Below are positions 1-52,626 of a stretch of 52,626 bases of DNA, piece by piece. How positions within the stretch are numbered: position 1 is the first letter of the stretch; each line of letters starts with the position of its first letter. The position numbers and the translations under genes were made by a program. The notes under the pieces were generated by a model. The model did no database searches. It worked only from the letters and a program-made list of their open reading frames with translations, and was not told the DNA's origin. Where the stretch lies: assembly GCA_017448545.1 (NCBI GenBank), contig JAFSLH010000005.1, positions 1 through 52,626 on the forward strand. Direction: 5' to 3'. This stretch comes from Clostridia bacterium. Its GTDB lineage: Bacteria > Bacillota > Clostridia > Christensenellales > CAG-138.

Positions 1-1
1 A

Positions 2-196
2 GGCTATCTGACAGCGGATATCAAAATCCCGTGCTGCATCTCGCACTGCGAGCGCACGGAATTTTGTAGGGCGGAAAACCGGCTAATTGCGGCGAAAAAA
101 AGGAGAAATGGCGCAAATCGCGCCATTTCCACCAAACAGTACTATTCTATTTTAATTCGCCGCAATGATCTGGCGCCTTTTGCAACAGCACCTTAG
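2..196 (+). CDS. possible 3' end of an unidentified gene (partial)
   Basis: The frame is open from the window edge to a TAG at 194-196. Its first twenty or so codons end in G or C in the style of the genes here and encode a cysteine-rich stretch (IPCCISHCERTEFC). Past about codon 28 the composition changes and the frame runs through the inverted repeats at 86-166. Either a real gene ends here and overlaps the terminator of the convergent Rrf2 gene, or the frame is open by chance. A second frame stops at 67-69. I do not recognise the protein. Confidence 0.2.
   Translation, partial: GYLTADIKIPCCISHCERTEFCRAENRLIAAKKRRNGANRAISTKQYYSILIRRNDLAPFATAP
86..166. repeat. nested inverted repeats downstream of the Rrf2 gene
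   Basis: The outer arms ATTGCGGCGAA (86-96) and TTCGCCGCAAT (156-166) are perfect 11-bp complements. They enclose a second perfect dyad, GAAATGGCGC (105-114) and GCGCCATTTC (120-129). The inner dyad is the Rrf2 terminator. The outer one could extend it or block read-through from either side. Confidence 0.7.
95..129 (-). terminator. rho-independent terminator of the Rrf2 gene
   Basis: Read on the minus strand, a perfect 10-bp stem (arms 120-129 and 105-114, 5-nt loop) is followed after three bases by seven T (complement of the A run 95-101). It lies about 80 nt past the stop codon at 208. Confidence 0.85.
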
Positions 197-207
197 CGCT
201 CAAAAGG

Positions 208-636
208 TTATTTCCATTCCCAGTCGATCAGGCTTCCGTTGACGATGTCCTGCAGCGTAACCTTGCTGAAGAATTCTTCGAACAGCTGCTGCGATTTGCC
301 GTAAAAGTTGTAGACAGCAAGCTGCTCGTCCTTCCGTGCGCCGGGGCCGTTCGGGTCTTCCAGACAACGATTGATCTTCACGGAATCCTCGGTGCAGCGA
401 ATGATTTCCAGGAAAGTGATTTTGCTGATCGGACGGGTCAGCGCGTAACCGCCGTTTGCGCCTTTGTCGGAACGAACGAGTCCGCCGTATTTCAACTGGC
501 GCAGAATCTTGCGCGTGTGCTCGTCGCTGCTGATTTGTGCATATTCCCGCACCTTTTGCGACGTACAGATGCCTTCGCTCTTGGCCAGATACAGCAGGCA
601 GCGCACCGCATAGTCGGTTGTCATTGTCAATTGCAT
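208..636 (-). CDS. Rrf2-family transcriptional regulator
   Basis: A 142-aa Rrf2/IscR-type winged-helix DNA-binding protein. The N-terminus (MTTDYAVRCLLYLA) and the wing (SDKGANGGYALTRP, about 56-69) are diagnostic. An ATG at 651 lies inside the ribosome-binding site GGAGGAG. The ATG at 636, six bases after it, is the better start. Family members that sense iron-sulfur status, nitric oxide or redox state bind a cluster through three closely spaced cysteines. Here only Cys81 and Cys91 lie in that region, and the later positions are polar. The signal is therefore unknown. The gene is monocistronic, with its own strong promoter and terminator, and no target gene is evident next to it. Confidence 0.93.
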   Translation of the reverse strand: MQLTMTTDYAVRCLLYLAKSEGICTSQKVREYAQISSDEHTRKILRQLKYGGLVRSDKGANGGYALTRPISKITFLEIIRCTEDSVKINRCLEDPNGPGARKDEQLAVYNFYGKSQQLFEEFFSKVTLQDIVNGSLIDWEWK

Positions 637-711
637 AGAAATCTCCTCCACATGAAACAGGTGCCCGATTTATGTCGGACGGCCATCGCTCATTGGCCGC
701 CTCTTTGCTCA

Positions 712-740
712 ATCATATACTGAATATAGGAAAAAGTCAA
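712..740 (-). promoter_or_regulatory. sigma-A promoter of the Rrf2 gene
   Basis: On the minus strand: -35 TTGACT (740-735), a 17-bp spacer and -10 TATGAT (717-712). The AT-rich spacer and the repeated TATA-like steps around it could hold an operator for autoregulation, which is common in this family, but no clear dyad is visible. Confidence 0.8.
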
Positions 741-896
741 TCCGTTTTGCGAGATTATTTTCATATACCTATAACAATATAATATGTTTTGCGTAAAAAT
801 TGACCGGCAGGAAGGGAAGAAAAGGGAATCATGATCTGTTGCCGGCGTTCGTAAGAATACTCTTTTACAAACGATTGGTCTGTTTTACGATAATTT

Positions 897-929
897 AACG
901 GCCCCATACCGCAATATGGAGCCGTTTTT
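897..929. terminator. hairpin at the 3' end of glgB
   Basis: Arms AACGGCCCCATA (897-908) and TATGGAGCCGTT (915-926) pair over 12 bp with one wobble. The hairpin sits 20 nt past the glgB stop, as expected for its terminator. The T run (925-929), however, follows it on the plus strand, while the minus-strand side is only AT-rich. It may stop transcription in both directions or mainly on the plus strand. Confidence 0.55.
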
Positions 930-946
930 CTGTTCCGTCCGGGAAA

Positions 947-2857
947 TTATGCGTTCGGGAACTCGAAGATCAGAGATTCAAACGGACGCAAGCTATATAT
1001 TAAACGATATGGATACCCATCGCACTCTCCTTCGGCCGCAGAGAGGGGCGGAACGTCGATCGCGCCGCTGCCGGGCAGGCTGTCATACGTACTGAAGACG
1101 CGTTTGTACCAACCGGCAACGGGAACGCCGGCCGTGTAGTCTTGATAGGCGTTCGGCGAGAAGTTGCAGATGACGAGAACGGCGTTATTGTAGTTCCAGG
1201 GGTTGCGGCGAATGAAAGCAATCAGGTTGCGATCCGCGTCGCCGCGGTTGACCCATTCAAACGTTACCGCGTTTTTCGAGTCGGTATACAGCACCGAGTG
1301 GCTGCGATAGACGGCGAGCAGGTTGCGCACGCACTGCAGCACGTCCCGGTGACCGAAATCATCGGCAAGCTCCCAATCCAGCGAGCGGTTTTCGCTCCAT
1401 TCACGTTCCTGTGCAAACTCCTGCCCCATGAACAGCAGCTTCTTGCCGGGATGCGTGAACTGATAGGTATAGAAGGACTTCAGGCCGCCGAGCCGCTCCG
1501 GCTTGCCGCCGGGCGCCTTTTCGACCATCGAGTGCTTGAGATGCACGACCTCATCGTGGCTCAGAACGAGCACATAGTTTTCGAGGAACGCATAGTCCGT
1601 CGTATGTGTCAGCGTGTCGTGGTGGTAACGGCGGAAGATCGGATCGACGGCAAGATACCGGAGCGAATCGTTCATCCAACCCATGTTCCACTTCAGCGTG
1701 AAGCCGACGCCGCCTTCGCGCACGTCGCTCGTGATGCCGGGCAGAATCGAGGAGTCTTCCGCGATCAGATACGCGTTCGTCCGGCCGCAGATTTCCGTGT
1801 TCACCTGGCACAGGAAGTCGCGGCTTTCGAGATTGATGTTGCCGCCGAACTTGTTCGGGCGCCATTCCGCGCGGGCAAAGCTCGCGTACAGCATGGCGGC
1901 GACGGCGTCCACACGCAGCGCGTCGATGTGGAATTCGCGCACCCAGTAGAACGCGCTCGAAATCAGGAAGGAGCGAACCTCCGGCTTGCCGTGGTCAAAC
2001 GCTTTCGTGCCCCATTGCGGATACTCGGCGCGCAGCGGGTCGCCGGACTCAAAGAGCGGCGTGCCGTCGAAGTTCTCGAGGCCGAACGAATCTTTCGGGA
2101 AGTGCGCCGGAACCCAGTCGAAAATGACGCCGATCCCGGCCTGGTGCATTTTGTCGACGAAATAGCGGAAATCGTCCGGCGTGCCGTAACGCGAGGTCGG
2201 AGAGAAGAAACCGGTTACCTGATAGCCCCAGGAGCCGTCGAACGGATGCTCGGAAATACCGATCAGCTCGACGTGCGTGAAACCCATCCAGGTCACGTAT
2301 TCGGCAAGCTCGTCCGCAAGCGTGCGATAATTCAGGAACCCGTCGTAATCCCAATCGCCTTTAAAAGCCTTTTTCCAGGAGCCGAGATGCACTTCGTAGA
2401 TCGCCATCGGCCGGTCGAGCACTTTGGTATTGTCCTGCGCGGCCAGGAATTCTGCGTCGTGCCAGGTATAGGTATCGAGCGAGCTGACGATCGAAGCGTT
2501 GTTCGGACGCAGCTCGGATCGGAACGCAAACGGGTCGGACTTATAGCGGCGGGTGCCGTCCGCACCGTCCACAACGAACCGATATGCGTCGCCGTCGCCG
2601 ACGGTTGCCGCAAAGCATTCCCAGGTGGCCGGATCGAACTCGGCCCGATGCATCGGGATAAAGTTGTCCCATCCGGTGCGTGCGGTAACGACGTGGACCA
2701 TGCGTGCGTTCGGCGCCCAAACATTGAACCAGGTACCGGCTACGCCGTCCGCTTCACCGGGGTGCGCGCCGAATTTCCGGTACGCATCGTAATCGGTGCC
2801 TTGGTGGAACAAGTAGCTGTCCACGTCCGTCAGAACGGGGCGTTCATTGCCTTGCAT
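947..2857 (-). CDS. glgB: 1,4-alpha-glucan branching enzyme
   Basis: A 636-aa GH13 enzyme that cuts alpha-1,4-glucan and rejoins the piece through an alpha-1,6 bond, making glycogen branches. An N-terminal CBM48-type domain (about 40-130, FNVWAPNA) precedes the TIM barrel. Catalytic residues are visible: nucleophile Asp317 in RVDAV, acid/base Glu367 in IAEDSS, and His434-Asp435 in LSHDEVVHL. The chosen ATG lies nine bases after GAGGAGG. An ATG at 2866 touches the Shine-Dalgarno, and the frame upstream of it is not protein-like. No other glycogen gene (glgC, glgD, glgA, glgP) is adjacent, so the gene is an orphan of its pathway here. Confidence 0.95.
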   Translation of the reverse strand: MQGNERPVLTDVDSYLFHQGTDYDAYRKFGAHPGEADGVAGTWFNVWAPNARMVHVVTARTGWDNFIPMHRAEFDPATWECFAATVGDGDAYRFVVDGADGTRRYKSDPFAFRSELRPNNASIVSSLDTYTWHDAEFLAAQDNTKVLDRPMAIYEVHLGSWKKAFKGDWDYDGFLNYRTLADELAEYVTWMGFTHVELIGISEHPFDGSWGYQVTGFFSPTSRYGTPDDFRYFVDKMHQAGIGVIFDWVPAHFPKDSFGLENFDGTPLFESGDPLRAEYPQWGTKAFDHGKPEVRSFLISSAFYWVREFHIDALRVDAVAAMLYASFARAEWRPNKFGGNINLESRDFLCQVNTEICGRTNAYLIAEDSSILPGITSDVREGGVGFTLKWNMGWMNDSLRYLAVDPIFRRYHHDTLTHTTDYAFLENYVLVLSHDEVVHLKHSMVEKAPGGKPERLGGLKSFYTYQFTHPGKKLLFMGQEFAQEREWSENRSLDWELADDFGHRDVLQCVRNLLAVYRSHSVLYTDSKNAVTFEWVNRGDADRNLIAFIRRNPWNYNNAVLVICNFSPNAYQDYTAGVPVAGWYKRVFSTYDSLPGSGAIDVPPLSAAEGECDGYPYRLIYSLRPFESLIFEFPNA

Positions 2858-2891
2858 AAATGACATCCTCCTCGATGTTAAACTCATATAT

Positions 2892-2920
2892 AGTATAACA
2901 CCCTTCTCGCGGATTTTCCA
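2892..2920 (-). promoter_or_regulatory. promoter of glgB (extended -10)
   Basis: On the minus strand: TGGAAA (2920-2915), 17 bp, then TATACT (2897-2892) preceded by TG as an extended -10. The start would fall about 30 nt before the glgB ATG. Confidence 0.65.
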
Positions 2921-2993
2921 CTGTTTTTTACATGTTTTTTCAGCAGTGATGCAGTGCAGTATGACGGAAGCGCCGCACGGGAATACTGATCGC

Positions 2994-4556
2994 ATGAAAC
3001 GTTTTTCTTTTCATTTTGACGAACCGTATTCCGCGTTTGAATTGCTCGAAACCGAACCAAGCACGCACGACGCGAACCCGAAACCGAACAGGAAGGCAGG
3101 TGAAGCGGAGGAGATTCCGTCGCGTCTGGAACAGGTGACGGCGCAGCTGATGACGACGTTTTGCGCAGACCGAAACCCGGACCTGATCCTGCGTCGGTTT
3201 CGCGTCGGGAATCGGATCGATGCGCTTGCCGCGTTTTTGAACGGTATGGCGGACGGTGTGCGGATCGACGACTTTCTGATCCGGCCCGCGATGAAAACCG
3301 ATCCGGAAACGCTTTCGGAACGAACGCCGCGCGCACTGCTGCATAACGTATTTCCGGTCGATGAGATCACGCCGTCCGAATCGTTCCCCGAAGCGGTTGA
3401 AGCGATCACCGAGGGGCGGACGGCGCTGTTTTTCGCCGGGCAGCGCTGCTGCCTGCTTGCCGATACGCGCGGCTATCCGTCGCGCTCGGTCGGAGAACCG
3501 AAAACCGAAACGGTTGTGCTCGGCCCGCACGAAGCGTTTACCGAGAACCTGCGGACGAACGTCACGCTGCTGCGCAGAATCCTGCGGCGGCCGGACATGA
3601 TCGCGTCGTTCGAACCTTCCGGCGGCCGAAACGGAACGAAGCTCGCGCTGTGCTATCTGGACGGAATCGTGAATCCACGGCTGTTGGCTGAAGCACAGCG
3701 GCGGCTGGAGCGGATCGAGGCGGGCGCGGTGCTGTCGATCGGCGCGCTCGAACAGCGAATTGAGGATCACCCGTGGCTGCCGCTGCCGCAAACACTAAAA
3801 ACCGAGCGTCCGGATCGCGTGGCCGCTGCACTGACGGACGGAAAGGTCGCAGTACTGCTGGAAGGGAGCCCGATGGCCTGCGTGTTTCCGGCAACGCTCG
3901 GACTGCTCTTTTCGAGCGCGGAGGATGCGGCGGCGCGGCGACCGGTCGGAACGCTGCTTCGGTTTGTGCGCGCGGCGGGCGCAATCGTTTCGGTATTCCT
4001 GCCGGCGTACTTCCTTGCGCTTGCGGAGCACCACGCCGGGCAGCTCTCGGGCGAAGTTCTGTCCGTTGTTCTGTCGAGTCACGTCATGGTGTTTTTGCCG
4101 CTGCCGGTCGAAATGATCTTTCTGCTGCTTGTCTTTCAGTTGGTAAGGGAGGCGGGCATCCGCGTGCCCGGCGTGGTCGGGCATGCGATCGGGATCATCG
4201 GCGGTTTGCTGCTCGGGCAGGCGGCAGTCGCCGCACACCTCGTTTCGACGGTTGCGCTGATCGTCGTAGCGCTTGCGGGGCTCGGCAACTTTACGATCCC
4301 CGATTACAGCACGCAGCTTTGCATCGCCTATTATCGCGTCGCGCTGTGCGTCGTCGCTGCGCTCGGCGGGTTTCTCGGCATCGGGAGTATGACGCTTGTC
4401 ACGATTGCAGTGCTCTGCTCGGTCAAGTCGTTCGGGGTACCGATGCTTTCGCCGCTTGCCCCGGTCGCAAACGCCGTTCGTCCGTTTCTGGTGCGCGGCA
4501 AACTCGGGAAACGGTTTGCGCCGGAGGATATCATGAACGCGGAGGGACGGTTATGA
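2994..4556 (+). CDS. spore germination protein, GerA family (A subunit)
   Basis: A 520-aa subunit of a nutrient germinant receptor of the spore inner membrane. The N-terminal half is the soluble GerA domain; it contains the family signature GPHEAFTENLRTNVTLLRR near residue 180. The C-terminal half carries several membrane helices, including VEMIFLLLVFQLVREAG. The family triggers ion release and germination together with GerB and GerC, which follow. The ATG at 2994 gives the best fit to the family. An in-frame ATG at 2961 is possible, and neither has a strong ribosome-binding site. Its stop overlaps the gerB start (ATGA). Such operons are normally made in the forespore under sigma-G, but I could not identify that promoter. 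Confidence 0.92.
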   Translation: MKRFSFHFDEPYSAFELLETEPSTHDANPKPNRKAGEAEEIPSRLEQVTAQLMTTFCADRNPDLILRRFRVGNRIDALAAFLNGMADGVRIDDFLIRPAMKTDPETLSERTPRALLHNVFPVDEITPSESFPEAVEAITEGRTALFFAGQRCCLLADTRGYPSRSVGEPKTETVVLGPHEAFTENLRTNVTLLRRILRRPDMIASFEPSGGRNGTKLALCYLDGIVNPRLLAEAQRRLERIEAGAVLSIGALEQRIEDHPWLPLPQTLKTERPDRVAAALTDGKVAVLLEGSPMACVFPATLGLLFSSAEDAAARRPVGTLLRFVRAAGAIVSVFLPAYFLALAEHHAGQLSGEVLSVVLSSHVMVFLPLPVEMIFLLLVFQLVREAGIRVPGVVGHAIGIIGGLLLGQAAVAAHLVSTVALIVVALAGLGNFTIPDYSTQLCIAYYRVALCVVAALGGFLGIGSMTLVTIAVLCSVKSFGVPMLSPLAPVANAVRPFLVRGKLGKRFAPEDIMNAEGRL

Positions 4557-5635
4557 ACGATCGGCTTGGGCGGTTCGGCCCGCGGGAGCTGTTCTCACTT
4601 TCCACGATCTGTACGCTGCTGTTCGGTTGTTTCTCCACCGATGAGAGCGGCCTTTACGATACGGGAAATCAGCTGCACTTTGCGACGCTCACGGCGCTGC
4701 TGCTGTCCGTGCTGTTGCTCTACGGCTGTATCGCAGGATTACGGCGGGCAGGGGCGGACAGCCTCGGCGCGCTGCTTCGTCGGATGCCGCGTTTTTGGGG
4801 AATCCTGACAGCCGCTGCGTTGACGCTTGCGCTGCTGCTTGCGGCTGCGCTGCCGGGACTGCGGTTTTTGCGCGCGCTGACCGGCTTTATCTATATCGAC
4901 GCGAACCCGATGCGGATCCTGCTGTATTGCGTGCCGTGCCTTGTGCTGCTTTCGGCGCTCGGTATGGAAACGCTTTGCCGCACCGGGCGTATTCTGCTGC
5001 CGATCACGCTGTTTGTCACACTGATCGGACTCGGTTCGGATATTCCGCTCTATCGGCTTTATCGCCTGTTTCCGCTGTTCACAAGCGGGGAAAAGCTGTT
5101 GCGGCAGAGCCTTGTTTCGCTGCTGCGATTTGTGCCGGTGGTTCTGATCCTTCTTACAACTGCGCGCGGGGCGCAGGGGTGGGAGCACGTCCGGCGCGCC
5201 GGGACGATGGGACTTCTGCTCGGCGGGGCGCTGACGATTCTTGCGGAGATTTGCCTCGGCTTGTCCTATCGGTATACGGAACTGCGGGAACTGTCCGCGC
5301 CGCTGTATCGGTTGATGGTTGAAATCGACACGGACAACGCTTCCGTGCGGCTCGATCGGGTTGTGCTGTTCGTTTGGACGATGGCGGCGCTGTTCGCTTC
5401 CGCCTGCGCGGTCTATGCCGCGTCTCTTTTGCTTTCGGAAACGGCCGGCGTGCGGGACGTGCGGCCGATCGCCGTTCTGCTGTCCGCTGTAACCGGAACG
5501 GCGGTCTTGCTGCTGCGCCGCGCGGACGATCTCGGGATTCCGGCGCTGTTCTGGGTGCATCGGATCGGGTGCGCGTTTGCCGTTCTGCCGCTTGCTGCGC
5601 CGATGCCGGGGAGGAAACGCAGATGCGCCGCGTGA
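4553..5635 (+). CDS. spore germination permease, GerB family (B subunit)
   Basis: A 360-aa integral membrane protein of the GerAB/YndE family (APC superfamily fold), with about ten hydrophobic segments. It binds small germinants such as amino acids in the spore inner membrane. The start FGPRELFSLSTICTLLFG resembles the family's first helix. It overlaps gerA by 4 bp and gerC by 13 bp, so the three subunits are probably translated in a coupled way. The frame stays open far upstream within gerA, but only the ATG at 4553 starts a GerB-like protein. Confidence 0.88.
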   Translation: MNDRLGRFGPRELFSLSTICTLLFGCFSTDESGLYDTGNQLHFATLTALLLSVLLLYGCIAGLRRAGADSLGALLRRMPRFWGILTAAALTLALLLAAALPGLRFLRALTGFIYIDANPMRILLYCVPCLVLLSALGMETLCRTGRILLPITLFVTLIGLGSDIPLYRLYRLFPLFTSGEKLLRQSLVSLLRFVPVVLILLTTARGAQGWEHVRRAGTMGLLLGGALTILAEICLGLSYRYTELRELSAPLYRLMVEIDTDNASVRLDRVVLFVWTMAALFASACAVYAASLLLSETAGVRDVRPIAVLLSAVTGTAVLLLRRADDLGIPALFWVHRIGCAFAVLPLAAPMPGRKRRCAA

Positions 5636-6771
5636 TCGCTATGCTGCTTTGTCTGCTGCTGCTTGCTTCGTCGGGCTGCCTTTCGAAGGGCGACGTGTCG
5701 GAGTACGCGTTCGTGCTGTGCATCGGCTTCGAGCGGGGCGATACGTTCGCCTACCGTATCGTATTGCTGATTGCGATGCCGAAAGCCGGGGAGGAGGACG
5801 GCGCGACGCTCTCCACGTCGGTCTGTGCGGCGGAAGCGCGGACGCTCTACGAAGCCGTTGAAACGCTGAACGCCGGACTGCCGCTGCGGCTTCGGTTTTC
5901 GCGTACGTCGCTGCTGCTGATCGCCGAGTCGCTTCTGGAGGACGGGGAGATCGACCGGCTAATGGACTTTTCGCTCGGCGCGCTCGATATTCATTCCAAC
6001 GTGCGCGTCATGGCGACGCGCGGGCGGATGCAGGAACTGTTCGAAGCGATGCAGTCCGACGCCGATCCGTCGTTCTCCAAGACGATGAAAAACATCGAAA
6101 CACTTTCCACGCGATCCGGAACCGTGATCGACGCGCGCTGCCGCGCGGTTTGGGAGGCGCTCGGCTCTGCGCCGCTCGATCTTGTGCTGCCGTTGATCGG
6201 TAAGGATAAGCCGGAGCCGCAACCGGACGGCGTCGGCGCGGAACCGTATCCGAAACAGGCGGGCGCTCTCGTGCAGCAGGCCGGAAACGGCGTGTCCGTG
6301 ATCGGCTGCGCGGTGTTTGATGGTTCGCGGATGGCAGGGACGCTGTCCGGTCTGCATACCCGGCTTTGCGCCATGGCGCGCGGCGTGTTTTCGGAGGGCG
6401 ATCTGACGCTGTACCATCCCGAGCACGGAACGATTTCCGTACATCTTCGTGCAAAACGTTCCCCAAAAGTGACGCTTGACGGGGACGCAGCGTCGGTTCG
6501 GATTCAACTCGAAGCGGTTCCGCTGTACCCGCTTTCCGAATTGGAAGCGGATGCGGCGCTCGGTGCATGGCTCGAAACGGAGCTTTGTCGGATGCTCGGA
6601 AATCTCTTTGAGACGCTAAAGGCGTGGAATGCCGACGCGATCGGGTTCGGACGAACCGACGCGATGCGAAACCCGTTCCGCGCGACCGAGGACTGGAAGG
6701 AGCGGTATCCGAGTCTTTCGGCACAGTTCGACGTCTCGGTCACGGTTCTGCAGGCGGGAGGCGCGGCATGA
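5623..6771 (+). CDS. spore germination lipoprotein, Ger(x)C family
   Basis: A 382-aa lipoprotein subunit of the germinant receptor. A signal peptide (MRRVIAMLLCLLLLASSGC) ends in a lipidated Cys19. The segment that follows (SKGDVSEYAFVLCIGFE) matches the GerC N-terminal domain, and the C-terminal region from about 230 is the second domain. GerC proteins sit on the outer face of the spore inner membrane and are needed for receptor assembly. The ribosome-binding site GGGGAGG lies eight bases before the ATG, inside gerB. The stop overlaps the next small ORF. Confidence 0.9.
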   Translation: MRRVIAMLLCLLLLASSGCLSKGDVSEYAFVLCIGFERGDTFAYRIVLLIAMPKAGEEDGATLSTSVCAAEARTLYEAVETLNAGLPLRLRFSRTSLLLIAESLLEDGEIDRLMDFSLGALDIHSNVRVMATRGRMQELFEAMQSDADPSFSKTMKNIETLSTRSGTVIDARCRAVWEALGSAPLDLVLPLIGKDKPEPQPDGVGAEPYPKQAGALVQQAGNGVSVIGCAVFDGSRMAGTLSGLHTRLCAMARGVFSEGDLTLYHPEHGTISVHLRAKRSPKVTLDGDAASVRIQLEAVPLYPLSELEADAALGAWLETELCRMLGNLFETLKAWNADAIGFGRTDAMRNPFRATEDWKERYPSLSAQFDVSVTVLQAGGAA

Positions 6772-6929
6772 TCGGCTTTTTCGGATTGCAGCTGCTTGCG
6801 ACAGCGTACGGCGTCGCATACATGATTCACTCTGCCAAAAATCGCCGGTGGAGCGGAGTCGTTGTGACGGGTACTCTGCTTGGATTGCTGGCCGGTCTTA
6901 TGGCGCTGCTTCTTGGGCTTTCGGCGTGA
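6768..6929 (+). CDS. 53-aa membrane protein at the end of the germination operon
   Basis: A small protein with two hydrophobic segments (about 3-17 and 27-51) and a short basic loop (HSAKNRRW) between them. It has a good ribosome-binding site (GGGAGG) and overlaps gerC by ATGA, so it is translated with the receptor genes. Some germination operons encode a fourth small membrane protein (GerD-type lipoproteins or 2-helix D subunits). This one has no lipobox and I cannot assign it further. A subunit or chaperone role is inferred from position only. Confidence 0.7.
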   Translation: MIGFFGLQLLATAYGVAYMIHSAKNRRWSGVVVTGTLLGLLAGLMALLLGLSA

Positions 6930-6935
6930 AAACCC

Positions 6936-6964
6936 TTTACAAATCCTGCGGAAGGCGGTATGAT
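6936..6964 (+). promoter_or_regulatory. sigma-A promoter of fhs
   Basis: TTTACA (6936-6941), a 17-bp spacer and TATGAT (6959-6964), just after the germination operon. It gives a leader of about 40 nt with the ribosome-binding site GGAGG before the ATG at 7011. Confidence 0.75.
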
Positions 6965-7010
6965 GAAAGTGCGGTATTTTTGGCCGCGAATCCTTCCATA
7001 CGGAGGCATT

Positions 7011-8687
7011 ATGGCATATTTATCCGATATTGAGATCGCACAAAGCACGGCCTTGCAGCCGATCGAGAACATTGCGGCGAGCATCGGCGTCGACAAAGCA
7101 TACCTCGAGCCGTACGGCCGCTACAAGGCGAAGATCGACCCCGCGATCCTGAAAACGCTGCCGGAACGGAACGGCAAGCTGGTACTGGTGACCGCAATCA
7201 CACCGACGGCGGCGGGCGAAGGGAAAACGACTACGACGATCGGGCTGGCCGACGGGTTGTCCCGGATCGGAAAGCGCGTGACGGTCGCGCTGCGGGAACC
7301 GTCGCTCGGCCCGGTATTCGGGGTCAAGGGCGGCGCTGCAGGCGGCGGCTACGCGCAGGTCGTACCGATGGAGGACATCAACCTGCATTTCACCGGTGAT
7401 TTTCATGCGATCGGCGCGGCGAACAACCTGCTTGCCGCAATGCTCGACAACCATATTCAGCAGGGCAACGCGCTCGGCGTCGACCCGCGCAAGATCACTT
7501 GGAAGCGCTGCGTGGATATGAATGATCGGCAGCTGCGCTTCGTTGTGGACGGGCTCGGCGGAAAGGCGAACGGCGTTCCGCGCGAGGACGGGTTCGATAT
7601 CACGGTCGCAAGCGAAATCATGGCCGTGTTCTGCCTGGCCGGTTCGATCACCGATCTGAAGGAGCGACTCGGCCGCATCATTGTCGGCTATACCTACGAC
7701 GATCGGCCGGTGACTGCGGCGGACCTGAAAGCGGTCGGCGCGATGGCTGCGCTGTTGAAGGACGCACTGAAACCGAATCTCGTGCAGACGCTTGAGGGCA
7801 CGCCCGCGTTTGTCCACGGCGGCCCGTTTGCGAACATCGCGCACGGCTGCAATTCGGTTATGGCGACGAAGCTCGCGCTGCGGCTCGGCGAATACACGGT
7901 GACGGAAGCCGGCTTCGGCGCGGATCTCGGCGCGGAAAAGTTCCTCGATATCAAGTGCCGTATGGCAGGCCTTGTCCCGGACGCGGTCGTGATCGTGGCG
8001 ACCGTGCGCGCGCTGAAGCTGCACGGCGGGCTCGACAAGAAGCAACTGGCCACGGAAGATCTTGCCGCACTGGAGCGCGGCGTGCCGAATCTTTTGCGGC
8101 ATGTTTCCAATATCCGCAACGTTTACGGCCTCCCGTGCGTCGTTGCGGTCAACCGGTTTCCGACGGATACGGACGCGGAGATCGAATTCATCATTGAAAA
8201 ATGCCGCGCGCTCGGCGTGAACGTCGTTCTGTCCACGGTCTGGGCGGAGGGCGGAAAGGGCGGCGAAGCGCTTGCCCGCGAGGTCGTCCGGCTCTGTGAA
8301 GAGGAGCAGGGCAGCTTTGCGTATTCTTACGAACTGGACGGTTCGATCGAAGAAAAGATTGACGCCGTGGTGCGCCGCGTTTACGGCGGCGACGGCATTA
8401 CGGTTCTGCCCGCGGCGAAAAAACAGATCGAGCGGCTCGAAGCGCTCGGCTTCGGACGGCTCCCGGTTTGCATCGCCAAAACGCAATACAGCTTTTCGGA
8501 CGACCCGACGCTGCTCGGCGCGCCGGAAGGGTTCCGCGTGACGGTTAAGAACGTCAAGGTTTCCGCGGGCGCCGGGTTCCTCGTCGCGCTGACCGGCGAT
8601 ATCATGACGATGCCCGGCCTGCCGCGCATTCCGGCGGCGGAGAAGATCGACGTCGACGAAAACGGCAGAATCACCGGCCTGTTCTGA
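7011..8687 (+). CDS. fhs: formate--tetrahydrofolate ligase
   Basis: A 558-aa cytosolic enzyme that makes 10-formyl-THF from formate, THF and ATP, feeding one-carbon metabolism and, in acetogens, the methyl branch of the Wood-Ljungdahl pathway. The P-loop-like motif [12 protein letters not shown] (65-76) and the length match the family. The next conserved block, [20 protein letters not shown], begins near residue 97. ATG 7011 follows GGAGGCATT. A longer in-frame start at 6960 lies in the promoter and is rejected. A cyclodeaminase that could act next in the pathway is encoded about 18 kb away (26,496). Confidence 0.97.
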
Positions 8688-8701
8688 GGCGGAGCAGTAC
8701 G

Positions 8702-9916
8702 ATGAAACGAGTGGTTGCATGGCTGCTTGCGCTGTGTCTGCTGACAGGGGGCCTTTTCGCCTGCAAAACAGAGACGGCGCACGATCCGAACGAAGGAACC
8801 TATCGCGCCGTTGCCGCCGTGTTCGACGGGAGACGGATCGGGATCGAAACGCTGTATGACGACGAGCTGCTCATCGAGCTGCAAGCGGACGGTCAAGGTA
8901 TGATGCATAGCGGCGCGGAGGTCGTTCCGTTTTCGTGGTCGGTCAGCGGATCGGCATTTCACGGTACGGACGGAAACGACGAGACGATCGACGGAACGAT
9001 TCAGAACGGTGTGCTTGTATTAAGGAACTTCGTCAATACCGGCGTTACGATCGTGTTCTCCGGCAGCGATGATAGGAATGCAGTCGAGACCGTTTTGGCG
9101 AACCTTGCGCCGACGCCTGTGCCGACGCCGGAACCAACGGCGGTTCCGCAGGTCTTTGATCCGTCCTATTGGGCGGGGAAATGGTACGGTTATCTGGTGC
9201 TGACGGACGGGGAAGGGGCCTATGCGGACACGGTGAACCTCGCCATGGATATGGTCGGGGAGCTTACCGTCGAGGGCGAAACGGGTCGATTCGTGCTTCG
9301 AAACTATTACGCGCCGGACGGGCCGTCGACCGCGGACGTACTGGTTCGGTTTGAACAGGGCGCATCGGAAGCGGGCAGGATGGTTTCCGTCAGCGGCTGG
9401 AATTACGGCAGCGCCATTTCCGCGGGGGACTGGACGGTGGATCCGCAGATCGGCAGCATGGCGCAGTTCGATCGCATGATCGAGATATCCGCGACGCAGA
9501 CCGACGAAGCGGGACATTCCTTTGCGTATTCGTATTATCTGCGCCCGTGGGGCATGGATTGGGAAGACGTTCGTGCGGCCGACACGACGGACCTCCCGTT
9601 TTGGGACATGCTGCCGAGCCATTACGATTGCTGGTATGTGTACGCCGCCAATCTGACGGCAGAGTCCGACGATGCGGCTGCTGCGCTGATCGGGTCGTGG
9701 ACGAACGGCGAATCGACCTATACGTTCCTTGGCGACGGAACGGGCGCATATGCGGACGGAGAATCCGAAACGCCGTTTGGCTATACGACATTCGGCTGCA
9801 CAATCGAAATGCAGTTTGACGGCACGGTACGCCAAACCGCCTTCCATATTGAGGAGACAACCCTGCGGCTTTGGAACGATTTTAGCACGGAAACGCTTTT
9901 TGAACGGAAGAACTGA
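8702..9916 (+). CDS. putative lipoprotein with two beta-rich domains
   Basis: A 404-aa exported lipoprotein of unknown function. The signal peptide ends at a lipobox (GGLFAC, Cys21). A first beta-rich region (about 30-125) is followed by a Pro-Thr linker (TPVPTPEPTAVP) and a module opening with YWAGKWYGY. The C-terminus (GSWTNGESTYTFLGDGTGAY, about 330 on) resembles the small beta-barrel repeats common in clostridial lipoproteins (DUF5640-like, from memory). It starts 14 bp after fhs behind GGCGGAG, so it is probably transcribed with fhs, although no functional link is evident. Confidence 0.8.
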   Translation: MKRVVAWLLALCLLTGGLFACKTETAHDPNEGTYRAVAAVFDGRRIGIETLYDDELLIELQADGQGMMHSGAEVVPFSWSVSGSAFHGTDGNDETIDGTIQNGVLVLRNFVNTGVTIVFSGSDDRNAVETVLANLAPTPVPTPEPTAVPQVFDPSYWAGKWYGYLVLTDGEGAYADTVNLAMDMVGELTVEGETGRFVLRNYYAPDGPSTADVLVRFEQGASEAGRMVSVSGWNYGSAISAGDWTVDPQIGSMAQFDRMIEISATQTDEAGHSFAYSYYLRPWGMDWEDVRAADTTDLPFWDMLPSHYDCWYVYAANLTAESDDAAAALIGSWTNGESTYTFLGDGTGAYADGESETPFGYTTFGCTIEMQFDGTVRQTAFHIEETTLRLWNDFSTETLFERKN

Positions 9917-9917
9917 G

Positions 9918-10331
9918 ATGTTTGCTTACGAAAGAACGGCCCAGTATCACGAAACGGATCAGATGGGCGTGATCCATCATTCGAATTATGTGAAGTGGAT
10001 GGAGGAGGCGCGCGTTGCCTTTTTGGACAGCGTCGGCCTTTCCTATCGCAGCATGGAGGAGGACGGCGTTCTGTCGCCGGTGATCGGCATCTCGCTCGAA
10101 TACAAGCGGCCGGTGCGGTTCGGCGACGTCGTTTCGATCACGGTTACGCCGGCAAACTATACCGGCGTGCGTTATGAGCTGCGATATACGATGACGAACC
10201 GTTCCACCGGCGAGGTCTGCACGACGGCGGTTTCCCGGCACTGCTTTTTGAAGAACGGCCGCATCGTCTCGCTGAAAAAAGTGCTGCCCGAAACGGATCG
10301 GATTCTGATGCAGGACGCGATGAAGGATTAA
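9918..10331 (+). CDS. acyl-CoA thioesterase, 4HBT hotdog family
   Basis: A 137-aa single-hotdog thioesterase of the YbgC/FcbC type. The signature TDQMGVIHHSNYVKWMEEAR (about 12-31) contains the catalytic Asp of the 4HBT family. The substrate is probably an acyl-CoA, but the sequence does not tell which. It starts two bases after the lipoprotein stop, with GGAAG as a ribosome-binding site, and ends just before a bidirectional terminator. Confidence 0.93.
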   Translation: MFAYERTAQYHETDQMGVIHHSNYVKWMEEARVAFLDSVGLSYRSMEEDGVLSPVIGISLEYKRPVRFGDVVSITVTPANYTGVRYELRYTMTNRSTGEVCTTAVSRHCFLKNGRIVSLKKVLPETDRILMQDAMKD

Positions 10332-10346
10332 AGAATTCCAAAAAGG

Positions 10347-10382
10347 AAGGATCGCCGCAATGACGCTGCAGCGATCCTTTTT
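10347..10382. terminator. bidirectional terminator between the thioesterase gene and rmuC
   Basis: Arms AAGGATCGC (10347-10355) and GCGATCCTT (10371-10379) pair perfectly. A T run follows on the plus strand (10378-10382), and the minus strand has CCTTCCTTTTT on its far side. It serves the two convergent operons. Confidence 0.85.
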
Positions 10383-10384
10383 CC

Positions 10385-11728
10385 TTACGCGTCTTTGCCG
10401 TCCTGCAGCAGCCGCTCCGACTCCTCCGGATCGAGCTTTTCGACCGCGCGCAGCTTTCGCGCGATGGCCCGGGAACGTGTGCCGATCAGGCTGTCGAGGT
10501 CGGAATTGACCTGCTGCAGTCGCTGCTGCGATTTTTCAAGCGTTTCACCGAACTTCTCAAACTCGGTCTTGACCGCGCCGAGCACCTGCCAGACTTCGCT
10601 GCTCCGCTTTTGAATCGCAAGCGTGCGGAAGCCCATCTGCAGACTGTTCAGGAGCGCCGCCATCGTGCTCGGCCCGGCGATGTTTACGCGATACAGCCGC
10701 TGCAGTTCTTCCACCATGCCGCGGTTGACTGCCTCGGCATAGAGGCCTTCAAACGGCAAAAACAGAATGGCAAAATCGGTCGTGTTCGGCGGGTCGATGT
10801 ATTTTTGCCGGATGTCCTTTGCTTCGCCTTTCAGCCGCAGCTTCAGTGCGGCGACCGCCGCGTCCAGTTCCTGCGCCGAACCGCTGTCGTATGCGTCGAG
10901 CAGCTTTGCGTACGTTTCGCCGGGGAACTTCGCGTCGATCGGCAGATACACGACGCCGTCGCCCTCGCCGGGCATCTTGATCGCGTATTCGACGACGTCG
11001 CGCGAACCGGCTTTCGTCGCAACGTTCGTGTCAAACTGCTCGGGGGAGAGGATCTCGGAGAGGATGGCGCCGAGCTGTACTTCGCCCAAGATGCCGCGCG
11101 TCTTTACATTCGACAGCACCTTTTTCAGATCGGTGACGCCCGCCGCGACGGACTGCATTTCACCGAGTCCCTTATACACCTGTTCCAGCTGGTTCGAGAC
11201 GAGCTTGAAGGACTCGCCGATGCGCGTTTCGAGCGTCTTTTGCAGCTTTTCGTCAACGATCTGCTGCATCTTGTCGAGCCGTTCGCCGTTCTCCTGCTGT
11301 ATGGCGGAAAGGCGACGTTCCACGGTTTGGCGGATCTGTTCGAGCTTCTGTTCGTTCGCCTGCTCAAAGGACGCGAATCGCTGTTCGTTCGTCTGCTCAA
11401 ACGAGGCAAATCGCTTTTCCTGCGCTTGTGCGGCGCTTTGCTGCGACGCGGCGACAGTGCGGCTCATTTCCTGCACGGCGGTCTGCACCGTGTTCAGCCG
11501 CCCTTCGTTGGCACGCTCGAACCCGGCAAAGCGCTGTTCCTGCAGCATGTTGGCGTCGTGCTGGTTGTCGGTGATGCGGTCGCCGAACGTTTCCAGATCG
11601 CGCCGCAGTTCGCGTTCCATCGTTTCAAGCCCTTTCGGACGGCGCGGGATCGCGACGAGCACAATGACCGCGATCAACGCGAGCAGGATCAGGATCGCAA
11701 GGATCAAAAGAATTGTGGTCGGTTCCAT
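10385..11728 (-). CDS. rmuC: DNA recombination protein RmuC
   Basis: A 447-aa membrane-anchored RmuC-family protein. One N-terminal helix (about 5-27) is followed by a long coiled coil with near-identical 11-residue repeats (FASFEQTNEQR, FASFEQANEQK), then the conserved C-terminal domain with the PD-(D/E)XK-like core LPIDAKFPGETYAK. In E. coli rmuC limits inversions at short inverted repeats, and members of the family have been linked to anti-phage defence. ATG 11728 follows GGAGG by nine bases. The longer frame from 11743 starts within the ribosome-binding site. It is cotranscribed with the upstream yhhN gene, starting one base after its stop. Confidence 0.93.
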   Translation of the reverse strand: MEPTTILLILAILILLALIAVIVLVAIPRRPKGLETMERELRRDLETFGDRITDNQHDANMLQEQRFAGFERANEGRLNTVQTAVQEMSRTVAASQQSAAQAQEKRFASFEQTNEQRFASFEQANEQKLEQIRQTVERRLSAIQQENGERLDKMQQIVDEKLQKTLETRIGESFKLVSNQLEQVYKGLGEMQSVAAGVTDLKKVLSNVKTRGILGEVQLGAILSEILSPEQFDTNVATKAGSRDVVEYAIKMPGEGDGVVYLPIDAKFPGETYAKLLDAYDSGSAQELDAAVAALKLRLKGEAKDIRQKYIDPPNTTDFAILFLPFEGLYAEAVNRGMVEELQRLYRVNIAGPSTMAALLNSLQMGFRTLAIQKRSSEVWQVLGAVKTEFEKFGETLEKSQQRLQQVNSDLDSLIGTRSRAIARKLRAVEKLDPEESERLLQDGKDA

Positions 11729-11729
11729 T

Positions 11730-12392
11730 TCAAATTCCTCCATGTATCACAAAGCCGGTCACCAGCGCAGTCTGCGCGAGAATGTAGGTCACCATGACGA
11801 ACGTGTTGCCGAGCGTCGTTTTTTTGCCGAACATATCGTAGGCCAGCAGTCCGTCGGAAATGATAAACAGCAGACCGCCGCACGCGCAGAGCACGTATGC
11901 GGCCTCTCCGGTGACGATGGCGAGATACAGCGCGGAAGCGCAGGTGCAGGACAGCAGCGCGCAATAGATCGTCCCGGGCAGGCGCAGCCGCTTCGGCATA
12001 CGCGGGAGCAGAAAGCGCCGCGCAACCAAAAGGCAGATCGCAACCCACGCGACGGAGATCAGGCCGACGAGGCGCAGACCGGGCTTCGTCAGCATCATGC
12101 CCGTGATATAGGCGATGTGGCCGAGCGCAAACGATGCGATCCCGCCGAGCTGGTTCCAGTGGTGCCGACCGAGCAGGAATACGTCTCCGATCCAGCCGAA
12201 TCCGAGCGCGAGGAAGATCCAAAGATTCGGTTTGTTCGCGGCCAGAGCGTAGAGCACGGCAAGCGCCGGCATCAGCAGCGGTTTGCAAATGAACCGCATC
12301 ACTTTGATTCGCTTGGCGTACGCAAACAGAGTCAGAACCACGATCGGAAAATAAACGAACGCCGCAACGAGCAGAACCACATCCAGATTCAT
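11730..12392 (-). CDS. YhhN/TMEM86-family membrane protein (lysoplasmalogenase-like)
   Basis: A 220-aa polytopic protein with about eight hydrophobic helices. The family core (FGWIGDVFLLG near 75-85, and the later ISDGLLAYDMF) matches YhhN. Animal TMEM86 relatives hydrolyse the vinyl-ether bond of lysoplasmalogens. Many clostridia make plasmalogens, so that activity is plausible but unproven here. AAGGAGG lies six bases before the ATG. Confidence 0.88.
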   Translation of the reverse strand: MNLDVVLLVAAFVYFPIVVLTLFAYAKRIKVMRFICKPLLMPALAVLYALAANKPNLWIFLALGFGWIGDVFLLGRHHWNQLGGIASFALGHIAYITGMMLTKPGLRLVGLISVAWVAICLLVARRFLLPRMPKRLRLPGTIYCALLSCTCASALYLAIVTGEAAYVLCACGGLLFIISDGLLAYDMFGKKTTLGNTFVMVTYILAQTALVTGFVIHGGI

Positions 12393-12414
12393 AAGCGCCT
12401 CCTTCTTTCGTTCC

Positions 12415-12443
12415 AGTATAGCATGAACGCCGCGCTTTGCGAA
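12415..12443 (-). promoter_or_regulatory. promoter of the yhhN-rmuC operon
   Basis: On the minus strand: TTCGCA (12443-12438), 17 bp, and TATACT (12420-12415) with the extended -10 TGC. The start would fall about 15 nt upstream of the ATG, leaving room for little more than the ribosome-binding site. Confidence 0.6.
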
Positions 12444-12484
12444 GCCTTTTCCGGAAAAAAGCAGAATCTTTTCCGGAGGGAAAC

Positions 12485-12520
12485 AAAAAAACAGGGCGTT
12501 CCGGAATCCGAAACGCCCTG
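12485..12520 (-). terminator. terminator of the NifU-like/GGGtGRT operon
   Basis: On the minus strand: perfect 9-bp stem CAGGGCGTT (12520-12512) and AACGCCCTG (12500-12492), then seven T (12491-12485). It begins about 20 nt past the stop codon. Confidence 0.93.
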
Positions 12521-12537
12521 CCTATGAAAGCCGAAGC

Positions 12538-13557
12538 TTATTTGTTCATTGCCTGCTGCACCGCAACGGCGACGGCGACGGTCATGCCGACCATCGGGTT
12601 GTTGCCTGCGCCGAGGAAGCCCATCATCTCAACGTGCGCCGGGACGGAAGAGGAACCGGCAAACTGCGCGTCGGAATGCATACGGCCCATCGTATCGGTC
12701 ATGCCGTAGGAAGCGGGGCCTGCAGCCATGTTGTCGGGATGCAGCGTACGGCCGGTGCCGCCGCCGGAAGCAACGGAGAAGTACTTCTTGCCGGCTTCCC
12801 AGCGTTCCTTCTTGTACGTGCCCGCAACGGGGTGCTGGAAACGGGTGGGGTTGGTCGAGTTGCCGGTAATCGAAACGTCGGCGCCTTCATGCCACATGAT
12901 GGCAACGCCTTCGCGGACGTCGTCTGCACCGTAGCAGTTGACCTTGGCGCGCTCGCCGTTCGAATACGGGGTCTTGCTGACGATCGTCAGCGCATGGTCT
13001 TCCTTCACGTCGGCGGACAGGTAATCATACTTGGTCTGCACATAGGTGAAGCCGTTGATGCGGCTGATAATCATGGCGGCGTCCTTTCCGAGACCGTTCA
13101 GGATGACGCGGAGCGGCTTTTTGCGGACTTTGTTCGCGTTCAGAGCAATCTTGATCGCGCCCTCCGCAGCGGCGAAGGATTCGTGGCCGGCGAGGAACGC
13201 GAAGCATTCGGTTTCCTCATCGAGCAGCATTGCGCCGAGGTTGCCGTGGCCGATACCGACCTGACGCTGGTCCGCGACGGAACCGGGGATGCAGAACGCC
13301 TGCAGGCCGACGCCGATCCATTTGGCGGCTTCCGCGGCCGACTTGGCGTTTTCCTTCATGGCGATTGCCGCGCCGAGCTCATAGGCCCATTTCACGTTCT
13401 CAAAGCAGATCGGCTGCGTGCTTTCCACGATCGAGTAAGCGTCAACGCCCTTGCCGTTCGTATATGCCTTAACATCCTCAAAGCTCTTGAAGCCGTACTT
13501 GTCCAGGACGGGCTGGAGCTGAGGCATGCGGCCTTCGTAATTCTCAAATAAAGCCAT
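12538..13557 (-). CDS. GGGtGRT-family protein of unknown function
   Basis: A 339-aa protein that carries the motif naming its family (SGGGTGRTLHPDN, 264-276). The family's function is not established to my knowledge. It has no signal peptide or clear membrane helix, though the last 20 residues (GMTVAVAVAVQQAMNK) are apolar. Four cysteines (51, 89, 118, 208) and several Gly-rich turns (QVGIGHGNLGAM 99-110, LNGLGKDA 153-160) could form a cofactor or cluster site. The ATG follows AGGAGG. It starts 15 bp after the NifU-like gene, on the same transcript. By guilt of association it may receive or handle an iron-sulfur cluster, which is inference only. Confidence 0.93.
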   Translation of the reverse strand: MALFENYEGRMPQLQPVLDKYGFKSFEDVKAYTNGKGVDAYSIVESTQPICFENVKWAYELGAAIAMKENAKSAAEAAKWIGVGLQAFCIPGSVADQRQVGIGHGNLGAMLLDEETECFAFLAGHESFAAAEGAIKIALNANKVRKKPLRVILNGLGKDAAMIISRINGFTYVQTKYDYLSADVKEDHALTIVSKTPYSNGERAKVNCYGADDVREGVAIMWHEGADVSITGNSTNPTRFQHPVAGTYKKERWEAGKKYFSVASGGGTGRTLHPDNMAAGPASYGMTDTMGRMHSDAQFAGSSSVPAHVEMMGFLGAGNNPMVGMTVAVAVAVQQAMNK

Positions 13558-13572
13558 GTGCTGCTCCTCCTT

Positions 13573-14274
13573 TTATTCTTTCCGCGGGTCGATCCATTTC
13601 ACGGCGCCGTCTTCCGCCTTGAAGCGGCCGTAGGTACCGAGGTTCTTCTCGTACGCCTCGTTGGGGGACATCCCCTTCTTGATGGCGTCCATCATCTTGC
13701 CGAGGCTCAGGAACTGATATCCGCAAACCTGATCGTCCTTGTCCAGCGCCATCTTGACGACATAGCCTTCGGTCATTTCCAAATAACGGGTACCCTTGGC
13801 TTTCGTGCCGTACATCGTGCCGACCATGGAACGGAGGCCCTTGCCGAGGTCTTCGAGACCTGCGCCGATGCGGAGACCGTCATCGGAGAACGCGGACTGG
13901 GTGCGGCCGTAGATGATCTGCAGGAACAGCTCGCGCATGGCGGTGTTGATCGCGTCGCAGACGAGGTCGGTGTTCATGGCTTCCAGAATGGTCTTGCCGG
14001 GCAGAATCTCGCTCGCCATAGCGGCGGAGTGCGTCATGCCGGAGCAGCCGATCGTTTCGACGAGCGCTTCCTCAATGACGCCGTTCTTAACGTTCAGACT
14101 CAGCTTGCAGGCGCCCTGCTGCGGCGCGCACCAGCCGATGCCGTGCGTATAACCGGAAATGTCCTTGATTTCCTTCGCTTGAACCCATTTCCCTTCCTCC
14201 GGGATAGGCGCAGGACCGTGGTTCGGCCCCTTTGCAATACAAACCATTTCTTCGACTTCTTTTGTGTATTGCAT
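13573..14274 (-). CDS. NifU/IscU-like iron-sulfur scaffold domain protein
   Basis: A 233-aa cytosolic protein. Residues about 45-125 match the NifU-N/IscU scaffold fold. IGWCAPQQGACKLSL supplies one candidate ligand (Cys49 or Cys56), and ETIGCSGMTHSAAMASEIL supplies another (Cys77). The partner of the third IscU ligand falls in IIYGRTQSAF, which has no cysteine. About 100 extra C-terminal residues include Cys184. It is therefore a divergent scaffold, not a housekeeping IscU. The ATG 14274 sits behind GGAGG. The longer upstream frame is leader sequence. It is the first gene of an operon with the GGGtGRT gene and lacks isc, suf or nif neighbours. Confidence 0.88.
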   Translation of the reverse strand: MQYTKEVEEMVCIAKGPNHGPAPIPEEGKWVQAKEIKDISGYTHGIGWCAPQQGACKLSLNVKNGVIEEALVETIGCSGMTHSAAMASEILPGKTILEAMNTDLVCDAINTAMRELFLQIIYGRTQSAFSDDGLRIGAGLEDLGKGLRSMVGTMYGTKAKGTRYLEMTEGYVVKMALDKDDQVCGYQFLSLGKMMDAIKKGMSPNEAYEKNLGTYGRFKAEDGAVKWIDPRKE

Positions 14275-14307
14275 GTGTTGTCCTCCTTTTTCCGTAAATA
14301 GATTTGT

Positions 14308-14353
14308 CTTTTGGAATCCGTCGAATCCGTGCCCACGCACGTCGGTTCCAAAG
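14308..14353 (-). promoter_or_regulatory. structured leader of the NifU-like operon
   Basis: Between the promoter and the first ATG lie about 98 nt of leader. It contains a stem of CTTTGGAA (14353-14346) with TTCCAAAAG (14316-14308, one bulged base). Inside is a perfect GTGC-4-GCAC hairpin (14340-14329). It matches no riboswitch class I know. It could be a protein-binding or attenuating leader. Confidence 0.4.
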
Positions 14354-14378
14354 CCGAGGCGCATGAGATTCCTTAACA

Positions 14379-14407
14379 ATTTTACCATAGGTTCCGCCTA
14401 AACGCAA
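14379..14407 (-). promoter_or_regulatory. promoter of the NifU-like/GGGtGRT operon
   Basis: On the minus strand: TTGCGT (14407-14402), 17 bp, TAAAAT (14384-14379) with a TGG extended -10. It diverges from the DUF2804 promoter, with 51 bp between the two -35 boxes. Confidence 0.75.
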
Positions 14408-14458
14408 CTTCTTTTTTACCGGAATCTTTCGTCCTGTTTGGCAGCGCTTTGCCGTCTC

Positions 14459-14487
14459 TTGACACACGGAAGCCGAAGAAATATAAT
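14459..14487 (+). promoter_or_regulatory. consensus sigma-A promoter of the DUF2804 gene
   Basis: TTGACA (14459-14464), 17 bp, TATAAT (14482-14487): a perfect match to the consensus, the strongest promoter seen in the window. Confidence 0.88.
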
Positions 14488-14545
14488 GAAAACAGGACGG
14501 ATTTACGCAGCTTTTGCGAATCGAAATGATCCGGGGAGGAGAGCA

Positions 14546-15577
14546 ATGAATCAGCATCTTTTATCCAACGGGCCGCTGCTCGATGCGAACGGACAGCTTT
14601 GCGAGGCGGGCTATGCGACTTCGCTCGTCAAGACGTATAACCGTGCGGCGATCAGGGCGGGGAAGACCCGCATTAAGGAATGGGATTACTATCTCATCTA
14701 CAACGATCGGTTCGGGATTGCGCTGACGCTGGACGACAACAGCTATATGGGCATGATCTCCGCGTCGTTCCTCGATTTCGAAAAGCCCGGCGAGCGCACG
14801 GTCAGCCCGATGTTCTGGCTGCCGATGGGCAAGAGCAATTTCCCGGCTTCCAGCGCGGCGGGGGACGTGCGGATCGCGCAAAAGGGCGCGTACGGCTCGT
14901 TCACGCATGAGGGCGATGCACGCCGCCTCGTGATGCGGATTGAGAACTTCGATGACGGTAAGCCGTTCGCCTGCGATATTCGCCTGACGGACGAACCGCG
15001 CGACTCGATGGTGATTGCAACGCCGTTCCCGCAAAAACCGACCGCGTTCTACTACAACCAGAAAATCATCGCTATGCGCGCCACAGGTACCGTAGAGTAT
15101 CGCGGAGAAAAGTACATTTTCGATCCGAAGGAAAGCTTCGGCCTGCTCGATTGGGGCAGGGGCGTCTGGACGTACGAAAACACCTGGTACTGGAGCGCGC
15201 TGCAGGGCGAACTGGACGGACATACGTTCGGCTTCAATCTCGGTTACGGCTTCGGCGATACGTCAGCCGCGAGCGAGAACATGCTCTTTTATGACGGCGT
15301 CGCCCAGAAGCTCGATCGCGTCGTCTTCGAGATTCCGCAAAAAGACGGGAAGGACGATTTCCTGTCGCCGTGGCGGTTTACCGACAACGAAGGGCGGCTC
15401 GATCTGACGTTTACGCCGATCCTGGACCGTGCGAGCAAAACGGACGTGCTGGTGATCTGTTCCGATCAGCATCAGGTGTTCGGACGCTTCTCCGGCAAGG
15501 CCGTGCTCGACGACGGAACGGCGCTCGTCTTGAACGGAATGCTCGGCTTTGCGGAGAAGGTGCGCAACAAGTGGTAA
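14546..15577 (+). CDS. DUF2804-family protein
   Basis: A 343-aa soluble protein of unknown function. It has the DUF2804 layout: NGPLLDANGQLCEAGYA at the start, IKEWDYYLIYND near 45, and a central Trp-rich block (LLDWGRGVWTYENTWYWSA). Beta-rich predicted content and the pattern of aromatic residues recall lipocalin-like (AttH) folds, but no ligand is known. GGGGAGGAG lies close before the ATG. A perfect-consensus promoter implies high constitutive expression. It is divergent from the NifU-like operon. Confidence 0.85.
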   Translation: MNQHLLSNGPLLDANGQLCEAGYATSLVKTYNRAAIRAGKTRIKEWDYYLIYNDRFGIALTLDDNSYMGMISASFLDFEKPGERTVSPMFWLPMGKSNFPASSAAGDVRIAQKGAYGSFTHEGDARRLVMRIENFDDGKPFACDIRLTDEPRDSMVIATPFPQKPTAFYYNQKIIAMRATGTVEYRGEKYIFDPKESFGLLDWGRGVWTYENTWYWSALQGELDGHTFGFNLGYGFGDTSAASENMLFYDGVAQKLDRVVFEIPQKDGKDDFLSPWRFTDNEGRLDLTFTPILDRASKTDVLVICSDQHQVFGRFSGKAVLDDGTALVLNGMLGFAEKVRNKW

Positions 15578-15647
15578 TCCTTGTCTTCGGCGATAGCGCG
15601 CGGCCTTTTGCTGCGCGGCCGCAAAGCGTATTGCGCCGCCGGTCCCG

Positions 15648-15695
15648 GTCTTAGTCTTGGTCTTAGTCTTAGTCTAAGTCTTAGTCTTTGTCTTG
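15648..15695 (+). repeat. tandem array of eight GTCTTN hexamers
   Basis: Eight head-to-tail hexamers without gaps. Four are GTCTTA. The other four each differ from it at one base (two GTCTTG, one GTCTAA, one GTCTTT). Such short arrays expand and contract by slippage, so copy number probably varies between strains. Confidence 0.9.
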
Positions 15696-15698
15696 CAA

Positions 15699-15772
15699 CG
15701 TTTTCGTTACGATATCGTTGCAAGTTACAACGATATCGTTGCGAGTTACAACGTTTTCGTAACGTTATCGTT
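15699..15772. repeat. phased array of CGWTWTCGTT motifs
   Basis: Five decamers start at 15699, 15710, 15731, 15752 and 15763: CGTTTTCGTT, CGATATCGTT, CGATATCGTT, CGTTTTCGTA, CGTTATCGTT. The spacings are 11, 21, 21 and 11 bp, symmetric about the centre and close to whole helical turns. The middle unit forms the 14-bp palindrome CAACGATATCGTTG (15728-15741). A 21-bp tandem repeat (15710-15730, 15731-15751) has one mismatch. It resembles a cooperative protein-binding array. Confidence 0.75.
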
Positions 15773-15903
15773 CGACTGAATCCATACGATACAATTATAG
15801 TAATAACAAAAATACATAGATTGACGTATGACGCCGATAGGAGCACATCATCCGGAACGTTTTTTGCGCGTTTTTGAATTTCTTGCAAATCCGGCGGGGT
15901 GGG

Positions 15904-15932
15904 TTGCGTTTTTCGGGAAAGAATGGTATACT
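15904..15932 (+). promoter_or_regulatory. sigma-A promoter of asp23-amaP and downstream genes
   Basis: TTGCGT (15904-15909), 17 bp, TATACT (15927-15932) with a TGG extended -10. It gives a short leader with AAGGAGG before the ATG at 15973. Confidence 0.8.
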
Positions 15933-15972
15933 AACGGTACATCGAATATAGTGATGCAAGGAGGATACAGCG

Positions 15973-16401
15973 ATGGAATATAAACCGGTCAATGAAGCAA
16001 ATGAAAACGGCGGCAAAGTCGTCTTTGCGGAAGACGTCGTCGCAACGATCGCTTCTCTTGCCGCTTCTGAAGTAGAAGGCGTATACGGCATGAGCGGAAC
16101 CACCTTTGAAGGGATCGGCGAAAAGCTCGGCAAGAAGAACTACACCAAGGGCATCAAGGTCGAAGTCGGCACGGTCGAATGCGCCGTGGATATGACGCTG
16201 ATCGTGAAGTACGGCTACCGGATCAAGGAAGTCTGCATGAACGTGCAGAACGCCGTCAAGAATGCGATCGAGACGATGACGGGTCTGAACGTTGTGGAAG
16301 TGAACATTGCGGTCAACTCCGTTGTGTTCGAGCAGGAAAAGAAGGCGGAGGAGCCGCCGAAGCAGCCGAAGCCGGCGGAGCAGCCGAACCGCGTCAAATA
16401 A
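15973..16401 (+). CDS. Asp23/Gls24 family envelope stress protein
   Basis: A 142-aa cytoplasmic protein of the Asp23/Gls24 family. The conserved core covers about residues 15-115 (VVFAEDVVATIASLAASEVE; later VNIAVNSVVF). A Pro/Lys-rich tail follows. In Staphylococcus Asp23 is a very abundant protein held at the membrane by AmaP, and its loss induces cell-wall stress genes. The amaP and DUF2273 genes that follow are its usual partners. Confidence 0.95.
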   Translation: MEYKPVNEANENGGKVVFAEDVVATIASLAASEVEGVYGMSGTTFEGIGEKLGKKNYTKGIKVEVGTVECAVDMTLIVKYGYRIKEVCMNVQNAVKNAIETMTGLNVVEVNIAVNSVVFEQEKKAEEPPKQPKPAEQPNRVK

Positions 16402-16461
16402 GCTGCGGAAGACGAATTCGTTTTTCCGATCTGCATCGACAGGCGAATGGCAGGAGGGCTT

Positions 16462-17016
16462 ATGAATCTGTTGGAGAAAATTCTGGCGATCGTACTCGCC
16501 GTACTGATGGCGCTGCTCGGCATCGCCGCCGTGATCGGCATCATCTGGCTTCCGTTCCACGCGGCGGATGTGCAGAGCATTTACGAGTCGCTGACGCGCC
16601 CGGGCATCATTCTGCTGGTCTGCTTTATCGCGGTCGTTCTTTCGGCGCTCGGCGTCGGGTTTTTGGTCGTGCTGTTCCGGAAAAAGGAACCGACGCGGAT
16701 CGCGATCAGCAAGGGCGAGGGCGGCAGCACGTATCTGACCGTTTCCGCCTTGAAAACGATTGTGACGCGGTATCTCGCGATGAAAGGCGTTCTGAACGAG
16801 AGCCGAACGACCGTGCTCAGCGCGGACGGCGGCGTCGATCTCGAAATCCGGATCGTCGTCAAGTCCGGCATGATGCTGCCGATGGTGGCGGAGCAGCTGC
16901 AGAACGACGTTCGTTCCTATCTGGAAACGACGACCGGCATTGCGGTGAAGAACGTTTCGATCGTCGTTGTGGCGGAAGCTGCCGAAGAGAACGCCAAAAA
17001 GACGCGCGTGCAGTAA
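16462..17016 (+). CDS. amaP: alkaline shock response membrane anchor protein AmaP
   Basis: A 184-aa protein with two N-terminal membrane helices (about 5-30 and 45-70), then a cytosolic domain related to Asp23 (DLEIRIVVKSGMMLPMV). AmaP anchors Asp23 to the membrane. ATG 16462 follows AGGAGG. An in-frame ATG at 16447 precedes the ribosome-binding site and is rejected. Confidence 0.9.
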   Translation: MNLLEKILAIVLAVLMALLGIAAVIGIIWLPFHAADVQSIYESLTRPGIILLVCFIAVVLSALGVGFLVVLFRKKEPTRIAISKGEGGSTYLTVSALKTIVTRYLAMKGVLNESRTTVLSADGGVDLEIRIVVKSGMMLPMVAEQLQNDVRSYLETTTGIAVKNVSIVVVAEAAEENAKKTRVQ

Positions 17017-17028
17017 GCGGAGGACAGT

Positions 17029-17247
17029 ATGCAGGAATTCAAAGAAATGCTGCAAAAGAACAAATGGGCGATTCTGCTGGTCGTGGCGACGGTCGTTTCC
17101 GTGATCGTGATCGCCTGTCTCAGGTGGTGGGCCTTCTTGGTTCTCCCGCTGCTTGCGGCGGCGGTGCTGTTCGGACACCTTTTGGATAAGGGCGGCACGG
17201 CGGAAGTCCGGTCGTTCTTCGAGAGACTGTTCGGCAAGCGCAATTAA
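17029..17247 (+). CDS. DUF2273-family small membrane protein
   Basis: A 72-aa protein with two membrane helices (about 12-30 and 32-50) and a charged C-terminus ending in ERLFGKRN. The family almost always lies beside asp23 and amaP and is thought to belong to the same membrane complex. GCGGAGG stands before its ATG. Confidence 0.88.
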   Translation: MQEFKEMLQKNKWAILLVVATVVSVIVIACLRWWAFLVLPLLAAAVLFGHLLDKGGTAEVRSFFERLFGKRN

Positions 17248-17275
17248 GAACGAAACTGTTGTTTGGGGCAAAAAC

Positions 17276-17674
17276 ATGGATCGAACTTTGGCAAGAGAAA
17301 TTGCAATGAAGCTGCTGTATGCGAATACGGTCGGCGGGTCGGATACGGTGCCGGAAGCGTTGGAGCAGTCCGACGCTTTGGGCGCGCTGGACGAGGAAGG
17401 CCAGGCGTTTTCCGATGCGCTGTATACCGGAACGGTCGAGCATATGGACGCGATCGATCAGCAGATCGGCGCGCATGCGACCGGATGGGCATTTGACCGG
17501 ATCGCGAAGGTAGACCTTTCGATTTTACGGCTTGCGACCTATGAACTGCTGTATCGGGAGGAAATTCCGGCAGGGGCATCGATCAACGAAGCGGTCGAGC
17601 TCGGCAAGCGGTTCGGCGGCGAAAAGTCCGCAAAGTTTATCAACGGCGTGCTCGGCGCAATTGCAAAGGCTTAA
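17276..17674 (+). CDS. nusB: transcription antitermination factor NusB
   Basis: A 132-aa all-helical NusB. The family pattern starts at the N-terminus (RTLAREIAMKLLYA) and continues with KVDLSILRLATYELLY and the C-terminal INEAVELGKRFGGEKSAKFINGVL split across about 100-127. NusB with NusE (S10) binds boxA RNA and helps rRNA operons escape termination. The start follows a weak GGGG site, so expression may depend on coupling with the upstream genes. The order asp23-nusB is common in Bacillota. Confidence 0.96.
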   Translation: MDRTLAREIAMKLLYANTVGGSDTVPEALEQSDALGALDEEGQAFSDALYTGTVEHMDAIDQQIGAHATGWAFDRIAKVDLSILRLATYELLYREEIPAGASINEAVELGKRFGGEKSAKFINGVLGAIAKA

Positions 17675-17675
17675 T

Positions 17676-18626
17676 ATGACGCGCGATTGCTGTCTCGGCA
17701 TTGATACGAGCTGCTATACGACTTCGGTCGCGTGCGTGGCGGAACACGGCATCGTCTTTTCGGAAAGGACGATGCTTTCCGTTCCTTTTGGCGGCCGCGG
17801 TTTGCGGCAGTCGGAGGGCCTGTTTCAGCATACGAAACAGCTTGCGCCGCTGATGGAACACCTGTTTGCGGCGGTGGAGCGCGAACGGATCGGAGCCGTT
17901 GCCGTCAGTGAAAAACCGATCGGCACGGAAGACAGTTATATGCCGGTCTTTTTGGCGGGGCTGACCGTGGCGCGCGCCGTTGCCGCGTCGCTCGGCGTAC
18001 CGCTGATTCTGACAAATCACCAGAGCGGACATCTCCGCGCGGCGCTGTACGGACGGGAATCGCTGCTGGGGACGCCGATTTACGGCCTGCATCTCAGCGG
18101 CGGCACGACCGATCTTCTGCTTGCACAAACGGATCGCAGCGCGCCGTACCGGATCGAGCGGATCGGCACGTCGACCGATCTGCATGCCGGGCAGTTTGTG
18201 GACCGCGTCGGCGTTGCGCTCGGTCTGCCGTTCCCGGCCGGAAAGCATCTCGAACAGCTTGCGCGGGAGGCGACGCAAAAGGATCTCAAGCTCGCAGCGT
18301 CGGTGCACGGCACGAATTGCTCGTTTTCGGGCGCGGAGTCGGCGGCCGTGCGCCTTCTGCCGACCGTATCGCGGGAAGAATTGGCCTACGCCGTCTATGA
18401 TTGCCTGGCGCGGACGGTTGCGAAAATGCTGCGCAATGCCGAAGCGGCGTACGGCAGGCGGCCCGTTCTGATCTGCGGCGGCGTCGCGTCGAGTATGCTG
18501 CTGCGGGAACTGCTTGAAAAGCGGACGGATGCGCCGCTTGTGTTCGGCGAACCGTCGCTTTCGGCGGATAACGCGGTCGGCGTTGCGTATATCGGACTGG
18601 ATCGGAGGGAGACATGGAATCGCTGA
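17676..18626 (+). CDS. TsaD/Kae1-like paralogue (M22 family)
   Basis: A 316-aa protein of the ASKHA fold related to TsaD, which makes N6-threonylcarbamoyl-adenosine in tRNA. The metal-ligand pair is kept (His115 and His119 in NHQSGH), as are LSGGTTDLL (140-148), SFSGAES (216-222), CGGVASS (267-273) and Asp298-Asn299. The N-terminal SCDET motif of TsaD is replaced by SCYTTS, and HLEGH by HQSGH. This is therefore a paralogue, not the housekeeping enzyme, which should lie elsewhere. It starts one base after nusB and overlaps xseA by 13 bp. Its function is unknown. Confidence 0.85.
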   Translation: MTRDCCLGIDTSCYTTSVACVAEHGIVFSERTMLSVPFGGRGLRQSEGLFQHTKQLAPLMEHLFAAVERERIGAVAVSEKPIGTEDSYMPVFLAGLTVARAVAASLGVPLILTNHQSGHLRAALYGRESLLGTPIYGLHLSGGTTDLLLAQTDRSAPYRIERIGTSTDLHAGQFVDRVGVALGLPFPAGKHLEQLAREATQKDLKLAASVHGTNCSFSGAESAAVRLLPTVSREELAYAVYDCLARTVAKMLRNAEAAYGRRPVLICGGVASSMLLRELLEKRTDAPLVFGEPSLSADNAVGVAYIGLDRRETWNR

Positions 18627-19846
18627 GTCCTGTTTTTTCGGTCCATGAATTGAATGAATATGTCGATCTGATGCTCGGGCACGATCCGAACCTGAGCAAA
18701 CTGACGGTGGACGGCGAGCTTTCCGGGTGCAAGAGGCATCCGAACGGACATTTGTACTTTACGTTAAAGGATGAGCTTGCGTCGGTTTCCTGCGTCATGT
18801 GGCGGCAGAACGTGCAGTCGCTCCGGTTCCTGCCGCGCGACGGGATGCGCGTGCGGCTCGTCGGGTCTGCGGCGCTGTATACGCGCGACGGACGGTTCCA
18901 GCTGTATGCGACCGCGCTGCAGAAGCAGGGCGAAGGCGATCTGTTTGCGGCGTTTTGCAAGTATCGTGATTCGCTTGCTGCGCTCGGATGGTTTGACGAA
19001 GCGCAGAAAAAACCGATTCCGAAGCTTCCGACCTGTGTCGGCGTTGTGACCAGTGCGTCCGGCGCCGCGCTGCAGGATATCCGGAACATCATCGGGCGGC
19101 GGTTTCCGAAGATGCCGATCCGGCTGTATCCGGCGGCGGTACAGGGCGGCGGCGCTGCGGCCGAGATTGCGAATGCGATTCGCCGCGCGGATGCGGAGCG
19201 CGTTTGCGACGTTCTGATCGTCGGGCGCGGCGGCGGCAGTATGGAGGACCTTTGGGCGTTTAACGAACCGCCCGTTGCGGAAGCGATCCACGATTGTACG
19301 ATCCCGGTGATCTCCGCAGTCGGACATGAAACGGATTTTTCGATCAGTGATTTTGTCGCCGACCTGCGCGCGCCGACGCCGTCCGCGGCAGCGGAACTGG
19401 CGGTTCCGGAATACGAGAAACTGCAAAGCGGCCTGGCGGATACTGCGATACGGCTGCGAAACGCGCTGCAAACCGGCGTCGCCGCCAAGCGGAACCGTCT
19501 CGAGCTGCTTTGGTCGGACGCCGTTGCTTTGCGGGCGGAACGAAAGCTTGCCGATGCGCGGCAGCGAAACGACGGCCTTTTGCAGGCGCTTTCGACGGAA
19601 ACGGACCGAAGACTGGAGCGCACGAGGCAGCAAACGCAGCTGCTCGGCGAACACCTTTTGGCATACAGCCCGCAAAAAACGCTGGCTCGCGGGTTTGCAT
19701 TGATTTTTGACGCGGAACGGCGCATCGTAACCGATGCGGCGGCCGTTTCCGCAGGAGATCCGATCACGGTTCGGCTGCACAGCAGCGCGGTGACCGCGGT
19801 CGTAACCGGGAAGGAGGATACGGATGGAACAGGAACGCTCCTTTGA
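18614..19846 (+). CDS. xseA: exodeoxyribonuclease VII large subunit
   Basis: A 410-aa catalytic subunit of ExoVII, which degrades single-stranded DNA from either end. The N-terminal OB fold (about 1-105, VDGELSGCKRHPNGHLYFTL) precedes the catalytic core with GVVTSASGAALQDI, GRGGGSMEDLWAFN (about 205-218) and GHETDFSISDFVADLRAPTP. A coiled-coil region follows. Its start lies inside the TsaD-paralogue gene, and its 3' end overlaps xseB by 23 bp. Confidence 0.97.
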   Translation: MESLSPVFSVHELNEYVDLMLGHDPNLSKLTVDGELSGCKRHPNGHLYFTLKDELASVSCVMWRQNVQSLRFLPRDGMRVRLVGSAALYTRDGRFQLYATALQKQGEGDLFAAFCKYRDSLAALGWFDEAQKKPIPKLPTCVGVVTSASGAALQDIRNIIGRRFPKMPIRLYPAAVQGGGAAAEIANAIRRADAERVCDVLIVGRGGGSMEDLWAFNEPPVAEAIHDCTIPVISAVGHETDFSISDFVADLRAPTPSAAAELAVPEYEKLQSGLADTAIRLRNALQTGVAAKRNRLELLWSDAVALRAERKLADARQRNDGLLQALSTETDRRLERTRQQTQLLGEHLLAYSPQKTLARGFALIFDAERRIVTDAAAVSAGDPITVRLHSSAVTAVVTGKEDTDGTGTLL

Positions 19847-20021
19847 AGAAAAACAGGCGGCGCTCGAAGCGATCGTCAAACAGCTCGAAACGGGCAACGT
19901 TTCGCTCGAAGAAATGATTTCGCTGTACGAGCAGGGCGAAGCGCTGTATCGCGACTGTGCGCTTTCGCTCGATCGGTATGAGCAGCGGCTGAACGCGCTG
20001 AAGGGAGAAGAACAGGCATGA
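19824..20021 (+). CDS. xseB: exodeoxyribonuclease VII small subunit
   Basis: A 65-aa helical hairpin typical of XseB: EEKQAALEAIVKQLETGN, VSLEEMISLYEQGEAL, YEQRLNAL. Several copies bind the coiled coil of XseA. AAGGAGG lies inside the end of xseA, and the stop overlaps ispA (ATGA), so the stoichiometry is set by coupling. Confidence 0.95.
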   Translation: MEQERSFEEKQAALEAIVKQLETGNVSLEEMISLYEQGEALYRDCALSLDRYEQRLNALKGEEQA

Positions 20022-20821
20022 TGGAATCGTATCGGGCGCATGCGGAAGCCGCGCTTAAGGCATACAGCGCGGGGGAGGGCCTTGCGCCGATTCTTGCCGA
20101 AAGTATGCGGTACGGGCTTTTGGACGGCGGAAAGCGGATCCGGCCCTGCCTCTTGCTCTGCACGGCGGAAATGCTCGGCGCGGACCCGGAAACCACGCTG
20201 CCGTTTGCGTGCGCTCTCGAAATGATTCATTGCTATTCGCTGATTCACGACGATCTCCCGGCCATGGACAACGACGATTCTCGCCGCGGAAAGCCGAGCA
20301 CGCACAAGCAGTTCGGCGAGGCGAACGGCATTCTGGCCGGGGACGGGCTTCTGACGGCTGCCGCGCTGCTGCTTTCGAAGCAGCCGGGCCACGACGCGGC
20401 AAAGACGGCGATTCTCTCGGCCGCGCTGGATATGGTCAGCGGCCAATCTTACGATCTGAACGCGTCGGATCGCTCCGAAGCCTTTTTGCGGGAACTGCAC
20501 CGGCAGAAAACCGGCGCGCTTTTTCGCGCGGCAACGGAAGCGGCGGCGAACCTTGCGGATCGAAACGACCTGATGCCGGCGTTTGCCGCACTGGGCGAGA
20601 CGATCGGCATGCTCTTTCAGATCACGGACGACCTCCTGGACGCGGAGCGCGATCGGGCGGAAGATAAGCTGACGTTTGTGACATTTTACGGGGAGGACGG
20701 CGCACGGGCGTTTGCCGCGGAAGCAGAACGCAGCGCGCTTGCTACGCTGGCAGACTTTGACGGCGCGGCTGCGGACGAGCTCCGGCAGCTGATTCGTGCG
20801 CTGACCTGCCGAACGGAATAA
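20018..20821 (+). CDS. ispA: polyprenyl synthetase (farnesyl/geranyl diphosphate synthase type)
   Basis: A 267-aa trans-prenyltransferase that condenses IPP with allylic diphosphates. The first aspartate-rich motif is HDDLPAMDNDDSRRG (DDxxxxD, 78-84). The second is ITDDLLDAERD (204-208). Lys39-Arg40 (GGKRIRP) and Arg89-Arg90 belong to the substrate site. It is somewhat shorter than the usual 290-300 aa. dxs follows, so precursor supply and chain elongation are co-regulated. Chain length cannot be fixed by eye. Confidence 0.94.
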   Translation: MMESYRAHAEAALKAYSAGEGLAPILAESMRYGLLDGGKRIRPCLLLCTAEMLGADPETTLPFACALEMIHCYSLIHDDLPAMDNDDSRRGKPSTHKQFGEANGILAGDGLLTAAALLLSKQPGHDAAKTAILSAALDMVSGQSYDLNASDRSEAFLRELHRQKTGALFRAATEAAANLADRNDLMPAFAALGETIGMLFQITDDLLDAERDRAEDKLTFVTFYGEDGARAFAAEAERSALATLADFDGAAADELRQLIRALTCRTE

Positions 20822-20822
20822 C

Positions 20823-22649
20823 ATGGAATATCGGTTTCTGAATCAAATCAACAGCATAGAAGACCTGAAACGGATGGACGAAGCGGACCTTCCGGCGCTT
20901 TGCGCGGAGATTCGCGCGTTCATGATTGAAAACGTCGCAAAAACAGGCGGGCATCTGGCGTCGAGCCTCGGCGCGGTAGAGCTGATCGTGGCGATGCACC
21001 GTGTGTTTGACAGTCCGCAGGACAAGCTGGTGTTCGACGTCGGGCATCAGGCGTACGCGCATAAGATTCTGACCGGGCGGCGCGATGTATTCCATACGCT
21101 GCGGACGGAGGACGGGCTGTCGGGGTTCCCCAAAAGGGAAGAGAGCGAACACGACGCATTCAACACCGGCCACGCAAGCACGTCGATTTCCGCTGCGCTC
21201 GGTTATGCGCGGGCGATGCGGCTGCGCAAAGAAACCGGAACGGCGGTCGCTCTGGTCGGCGACGGCGCGATGACGGGCGGTCTTGCGTTTGAAGCGATGG
21301 ACGACGCGGGGCGGGAGCCGCTTTCGCTGATTGTCCTTTTGAACGATAACGAGATGTCGATCTCGAAAAACGTCGGCGGGATTTCCAACCATTTTGCGTC
21401 GATGCGGTCCGGCAGGCTGTACAATGCGTTCAAGCGCGGATTGACACGCGTGCTCGAGATGAGCAAAACGGGCAAGTGGCTGGAACTGCACATGAAGCGA
21501 ATGCGGAACCGCGTGAAGAAGTTTTTGATGCCGAACCTGCCGTTCGAGCATCTCGGTTTCACCTATATCGGGCCGATCGACGGCCACGACGTAAAAAAGG
21601 TGATCCGGTACCTGGAGCGCGTGCGCGATCTCGGGAAGCCGGTGGTGCTGCATACGATCACGCAAAAGGGAAAGGGCTATTCCTTTGCCGAGGAGAACCC
21701 GGAAGCGTTCCACGGCGTTGCGCCGTTTTCGGTCGAAACCGGAAAGCCGCTGTCGACGCCGGCCGTAAGCAATTCGGCCGTGTTCGGACAAACGCTGGAG
21801 GAGCTTGCCGCGGCGGATGAACGGATCGTTGCAATCACTGCGGCGATGCCGACCGGGACGGGACTGTCCGAATTTGCCGAAGCGTTCCCCGACCGATTCT
21901 TTGACGTGGGCATCGCGGAGGAGCACGCCGTTACGATGGCGGCGGCGTTTGCCGCGGAAGGAATGCGCCCGGTCGTCGCCGTGTATTCCTCCTTTTTGCA
22001 GCGCGCGTATGACGAGCTGCTGCACGACGTCTGCCTGCAGAATCTGCCGGTCGTGATTGCGCTTGATCGCGCCGGACTGGTCGGCGAGGACGGGGAAACG
22101 CATCAGGGTATTTACGACCCGGCTTACCTCGCTTCCATGCCGAACCTCGTCGTGTATAGCCCCGCAACCCAGGCGGAATTGCGGGACATGCTGCGGCTTG
22201 CGCTGCAGCGGTCCGAACCGGCCGTCGTTCGTTACTGCCGCGGCGCGATGCCAAAAGGCGGCGGGGAAGCGCCGCTTGCGGTTGGAAAGTGGCTGCCGCT
22301 GCGTCCGGCGACGGAATCCGTGATTCTGGCAACCGGGACAATGCTGCCCGCGGCGCGGGAAGCGGCGGAAAGAACCGGCGCGGGATTGACGCATATGCGG
22401 TTTCTGTCTCCGCTCGACGAATCGATTTTGGAGGAGTATCGCAGCAAGGGAACGCGCATTCTCGTCGTGGAAGAAAACGTGGCGTCCGTTGCGCCGCAGA
22501 TTGCGCTGCGGTGTAATCCGTGCCGGGTGCAGTCTGTCGCCATTCCGAATCACCCGGTCGCGCATGGTTCCGTGGCGCAGCAGCGTGCGCGGTTCGGCCT
22601 GACGGTTGACGGAATCGAGGCGGCTTGGAAGGAGTTGATGAGCCGATGA
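20823..22649 (+). CDS. dxs: 1-deoxy-D-xylulose-5-phosphate synthase
   Basis: A 608-aa thiamine-diphosphate enzyme that joins pyruvate and glyceraldehyde 3-phosphate, the first step of the MEP isoprenoid pathway. The ThDP motif runs from GDGAMTGG (147-154) to LNDNEMSIS (173-181). FDVGHQAYAHKILTGR (71-86) and the transketolase-type central domain with EEHAVTMAAAFAAEG are clear. The start lies one base after ispA's stop. The stop overlaps tlyA by 4 bp. Confidence 0.97.
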   Translation: MEYRFLNQINSIEDLKRMDEADLPALCAEIRAFMIENVAKTGGHLASSLGAVELIVAMHRVFDSPQDKLVFDVGHQAYAHKILTGRRDVFHTLRTEDGLSGFPKREESEHDAFNTGHASTSISAALGYARAMRLRKETGTAVALVGDGAMTGGLAFEAMDDAGREPLSLIVLLNDNEMSISKNVGGISNHFASMRSGRLYNAFKRGLTRVLEMSKTGKWLELHMKRMRNRVKKFLMPNLPFEHLGFTYIGPIDGHDVKKVIRYLERVRDLGKPVVLHTITQKGKGYSFAEENPEAFHGVAPFSVETGKPLSTPAVSNSAVFGQTLEELAAADERIVAITAAMPTGTGLSEFAEAFPDRFFDVGIAEEHAVTMAAAFAAEGMRPVVAVYSSFLQRAYDELLHDVCLQNLPVVIALDRAGLVGEDGETHQGIYDPAYLASMPNLVVYSPATQAELRDMLRLALQRSEPAVVRYCRGAMPKGGGEAPLAVGKWLPLRPATESVILATGTMLPAAREAAERTGAGLTHMRFLSPLDESILEEYRSKGTRILVVEENVASVAPQIALRCNPCRVQSVAIPNHPVAHGSVAQQRARFGLTVDGIEAAWKELMSR

Positions 22650-23467
22650 CGAAAGTGCGTCTGGATGTGGAAATGGTACGGCGCAACCTTGCGCCGAGCC
22701 GCGAACGGGCCCGTGCGGAGATCATGGCGGGGGAAGTGCGTGTAGACGGCGTTTTGGCGCAGAAAGCCGGACAGGAGGTTTCCGAGACGGCGGAGATCGT
22801 GATCGTGGAGGCGGCGATTCCGTTCGTATCGCGCGGCGGATTGAAGCTCGATAAGGCGGTCAAAACGTTTCCGATCGACCTCAACGGCCGCGTCTGTGCG
22901 GACGTCGGCGCGTCCACCGGCGGGTTTACCGACGTGATGCTGAAGAAAGGCGCGCGGCGCGTATACGCGATCGACGTCGGGTACGGACAGCTGGACTGGT
23001 CGCTGCGCAACGATCCGCGCGTGACGGTCATGGAGCGCACGAATGCGCGCAACATGGCGCCGGAATGGTTTGAAGAACCGATTTCGTTTGCATCGATTGA
23101 CGTTTCGTTTATTTCGCTGCGGCTGATTCTGCCGCCGCTGTATGCGTGTCTGCCGGAGGGCGGAGAGGTCGTCGCACTGATCAAGCCGCAGTTCGAAGCG
23201 GGCCGCGGCGAGGTTGGGAAAAACGGCGTCGTGCGGGACGCGGCGATCCATGCGCGCGTTTGCCGGGAGATCATGTCGTTCGCGGACGGCGTCGGTTTTT
23301 CGGTGCGCGGACTTTCTTATTCACCGATTACGGGACCGAAAGGCAACATTGAGTTCCTGCTATTCATACAAAAGCGCAGTCCCAAAATCATCCCAACAGA
23401 GACGGAATTTTGCGATTTGGCGGCCGAAACCGTGGAAAAAGCGCATAATTGCGAGGATTTCCGTTAA
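22646..23467 (+). CDS. tlyA: TlyA-family rRNA 2'-O-methyltransferase
   Basis: A 273-aa protein with an N-terminal S4 RNA-binding domain (about 3-62, SRERARAEIMAGEVRVDG) and an FtsJ-like methyltransferase domain. SAM motif I is ADVGASTGGFTDV; IDVSFIS and IKPQFEAGR follow. TlyA methylates cytidines in 16S and 23S rRNA (known for capreomycin sensitivity in mycobacteria) and often sits in dxs operons. ATG 22646 overlaps the dxs stop. No terminator is visible before the nadK promoter. Confidence 0.94.
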   Translation: MTKVRLDVEMVRRNLAPSRERARAEIMAGEVRVDGVLAQKAGQEVSETAEIVIVEAAIPFVSRGGLKLDKAVKTFPIDLNGRVCADVGASTGGFTDVMLKKGARRVYAIDVGYGQLDWSLRNDPRVTVMERTNARNMAPEWFEEPISFASIDVSFISLRLILPPLYACLPEGGEVVALIKPQFEAGRGEVGKNGVVRDAAIHARVCREIMSFADGVGFSVRGLSYSPITGPKGNIEFLLFIQKRSPKIIPTETEFCDLAAETVEKAHNCEDFR

Positions 23468-23485
23468 TTTTTATTCATAAATTCC

Positions 23486-23514
23486 TTGCATATTTTGGAA
23501 CCCGACTGTATAAT
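23486..23514 (+). promoter_or_regulatory. sigma-A promoter of nadK-argR-recN
   Basis: TTGCAT (23486-23491), 17 bp, TATAAT (23509-23514). It gives a leader of about 27 nt that carries GAGG before the GTG start of nadK. Confidence 0.82.
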
Positions 23515-23547
23515 GATAAGGCACTATGCAGAGATGAGGATCGAACC

Positions 23548-24333
23548 GTGCAGCTTGTTTTGATGGCCAATTCCATGCGCCCGGAACTGAAAGGCACCGT
23601 ACTGCGGATTCGTGCGGCGGCAGAACAGGCCGGGTTTTCTTGCTTGGAAGCGACCGAAACGGATACCGAAGTACCGCCGGGAACCGACGCGATTGTCGTG
23701 ATCGGCGGGGACGGAAGCCTGATTCGGGCGGCGCATCTTGCCTGTCGGAACAATATTCCGCTGATGGGGGTTCATTGCGGCCGGGTCGGTTTTTTGACCG
23801 AACTGACCGAAGAAACGTTCCCGGAAGCGCTGCGCCGGTTTGCGGCGGGCGATTATCGGGAATCCGTTCGCTCCATGCTGGCGATTTCGATCAACGGAAA
23901 GCCGCCGGTATCGTGCCTGAACGACGTGCTCGTGTTCAAAAGCTCGTTCTCCGGCGTCGCGCAGCTGGATTTTGCGATCGACGGCAACCGCGTCGGCGCG
24001 CTGTTCGGGGACGGGATTGTGGTTGCAACCCCGACGGGGGCGACCGGGTACTCGCTTTCGGCCGGCGGGCCGATTGTGGCAAACGGGCTCGACGCGATGC
24101 TGATTACGCCGATCTGCCCTCATACGCTGCATATCCGGCCGGTCGTCGCCTCGATGGATTCCGTCGTGGAGATCTCCGTTTCGGACAATTGTTTTGTCGC
24201 CTCCGACGGCGACGAGATTGCAAAGCTGCAGAAGGGCGACGTTCTTTCGATCACGCGCTCGTGCGATACGACCCGGATTCTTTCCTTTACGGATCGCAAT
24301 CCGTTCCGGCTGATTGCCGAAAAACTGACTTGA
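23548..24333 (+). CDS. nadK: NAD kinase
   Basis: A 261-aa NAD kinase that makes NADP. The nucleotide motif GGDGSLIRAA (53-62), the CLNDVLVF segment and TPTGATGYSLSAGGPI are characteristic. The likely start is GTG at 23548, eight bases after GAGG. This gives the usual beta-strand N-terminus (VQLVLMANSM). An ATG six codons in would cut that strand. The order tlyA-nadK-argR-recN is a conserved Bacillota block. Confidence 0.94.
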   Translation: MQLVLMANSMRPELKGTVLRIRAAAEQAGFSCLEATETDTEVPPGTDAIVVIGGDGSLIRAAHLACRNNIPLMGVHCGRVGFLTELTEETFPEALRRFAAGDYRESVRSMLAISINGKPPVSCLNDVLVFKSSFSGVAQLDFAIDGNRVGALFGDGIVVATPTGATGYSLSAGGPIVANGLDAMLITPICPHTLHIRPVVASMDSVVEISVSDNCFVASDGDEIAKLQKGDVLSITRSCDTTRILSFTDRNPFRLIAEKLT

Positions 24334-24346
24334 TTTGAGGTTGGGC

Positions 24347-24796
24347 ATGAAAAGCAAACGACATTCCATGATTTTGAAGCTGATCGCTTCCGAAAATATC
24401 GAAACGCAGGAAGAGCTGGCGCGCGTCCTTTCGACGCACGGCTTTGACGTGACGCAGGCAACCGTGTCGCGTGACATCAAGGAACTGCGGCTGATCAAGG
24501 TGCAGACCGGCGAGGGACGCTATAAATACGCGACGGTTGAGCGTGCGGAGTCCGACATGCAGGATCGGTTTATCAGTCTGTTCTCAAACTGCGTCATTTC
24601 GATGACCGGCGCGGGCAATATTATCGTGCTCAAGACGATTGCCGGCAGCGCTTCCGCCGCGGGTGAAGCGATCGACTCGCTGCATTGGAGTGAGATCGCC
24701 GGTTCCATCGCGGGCGACAATACGATTTTTGTCGCCGTGAAGGATGGGAAGAACATTTCGGAAGTCATGAAGAAATTCCAGAAAATGATTCAATAA
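24347..24796 (+). CDS. argR: arginine repressor ArgR
   Basis: A 149-aa ArgR/AhrC. The N-terminal winged helix has the recognition segment ATVSRDIKELRLIKV (about 44-58). The C-terminal oligomerisation and arginine-binding domain contains AGSASAAGEAIDS and GSIAGDNTIFVAV. It represses arginine synthesis genes when arginine is abundant. No arg gene is nearby. The ATG at 24347 follows TTGAGG. Confidence 0.96.
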   Translation: MKSKRHSMILKLIASENIETQEELARVLSTHGFDVTQATVSRDIKELRLIKVQTGEGRYKYATVERAESDMQDRFISLFSNCVISMTGAGNIIVLKTIAGSASAAGEAIDSLHWSEIAGSIAGDNTIFVAVKDGKNISEVMKKFQKMIQ

Positions 24797-24808
24797 CGGA
24801 GAACTGTT

Positions 24809-26485
24809 GTGCTGAATCGGTTGTCCATTCGCAATATTGCTTTGATTGATAAGTCCGACGTCGAATTCGATGCCGGCTTTTCTGCATTGACGGGCGAAAC
24901 CGGCGCAGGCAAATCGATTCTGATCGAATCGGTCGGGTTCGTTCTCGGCGACCGTTCCAGCCGCGAAAGCATCCGTACCGGCGCAAGTAAAGCGACGGTG
25001 GAAGCGGAGTTTTCGCTTGCTTCGGATTCGCCGGCGCTCGCTTTTTTGAAAGAGCGGGAACTGGACGACGGGCAGATTCTCACGGTGTACCGCGAACTGT
25101 CGCAGACCGGACGAAACGTCTGCCGCGTGAACGGCACGCTCGTTTCCGCCGCCGAACTGAAAACGCTCGGCGCGCTGCTCGTGGACTTGCACGGCCAGCA
25201 TGCGCACCAACAGCTTTTAGACCCCGAAACGCATATCCGGTTCATCGACGCGTATTCCGACGATCCGGACGGCATCTTGGAACAGGTATCCCATGCGCGG
25301 GAGGAAGCCGTTCGGCTGCAGCGGGAATGGAAGCAGCTGGAAGCGAGCCTGTCCCAGCGGATGCAGCGGATCGATATGCTGCGGTTCCAGATCGCGGAGA
25401 TCGACCGGTTCGATCCGAAGGACGGCGAGGAGGAAGAACTCGACGCGCGGCGAACCGTTTTGCGGAACGCCGAAACGATCACGGACGGGCTGAATACCGC
25501 CTATGAATCGCTGTTCGGCGACAACGGCGTTCTGAACGCATTGTCCGAAGCGCGGGATGCGCTGCAGCGGATCGGCGCGTTCGACGCGGGCTATCGCGAA
25601 CTGAGCGACCGGACCGATGAATCCTATTATAATCTGGAAGACGTTTCGTATGCGCTGCGGGATGCGCGTTCGTCGTTCTGTTACGACCCGGACGAACTGG
25701 ATCAGATCGAGAGCCGACTCGCGTCCCTGCAAACGCTGAAGCGCAAGTACGGCGCGACGATTGCGGAAATTTTGGCGTACCGCGCAAAAATCGGCGAGGA
25801 GCTTGCGCTGCTGGTCGACGGCGACAATCAGGCGGAGAGCAAGGAACGGCAGTTCCGCGCGGCGCTCGCACAGTTCGAGCGGCTTGCCGTGCGGCTGTCC
25901 GACGTGCGCAAGGCGGCGGCCCAAAAGCTTTGCGAAGCGGCGCTGAATGAAATGCGCGATATGGGCATGCCGAACGCCCGGTTTGAAACGGCTTTTCGAC
26001 GCATTCCAGCGGAGGAGCTTTCCGAAAACGGCGTCGACGAAGCGGAGTTTCTGCTTTCCGCGAACCGCGGCGAGCCGGTGAAACCGCTGTGGAAGGTCGC
26101 TTCCGGCGGCGAAATCTCCCGCATCATGCTTGCCGTGAAGATCGCGCTGTCCGACGCAGATCGGATCGAAACGCTGATCTTTGACGAAATCGACACCGGT
26201 ATTTCCGGCCGGATTGCAAACGCGGTCGCGCAGAAAATGCACGCGCTGTCCGAACGGCATCAGGTTTTGTGCGTGACGCATCTGCCGCAGATCGCGGCGT
26301 ATGCCGACGCGCAGTTTGTCGCAAGCAAAACATCCGACGAATCCACAACGCGCAGCAGTACGCGCAGGCTGTCGGAATCGGAACGTGCCGCCGAGCTTGC
26401 ACGCATTATGGGCAGCGACGCCTCCGACGCCGAAGCGCTCGCGCATGCGATGCGGCTGCTTTCCGACGCAAAAAAGAATCTCTGA
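24809..26485 (+). CDS. recN: DNA repair protein RecN
   Basis: A 558-aa SMC-like ATPase for double-strand break repair. Walker A is GETGAGKS (29-36), with a long central coiled coil (about 150-360). The ABC signature is SGGEISRIMLAVK, and Walker B is LIFDEIDTGISG. The start is a GTG behind GGAGAA. It follows argR by 12 bp. Confidence 0.97.
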   Translation: MLNRLSIRNIALIDKSDVEFDAGFSALTGETGAGKSILIESVGFVLGDRSSRESIRTGASKATVEAEFSLASDSPALAFLKERELDDGQILTVYRELSQTGRNVCRVNGTLVSAAELKTLGALLVDLHGQHAHQQLLDPETHIRFIDAYSDDPDGILEQVSHAREEAVRLQREWKQLEASLSQRMQRIDMLRFQIAEIDRFDPKDGEEEELDARRTVLRNAETITDGLNTAYESLFGDNGVLNALSEARDALQRIGAFDAGYRELSDRTDESYYNLEDVSYALRDARSSFCYDPDELDQIESRLASLQTLKRKYGATIAEILAYRAKIGEELALLVDGDNQAESKERQFRAALAQFERLAVRLSDVRKAAAQKLCEAALNEMRDMGMPNARFETAFRRIPAEELSENGVDEAEFLLSANRGEPVKPLWKVASGGEISRIMLAVKIALSDADRIETLIFDEIDTGISGRIANAVAQKMHALSERHQVLCVTHLPQIAAYADAQFVASKTSDESTTRSSTRRLSESERAAELARIMGSDASDAEALAHAMRLLSDAKKNL

Positions 26486-26495
26486 GGAGGGAACG

Positions 26496-27140
26496 ATGGA
26501 ACAAGACGAACAGAACGAATCCCTGCAGAGCTTTTTGATGCGACTCGGTTCCGATGCGCCCGCTCCCGGCGGAGGAGCGGCAGCGGGCGTGTCGGGTGCG
26601 CTCGGCGCTGCGCTCGGCCGGATGGTTGCGGAGCTCACGCGCGGCCGCGCAAAGTATGCGGCTTTTGAAGCAGACGCAGTCGCGGCTTCGGACGCGCTGT
26701 TGCCGTTGATCGAGCAATTCTGTCAATTGGCGGACGCGGATGCGGCGGCGTACGACGGGTATATGGCCGCACTGGCCATGCCGAAGGGAACCGACAAAGA
26801 ACAGGCAGAGCGGAAAGCGGCGCTGCAGCGCGCGATTCACGTTGCGACGGACGTTCCGTGCGCGGTGATGGAAGCGTCGCAAAAGACCGTTTCGCTGCTC
26901 GAATCATTGTACGGACGCAGCAATCGTACCTGCGTCGGCGACCTCGCGGCGGCTGCGGCTTGCCTCAGGACGTCTGCAAAGACGGCATGGCTGAACGTTT
27001 TGGCTAATCTGCCGTATTTTGCCGACTGGGAAGAAGCGCAGCAGCTGTTTGAGAAGCAGCAGGCAGCCCTTTCGGAACTGACTGCGCGCTGCGACGCGCT
27101 GTACGACCGGATCGCACGGGAACTTGCGGAAAAACTCTGA
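26496..27140 (+). CDS. fchA: cyclodeaminase/cyclohydrolase family protein (FTCD-C type)
   Basis: A 214-aa helical protein with the family motif SDAPAPGGGAAAGVSGALG (about 19-37). Standalone members act as formimido-THF cyclodeaminase or methenyl-THF cyclohydrolase (FchA) in folate one-carbon metabolism. With fhs in the same window the cyclohydrolase role is attractive but not proven by sequence. AGGAGGG precedes the ATG, 11 bp after recN. A terminator follows. No folD, hutI or hutH gene is adjacent. Confidence 0.85.
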   Translation: MEQDEQNESLQSFLMRLGSDAPAPGGGAAAGVSGALGAALGRMVAELTRGRAKYAAFEADAVAASDALLPLIEQFCQLADADAAAYDGYMAALAMPKGTDKEQAERKAALQRAIHVATDVPCAVMEASQKTVSLLESLYGRSNRTCVGDLAAAAACLRTSAKTAWLNVLANLPYFADWEEAQQLFEKQQAALSELTARCDALYDRIARELAEKL

Positions 27141-27169
27141 TTTCCTCGACTTTTGAACAGAACGCCTTC

Positions 27170-27200
27170 TCCGCCTGCGGAACGACCGCGGGCGGATTTT
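27170..27200 (+). terminator. terminator after the cyclodeaminase gene
   Basis: Stem TCCGCCTGCGG (27170-27180) and CCGCGGGCGGA (27186-27196) with one G-T pair and a 5-nt loop, followed by four T. It separates the nadK-recN-fchA operon from the next promoter, whose -35 starts six bases later. Confidence 0.82.
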
Positions 27201-27205
27201 CGCAC

Positions 27206-27234
27206 TTGCAAACACAGGGCGTGTATGGTAAACT
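27206..27234 (+). promoter_or_regulatory. promoter of the DUF512 gene, placing the start site at the ATG
   Basis: TTGCAA (27206-27211), 17 bp, TAAACT (27229-27234) with a TGG extended -10. Only seven bases separate the -10 from the ATG at 27242, and they contain no Shine-Dalgarno. Transcription should begin at or next to the A of the start codon. Confidence 0.75.
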
Positions 27235-27241
27235 GAACTGT

Positions 27242-28549
27242 ATGAAATTGACGGCACAGGCAATTACATATGTGGAACCGGGAACGCCGGCGGCTCGCGC
27301 GGGAATCCGTGCGGGCGATGCGCTGCTTGCCGTGAACGGCGAACCGGTGAAGGATCTGATCGACTATGAAAAGCTGACCGCCGAGCGCGTGCTGCACGTC
27401 GACGTCTGCCACAAAGGCGAGACGCTTTCGATGCGCATCAAAAAGGATGAGTACGAACCGCTCGGTCTCTGCTTTGAAACGAGTCTGATGAGCCGGATGC
27501 AGACCTGCAAAAACCACTGTATGTTCTGCTTCATCGATCAGATGCCGCGCGGCGTTCGGTCGAGCCTGCAGGTGAAGGACGACGACTGGCGCATGTCGTT
27601 CATCATGGGCAATTATGTGACGCTGACGAATGTGGACGATGAGGAGTTTGACCGCATTCTGCGCCGTAAAGTCAGCCCGCTCTATATTTCGGTGCACGCA
27701 ATCGACCCAAAAGTGCGTATCCGCATGATGAAGAACCCGACGGCGGGCCGCATTCGCGAACGGCTCGAAGCGCTGCGCGACGCCGGGATTCAGTTCCATG
27801 CGCAGATCGTTCTGTGCCCGGGGATCAACGACGGCGCGATTCTGGACGAAACGCTGTCCGCACTGCGCGAGCTTGTTCCTGCAACCGCCTCGATTGCAAT
27901 CGTTCCGGTCGGCGTGACGAAGTTCCGCGAGCGGCTCGAGCATCTGGACACGTTTGACGCGGCGGGCAGCCGCACGGTGATCGAGCAGGTCGAAGCGTTC
28001 CAGCGGGAATGCCTCAGGTCGATCGGAACGCGGCTTGCGTTCCTTTCCGACGAATGGTATCTGAACGCCGGGCTGCCGATTCCGGCGGAGGAAGTTTACG
28101 AGGACTACGGACAGATCGAAAACGGCGTCGGGATGCTGCGGCTGTTTGCGACGGAGTTTCTGGAAGCGCTGTCCGATCGCGATCCGCTGCCGCAGGAGAA
28201 GTACGTTTCGATGGCGGGCGGCACGGCGGCTTCGGTGTTTTTTAACGAGCTGTATCCGGTGCTGGACGGGTACGGCATCCATTGGCGTCTGTACCCGATC
28301 CCGAACCGCTATTTCGGCGGGAACGTGCATGTCGGCGGGCTCGTGACCGGATCGGACCTTGTGACCGAACTGAAGGACAAGCCGCTGGAAAAGACGCTGA
28401 TCCTTCCGAGCAATATGCTGCGCGCGAAGGAGGATGTGTTCCTGGACGGGATGACCGTCACGGAGCTTGAGAATACGCTGCATGTGAAGATCGTCACCGT
28501 TTCGGACGGCGCCGATCTGGTTGCAAAACTGTTTGAGGATATTGTATGA
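27242..28549 (+). CDS. DUF512 radical-SAM protein with N-terminal PDZ-like domain
   Basis: A 435-aa protein. A PDZ-like segment (about 1-70, [20 protein letters not shown]) is followed by a radical-SAM-like core with the cluster motif CKNHCMFC (CxxxCxxC, about 84-91) and FIDQMPRG, then the DUF512 region ([31 protein letters not shown]). The domain set is common in Clostridia and typically lies next to der, as here. The substrate is unknown. The promoter geometry suggests a leaderless mRNA. Its stop overlaps der (ATGA). Confidence 0.9.
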
Positions 28550-29871
28550 GTAAACCGTTGGTAGCGATTGTCGGCCGACCGAACGTCGGAAAATCGACGC
28601 TGTTTAACCGGCTGATCGGCCGGAGACTCGCAATCGTAGAGGATACGCCCGGCGTCACGCGCGACCGGATTTACGGGGATGCGGAATGGCTGACGCATTC
28701 GTTTACGCTGATCGACACCGGCGGCATCGAGCCGGCAAATGAAGATAAGATCGCGGTGCAGATGCGGCGGCAGGCGGAGATCGCGATCGAAACCTGCGAC
28801 GTTATCATCTTCTTGGTCGACGGACGGGAGGGGATGACGAGCGCGGACGAGGAAGTCGCGGCGATGCTGCGTAAGTCCAATAAGCCGGTCGTTCTCGGCG
28901 TCAACAAGCTGGACGCGCCGCAGTTCCACGATGCAATCTACGACTTTTATACGCTCGGACTCGGCGAACCGATCATCGTTTCGGCAGGGCAGGGCATCGG
29001 CCTCGGCGACTTGCTCGAAGCCGTTTGCGACAACTTTTCCGCGGTCGAAGCGGCGGAGGACGAATCCGTCATCAACATCGCCGTATGCGGACGGCCGAAC
29101 GTCGGCAAATCGTCCCTGGTCAACGCCATGCTCGGCGAGCAGCGCGTGATCGTCTCCGATGTGCCGGGCACAACGCGCGACGCGATCGACACGCCGTTTA
29201 CGCGCGACGGGCAAAAGTACGTTTTGGTCGATACGGCGGGGATTCGCCGCAAGCGCGCGGTCGAGGATGCGACAATCGAGCGGTACAGCGTGATTCGTTC
29301 GCTGGCGGCGGTCCGGCGCGCCGACGTGGTGCTGTTCGTCTGCGACGCGACGGAAGGCCTTTCGGAACAGGACGTCAAGATTGCGGGCTATGTCCACGAA
29401 GAAGGCAAGCCGAGCGTGATTCTGGTCAACAAGTGGGACCTTGTCGAAAAGGATACGTATACGATCGAATCGTTCAAGAAAGATATGAACGTCTCGCTGA
29501 ACTTCATGCCGTACGTTTCGTATCTGTTTATCTCGGCTAAGACCGGTCAGCGCGTGCAGAAGGTGCTGTCGATGGTGAACGACGTGTATGCGCAGAGCAT
29601 TCGCCGGATTCCGACCGGAACGCTGAACGACATCGTCGGCGAGGCGGTGGCGATGAACGAGCCGCCGTCGCAGAACGGCAGACGGCTGAAGCTGTTCTAT
29701 GCGACGCAGGTTGCCGTGCAGCCGCCGACGTTTGTGATCTTCGTCAACGATCCGGCTCTGGTACATTTCTCCTACGAGCGGTATATCGAGAACTATTTCC
29801 GGAAATCGTTCGGGTTTGCCGGAACGCCGATCCGCATCTGTTTCCGCAGCCGGACGAAGGAAGAGGTATAA
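28546..29871 (+). CDS. der: ribosome biogenesis GTPase Der
   Basis: A 441-aa protein with two consecutive GTPase domains: G1 motifs [12 protein letters not shown] (about 8-19) and [12 protein letters not shown] (about 181-192), G3 DTGGIE and DTAGIRR, G4 NKLD and NKWD. A C-terminal KH-like domain (about 350-441) completes the family layout. Der is essential for 50S assembly. It overlaps the DUF512 gene and is followed by plsY after one base. Confidence 0.97.
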
Positions 29872-29872
29872 T

Positions 29873-30598
29873 ATGTGGATTCAATCCTGGAATGTTCTGG
29901 TGATTCTGCTGCTGGTCGTGATGGGGTACTTCATCGGAAACGTGCAGACGGCGATTATCGTGAGCAAAATCGCGTTTCGTGACGACGTGCGCAACCACGG
30001 CAGCGGCAACGCCGGCTCGACGAACATGGTGCGCGTTTACGGCACGAAGTATGGCATCATCACATTTATCGGCGATGCGAGCAAGACGGCGATCGCGTTT
30101 GTGCTCGGACGGCTGATCGGCGGTTGGCTCGGCCTGCACGCCTCCGATGCGGCGCTTGCTGTGTCGGTCGGCGGATGTCTCGCCGCAGCCGCGTCGGTGT
30201 ACGGCCATTGCTTCCCGGTTCTCTACGGCTTCCGCGGCGGAAAGGCGGCTGCCTGCAGCTTTGCGATCATGTGGTGCTTCTGCTGGCAGGCGGCGCTGGC
30301 GGCGACCGTGTGCCTCGTCGTCATCTTCCTGATCACGAAGCGCGTTTCGATTGTTTCCATCCTGACGGCGACGCTGTTTACAGTCTTTGTCGTGATCGCA
30401 CATCTGATCGGATGGATTCCGCGCTATTATATCTGGTATACGCTTTCTGCGTCGGGCCTTTTGATTGTGCGGCACCGAGAGAATATCAAACGGATACTCA
30501 AGGGAGAAGAAAAGGAGCTGCATTTCAGCGCGCCGCCGCAGGTGCAAAAACCGCAGCCTGAACAGAAACAAAACGAACAAAAGACAGAGGAGAAATGA
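29873..30598 (+). CDS. plsY: acyl-phosphate:glycerol-3-phosphate acyltransferase PlsY
   Basis: A 241-aa membrane enzyme that acylates glycerol 3-phosphate from acyl phosphate, the first step of phospholipid synthesis. Motifs are NHGSGNAGSTNMVRVYG (about 42-58), GHCFPVLYGFRGGKAAA (about 110-126) and the last-helix HRENIKRILKG. An unusual hydrophilic tail of about 25 residues rich in Gln, Glu, Lys and Pro makes it longer than typical PlsY. It is coupled with der. Confidence 0.95.
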   Translation: MWIQSWNVLVILLLVVMGYFIGNVQTAIIVSKIAFRDDVRNHGSGNAGSTNMVRVYGTKYGIITFIGDASKTAIAFVLGRLIGGWLGLHASDAALAVSVGGCLAAAASVYGHCFPVLYGFRGGKAAACSFAIMWCFCWQAALAATVCLVVIFLITKRVSIVSILTATLFTVFVVIAHLIGWIPRYYIWYTLSASGLLIVRHRENIKRILKGEEKELHFSAPPQVQKPQPEQKQNEQKTEEK

Positions 30599-30600
30599 AC

Positions 30601-30855
30601 ATGGAAATGAATTTGCCTGAAAAGTATCGGCCGCTTTCCCCGTGGGGGTATTTCGGCTATACGATACTGTTTTCGATCCCGGTCATCGGATTCATCTTTC
30701 TGATTATCTTTTCGATCTCCGGAAGCAACATCAACCGGCGCAACTTTGCGCGCTCGTACTGGTGCAGCCTTGTGCTCGCTCTGATTCTGTGCGGGCTGAT
30801 CGCGCTTGTCGCAGTGATTACGGGTTTCGATCCGAAAGCAATGATGGCGCAGTAA
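30601..30855 (+). CDS. 84-aa conserved membrane protein
   Basis: A small protein with two hydrophobic segments (about 16-38 and 51-72) joined by SGSNINRRNFARSYWC. The opening LPEKYRPLSPWGYFGY is a pattern I recall from many uncharacterised clostridial proteins. Function is unknown. GAGGAG is best spaced (eight bases) for the ATG at 30601. An in-frame ATG at 30595 overlaps the plsY stop and lies too close to it. A strong terminator follows. Confidence 0.8.
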   Translation: MEMNLPEKYRPLSPWGYFGYTILFSIPVIGFIFLIIFSISGSNINRRNFARSYWCSLVLALILCGLIALVAVITGFDPKAMMAQ

Positions 30856-30907
30856 CCGATCGCGCATCTCTTTTTCAGGAGCGCGCATCAAAAGAATACA
30901 ACCAAGG

Positions 30908-30950
30908 GCCGTTAAGATTCTTTTGTGAGATTCTTGACGGCGCTTTTTTT
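30908..30950 (+). terminator. terminator of the DUF512-der-plsY operon
   Basis: Stem GCCGTTAAGA (30908-30917) and TCTTGACGGC (30932-30941) with one G-T pair, then seven T (30944-30950). Confidence 0.9.
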
Positions 30951-30987
30951 GCATCAAAAATATATTTATATTATGTGAAGATATACC

Positions 30988-31016
30988 TTGACAGATGAGG
31001 TACATCGCTTTATAAT
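30988..31016 (+). promoter_or_regulatory. sigma-A promoter of the PadR operon
   Basis: TTGACA (30988-30993), 17 bp, TATAAT (31011-31016), a perfect consensus. A very AT-rich stretch lies upstream (about 30957-30985), possibly an UP element. The spacer holds GATG-5-CATC, a possible PadR operator half-site pair, but a short and uncertain one. Confidence 0.87.
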
Positions 31017-31045
31017 ATGCTTAAACAGAGAGAGGAGGAACGCGA

Positions 31046-31390
31046 ATGTCAATTGCAGCGGATTTGATCCGGGGACATACGGATACGATCATCCTTTCGC
31101 AGCTGCTCAAGCATGACAGTTACGGATACGAGATCAACAAGACGATCCGGCGTCTTTCGGAAGGCAAGTATGAATTGAAGGAAGCCACGCTGTATACGGT
31201 GTTCCGCCGGTTGGAGGAAACCGGACTGATCACCGCGTACTGGGGCGGCGAAGCGACCGGTGCGCGCAGACGGTACTACCGCATCACGGACGCCGGACGG
31301 CGCGCGAGAGAGGAACAGCTTGCGTCCTGGAACGAAGCGGAACGGATTATTCGAAATCTTTTGGAAACGGGAGGGGAAGACAATGCGTGA
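31046..31390 (+). CDS. PadR-family transcriptional regulator
   Basis: A 114-aa PadR winged-helix repressor of the short (PadR-s1) type: LKHDSYGYEINKTI (about 22-35), ATLYTVFRRLEETGLI (recognition helix, about 48-63) and RRRYYRITDAGRR in the wing. Such regulators commonly control the membrane protein gene they are cotranscribed with and respond to drugs or envelope stress. GAGAGGAGG precedes the ATG, and its end overlaps the next gene by 8 bp. Confidence 0.93.
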   Translation: MSIAADLIRGHTDTIILSQLLKHDSYGYEINKTIRRLSEGKYELKEATLYTVFRRLEETGLITAYWGGEATGARRRYYRITDAGRRAREEQLASWNEAERIIRNLLETGGEDNA

Positions 31391-32510
31391 TCAACTGCAT
31401 GCCTATATCGATCGGCTGTTTGCCGGCACGGTCGATTCACAGGCGGCGCGCGATTTCCATGACGAGCTGCTGCAAAACACGCTCGATCGCTTTGATGAGG
31501 AGATCGCCAACGGCAAAACCGAGGAGGAAGCTTACCGCATCGCGGTTCTTTCGCTCGGACAGACGGCGGAGCTTTTGAAGCCGTTTTACCCGAAGCGTGA
31601 AAATACGAATGCTTTGCGGACGGTCGCCGTCATTCTGTACTGCACGTCGTTCGTGCCGATCATCCTGCTTGCAACAATCAGCAGCAAGTTCGCACTGTTC
31701 GGCGTCGCGCTGATGTTTACGATGATTGCCGCCGCAACGACGCTGATGATTCTCAGCGGCCGGACGAAACCGACCAAGGCGGCGGAGGATGCGCGCCTGC
31801 TGCGTGCGCTCGGCGTCGGCGTCATCATTTCGAGCCTTTCGATGCTGATGCTCGGCATTCTGTATGAGAACGTCCGCGTTGTGAGAATCCTGCCGGCGCA
31901 CGGCGCCGTGATCGGCCTCTGCGCAATGTTCTGCACGATCGCAGCCGGTATCGGCATGCTTGTAGCGGGCGGCGAAAAGGATCGCGCCCGTACCGTGCCG
32001 CACGTTCCGCCGAAAAGGGATTGCATGGACGAACAGGCGCAGCAGCAAACGCCGCCGCAGACGACTTTGCACGAGACCGCACCGCAGCAGTCGCAGGATC
32101 AGTCCGCCGCGCCGAAGCAGCGGCCTGCCATGCAGCCCGCAATTCCGAAATGGGTTCGTATTCCCGGCGCAATCCTGACGGCGATCTACTGGGTTTCCAC
32201 CGTCGCGCTCTTTATGCGCGTCAGTCTCACGACCGGCGCATGGTATTACACCTGGGTCATCTTCGTGCTCGCCGGTGGATTGTACGCGATTGCACGCAGC
32301 ATCGTCCGGCTGTGCTGCGGTCTGCCGTGGTTCGGCCTGCTGTTCCAGGGCTTTATGAACCTTGCGGCCGGCGCAGCGTTCTACTATCTGACGATTCGTA
32401 CCGGACTCTGGTACATCACCTGGCTTGTGTTCCCGATCGCGGGATGTCTCACAGGCGTTGCTAACGGTATTATTCAATTGACACATGCTACGGCAAGGGA
32501 GGTTGCTTGA
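31383..32510 (+). CDS. membrane protein with N-terminal permease-prefix/DUF1700-like domain
   Basis: A 375-aa protein. The N-terminal about 75 residues (RDFHDELLQNTLDRFDEEIANG; EEEAYRIAVLSLGQ) form the small helical prefix domain often found behind PadR regulators. Four helices follow (about 80-195). A Gln/Pro-rich loop of about 45 residues comes next. The C-terminal set of helices has two related segments (TGAWYYTWVIFVLAGGLYAI and TGLWYITWLVFPIAGCLTGV), an internal duplication. Role unknown, probably envelope homeostasis with its neighbours. Confidence 0.8.
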   Translation: MRDQLHAYIDRLFAGTVDSQAARDFHDELLQNTLDRFDEEIANGKTEEEAYRIAVLSLGQTAELLKPFYPKRENTNALRTVAVILYCTSFVPIILLATISSKFALFGVALMFTMIAAATTLMILSGRTKPTKAAEDARLLRALGVGVIISSLSMLMLGILYENVRVVRILPAHGAVIGLCAMFCTIAAGIGMLVAGGEKDRARTVPHVPPKRDCMDEQAQQQTPPQTTLHETAPQQSQDQSAAPKQRPAMQPAIPKWVRIPGAILTAIYWVSTVALFMRVSLTTGAWYYTWVIFVLAGGLYAIARSIVRLCCGLPWFGLLFQGFMNLAAGAAFYYLTIRTGLWYITWLVFPIAGCLTGVANGIIQLTHATAREVA

Positions 32511-32511
32511 T

Positions 32512-33504
32512 ATGAGAAAAAGAGCGATTGCACAGATTGTTTCCTGCAGCATTATTGCAGTGATTCTGACCGGTTTTCTGCTCGGCGCGCTCGGCTGCAG
32601 CGCAGCCGGTCTGATTGACGGATCGCTGCCGAACAAGGCGCTGCAGAAGGTTGTGGATACGTTTGAAAAGACCGTGACGGATCTGCCGATTCCCGAAATC
32701 AATCTCGTGGGGATTCCGGTCATTTCCGATGACGACGGCTCATACAATTACGGAAACGGGAGCTATGACGAGACGCCGACCACGATTCGCATCGACTGGG
32801 CGGCGGGCCGGATTGTGATTCTGGCGACCGACGAGGCGACCGGCGTAACGCTTTCGGAATTTCTCGGGAACGTCGATCCGATGACGGCGAGCGCGGGCGA
32901 AATCGCGGAATCGAGAAGAATGCGCCACCGTCTTACGGACGGAACGCTTTCGGTCGACCAATTCAAGGCCAATCTGACGCTCCATTCAGGCGAACCGGAG
33001 GCGACCAAGACGCTGCTGATCACGCTGCCGAAATCGGCGCTGAAAACGATAGATATCGACGTAGCGTCCGCACAGGTGTATCTTACGGATCTCACGGCAG
33101 ATAAGCTCGATCTTGACACGGCTTCCGGCGCGCTGAATGTGACCGGATGCGCGTTCGGACAGGTGGACATCGACACAGCATCCGGTTCGGGCACGTTCAA
33201 CGCCTGTTCGATCGGCAAGCTGGACGTGGATTCCGCCAGCGCCGGTATGGCGTTTGATCTGGTTAACACACCGGAGCGGATCGATGTGGACAGCATGTCC
33301 GGCAGCTTCTCCTTTGCGCTCCCGGCGGACGCATCGTTCAAAGTAGACCTGGATTCGATCTCGGGCAAGGTGACGGTCGAAGGGTTTGAGAACGTTTCGG
33401 TCGAGGGCAACAAAACGGTCGTGAACGGCGGACAATACCTGTACGATTTCGACATGGTTTCCGGCAATGTTGCAATCGAAGCGCAGACGGGGAACAAGTT
33501 CTGA
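32512..33504 (+). CDS. DUF4097-family beta-repeat protein
   Basis: A 330-aa protein with one N-terminal membrane segment (about 9-30; LGALGC could also be a lipobox). An exported repeat region follows. From about residue 180 it repeats a pattern of roughly 20 residues around D-[ILV]-D-x-x-S-[GA] (IDVASAQ, LDTASGA, IDTASGS, VDSASAG, VDSMSGS, LDSISGK), as in DUF4097/LiaF-like beta-solenoids. With PadR and a prefix-domain membrane protein this is a familiar clostridial three-gene layout thought to sense envelope stress. GGGAGG precedes the ATG. Confidence 0.85.
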   Translation: MRKRAIAQIVSCSIIAVILTGFLLGALGCSAAGLIDGSLPNKALQKVVDTFEKTVTDLPIPEINLVGIPVISDDDGSYNYGNGSYDETPTTIRIDWAAGRIVILATDEATGVTLSEFLGNVDPMTASAGEIAESRRMRHRLTDGTLSVDQFKANLTLHSGEPEATKTLLITLPKSALKTIDIDVASAQVYLTDLTADKLDLDTASGALNVTGCAFGQVDIDTASGSGTFNACSIGKLDVDSASAGMAFDLVNTPERIDVDSMSGSFSFALPADASFKVDLDSISGKVTVEGFENVSVEGNKTVVNGGQYLYDFDMVSGNVAIEAQTGNKF

Positions 33505-33517
33505 GACATACAAATGC

Positions 33518-33550
33518 GAGGGGTCAGATCGACCCCTCCTGTTTTGTTTT
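33518..33550 (+). terminator. terminator of the PadR operon, inside the 3' end of sigF
   Basis: Perfect 8-bp stem GAGGGGTC (33518-33525) and GACCCCTC (33531-33538), 5-nt loop, then a T-rich tract (33541-33550). It overlaps the last codons of the convergent sigF. The minus strand has no T run, so it acts on the plus strand. Confidence 0.85.
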
Positions 33551-34237
33551 GGCGCGCAGCTGCAGCAGAATCTTCTTTTCGAGACGGCTGATCTGCACCT
33601 GGGATACGCCGAGCCGTCTGCCGACCTCGGTTTGCGTCTGTTCTTCAAAGTATCGCAGCTGCAGGATTGTTCGTTCCCGTTCGGTCAGATCGTCCAGGAG
33701 CGCGCCGAGCAGCATCCGGTCGTCGGCGTGCGGTTCGTCGTTTTCTGCCGCAATCGAGAGTCCAAACGGATCGCCCGTGATCGGGTCCGGTTCGTCGAGC
33801 GACCGCGGCGCGGTTTCCGAAGCGAGCGCAGCGGCGATATCGGCCTCGCTTGCGCCGATTTCCCGGGCAAGCTCCGAAACGGTCAGCTCCGGGTGTTCGG
33901 CGGAAATCTTCCGAATACGATACGCGAGCTCCTTGACCGATCGCGAATAGCGGATGATACCGTCGTCCCGCAGAAAACGCTTGATTTCACCGGCGATCAT
34001 CGGAACGGCATAGGTCGAAAAGCAGACTTCATAGCTCGAGTCAAACCGCCGGATCGCTTTCAAAAGTCCGATCGCGCCGAGCTGATACAGGTCGTCCGCG
34101 TCCGTGCCGCAGCCCGTATACCGCTTTGCAACGGCGTACACAAGCGGCATGTTTTCTGCGATCAGTCGCTGTTCCGCTTCGCGATCGCCGCTTTGTGCCG
34201 CAGCCAAAAGACCGTGGAAGCGCTCATCGTTCGGCAT
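33524..34237 (-). CDS. sigF: sporulation RNA polymerase sigma factor SigF (SpoIIAC)
   Basis: A 237-aa sigma factor of the SigF/SigG type. Region 2 is GTDADDLYQLGAIGLLKAI (about 44-62) with CFSTYAVPMIAGEIKRFLRD. Region 3 is about 105-150. Region 4 ends with QTEVGRRLGVSQVQISRLEK. It is the first forespore-specific sigma factor and is held inactive by SpoIIAB. It overlaps spoIIAB by 14 bp. The ATG at 34237 is preferred, since a longer frame enters spoIIAB. A sigma-G identity is not excluded by sequence alone, but the operon settles it. Confidence 0.96.
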   Translation of the reverse strand: MPNDERFHGLLAAAQSGDREAEQRLIAENMPLVYAVAKRYTGCGTDADDLYQLGAIGLLKAIRRFDSSYEVCFSTYAVPMIAGEIKRFLRDDGIIRYSRSVKELAYRIRKISAEHPELTVSELAREIGASEADIAAALASETAPRSLDEPDPITGDPFGLSIAAENDEPHADDRMLLGALLDDLTERERTILQLRYFEEQTQTEVGRRLGVSQVQISRLEKKILLQLRAKTKQEGSI

Positions 34238-34655
34238 GGCATATCCGCTTCTCCATGGTGACGGTCGTGCCTTTGCCAAGTGCGGATTCGACGGTTACGC
34301 GATCCATAAACGCTTCCATCACGGCGAACCCCATGCCGGACCGTTCCAGCTCCGGTTTGGACGTATAGAACGGCTTGCGCGCAAGCTCCACGTCCGGAAT
34401 GCCGCAGCCGTCGTCACGCACGGCGACCGTCAACAGATCGCCGTCGATCGTACAGCGCATTTTCACGCAGCGGGAACCGTCGCGTTCGTAACCGTGAATG
34501 ATCGCGTTTGTGACGGCTTCCGAAACGGCGGTTCTGAGGTCGGAAAGCTCCTCAATCGAGGGATTCATCTGCGCGGCAAACGCGGCGATGACGGCGCGCG
34601 CGAACGTTTCGTTCTGCGTCAAAGCGGAAAAATACAGTTCGATGTTGTTTTGCAT
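34224..34655 (-). CDS. spoIIAB: anti-sigma F factor / serine kinase SpoIIAB
   Basis: A 143-aa GHKL-fold kinase. The N box is SEAVTNAIIHGY (45-56), the G1 box DDGCGIPD (81-88) and the G2 box RSGMGFAVM (105-113). It binds and blocks SigF and phosphorylates SpoIIAA. The start lies behind GGAGG, 11 bp after spoIIAA. Confidence 0.97.
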   Translation of the reverse strand: MQNNIELYFSALTQNETFARAVIAAFAAQMNPSIEELSDLRTAVSEAVTNAIIHGYERDGSRCVKMRCTIDGDLLTVAVRDDGCGIPDVELARKPFYTSKPELERSGMGFAVMEAFMDRVTVESALGKGTTVTMEKRICHAER

Positions 34656-34666
34656 GACGTTACCTC

Positions 34667-34972
34667 CTATCGGCGCTCCACGAGGGTATAAATGCCGGAC
34701 ATCCGAAAGATGCGGTCGACGGCGGCGGAAACGCCGGTTACGATCACGCGCCCGCCGCGCATATGGATCGTTTTGTACCGGCCGAGCACAACGCCGAGTC
34801 CTGCGCTGTCCATGAAGGTGACGCCCGATAGATCCAGCGTCAGATCCCGAATTGTGATATCCCGCAGCATCGTATCGAGCATGATGCGCGCCTTTTCGGC
34901 ATTGTGCTGATCCAGCTCGCCGACGAGCGACGCAACCAGCCCGGAGCCGCGTTTTTGTGCGTTGATTTCCAT
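34667..34972 (-). CDS. spoIIAA: anti-sigma F factor antagonist SpoIIAA
   Basis: A 101-aa STAS-domain protein. The phosphorylation segment TFMDSAGLGVVLGRY (about 52-66) contains the conserved serine (Ser56) that SpoIIAB phosphorylates. The dephosphorylated form frees SigF in the forespore. AGGAGG lies five bases before the ATG. It is the first gene of the operon. Confidence 0.97.
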   Translation of the reverse strand: MEINAQKRGSGLVASLVGELDQHNAEKARIMLDTMLRDITIRDLTLDLSGVTFMDSAGLGVVLGRYKTIHMRGGRVIVTGVSAAVDRIFRMSGIYTLVERR

Positions 34973-35004
34973 TGGAACCTCCTATCAAACGGTTTCTTTG
35001 TTGG

Positions 35005-35033
35005 ATTCCGTTTTACCTTGCCGCATCCCTTTG
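35005..35033 (-). promoter_or_regulatory. sigma-H-like promoter of spoIIA
   Basis: On the minus strand: AAAGGGATG near -35 (core 35030-35024), 12 bp, ACGGAAT (35011-35005). This fits the sigma-H pattern RnAGGAwWW-N11-12-RnnGAAT with two mismatches, both in the -35 element. No convincing sigma-A promoter is nearby. In B. subtilis spoIIA is also sigma-H dependent. Confidence 0.55.
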
Positions 35034-35078
35034 CCGAAAAGCGGCGAGCTTTTCGGAATGGATACGACGTTTGTCGCA
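35032..35078. promoter_or_regulatory. Spo0A-like boxes and inverted repeat upstream of spoIIA
   Basis: TGCCGAA (35032-35038) matches the 0A box TGNCGAA. TTCCGAA on the minus strand (35058-35052) and TGTCGCA (35072-35078) each differ by one base. The first two lie in a 9-bp inverted repeat CCGAAAAGC/GCTTTTCGG (35034-35042, 35048-35056) just upstream of the sigma-H-like -35. Confidence 0.5.
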
Positions 35079-35089
35079 TACCGTGTATC

Positions 35090-36031
35090 ATGAAAACTGT
35101 TCGGATTATTTTGTGCGTGCTGCTGCCGATTGTTCTGCTGCTCGCGCCGGCGTATCTTCGGAAACAGGCGCAGTCGGATTTCTTTGATTCGGTACGGCAT
35201 AAGGAACCGCAGCCGGCGTACGGCACGGTGACGCTGTATCATATCGTTTCGGCGCGAACGTACAGCGGAAGTCTGACCAAGTGGCTTCAGTTCTGTGCGG
35301 AACGATATGAGAAGAAGCATAAGGGTACGCATATCGAAGTGGAGGGCATGACGGAGGAGACGTATCGCGAACGTGTCGCATACGGCAGACTGCCGGACGG
35401 GTATTCGTTCTTTTCCGGTATGCTTGACCGCGAATCCCTCCAACCGGTCGGCCTGACGTCGGAGAACCTGCGGGAAGGACTGTTCGATGCGGATTACGCC
35501 GTTCCGTACTGCGTGACCGGGTATGCAGCGATCCGAACGGAACAGGCGGACGTGCCGCTGCCGGAAGCGAACGCGACGGCGGCTTTGATGTGCTTAGAGG
35601 CGGAAGGGACGGTTTGCGATTGGCGGTCGATCGGCGATCGGCTGCGCGATGAATCCTTCGGCGCGCTGTATACGGCGGAACCGGTCGGAAACTTTACGGA
35701 CGCGGTCTGCTGGCTCGGCGTCGCGAGCGCCGCATCGGAACAGACGGCGCTTGCGCTGCGCGAATTCTTCGCATACATTCTGGACGAAGCGCAGCAGCGC
35801 ACGCTCGGGCAGCTCGGCGCGATTCCGGCGCGCAATGACGTTGCGGCGGAGTATGCGGCGCCGCTTTTGAAGGAGCTCGCGGCGGCCTATGAAACGGTAC
35901 AGACGGTCGATCCGTTTTTGCTTGCAGCGCAGCGGGATGCGCTCCGATCGGACGCGGAAGCGGCCTATGCAGGCGATGCGGAAGCAGAACGCCGGTTTCG
36001 GGACCGAATGATGCAAATTCTATGGAAATAG
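35090..36031 (+). CDS. membrane-anchored, solute-binding-protein-like protein
   Basis: A 313-aa protein with an N-terminal membrane segment or signal anchor (MKTVRIILCVLLPIVLLLAP) without a lipobox. The exported part starts like an extracellular sugar-binding protein: a beta strand (TVTLYHIV), then SLTKWLQFCAERYEKKHKG, a helix and a strand (THIEVEG). It is shorter than usual binding proteins, and no ABC permease is adjacent. It is divergent from spoIIA across a region with Spo0A-like boxes, so a sporulation-linked role is possible. The start ATG has no clear ribosome-binding site. Function unknown. Confidence 0.7.
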   Translation: MKTVRIILCVLLPIVLLLAPAYLRKQAQSDFFDSVRHKEPQPAYGTVTLYHIVSARTYSGSLTKWLQFCAERYEKKHKGTHIEVEGMTEETYRERVAYGRLPDGYSFFSGMLDRESLQPVGLTSENLREGLFDADYAVPYCVTGYAAIRTEQADVPLPEANATAALMCLEAEGTVCDWRSIGDRLRDESFGALYTAEPVGNFTDAVCWLGVASAASEQTALALREFFAYILDEAQQRTLGQLGAIPARNDVAAEYAAPLLKELAAAYETVQTVDPFLLAAQRDALRSDAEAAYAGDAEAERRFRDRMMQILWK

Positions 36032-36033
36032 AC

Positions 36034-36062
36034 TTGTATCGGCAGGAGAAATTTGGTATACT
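36034..36062 (+). promoter_or_regulatory. promoter of murB, placing the start site at the ATG
   Basis: TTGTAT (36034-36039), 17 bp, TATACT (36057-36062) with a TGG extended -10. Seven bases later comes the ATG at 36070. There is no room for a Shine-Dalgarno in the transcript. Confidence 0.75.
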
Positions 36063-36069
36063 TACTACC

Positions 36070-36984
36070 ATGAATACCTATACGGTTACGACAATCGAAC
36101 AATTCCGCGCATACGGCGCGAAAGAGAATGTACCGCTGTCCGAGCTGACCAGCTTCCGGATCGGCGGCAATGCCGCGTTCGTTTGGGAAGTGAACGACTA
36201 CCGTTCGCTTGCCGCGGTGCTTGCGATTGCGGAAGAAGGCGGCGTCCCCGTATATCTGCTCGGAAAAGGGACGAACATTCTGGCGAGCGACGCGGGCTAT
36301 TCCGGCCTCGTGATCCGGTTCGACCGGCCGACTCACGCGCCGGTATTCGTCGGAAACACGGTGCGCGTCTGCGCCGGCACGTCTTTGACACAGCTTGCAA
36401 AGGAAACCGTCGCCCAAGGGTTTATGGGCATGGAACGGCTTTCGGGCATTCCCGGCACCGTCGGCGGCGCCTGCGCCATGAACGCCGGCGCATACGGCGC
36501 GGAGATCAAGCAGATTCTTTCGCGCGTTCACGTGCTGGAAAACGGGACGGATCGCTGGATTGACGTCAACCCGGATGAGATGGGATATCGGAAGAGCCCG
36601 TTTTCGTTCCCGCAGCGCATCGTACTCGAAGCCGAGCTTCGGCTCCTGCCGGACGACGGCGGCGCGGCGGCGCGGATGCAGGACTGTACGGCGCGGCGCA
36701 GGGAAAAACAACCGATCGAATACCCGTCCGCGGGAAGCGTGTTTAAGCGGCCGGAGGGGTATTTTGCCGGTGCGCTGATCGAGCAGTGCGGACTGAAAGG
36801 CCGACAGATCGGCGGCGCGCAGGTTTCCGAAAAGCATGCCGGATTTATCATCAACCGCGGCGGCGCGACGGAGAACGACGTTTCCGCGCTGATTGCGGAG
36901 ATTCAGGCGACCGTGACGGCCGAACGCGGCGTGCGGCTCGAATGTGAAATCAAACGAATGGGGGACGGGGTATGTATCTCTTGA
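36070..36984 (+). CDS. murB: UDP-N-acetylenolpyruvoylglucosamine reductase
   Basis: A 304-aa FAD enzyme that reduces UDP-GlcNAc-enolpyruvate to UDP-MurNAc in peptidoglycan synthesis. FAD-domain motifs are TSFRIGGNA (28-36), GKGTNIL (65-71) and GIPGTVGGACAMNAGAYG (126-143). The proton-donating serine is Ser223 in PSAGSVFKRP, and SEKHAGFIIN follows. An upstream ATG (36022) in frame overlaps the previous gene, lacks a ribosome-binding site and precedes the promoter. The mRNA appears leaderless. It overlaps rapZ by 13 bp. Confidence 0.96.
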   Translation: MNTYTVTTIEQFRAYGAKENVPLSELTSFRIGGNAAFVWEVNDYRSLAAVLAIAEEGGVPVYLLGKGTNILASDAGYSGLVIRFDRPTHAPVFVGNTVRVCAGTSLTQLAKETVAQGFMGMERLSGIPGTVGGACAMNAGAYGAEIKQILSRVHVLENGTDRWIDVNPDEMGYRKSPFSFPQRIVLEAELRLLPDDGGAAARMQDCTARRREKQPIEYPSAGSVFKRPEGYFAGALIEQCGLKGRQIGGAQVSEKHAGFIINRGGATENDVSALIAEIQATVTAERGVRLECEIKRMGDGVCIS

Positions 36985-37862
36985 TCGTAACCGGGATGAG
37001 CGGCGCGGGCAAGTCGCTTGCGCTTAAAAGCGCGGAAGACTTCGGCTTTTTCTGCGTGGACAACCTCCCTTCGCCGATGCTCGGCGAATTCATCCGCATG
37101 TGTGAAAACGCCGTACCCCAGATCGAACGCGCCGCCGTGACGATCGACTCGCGCGAAAGCCTGCTTTCGCACAATTCGCACGCGGTCGCAGAAGAATTGA
37201 AACGCATTGCGGTTCCGCACGATATCCTGTTCCTTGACGCGCGCACGGAAGTGCTGCGCCGCCGCTACAACGAAACGCGCCGCCGCCATCCGCTCGGAGA
37301 AGCGGGCGAGGCGGAATCCGGCGTTGCGGCGGAGCGCGGGTATCTCGGCGAGCTGCGCGAGCTTGCGACCCGTATTATCGATACGAGCGACGTTCCGGCA
37401 CGGAAGTTTTCAAAGCTGATTGAGAAGATTCTGCCCGAGTTTTCGACCGATGAGATGTCGCTGATCGTCTCGAGTTTCGGTTATAAGCGCGGCGTTCCGA
37501 TCGACGCGGATTTCGTCGTGGACATGCGCTTTGCGGACAACCCGTTCTACTACGAATCCATGCGGCCGCTGTCCGGGCTTGACGCGGAAGTATCGTCGTT
37601 CGTCCTGGAACAGCCGTTTGTCATGGAGTATCTCGACGATCTGCAAAAGAACATTCTGCGGATGATTCCGCTGTTTGAAGCCCAGGACAAGCACATTCTG
37701 CGCGTCTGCTTCGGCTGCACGGGCGGGCGGCACCGTTCGGTCGCGGCGGCGGAAGCGTTTGCCAAGCGGATGCGGCTTGCGGGGCAGTCGGTTCGTATTT
37801 TCCATCGCGACCTTGTGCGAGAGGAAGAGGACATTACGGAACGGTTCGGGAAAAAGGTATGA
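36972..37862 (+). CDS. rapZ: RapZ-family nucleotide-binding protein (YvcJ)
   Basis: A 296-aa P-loop protein with Walker A GMSGAGKS (8-15). The conserved C-terminal domain (CFGCTGGRHRSVAAAEAF, about 245-262) binds GlcN6P in E. coli RapZ. In Bacillota YvcJ hydrolyses nucleotides and lies with yvcK and whiA. Here whiA follows directly and yvcK is missing. It overlaps both murB and whiA, so the block is one transcript. Confidence 0.95.
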   Translation: MYLLIVTGMSGAGKSLALKSAEDFGFFCVDNLPSPMLGEFIRMCENAVPQIERAAVTIDSRESLLSHNSHAVAEELKRIAVPHDILFLDARTEVLRRRYNETRRRHPLGEAGEAESGVAAERGYLGELRELATRIIDTSDVPARKFSKLIEKILPEFSTDEMSLIVSSFGYKRGVPIDADFVVDMRFADNPFYYESMRPLSGLDAEVSSFVLEQPFVMEYLDDLQKNILRMIPLFEAQDKHILRVCFGCTGGRHRSVAAAEAFAKRMRLAGQSVRIFHRDLVREEEDITERFGKKV

Positions 37863-38791
37863 GTTTTGCCGAAAAATGCAGAGAAGAATTGATCCGCATC
37901 CGGCTGCATGCGCCGAACGAACGGCTCGCGCAGCTGGTCGGACTGACGATGACGGCGGCCGGAATCCGGCTGTTTCCGAAACCTTCCGTGTTTTATCAGA
38001 CCGAAAGTCTGCCGGTGGCAAAGCATATCGCCCAGCTGGCGCAGAGCGATTATGCGCTGGAGAGCGTGATCGAACGGAAAGAACGCGAATCCCGCCGCCG
38101 CGCGCTGTATACGGTGAACCTGTCCGGCGCGGACTCGGATCGGTATCTTTCGGACGTCGGAGCGCTCTGCTACGGCGAAGAAGGCGTGCGGATTCTGTCG
38201 ACGGTCGGCGACGCGGTGTTTGCAGATGAGGAAACGGAACGTGCGTTTTTGCGCGGCTGCTTTCTCGGCGGCGGAACGTGCGTCGATCCGAAGCGCAGCT
38301 ATCATGTGGAACTGATCTGCCGCGTCGAGAGCGTTGCGGAGCAGGTTTCGGAATTGCTGATCAAGCGCGGTCTGCATCCGCACAAAACGAACCGGAAGGA
38401 ACGGATCGTCGTGTACCTGAAAGAGGGCGACGACGTGGCGGGCTTCCTGGCGCTGATCGGCGCGAATACCGGCGCGCTTTCGCTCGAAACGGTGCGCGTC
38501 GAAAAGGATATGCGAAACTATGTGAACCGGATGAGCAATTGCGAAACGGCGAACCTCGACAAGCAGGTCGTCGCCTCGCTGAAGCAGCGCGCGGCGATCC
38601 GGAAGATTCAGGAGCATATGTCGCTCGACGATCTGCCCGTCAGTCTGCGGGAGGCGGCGGAACTAAGGCTGAATTATCCGGACGCAACGCTTGCGGAGCT
38701 TGCAGAGTACGCGGGCATCCGTAAGTCCGGCATGAATCACCGCCTGACGCGGCTCATGGAACTCGCGAACGAAACGGAGGGGCTCGCATGA
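37859..38791 (+). CDS. whiA: DNA-binding protein WhiA
   Basis: A 310-aa WhiA: an N-terminal LAGLIDADG-like homing-endonuclease fold without nuclease activity (RGCFLGGGTCVDPKRSYHVE near 126-145), then a C-terminal helix-turn-helix domain (ATLAELAEYAGIRKSGMNH). WhiA controls sporulation septation in Streptomyces and influences division and chromosome segregation in B. subtilis. The start overlaps the rapZ stop and the end overlaps the methyltransferase gene. Confidence 0.96.
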   Translation: MSFAEKCREELIRIRLHAPNERLAQLVGLTMTAAGIRLFPKPSVFYQTESLPVAKHIAQLAQSDYALESVIERKERESRRRALYTVNLSGADSDRYLSDVGALCYGEEGVRILSTVGDAVFADEETERAFLRGCFLGGGTCVDPKRSYHVELICRVESVAEQVSELLIKRGLHPHKTNRKERIVVYLKEGDDVAGFLALIGANTGALSLETVRVEKDMRNYVNRMSNCETANLDKQVVASLKQRAAIRKIQEHMSLDDLPVSLREAAELRLNYPDATLAELAEYAGIRKSGMNHRLTRLMELANETEGLA

Positions 38792-39531
38792 ACGCATACG
38801 GCGCGTTTGCGCATACCTACGACCGGATGATGCACGACGTGAACTACGACGCATGGAGCGCGTATCTGATCGGCATTCTGCGGCGGTTCGACGTCAAAAC
38901 GATCGCCGAGTGCGCATGCGGAACCGGACAGATTACGGTGCGGCTCGCCAAAGCCGGGTTTTCCGTCGTCGGCAGCGACGTCAGCGAAGATATGCTGATG
39001 GAGGCGCGCGCGAATGCGCTGCAGGCAGGGCTGCGGATGCTACCGTTCGTTTGCCAGGACATGACGGCGCTTTCGGTGCATCGGCCTGTGGACGCGGTCG
39101 TTTGCGCCTGCGACGGCGTGAACTATCTGACGGAGCCCGGGGAAGCCGAAGCGTTTTTCCACAGCGCCGCGGGCTGTCTGAAATCCGGCGGACTGCTGCT
39201 GTTCGACGTTTCATCGGCATATAAACTGGAGCTTACGCTCGGGAACGAAACGTTCACGGAAGTGACGGACGACTATGCCTATATCTGGGAGAATGCGTTC
39301 GATCCCGAATCGCGGCTCTCGGAAATGAACCTGACCTGCTTCGTGCGCGAAGGCGAGCGGTACCGTCGATTTGCGGAACGGCATGTGCAACGCGCACATA
39401 CCGAGACCGAACTGAAAAACGCGCTGGAAGCCGCAGGCTTTTCGATCGTCGGCGTGTTTGACGCCTTCACCGAGCAGACGCCCAAAGCCGACAGCGATCG
39501 CATCCAATGGATCGCCCGAAAATGTGATTAA
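38788..39531 (+). CDS. class I SAM-dependent methyltransferase
   Basis: A 247-aa methyltransferase. Motif I is AECACGTGQITVRLAKAG (about 34-51), followed by GSDVSEDML and DAVVCACDGVNYL. It opens with YGAFAHTYDRMM, typical of small-molecule methyltransferases in Bacillota. Substrate unknown. Coupled to whiA by a 4-bp overlap. Confidence 0.92.
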   Translation: MNAYGAFAHTYDRMMHDVNYDAWSAYLIGILRRFDVKTIAECACGTGQITVRLAKAGFSVVGSDVSEDMLMEARANALQAGLRMLPFVCQDMTALSVHRPVDAVVCACDGVNYLTEPGEAEAFFHSAAGCLKSGGLLLFDVSSAYKLELTLGNETFTEVTDDYAYIWENAFDPESRLSEMNLTCFVREGERYRRFAERHVQRAHTETELKNALEAAGFSIVGVFDAFTEQTPKADSDRIQWIARKCD

Positions 39532-39544
39532 GAGGTAGAAACCT

Positions 39545-40432
39545 ATGCAGGATATGATTTTGCGCGGAATGCTTTGCAGCCACGCGATTCGTTTTACCGC
39601 GATCAGCGGAAAGGAAATGGTCCGGGACGCGCAGCGCACGCACACGCTTTCCCGCGTTGCGACGGCGGCGCTCGGCCGTCAGCTGCTGATGACGAGCATG
39701 ATTGCGTCGGATCTGAAGAATCCGGGCGATACGCTGACGACCGTTCTGGCCGGCAACGGCCCGGCGGGCAACCTGGTTTGCGTCGGCCGTTACGGCGGCT
39801 TCGTCAAAGGCTATGCAACGGAGCCCGATATCGAACTGCCGCTGCGTGCGGACGGAAAGCTGGACGTCGGCGGATACGTCGGCAGGTCGGGCAAGCTGAC
39901 GCTGATTCGCGATCTCGGGCTCAAGGAACCGTATGTCGGGATGTGCAATCTCGTTTCCGGCGAAGTAGCCGAGGATTTTGCACAGTATTTTACGGCGAGT
40001 GAGCAGCAGCCGTCCCTGGTGTATCTTGGCGTGCGCGAGCAGGCGGAAAGCGGCGAGGTGCTCGGCGCGGGCGGGATCTGGATTCAGCCGATGCCGGATT
40101 GCGGCGAGGAAGCGATTGCGGCGGTCGAAGCGGCAGCGCCAAAAATTGCGCAGCTGACCGCGCTGCTGTCGGACGGAAACTCGCTCGAAGATGCCTTGAA
40201 GGCCTTGCTCGATACGCTGGAACCGGAGATCACGGAGCGCATGGAACCGGCGTACCTTTGCGACTGTTCGCGCGAGCGGCTGGAACGCGCCCTTCTTTCG
40301 ATCGGGGAAGAAGAATTGAACGATATTTTAGAGCATGAGGGCGAAGCGGAGCTGACTTGTCAGTTCTGCGGCAAGCGGTACCGGTTTGACCGGGCGGCGC
40401 TGACGGCCCTTTTGGAATCCGCCAAAGGATAA
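39545..40432 (+). CDS. hslO: redox-regulated chaperone Hsp33
   Basis: A 295-aa Hsp33. The N-terminal domain includes TVLAGNGPAGNLVCVGRYGG and GYVGRSGKLTLIRDLGLKEP. The C-terminal zinc centre is CDCS (about 237-240) and CQFC (about 271-274). Oxidation of these cysteines releases zinc and activates the holdase. It lies in the murB-whiA transcript, with AGAGGT before its ATG. Confidence 0.96.
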   Translation: MQDMILRGMLCSHAIRFTAISGKEMVRDAQRTHTLSRVATAALGRQLLMTSMIASDLKNPGDTLTTVLAGNGPAGNLVCVGRYGGFVKGYATEPDIELPLRADGKLDVGGYVGRSGKLTLIRDLGLKEPYVGMCNLVSGEVAEDFAQYFTASEQQPSLVYLGVREQAESGEVLGAGGIWIQPMPDCGEEAIAAVEAAAPKIAQLTALLSDGNSLEDALKALLDTLEPEITERMEPAYLCDCSRERLERALLSIGEEELNDILEHEGEAELTCQFCGKRYRFDRAALTALLESAKG

Positions 40433-40435
40433 GGT

Positions 40436-42175
40436 ATGGAAGGAAAAGACGAAAACGGCATGATTCTTCCGTTTCGACAGGATGCGGCGTTTTTCTGCCG
40501 CTGCGCCGAACGGTATCTCGACGAAGAAGACCTTTTGCGCGCCGCGCAGTATGCGCGAAAAGCCTACGAGCTCGAACCGGACAATTTCGAATATGCGATC
40601 ACACATGCGGAAGCCCTGAACCGGATGCGCCGGTATGAGGAGAGCGTGCAGGTGCTGTTGCTGTTGCGTCCGTTCGACGAATTGCCGGAAGAAGCGTTGT
40701 TCGGTCTTGCGTCCGATTTCATGGGGCTGGAGGAGTTCGCGGCGGCGAAACAGTGCGCGGAACTCTGCCTGAATACGGCGTGTGATCAGGAATATATCGA
40801 ACGCGCCGCAGAACTGCTGGACCTATTGGACGACAAAGACGAACTGGAATATTCGATCGGACTCGAAGAGGGCGAGGATTGCAAGCTGCTCGAAGGAATC
40901 CGCGTCGCCAAAACGCTGCAGCTTTCCGGCCGGACGGGGGAAGCAATCGAAATGCTTCGTTCGATGCAGCAGCAGTACCCGGCGTCCGATATTCTCGATA
41001 TGGATTTGGCGATGCTGCTGTTTTCGGTCAAGGCGAACCAGGAAGCCGAAGCGGTACTGTTCGGCGTGCTGAAGCGGAACAGCCGGCATATCCGCGCGCA
41101 TCTTCTGATGGCGCTTCTGTACCGCGCCGAGGGCAAGCAGCGGGAAGCGCGGGAGCAGTTGGACCGCGTTATCATGGACCCGGATGCGTCGCCGGAAGAG
41201 CTCGGCTATGCCGGAACGGTCTTTATCGAGTTTGATCAGATCGACCGGGCGGTTGATTCGCTGGAACGACTCGAAGAGTTTATTCCGTATGATAAGGAAA
41301 TGCTGTATCAGCTCGGCTACTGTTATCTGAAGCAGGGCGATCGGCAGAAAGCGGAGGAGACGTATCATACGTTGAAGCTGTCCGACGAGAGCGATACGGT
41401 TGCGTCGTACTATGAAAACGCGATTCGGACAGAGCCGGCGGAATCGTTTTTGAAAAGCTGGACGCTGAACTATGAAGTTCCGACGGCGGAATACCTTGCG
41501 CGCAGGGATCGGCTGCAAACCGTAGCGCAGGCGGGCGACGATGCGATCCGGCAGGTCTGGAAGAACGATCCGTCGTTCCGCGCGCTGATCGAATGGGCGC
41601 TCTTTTCCGTGATCGTGCCGTTCCGAAAGGTAATTGTGCATATGCTGACCGTGATTCGGGACGCAGAAGCGGAACGCCTTTTGCGCCGGTTTTTGATGTC
41701 GTACATGCACGGCGACGAGGAAAAGCAGTTTGCGTTCGGCGCGCTGCTTTCGATGGAAGCGGAGCCGCCGTTCGCCCTGAACATGGGCGGGTCGTGGCAA
41801 TATGGTGCGGTCGCGCCGATGACGGTGCCGGATCGGCTGCCGCGCAGCTATTCCTACATTCTTTGGAACATTCAGCAGGCGAAGCTGCGTGCTCGCGAAG
41901 TCGACCCTGCGCAGGAAGCGCTGGTGTCCGATCATCTGCTCGACGTAGCGATGCGGATTTATATTCTGTATACCAACTCGTTTGCCGGCCGCTATCCGAA
42001 ACTGACGCCGGCGCAGGAAGAGGCGTTTTCGGCAGCGTTTCTGCTGCTTGCGGTCGGGTCCGTGGAGAATGCGGAGATTACGCCGGAAATGGTCTGCGCG
42101 TGGTACCACGTCAGCAGCCGCCGATTGGAAAACGCGCTGAAACGCATCTTCCGGCAGTTGAAGGAGGATTCATGA
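40436..42175 (+). CDS. TPR-repeat protein
   Basis: A 579-aa cytosolic protein made mostly of tetratricopeptide-like repeats. Clear examples are LLRAAQYARKAYELEPDNFE (about 32-51), the segments around 95-120 and 205-250, and MLYQLGYCYLKQGDRQKAEE (about 290-309). The last 200 residues are helical without an obvious repeat. No signal or enzyme motif is seen. It lies three bases after hslO and overlaps the methyltransferase gene, but the partner is unknown. Confidence 0.85.
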   Translation: MEGKDENGMILPFRQDAAFFCRCAERYLDEEDLLRAAQYARKAYELEPDNFEYAITHAEALNRMRRYEESVQVLLLLRPFDELPEEALFGLASDFMGLEEFAAAKQCAELCLNTACDQEYIERAAELLDLLDDKDELEYSIGLEEGEDCKLLEGIRVAKTLQLSGRTGEAIEMLRSMQQQYPASDILDMDLAMLLFSVKANQEAEAVLFGVLKRNSRHIRAHLLMALLYRAEGKQREAREQLDRVIMDPDASPEELGYAGTVFIEFDQIDRAVDSLERLEEFIPYDKEMLYQLGYCYLKQGDRQKAEETYHTLKLSDESDTVASYYENAIRTEPAESFLKSWTLNYEVPTAEYLARRDRLQTVAQAGDDAIRQVWKNDPSFRALIEWALFSVIVPFRKVIVHMLTVIRDAEAERLLRRFLMSYMHGDEEKQFAFGALLSMEAEPPFALNMGGSWQYGAVAPMTVPDRLPRSYSYILWNIQQAKLRAREVDPAQEALVSDHLLDVAMRIYILYTNSFAGRYPKLTPAQEEAFSAAFLLLAVGSVENAEITPEMVCAWYHVSSRRLENALKRIFRQLKEDS

Positions 42176-43299
42176 CCATGCGGTTTTGCGCGACGACGAA
42201 ACTCGGACTGGAATCCACCGTTGCGATCCAGTTGAAACAGCTCGGTATCGAGCCGGTTGAAACGCTCGACGCGCGCGTGCTGTTCGACGGGGATTTCGAT
42301 ACGATGGCGCGGTCGCTGCTTTGGCTGCGTACCGCAGAGCGGCTTTTGCTCGTCGTCGGCTCGTTTGAAGCGCGTTCGTTCGACGAACTGTTTGAGCAGA
42401 CCAAAGCGCTCGACTGGAAGCCGTTTTTGTCGCCGAAAACGCGGATTCACGTGAACGGCAAGAGCGCCAAGAGCACGCTGTTTTCCGTGTCCGACTGCCA
42501 GAGCATTGTGAAGAAGGCGATTGTCGAGAGTCTGAAGGCATCTTATCGTGTCGATACGATCCCCGAAACCGGAGAGGAAGTCATCGTTGAGGTCGGGATT
42601 CTGAAGGATGCGGTTACGCTCGCGCTCGATTGCTGCGGCGCCGGCCTATCCCGCCGCGGTTACCGGACCTTCAACGTCCCGGCGCCGCTGTCCGAAACGC
42701 TCGGCGCTGGCATGGTGATGCTTTCGCGGTTTTTCCCCGATACGCCGCTGATCGACCCGATGTGCGGTTCCGGCACAATCCCGATCGAGGCGGCGATGAT
42801 CGCCAACAATATCGCGCCGTCCCGCAACCGCTTGTTTTCGTCGGAAGCGTGGAAGTTTGTACCGTCCGCCGCCTTTGCGCGCGCACGGGAGGAGGCGCAT
42901 GACGCGGAACGGCACGACAAGCTCTGCATTGTCGGCAGGGACATTGATCCGCACTGTATCGATCTGTGCAAGAAGCACGCCAAAAAGGCGGGCGTGATGC
43001 TCGACTGGAAAGTCGCGGACGTTCGGGACCTTGTCCCGGAACGCGAGCGCGGCGTCATTCTTTGCAACCCGCCCTACGGCGAACGGCTGCTGGATGAGCG
43101 CGAGGTCAAGCGCCTGTACCGGCAGATGCGCGGCGTGTTCGATCGGTTTCCCGGTTGGGAAAAGAGCATCATTACGGCGATGCGCGACTTTGAAACGGTA
43201 TACGGAAAGAAAGCCGACAAACGGCGCAAGCTTTCCAACGGCGGCATGACCTGCACGGTATACCGGTACTTTGCCGAACGCCCGCAAAAGCGGGATTGA
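42172..43299 (+). CDS. THUMP-domain RNA methyltransferase (RlmL/YpsC type)
   Basis: A 375-aa predicted 23S rRNA N2-guanine methyltransferase. A ferredoxin-like and THUMP region (about 1-155, KTRIHVNGKSAKSTLFSV) is followed by the UPF0020 catalytic domain: DPMCGSGTIPIEAAMIA (about 198-214), GRDIDPHCIDLC and the catalytic NPPYGERL (about 302-309). It corresponds to YpsC of Bacillus and the N-terminal half of E. coli RlmL. GGAGG precedes the ATG, four bases inside the TPR gene. Confidence 0.93.
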   Translation: MTMRFCATTKLGLESTVAIQLKQLGIEPVETLDARVLFDGDFDTMARSLLWLRTAERLLLVVGSFEARSFDELFEQTKALDWKPFLSPKTRIHVNGKSAKSTLFSVSDCQSIVKKAIVESLKASYRVDTIPETGEEVIVEVGILKDAVTLALDCCGAGLSRRGYRTFNVPAPLSETLGAGMVMLSRFFPDTPLIDPMCGSGTIPIEAAMIANNIAPSRNRLFSSEAWKFVPSAAFARAREEAHDAERHDKLCIVGRDIDPHCIDLCKKHAKKAGVMLDWKVADVRDLVPERERGVILCNPPYGERLLDEREVKRLYRQMRGVFDRFPGWEKSIITAMRDFETVYGKKADKRRKLSNGGMTCTVYRYFAERPQKRD

Positions 43300-43335
43300 A
43301 TCACAAAAAGTTTGCTTTCCACCCTGCGATGCGCC

Positions 43336-43364
43336 TTGCATCGGGAAAAGAGGTTCGTTATAAT
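43336..43364 (+). promoter_or_regulatory. promoter of the site-2 protease gene, placing the start site at the ATG
   Basis: TTGCAT (43336-43341), 17 bp, TATAAT (43359-43364). Only six bases precede the ATG at 43371. The -35 overlaps an inverted repeat CGATGC/GCATCG (43327-43332, 43338-43343). Confidence 0.8.
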
Positions 43365-43370
43365 AACGCT

Positions 43371-44036
43371 ATGATTTGGAATCTTTCATCCCTTCTTTCC
43401 GATCCGCTGTCCGTGCTGCGGCAGCTGATGTATGTGATACCGGTCATTTTGATCAGTCTGACGCTGCACGAATGGGGGCACGCCTATGCCGCCTATCGTT
43501 GCGGCGATCCTACGGCGCGCAATCTCGGCAGAATGACGCTGAACCCGATCGCGCATATCGATCCGATCGGCTTTCTTTCACTGCTGCTTCTCGGCTTCGG
43601 CTGGGCGAAACCGGTGCCGGTCAACAGCCGCAATTTCCGGAATTACCGGGTCGGCGAAGCAGTCGTTTCGCTTGCCGGCGTTGCGATGAACTTTCTGCTT
43701 GTGGTGCTGACGTCGATTGTGTTCATCATTCTCGGCCGGACCTATCCGAAAGCGTTTTTCAACGATGCGCTGATGTCGATCCTGTCCTATTTCCTGTCGC
43801 TGAACGTGACGCTGATGGTATTCAACCTTCTGCCGATCTATCCGCTTGACGGGTATCACATCTTCGAACTGCTGTTTGCGCGCATTCTGCCGGCAAAGCT
43901 GTTCTTTTTCCTGCGCCGCTACGGCAACATTATTCTGATCGTTCTGCTGGTCGCAGGCAATCGGTTCGGGTTTTCGCCGATTACTATCGTACAGAACTGG
44001 GTCGCTTCGGTTATTACTTTCTTTATCGGGCTTTGA
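43371..44036 (+). CDS. site-2 protease family (M50) membrane protease
   Basis: A 221-aa minimal M50 metalloprotease with about five helices. The zinc motif HEWGH is at 33-37, followed by NLGRMTLNPIAHIDPIG. The second metal site is NLLPIYPLDGYHIF near 150. It has no PDZ domain and resembles YwhC/YdjF types with unknown substrates. The promoter predicts a leaderless mRNA. An in-frame start at 43296 lies upstream of the promoter in the preceding gene. scpA follows at once. Confidence 0.93.
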   Translation: MIWNLSSLLSDPLSVLRQLMYVIPVILISLTLHEWGHAYAAYRCGDPTARNLGRMTLNPIAHIDPIGFLSLLLLGFGWAKPVPVNSRNFRNYRVGEAVVSLAGVAMNFLLVVLTSIVFIILGRTYPKAFFNDALMSILSYFLSLNVTLMVFNLLPIYPLDGYHIFELLFARILPAKLFFFLRRYGNIILIVLLVAGNRFGFSPITIVQNWVASVITFFIGL

Positions 44037-44038
44037 AC

Positions 44039-44803
44039 ATGGAGGAATATCGCGTATCGCTTTCTCAGTTCGAAGGGCCGCTCGATCTGCTGCTGCACCT
44101 GATTGAGAAAGCGGAACTGAATATCGAAGACATCTTCGTTTCGGAGATCACGGCGCAGTATCTGGCGCTGATGGACGATCTTTCGGACGTGGACATGGAT
44201 CGGGCCAGCTCGTTTCTGACCGTCGCCGCGCAGCTTGTTTTGATCAAGTCGCGCAGCCTGCTGCCGCGTCCCGTTGCCGTGGAGGAGGGCGAGGAAGACC
44301 CGCAGCAGCAGCTGATCGAACAGCTCCGCGCATATAAGGCGTTCAAGGAGGTCGGCGCGGCGCTTTCGGAACGGTTTGAAGCCGAAAAGGGGACGTTTTC
44401 ACGACTGCCGGAGGACATCGTTCTGCCGCCGCAGAAGGTCGATCTGTCCAACGCGACGCTCGACAACCTGTTTGCGGCGTTCTATGCGGTACTGAACCGC
44501 GAGGAACCGGAGGAGCAGGAACCGACCGTGCGACGCGTGCGCCGGGACGTGTTTACGGTGCGCGATCGCGTGAAGCAGCTTCGGACGCGGCTGAAAGAAG
44601 GGCGTGTGCGGTTTGACGAGCTGTTCACGGATACGAGCACGCGCATGGAAAAGATCGTTACGTTTATGGCGCTGCTGGAAATGCTGGCGCACGGCGAAGC
44701 GCGCGTCACGCAGGGCGCGACGTTTGCGCCGATTTACATTCGCGCGAAGGAGCTGAAAAGCGACGACGCGGATTACACCTATATGGATGAGGAAGAGGAC
44801 TGA
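44039..44803 (+). CDS. scpA: segregation and condensation protein A
   Basis: A 254-aa kleisin of the SMC-ScpAB condensin. The N-terminal helical domain carries FEGPLDLLLHLIEKAELNIE (about 9-28) and TVAAQLVLIKSRSLLPRP. The winged-helix C-terminus binds SMC. The ATG at 44039 is chosen. A TTG two codons upstream overlaps the protease stop, and neither has a good ribosome-binding site, so translation probably depends on coupling. scpB follows with a 1-base overlap. Confidence 0.96.
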   Translation: MEEYRVSLSQFEGPLDLLLHLIEKAELNIEDIFVSEITAQYLALMDDLSDVDMDRASSFLTVAAQLVLIKSRSLLPRPVAVEEGEEDPQQQLIEQLRAYKAFKEVGAALSERFEAEKGTFSRLPEDIVLPPQKVDLSNATLDNLFAAFYAVLNREEPEEQEPTVRRVRRDVFTVRDRVKQLRTRLKEGRVRFDELFTDTSTRMEKIVTFMALLEMLAHGEARVTQGATFAPIYIRAKELKSDDADYTYMDEEED

Positions 44804-45351
44804 TGGATCGGAAACAGGCGTCCGTTGCGGAATGTTTGCTGTTTGTCGCCGGCGAGCCGGTTTTGATTACCGAGCTGGCCCGTGCGATGGAACTCGAAAC
44901 CGCGGCGGTCAGACAATTGCTGTATGAAATGGAAACCGCGTATCGGGACGAGCAGCGCGGAATTTTGCTGTTGGTGACGGACGAAACGGCGCAGATGATT
45001 TCCAACCGTGCGTATATCGACGCGGTGGAACGGCTGATCCAGCCGGAGCAGAAGCGCAGCGTTTCGCAATCCATGCTCGAAACGCTTGCAATCGTTGCCT
45101 ATCGGCAGCCGGTCACGCGCGCGGAGATCGAAAGCGTGCGCGGCGTTCGCTGCGAATATGCGATCACGCAGCTTCAGAAGCTGGATTTGATTCAGGCCGT
45201 CGGCCGCAAGGACGTGATCGGTAAGCCGATGCTGTACGGCACGACGGATACATTTTTGCGGAAATTCGGGATGCACAACCTTTCCGAACTTCCGCCGCTT
45301 GATTTGGAGTCCGCCAAGACGGACGCGGAAACGGAGATGGAAACGGTATGA
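44803..45351 (+). CDS. scpB: segregation and condensation protein B
   Basis: A 182-aa protein with tandem winged helices. LETLAIVAYRQPVTRAEIES (about 88-107) and the nearby GVRCEYAITQLQKLDLIQ are signature segments. It dimerises on ScpA in the condensin complex. It overlaps the DUF1385 gene by 4 bp. Confidence 0.96.
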   Translation: MDRKQASVAECLLFVAGEPVLITELARAMELETAAVRQLLYEMETAYRDEQRGILLLVTDETAQMISNRAYIDAVERLIQPEQKRSVSQSMLETLAIVAYRQPVTRAEIESVRGVRCEYAITQLQKLDLIQAVGRKDVIGKPMLYGTTDTFLRKFGMHNLSELPPLDLESAKTDAETEMETV

Positions 45352-46520
45352 AACAATGCACAATCGGCGGACAGGCGGTCATGGAGGGCGTTATGATGCG
45401 CTCACCCGCGGGAATGGCAATCGTCGTGCGCCGTCCGGACGGCTCGCTTGCCAAAGAGTACACCAAAACGCGCAAGCGGTTCAAAAAGGGCTCGTTCCCG
45501 ACCTGGCCGTTTGTTCGCGGTATTTACGCGTTTGTCGATTCGCTGACGAGCGGCATGGATATCGTGTCGCGTTCGGCGGAGATGCTCGGCGAGGAAGAGG
45601 AGGAAGAGCCGTCGAAGTTTGAAAAGTGGCTGTCCGACACGCTGCACGTTCCGATGATGAAAGTCGTCAAGGTCGTTGCGATCGTGTTGGCCGTTATCCT
45701 CGCGCTCGGTTTGTTTGTGTTCCTTCCGATCGGATTGGTGCAGGGACTTGAAGCGCTCGGTCGGCTGTTCGGCTGGGACTGGCTCGCGAATATGAACCTC
45801 TCGGTCAGCACGATTCTGCAGGGTCTGTTCCGGCTCGCCGCGTTTTTGCTGTACCTTTGGGGGATCTCCCGCGTGAAGGAAATCGGACGCGTGTTCATGT
45901 ACCACGGCGCTGAGCATAAGACGATCGCCTGCTACGAGTCCGAATTCGAACTGACGCCCGAAAACGCGAAGAAGTGTTCGCGGTTCCATCCGCGCTGCGG
46001 AACGAATTATCTGTTCCTTGTCATGGCGATTTCGATTCTGCTGACGACGGTGTTCACGGCGTTGATGAACCTGATTCCGGGATTCGTCGATTGGCAGAGC
46101 GTCGGTGTGAACCGATTCCTGTTCCGCGTCGCGCGGATACTGCTGATCCCTCTGATCGCCGGCGTGTCCTATGAGGTGCTGAAAGCGGCGGCTGCGAGCG
46201 ACGGAATCGTTGCGCGGATTGTGCGTGCGCCCGGTCTTGCGCTGCAGCGGCTGACGACGCGCGAACCGGATCTCGATATGCTTGAGGTGGCGATCGAATC
46301 GTTCAAGCTCGTGCTGAACCCGCCGGATCACGATCTGGTCTTTACCGAACCCGCTGCTGCGGAAAAAGCGGAGGAACCCGCTTTCGCCGAAACAATCGGC
46401 GATCCCGCGCCTGTGGAAACGGAGGATGACGCCGCGCCTGCAGAAGAATCGACCGAAGCGTCCGAGGAATCGGAACCGGGTGATTGTGAAGCGGCGAATG
46501 CAGGGGATTCGGACGAATGA
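45348..46520 (+). CDS. DUF1385-family membrane protein (YqhQ type)
   Basis: A 390-aa protein opening with the family hallmark IGGQAVMEGVMMRSP (about 6-20). Several helices follow (about 105-130, 155-170, 215-245, 255-280). The conserved cytosolic block is MYHGAEHKTIACYE (about 184-197). The last 65 residues are an acidic, Ala/Glu/Pro-rich tail, which looks disordered and is longer than usual. DUF1385 genes typically precede prmC-prfA, as here. The biochemical role is unknown. Confidence 0.92.
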   Translation: MKQCTIGGQAVMEGVMMRSPAGMAIVVRRPDGSLAKEYTKTRKRFKKGSFPTWPFVRGIYAFVDSLTSGMDIVSRSAEMLGEEEEEEPSKFEKWLSDTLHVPMMKVVKVVAIVLAVILALGLFVFLPIGLVQGLEALGRLFGWDWLANMNLSVSTILQGLFRLAAFLLYLWGISRVKEIGRVFMYHGAEHKTIACYESEFELTPENAKKCSRFHPRCGTNYLFLVMAISILLTTVFTALMNLIPGFVDWQSVGVNRFLFRVARILLIPLIAGVSYEVLKAAAASDGIVARIVRAPGLALQRLTTREPDLDMLEVAIESFKLVLNPPDHDLVFTEPAAAEKAEEPAFAETIGDPAPVETEDDAAPAEESTEASEESEPGDCEAANAGDSDE

Positions 46521-47278
46521 TCGATCCGGAATTGGTAAGGACCACGACAGCGCGCCTGAAACCGATCGCGCAGGAGGATGCAGCGCTCGAGGCGCGGTTT
46601 TTTCTCCGGCATTGCGAAACGCATCCGGCGGCGAACCGGGATGCGCTGATCGAGCGGCGACTGCAGGGCGAACCGCTGCAGTATGTGCTCGGGGATTGGG
46701 AATTCTACGGGCTGCCGATGCGAACGGACCCGCGCGCGCTGATCCCGCGGCCGGACACCGAGCTGCTCGTTGAAACCGCACTTTCGCTGCTGAAGGGCGG
46801 CGAGCGAGTGCTGGACCTCTGCTGCGGAAGCGGCTGTATCGGGATTGCGATTCGAAAGCATCGCAAAGTCTCGGTCGTTTCGGCTGACATTAGCGCGGAT
46901 GCGCTTGCGCTGACCCGCGAAAACGCCGAACGAAACGGAACAGAGATCGAAACGGTGCAGAGCGATCTGTTCGACAGAATCGGAGGAACGTTTGATCTGA
47001 TCGTTTCAAACCCGCCGTATCTGAACGCTGCGGAAATGGAATCGCTCGAACCGTCGCTGCGATACGAACCGCGGATTGCGCTGGACGGCGGCGCGGACGG
47101 ATTGGATTTCTACTGCCGGATTGCGGCAGAGTACCGGAACTGCTTGAAACCGGGCGGAACGCTGCTTCTGGAGATCGGCATGCAGGAGGCCGAAGCGGTG
47201 CAAAGCCTGTTTGCCGAGGCGGAGGTACGCTGCGATTACGGCGGAAGGCCGCGCATGGTGATGGTCAAAAACGAATGA
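46517..47278 (+). CDS. prmC: release factor glutamine methyltransferase
   Basis: A 253-aa N5-glutamine methyltransferase for the GGQ motif of release factors. The N-terminal helical domain ends near 85 (PRPDTELLVE). SAM motif I is VLDLCCGSGCIGIA, and the catalytic motif is VSNPPYLN. Its target, prfA, follows with a 4-bp overlap. Confidence 0.96.
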   Translation: MIDPELVRTTTARLKPIAQEDAALEARFFLRHCETHPAANRDALIERRLQGEPLQYVLGDWEFYGLPMRTDPRALIPRPDTELLVETALSLLKGGERVLDLCCGSGCIGIAIRKHRKVSVVSADISADALALTRENAERNGTEIETVQSDLFDRIGGTFDLIVSNPPYLNAAEMESLEPSLRYEPRIALDGGADGLDFYCRIAAEYRNCLKPGGTLLLEIGMQEAEAVQSLFAEAEVRCDYGGRPRMVMVKNE

Positions 47279-48351
47279 TTGAAAAGCTGAAAAAGTGCAA
47301 AGAACGGTATGAGGTCCTTGCGGCGGAGCTTTCGCGGCCCGACGCAATGGACGATTTTTCCGCATGGCAAAAACGAGTGAAAGAGCATGCGGAACTCGAG
47401 GAAATCGTGCAGGCGTACGACGCGTATTCCGCCGATTTACAGGAGCGCGATTCGTGCCGGGAACTTTTGAACGATCGGCTCGATCCCGATATGAAGGAAC
47501 TCGTGCTGGACGAACTGGCGGAGCTCGAAGCGCGCATTGTCTCCCATGAGGAAACGCTGAAAGCGCTGCTGCTGCCGAAGGACGAGAACGACGATAAGAA
47601 CGTGATTCTGGAGATTCGCGCAGGAACCGGCGGGGAGGAGGCCTCGCTGTTCGGCGCAGATTTGTTGCGCATGTATCTGCGATATGCGGAACGGCACGGG
47701 TTCAAGGCGGAAACGCTGTCCGAAAACATGACGGAGCTCGGCGGCGTGAAGGAGATCGTGCTTTCGCTTTCGGGGCGGCACGGCGTTTACGCGCGGCTGA
47801 AGTTTGAAAGCGGCGTGCATCGTGTGCAGCGCGTGCCGGAAACCGAATCCCAGGGGCGCATCCATACGAGCGCCGCGACCGTTGCGGTTCTCCCGGAGGT
47901 TGACGACATTCAGATCGAACTGAAGGACAGCGATTTACGAATCGATACCTACCGTTCGAGCGGTGCGGGCGGGCAGCACGTCAATAAGACGTCGTCCGCA
48001 ATCCGGATCACGCATCTGCCGACCGGCATTGTCGTCGCGTGCCAGAATGAGCGCAGCCAGCTGCAGAACAAGGAACAGGCGATGCGCATGCTGAAAAGCA
48101 AGCTATACGAACATTTTGCTTCGCAGCAGCATGCGGAGCTTGCCGATCGCAAAAAGAGCCTTGTCGGCTCCGGCGACCGGAGCGAACGGATTCGCACCTA
48201 TAATTTTCCGCAGAGCCGTGTGACGGACCATCGGATCGGAATGACGCTGTATCGTCTCGAATCGTTTCTGGACGGCGATATGGATGAACTGATCGATGCG
48301 CTGATCGTTGCAGAACGCACGGCGCAGCTTTCGGGAGGGGATGAAGCATGA
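47275..48351 (+). CDS. prfA: peptide chain release factor 1
   Basis: A 358-aa RF1 for UAA and UAG. The codon-reading tripeptide of RF1 is PET (188-190). The catalytic GGQ is at 232-234 in SSGAGGQHVNKTSSA. The lengths of the N-terminal and C-terminal domains are typical. Coupled with prmC upstream and sua5 downstream by overlaps. Confidence 0.97.
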   Translation: MIEKLKKCKERYEVLAAELSRPDAMDDFSAWQKRVKEHAELEEIVQAYDAYSADLQERDSCRELLNDRLDPDMKELVLDELAELEARIVSHEETLKALLLPKDENDDKNVILEIRAGTGGEEASLFGADLLRMYLRYAERHGFKAETLSENMTELGGVKEIVLSLSGRHGVYARLKFESGVHRVQRVPETESQGRIHTSAATVAVLPEVDDIQIELKDSDLRIDTYRSSGAGGQHVNKTSSAIRITHLPTGIVVACQNERSQLQNKEQAMRMLKSKLYEHFASQQHAELADRKKSLVGSGDRSERIRTYNFPQSRVTDHRIGMTLYRLESFLDGDMDELIDALIVAERTAQLSGGDEA

Positions 48352-49418
48352 TCACACAGGTGATATCCGCGGTAACGCAGGAGGAGGGCGGAACGACGCT
48401 CGGTGCGTCGCTGATTCGCGCGGGCGAGCTGGTCGCGTTCCCGACGGAAACGGTTTACGGACTCGGCGCAAACGGGCTCGATGGGGAAGCCGTGAATCGC
48501 ATTTTTGAAGCGAAGGGCCGGCCGAACGATAACCCGCTGATTCTGCATATCGCCAAAAAGAGCGACCTGAAGAAATTGTGGGCGCACGTGCCCGATCGCG
48601 CCTACCCGCTGATCGAAACGTTCTGGCCAGGGCCGCTCACGCTGATTTTTCATAAAGCCGACGTCGTGCCGTACGAGGTGACGGCGGGGCTGGAAACCGT
48701 CGCGGTGCGGATGCCGTCCGATCGCACGGCCCGCGCGCTGATCCGAAAGGCCGAGGTGCCGATCGCCGCGCCGAGCGCAAACCGTTCCGGTAAACCGAGC
48801 CCGACGAACGCAAAACACGTGCTCGACGATATGGACGGCCGGATTCCCCTGATCCTGGACGGCGGAGACTGCAAATACGGCGTGGAATCGACGGTGCTGT
48901 CGCTTGTCGGAGAACCGACGATCCTGCGGCCGGGCGCGATCACGCGGGAAATGCTCGAAGCCGTGATCGGGCCGGTCCGGCTTGCGGCAAGCATTCTGAA
49001 GCCGCTCGGTGAGCGGGAGGTCGCGGCGTCGCCGGGTATGAAATACAAGCATTACGCGCCGGACGCGCGCGTGATCGTAGTCGACGGCACGCCGGAAGAG
49101 ACCTCGAAGTGCGTGTTGTCGCTCTATTACGATCTGCTGGAGGAGGGAAAAACCGTAGAGGTTTTGTCCACGGCGCAGACGCAGTTCCGGTATCGCGGCA
49201 TCGCGGCGACGGAGATCGGCGACCGCGCGCACCCGGAAACGCTCTGCGCAAACCTGTTTTCCGCACTGCGGGAGGTCGGTGCACTGTGCGACGTAATTCT
49301 GGCGGAGGGCGTCGGAACAAGCGAAGAAGGGCTTGCGTATATGAACCGTCTGCTGCGCGCAGCCGGGTTTGACCGGATCGACGCGTCGGAATATAACAAA
49401 AAACAGACGAAACAATGA
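48348..49418 (+). CDS. ywlC: L-threonylcarbamoyladenylate synthase (Sua5/YwlC type)
   Basis: A 356-aa enzyme that makes threonylcarbamoyl-AMP from threonine, bicarbonate and ATP, the first step of t6A tRNA modification. The YrdC domain has FPTETVYGLGANG (about 31-43), KGRPNDNPLILHI (about 58-70) and the later segment VESTVLSL. The C-terminal Sua5 domain starts after the linker SPGMKYKHYAP (about 227-237). Coupled to prfA. The TsaD-like protein at 17,676 is a paralogue of the enzyme that uses this product. Confidence 0.96.
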   Translation: MITQVISAVTQEEGGTTLGASLIRAGELVAFPTETVYGLGANGLDGEAVNRIFEAKGRPNDNPLILHIAKKSDLKKLWAHVPDRAYPLIETFWPGPLTLIFHKADVVPYEVTAGLETVAVRMPSDRTARALIRKAEVPIAAPSANRSGKPSPTNAKHVLDDMDGRIPLILDGGDCKYGVESTVLSLVGEPTILRPGAITREMLEAVIGPVRLAASILKPLGEREVAASPGMKYKHYAPDARVIVVDGTPEETSKCVLSLYYDLLEEGKTVEVLSTAQTQFRYRGIAATEIGDRAHPETLCANLFSALREVGALCDVILAEGVGTSEEGLAYMNRLLRAAGFDRIDASEYNKKQTKQ

Positions 49419-49428
49419 ATTTGCAGAC

Positions 49429-49457
49429 TGTACAAACCTGCGCAAATTTGGTATAAT
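49429..49457 (+). promoter_or_regulatory. promoter of the V-type ATPase operon
   Basis: TGTACA (49429-49434), 17 bp, TATAAT (49452-49457) with a TGG extended -10. The leader of about 50 nt has a stem GCGGCG/CGCCGC (49472-49477, 49493-49498) just before the ribosome-binding site GGAGG. Confidence 0.8.
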
Positions 49458-49513
49458 AGACAAAGGATAACGCGGCGGACGGGGTACCGAGACGCCGCAA
49501 ACGGAGGAACTCC

Positions 49514-49821
49514 ATGCAAACGATGATGGAACGGATCGCCGAAGCGGAGCAGCAGGCGGATCGGCTGTTGGAAGAAGCGAATACGAGCGCGCGCGATCGA
49601 ATCGCGGCGGCAAAGGAAGAAGCGGAGTCGAGCTATTCGGCGTCGCAGGACTTTGAACGCGCCAAAACCGTCGAGGCGAAGGCGCTTGCCGAACGGCGCG
49701 GCGAGCAGATTGCGGCCGAAATCCTGGCCGACGTGTCCAAGGAGATCGACGCTGTCCGCACGGCAAGCGAAGCGAAGATTCCCGATGCGACGGCGTATCT
49801 TCTGGAAAGGATTGCGAAGCT

Positions 49822-49825
<4 letters not shown>
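49514..49825 (+). CDS. ntpF: V/A-type ATP synthase subunit H (peripheral stalk)
   Basis: A 103-aa, highly charged, Ala/Glu-rich helix (AEAEQQADRLLEEANTSARD; then AAKEEAESSY) of the AhaH/NtpF type. It forms the peripheral stalk with subunit E. It is first in the operon, as in Enterococcus ntp (ntpF-I-K-E). GGAGG lies six bases before the ATG, and a 4-bp overlap joins it to subunit I. Confidence 0.88.
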
Positions 49826-52285
<2,460 letters not shown>

Positions 52286-52297
52286 TCAGAGGACGGT

Positions 52298-52626
52298 ATG
52301 GGAAACGCAAATGCCGATCATCTGATCGATCGAATTCTGGCGGAGGCGAACGAAACGGCGGCGAAGATTGCCGCCGATGCGGACGCGGCCTGCGCCCAAA
52401 TCGCATCCGAGCGCGACCGGAAGATTGCGGAGAACGCCGAAGCGGCAGCGAAGCGGCGCGACGTTGCGGTAAAGGAAATCCTTGACGGCGCGGCGACGCG
52501 CGCGCGGCTTGACGGGAAGAAGGAAGTCCTTGCGGCGAAGCGTCAGGTACTGGATCAGGCGTTTGAGGCGGCGTATGCTGCGTTGTGCGGCAGTTCGACC
52601 GAAACGCTTGCGGCGCTGTACGGCAG
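52298..52626 (+). CDS. ntpE: V/A-type ATP synthase subunit E (partial, runs off the window)
   Basis: The first 109 codons of a charged, Ala-rich helical protein (DHLIDRILAEANETAAKIA; then SERDRKIAENAEAAAKRR) typical of the N-terminal helix of subunit E, the second peripheral-stalk partner. It follows subunit K by 12 bp behind AGAGGA. The order H-I-K-E predicts subunits C, F, A, B and D beyond the window. Confidence 0.85.
   Translation, partial: MGNANADHLIDRILAEANETAAKIAADADAACAQIASERDRKIAENAEAAAKRRDVAVKEILDGAATRARLDGKKEVLAAKRQVLDQAFEAAYAALCGSSTETLAALYG

What the first reader, a model, noticed from the sequence alone, without database searches (positions are those of the whole stretch)
12538..14274. 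Two-gene module of a NifU-like scaffold and a GGGtGRT-family protein, function unknown
The two genes form a tight operon with its own promoter, structured leader and strong terminator. One partner has a NifU/IscU fold and the other belongs to a family known only by its GGGtGRT motif. No isc, suf, nif or cysteine desulfurase gene is adjacent, so this is not the general assembly pathway. The GGGtGRT protein has Cys51, Cys89, Cys118 and Cys208 and several Gly-rich loops, so it could be a dedicated client, or the pair could handle sulfur, selenium or a metal centre. The pairing is seen directly; the role is inference.
Basis: partly seen in the sequence, partly recalled or inferred. Interest (0 to 1): 0.75.

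Follow-up and report, generated by a model that had tools for sequence, protein, structure and literature searches.

The report
Candidate iron-dependent substitute for enolase
Two neighbouring genes of unknown function, found together in many gut and other anaerobic bacteria, look like an iron-using, fluoride-tolerant stand-in for the glycolysis enzyme enolase, which could explain how some rumen bacteria live without one.

Summary
The pair is real: U (NifU-like, 13573-14274, minus) and G (GGGtGRT, PF14057, 12538-13557, minus). U lies upstream of G in 76 of 80 named loci, the other four being cut by contig ends; in 199 genomes full-length U and G occur in the same 10. G's four Cys are not invariant; U has three that are, one at a canonical scaffold position.

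New evidence points to enolase. (1) Fluoride riboswitches head the pair's operon in 13 of 104 loci, some with CrcB or CLC genes; enolase is a classic fluoride target. (2) Enolase is nearby in 5 of 80 loci. (3) Enolase was not found in 17 of 55 pair genomes, one rated 100% complete and Butyrivibrio-like. (4) Published data: with iron the pair rises and enolase falls in Clostridium pasteurianum; in Bacteroides thetaiotaomicron the enolase shift is weak (P 0.144).

Best reading: an iron(-sulfur) 2-phosphoglycerate dehydratase. Activity is untested; five enolase-less genomes lack the pair, the contrast is not significant in near-complete genomes, and the window's copy has no riboswitch.

The parts
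13573..14274 (-). U: NifU_N-like protein, 233 aa (P0002); Cys49, Cys77 and Cys106 invariant in the relatives aligned
12538..13557 (-). G: GGGtGRT protein, PF14057, 339 aa (P0001); no invariant Cys, many invariant charged or Gly positions (e.g. H125, E126, K158, D159, R270, H273, D275, R292, H294, D296 in the 59 rows of A3)
13558..13572 (-). 15-nt spacer between U and G with Shine-Dalgarno-like AAGGAGGAG
   Evidence: sequence; spacing in relatives
12489..12523 (-). intrinsic-terminator-like hairpin (16 pairs, 9 G-C) after G
14275..14545 (.). intergenic region upstream of U: no fluoride riboswitch or other Rfam match found, not unusually structured; the perfect sigma-70 promoter inside it (14459-14487) faces the other way, to the DUF2804 gene

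Best explanation
U and G together provide the enolase step of glycolysis (2-phosphoglycerate to phosphoenolpyruvate plus water) with proteins unrelated to enolase. The most likely mechanism: U, derived from a NifU/IscU scaffold, holds an iron-sulfur cluster on its three invariant cysteines (49, 77, 106), leaving one iron free to act as the Lewis acid that pulls off the hydroxyl, as in the iron-sulfur hydro-lyases (aconitase, class I fumarase, serine dehydratase; recalled knowledge); G binds the phosphorylated substrate and supplies the base. Such an enzyme would need no magnesium pair, so fluoride would not block it, but it would need iron and be harmed by oxygen. Organisms with both could use U-G when iron is plentiful or fluoride is present, and ordinary Mg-enolase when iron is scarce; some gut and rumen anaerobes have lost enolase. 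SHOWN: the couple; fluoride riboswitches and exporters in the operon of some relatives; enolase near by in a few; enolase not found in 17 of 55 pair genomes; and, in published data of others, iron regulation opposite to enolase. INFERRED: the activity, the cluster, the division of labour, fluoride tolerance and oxygen sensitivity.
For: (a) Obligate couple. (b) Fluoride: RF01734 at Rfam's gathering score at the head of the pair's operon in 13 of 104 distinct loci searched: 3 of 10 in the window's phylum, 6 of 7 in the phylum of Photobacterium, 1 of 5 in that of Syntrophorhabdus, 3 of 6 plasmid records looked at out of 10 found (a Vibrio, two Persicobacter), and 0 of 78 named, gut-biased loci searched with my own model R1 (in 7 of these the contig ends before the start of U); two of the 78 (Myxococcales) have fluoride riboswitches and enolase elsewhere in the locus. 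Operons: riboswitch-U-G-crcB-crcB-DUF190; riboswitch-TauE-U-G-crcB-crcB-DUF190; riboswitch-crcB-DUF190-U-G; riboswitch-CLC-U-G; riboswitch-U-G. The label needs at least 4 changes on the G tree. (c) Enolase within the fetched flanks in 5 of 80 loci: divergent from U in Clostridium, Faecalibacillus and Treponema, close by in two Myxococcales. (d) No enolase in 17 of 55 pair genomes, while 14 of 14 control genomes have it; in one phylum 4 of 10 pair-positive versus 5 of 189 pair-negative lack it (Fisher 3.7e-4). G139, 100% complete, lacks it, and its G is 97% identical to that of two Butyrivibrio MAGs. (e) Iron: in C. pasteurianum enolase is 4.1- and 4.8-fold higher without iron (early phase, two spots) while GGGtGRT is 7.1-fold and NifU 2.4/3.7-fold higher with iron (PMC5395762 Table 2, passages); in B. 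thetaiotaomicron iron depletion changes the pair -11 to -12.8-fold (P 0) and the BT4570-72 cluster with eno +2.0 to 7.7-fold (P 0.144) (PMC10434189 Tables 5-6, passages). (f) Three invariant Cys in U: 79 of 79 loci sequences and all 41 rows of A5. (g) Bacteroidetes in chicken caecum: low or no enolase and phosphoglycerate mutase, GGGtGRT and NifU expressed (PMC11204068, passages).
Against: No activity, cluster or structure was observed; structure prediction was off. 38 of 55 pair genomes also have enolase. Five genomes of the phylum lack enolase AND the pair (G040, G080, G087, G107, G156; 85-97% complete), and three more have only weak or partial enolase hits (G031, G152, G188). Among genomes at least 90% complete the enolase contrast is not significant (1 of 7 versus 4 of 175, p 0.18); of the 17 enolase-less pair genomes completeness is told for four (60, 81, 83 and 100%), so some absences may be gaps. 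Enolase loss is also reported in groups I did not test for the pair, e.g. Saccharibacteria and Endomicrobia (PMC11257099, passages), and a methylglyoxal bypass has been proposed for Butyrivibrio (PMC4478896). The 80 named loci are those closest to the window and gut-biased. The B. thetaiotaomicron enolase change has P 0.144. The chicken-caecum paper found phosphoglycerate mutase low too. A Fur-like box stood out in only 1 of 78 upstream regions. 91 of 104 loci, the window's included, showed no riboswitch at the head of the pair's operon. U lacks two of three canonical scaffold cysteine positions, so cluster binding is inferred.
Confidence: 0.66

Rival explanations
1. A fluoride-tolerance module that is not enolase: it protects or repairs enolase, or replaces another fluoride-sensitive step (phosphoglycerate mutase, pyrophosphatase, another phosphoryl-transfer enzyme).
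For: The fluoride riboswitch and CrcB/CLC links suit any fluoride-stress gene; the review PMC11139923 (passages) names pyrophosphatase, antiporters and HAD phosphatases beside enolase. In chicken caecum phosphoglycerate mutase was low as well as enolase.
Against: Does not by itself explain enolase-less genomes with the pair or opposite iron regulation of enolase in particular (GapA and Tpi are not raised without iron there). I did not test phosphoglycerate mutase or pyrophosphatase presence.
Confidence: 0.16
2. One reading: a dedicated iron-sulfur (or selenium/metal) scaffold U with its client protein G, unrelated to glycolysis.
For: U is a NifU_N relative; the pair is iron-dependent in two species.
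Against: Two of the three canonical Cys positions, the Asp and the LPPxKxHC segment have no counterpart in U; G has no invariant Cys; a client reading does not predict fluoride riboswitches or enolase links.
Confidence: 0.08
3. The enolase link is an artefact: incomplete MAGs and gut lineages that lose genes, with the pair riding in fluoride operons for unrelated reasons.
For: Completeness is told for only four of the 17 enolase-less pair genomes; the contrast is not significant in genomes at least 90% complete; five enolase-less genomes lack the pair.
Against: G139 is 100% complete and lacks enolase; absence clusters by lineage (3 of 3 Paludibacteraceae records tested); isolate and PCR work elsewhere reports enolase loss in Butyrivibrio (PMC6118326, PMC6912079, passages); neighbourhood and iron data do not depend on completeness.
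Confidence: 0.06
4. Enolase-less bacteria bypass the step by a methylglyoxal shunt, as published, and the pair does something else.
For: Proposed for B. proteoclasticus; all 62 butyrivibrio genomes of one study had MgsA (PMC4478896, passage).
Against: D-lactate dehydrogenase was found in only one of those genomes; [quoted passage not shown] does not explain the fluoride and iron data on the pair.
Confidence: 0.04

Closest known systems
Enolase (PF03952/PF00113)
   Same: Proposed reaction; near the pair in 5 of 80 loci; often in fluoride-riboswitch operons (PMC11139923, passages)
   Different: No sequence relation seen: no Enolase_N/C match in any of 59 G or 41 U sequences. Enolase is fluoride-sensitive and made more without iron in C. 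pasteurianum
NifU_N / IscU / SufU scaffold proteins
   Same: 66 columns align at 96.9%; one Cys (U Cys77) in a canonical place
   Different: Window U is below Pfam's cut-off (20.6 vs 22); the first canonical Cys is Gln53, its Asp and the LPPxKxHC segment have no counterpart, Cys49 and Cys106 are its own, and U is about 100 residues longer
Iron-sulfur hydro-lyases (aconitase, class I fumarase, serine dehydratase, IlvD/Edd)
   Same: Works like, as proposed: three Cys, a dehydration, iron need; recalled, not tested
   Different: No Pfam match to any of them
Fluoride regulon genes (crcB/Fluc, CLC, eno, pyrophosphatase)
   Same: Same riboswitch, in some cases same operon, in 13 of 104 loci
   Different: The pair is not named in the review passages I saw; no paper in the library holds both 'fluoride riboswitch' and 'NifU'

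Membership tests
GGGtGRT family (PF14057) | match over Pfam's cut-off along the whole profile | tested here: met
   614.6 bits, profile 1-327 of 327
NifU_N / IscU-type scaffold | NifU_N match over Pfam's cut-off | tested here: not met
   20.6 bits vs 22 for the window protein; U of some relatives passes (e.g. 26.8 bits in G199)
NifU_N / IscU-type scaffold | three ligand Cys at canonical positions plus the Asp after the first | tested here: not met
   only Cys77 aligns with a canonical Cys; Gln53 and a gap stand for the first Cys and the Asp
NifU_N / IscU-type scaffold | LPPVK-type chaperone motif before the third Cys (role recalled) | tested here: not met
   the LPPxKxHC segment of canonical proteins has no counterpart in U
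Enolase superfamily | Enolase_N/Enolase_C domains | tested here: not met
   no match in 59 G and 41 U sequences
Functional enolase (activity) | 2-phosphoglycerate to PEP | not testable with these tools
   needs purified protein
Iron-sulfur hydro-lyase (as a mechanism) | three conserved Cys binding a [4Fe-4S] cluster with one open iron | tested here: inconclusive
   three invariant Cys in U in 79 of 79 loci sequences; cluster not testable
Fluoride-riboswitch regulon | RF01734 upstream of the operon | tested here: met
   for 13 of 104 loci; NOT met for the window's own copy
PLP fold type II (threonine synthase) | profile similarity beyond a short motif | tested here: inconclusive
   17 columns (NSxNPxRxQ), hhalign 10.6%, score 30.2; 30 column shuffles reach 20.2 against threonine synthases and 29.0 against cysteine synthases

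The most novel reading that the evidence does not exclude
U-G is the first known iron-sulfur enolase: a two-subunit, oxygen-sensitive, fluoride-proof 2-phosphoglycerate dehydratase in which a NifU-type scaffold was turned into a catalytic subunit. Anaerobes swap it with Mg-enolase according to iron supply, other bacteria switch it on with fluoride, and its presence is what allowed Butyrivibrio, Prevotella and others to lose a gene otherwise almost universal.
Probability: 0.5. Interest if true: 0.97.

Novelty: categorically new. Interest (0 to 1): 0.9.

Why it matters
Enolase is among the most conserved enzymes of life, yet rumen bacteria without it have been a puzzle since 2010 (Kelly et al., as cited in PMC11187502). 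A 2024 review still says it is not clear what may substitute (PMC11187502, passage); the Hungate1000 paper looked for a complementing function in Butyrivibrio and reports no substantial insight (PMC6118326, passage); the Oscillibacter genome paper guessed at an alternative enolase-like enzyme (PMC3558957, passage). If true, a Pfam family without an assigned role becomes a glycolytic enzyme of many gut microbes, iron and fluoride become switches of glycolysis, and metabolic models of gut and rumen change. The claim can be tested with one spectrophotometric assay.

Tried and rejected
Structure prediction of G, and of a joined U-G chain: switched off, so no fold search was made. Four-Cys cluster in G: rejected by conservation. 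Conserved neighbours in the 80 named loci (simple ORF calling, which recovered G in 65 and U in 61 loci): apart from U and G no family keeps a fixed place; enolase turns up in 5. PDB profile search with G: nothing (best E 1.1). G as a PLP fold-II relative: an HMM hit to a threonine synthase (E 2.9e-4) shrank to a 17-column motif, and part of the match lay in a stretch (about residues 209-233) where most threonine synthases break off; inconclusive, dropped. Structured leader: rejected. Fur-like box upstream of U: perfect (14/14) in one Clostridium between enolase and U (0 of 200 shuffles) but only 1 of 78 regions reached 12/14, so not used as general evidence. I first misread the B. thetaiotaomicron table as -2.7-fold (note); the column order shows -12.8 to -11.

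Fifteen papers were seen as passages found by term, none in full; other titles only as search listings; the Kelly 2010 paper was not read (cap). Statements that something is not in print rest in an open-licence library only.
Full report
What is there. On the minus strand the window holds U (13573-14274, 233 aa) followed after 15 nt by G (12538-13557, 339 aa) and a terminator-like hairpin (12489-12523). G is a full-length GGGtGRT protein (PF14057, 614.6 bits); U is a weak NifU_N relative (20.6 bits, cut-off 22). The perfect sigma-70 promoter in the upstream gap faces the other way, the leader is not unusually structured, and the flanking genes scanned (RmuC, YhhN, DUF2804, Asp23) suggest no shared role. 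The window lies in a 1.5-Mb, 60%-complete MAG; the closest named match is an uncultured Clostridiales (G 98% identical).

The couple. U lies upstream of G on the same strand in 76 of 80 (in five of these U itself is cut by the contig end, in two its frame is broken); in the other four the contig ends inside or just before G. In 199 genomes drawn from the window's phylum, G occurs in 10 and full-length U (420 bits or more) in the same 10; every other listed U-profile hit is at most 32.3 bits and covers only the NifU-like core. In the phylum of Photobacterium 7 of 299 genomes have G over the cut-off, in that of Syntrophorhabdus 5 of 198, among 14 control genomes one, Bacteroides ihuae. Hosts include Bacillota, Bacteroidota, Spirochaetota, Lentisphaerota, Myxococcota, Thermodesulfobacteriota and Pseudomonadota and Actinomycetota. 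No other family keeps a fixed place beside the pair in the 80 loci.

Not the general assembly pathway. Of 20 pair genomes, 17 have a separate canonical NifU_N protein and 14 have SUFBD; each has at least one of these.

Cysteines. G's four Cys are not invariant (Cys51 in 71 of 89; Cys89, 118, 208 in 86 of 89). U has three that are: Cys49, Cys77, Cys106, in 79 of 79 loci sequences and in all 41 rows of A5; of 16 further loci a strict pattern found 14, all with the three Cys. Against 18 SufU/IscU-type sequences, picked by a Cys pattern, only Cys77 sits on a canonical position; the first canonical Cys is Gln53, its Asp is lost, and the LPPxKxHC segment is absent. So U is related to the scaffold fold but has a rewired cysteine set.

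Fluoride. An Rfam search of 20 relatives' loci found the fluoride riboswitch RF01734 (55-58 bits, cut-off 34) next to the pair in 5. Following this up it heads the pair's operon in 13 of 104 distinct loci. The denominator: 10 pair genomes of the window's phylum (3 positive), 7 of the phylum of Photobacterium (6), 5 of that of Syntrophorhabdus (1), 6 of the 10 plasmid records (3), and 78 of the 80 named loci (0; searched with my own model R1, so divergent copies could be missed; L055 and L088 were not given to the call), less two loci counted twice. In 7 of the 78 the contig ends before the start of U, so the upstream region was not seen. In ten of the 13 the riboswitch is immediately before U (29-194 nt in the seven measured); in three a gene or two lie between (TauE/SafE; crcB-DUF190; CLC). 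In G181, G122 and G086 the operon continues with two CrcB fluoride channels and DUF190; in G701 it is crcB-DUF190-U-G; in Persicobacter psychrovividus CLC-U-G. Two Myxococcales MAGs have fluoride riboswitches a few kb from the pair: L059 two divergent ones, facing a Na+/H+ exchanger and a dynamin-like GTPase gene followed by enolase; L084 one at Rfam's score and one seen only by R1, the latter facing an unidentified gene followed by enolase. On a tree of 59 G proteins the riboswitch-operon label needs at least 4 changes. The window's own copy has none.

Enolase near by. Enolase is fluoride-sensitive and often sits in fluoride-riboswitch operons (PMC11139923, passages). It lies within the fetched flanks in 5 of 80 named loci: divergent and adjacent to U in Clostridium sp. 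(L023), Faecalibacillus (L051) and Treponema (L066), and close by in L059 and L084 (domains confirmed by Pfam for L051 and L059). The L023 gap holds a perfect Fur-like palindrome, but this is not general (1 of 78 regions).

Enolase missing. PF00113 was sought in 55 distinct pair genomes: 17 have no match, while 14 of 14 control genomes do. In the phylum sample it is missing from 4 of 10 pair-positive and 5 of 189 pair-negative genomes (Fisher 3.7e-4; 3.3e-3 without the incomplete own genome; 1.3e-3 if three pair-negative genomes with only weak or partial hits are counted as lacking it). Restricted to genomes at least 90% complete it is 1 of 7 versus 4 of 175 (p 0.18): the right direction but not significant. 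The pooled comparison, 17 of 55 versus 5 of 189 (p 1e-8), mixes samples of different origin and completeness and is only indicative. The one clear case, G139 (100% complete), has a G protein 97% identical to those of two Butyrivibrio MAGs. That fits published work: enolase-negative strains are under 0.5% of over 30,000 isolates, a high proportion being rumen Butyrivibrio, Prevotella and Lachnospiraceae (PMC6118326, passages), checked by PCR in Butyrivibrio (PMC6912079, passages); also Oscillibacter (PMC3558957) and Endomicrobia (PMC11257099), with the substitute still unknown in 2024 (PMC11187502). A methylglyoxal bypass has been proposed but is incomplete in most genomes (PMC4478896; PMC11187502). 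On the G tree enolase absence changes at least 8 times among 45 scored rows.

Iron. In C. pasteurianum the GGGtGRT protein is 7.1-fold higher with iron (early phase) and the NifU-related protein with the neighbouring locus tag 2.4/3.7-fold, whereas enolase is 4.1/4.8-fold higher WITHOUT iron; GapA and Tpi do not follow enolase (PMC5395762 Table 2, passages). In B. thetaiotaomicron iron depletion lowers the pair 11 to 12.8-fold (P 0), and the cluster BT4570-72 holding eno rises 2.0 to 7.7-fold, but with P 0.144 (PMC10434189 Tables 5 and 6, passages). In the passages I saw neither paper remarks on the opposition. In chicken caecum Bacteroidetes show low or no enolase (and phosphoglycerate mutase) while GGGtGRT and NifU proteins are expressed (PMC11204068, passages).

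Reading. Fluoride riboswitch, exporters, enolase near by, enolase loss, and iron regulation opposite to enolase all fit one reaction. Commitment: U-G performs the enolase step, with U as an iron-sulfur subunit and G as the substrate-binding subunit (0.66 for the activity; about 0.5 for the iron-sulfur hydro-lyase form). The activity, cluster and complex are not shown. Rivals: another fluoride-stress role (0.16), a scaffold-client pair outside glycolysis (0.08), an artefact of incomplete genomes (0.06), a methylglyoxal bypass with the pair doing something else (0.04).

Membership. By sequence the pair is a member of PF14057 plus a NifU_N-like protein whose window copy fails that family's cut-off and ligand pattern; no enolase domain was found in either. 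'Works like an enolase' is the claim; 'is an enolase homologue' is not supported.

Noticed in passing
L101:5001-5174, L102:5001-5171, L103:5001-5171, L105:5001-5165, L106:2977-3138: Viral contigs carry only the last ~55 codons of the G gene, followed in all five by a ~400-aa tyrosine-recombinase-like ORF (named by eye; no family search run); the 3' end of the GGGtGRT gene looks like an integration site for mobile elements, probably of Bacteroidota.
   Followed up: partly
L059:1207-4596, L084:9087-12546: Myxococcales MAGs with fluoride riboswitches a few kb from the pair; in L059 one faces a Na+/H+ exchanger and the other a dynamin-like GTPase gene followed by enolase.
   Followed up: partly
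L228:14381-15915: A second fluoride riboswitch (61.9 bits) in front of a CLC-type channel gene, about 3.5 kb from the one that heads crcB-DUF190-U-G.
   Followed up: no
L210:7772-8113, L211:8781-9131, L218:8352-8681, L228:11436-11783: DUF190 genes (three of the four with a weak P-II match) follow crcB in all four crcB operons seen here.
   Followed up: no
L034:9133-9396: A short CrcB-like ORF (87 aa, 40.6 bits) lies convergent to G in a Bacteroidales MAG, without a riboswitch found.
   Followed up: no
L232:1-6993: In Collinsella aerofaciens the pair lies downstream of sufB-sufD-sufS-sufU with a transposase between.
   Followed up: no
L023:7033-7047: Perfect Fur-like palindrome TGATAATAATTATCA between divergent enolase and U (0 of 200 shuffles as good).
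   Followed up: partly
L084:6118-7980: The reading frame of U stays open far upstream (620 codons) in this Myxococcales MAG; not examined whether it is a fusion.
   Followed up: no
window 30988-31016 (+): A second perfect TTGACA-N17-TATAAT promoter-like site; 0.02 such sites expected per window.
   Followed up: no
PMC9942572 (passage): GGGtGRT is listed there among putative virulence factors of Clostridium innocuum by a prediction program; nothing here supports such a role.
   Followed up: no
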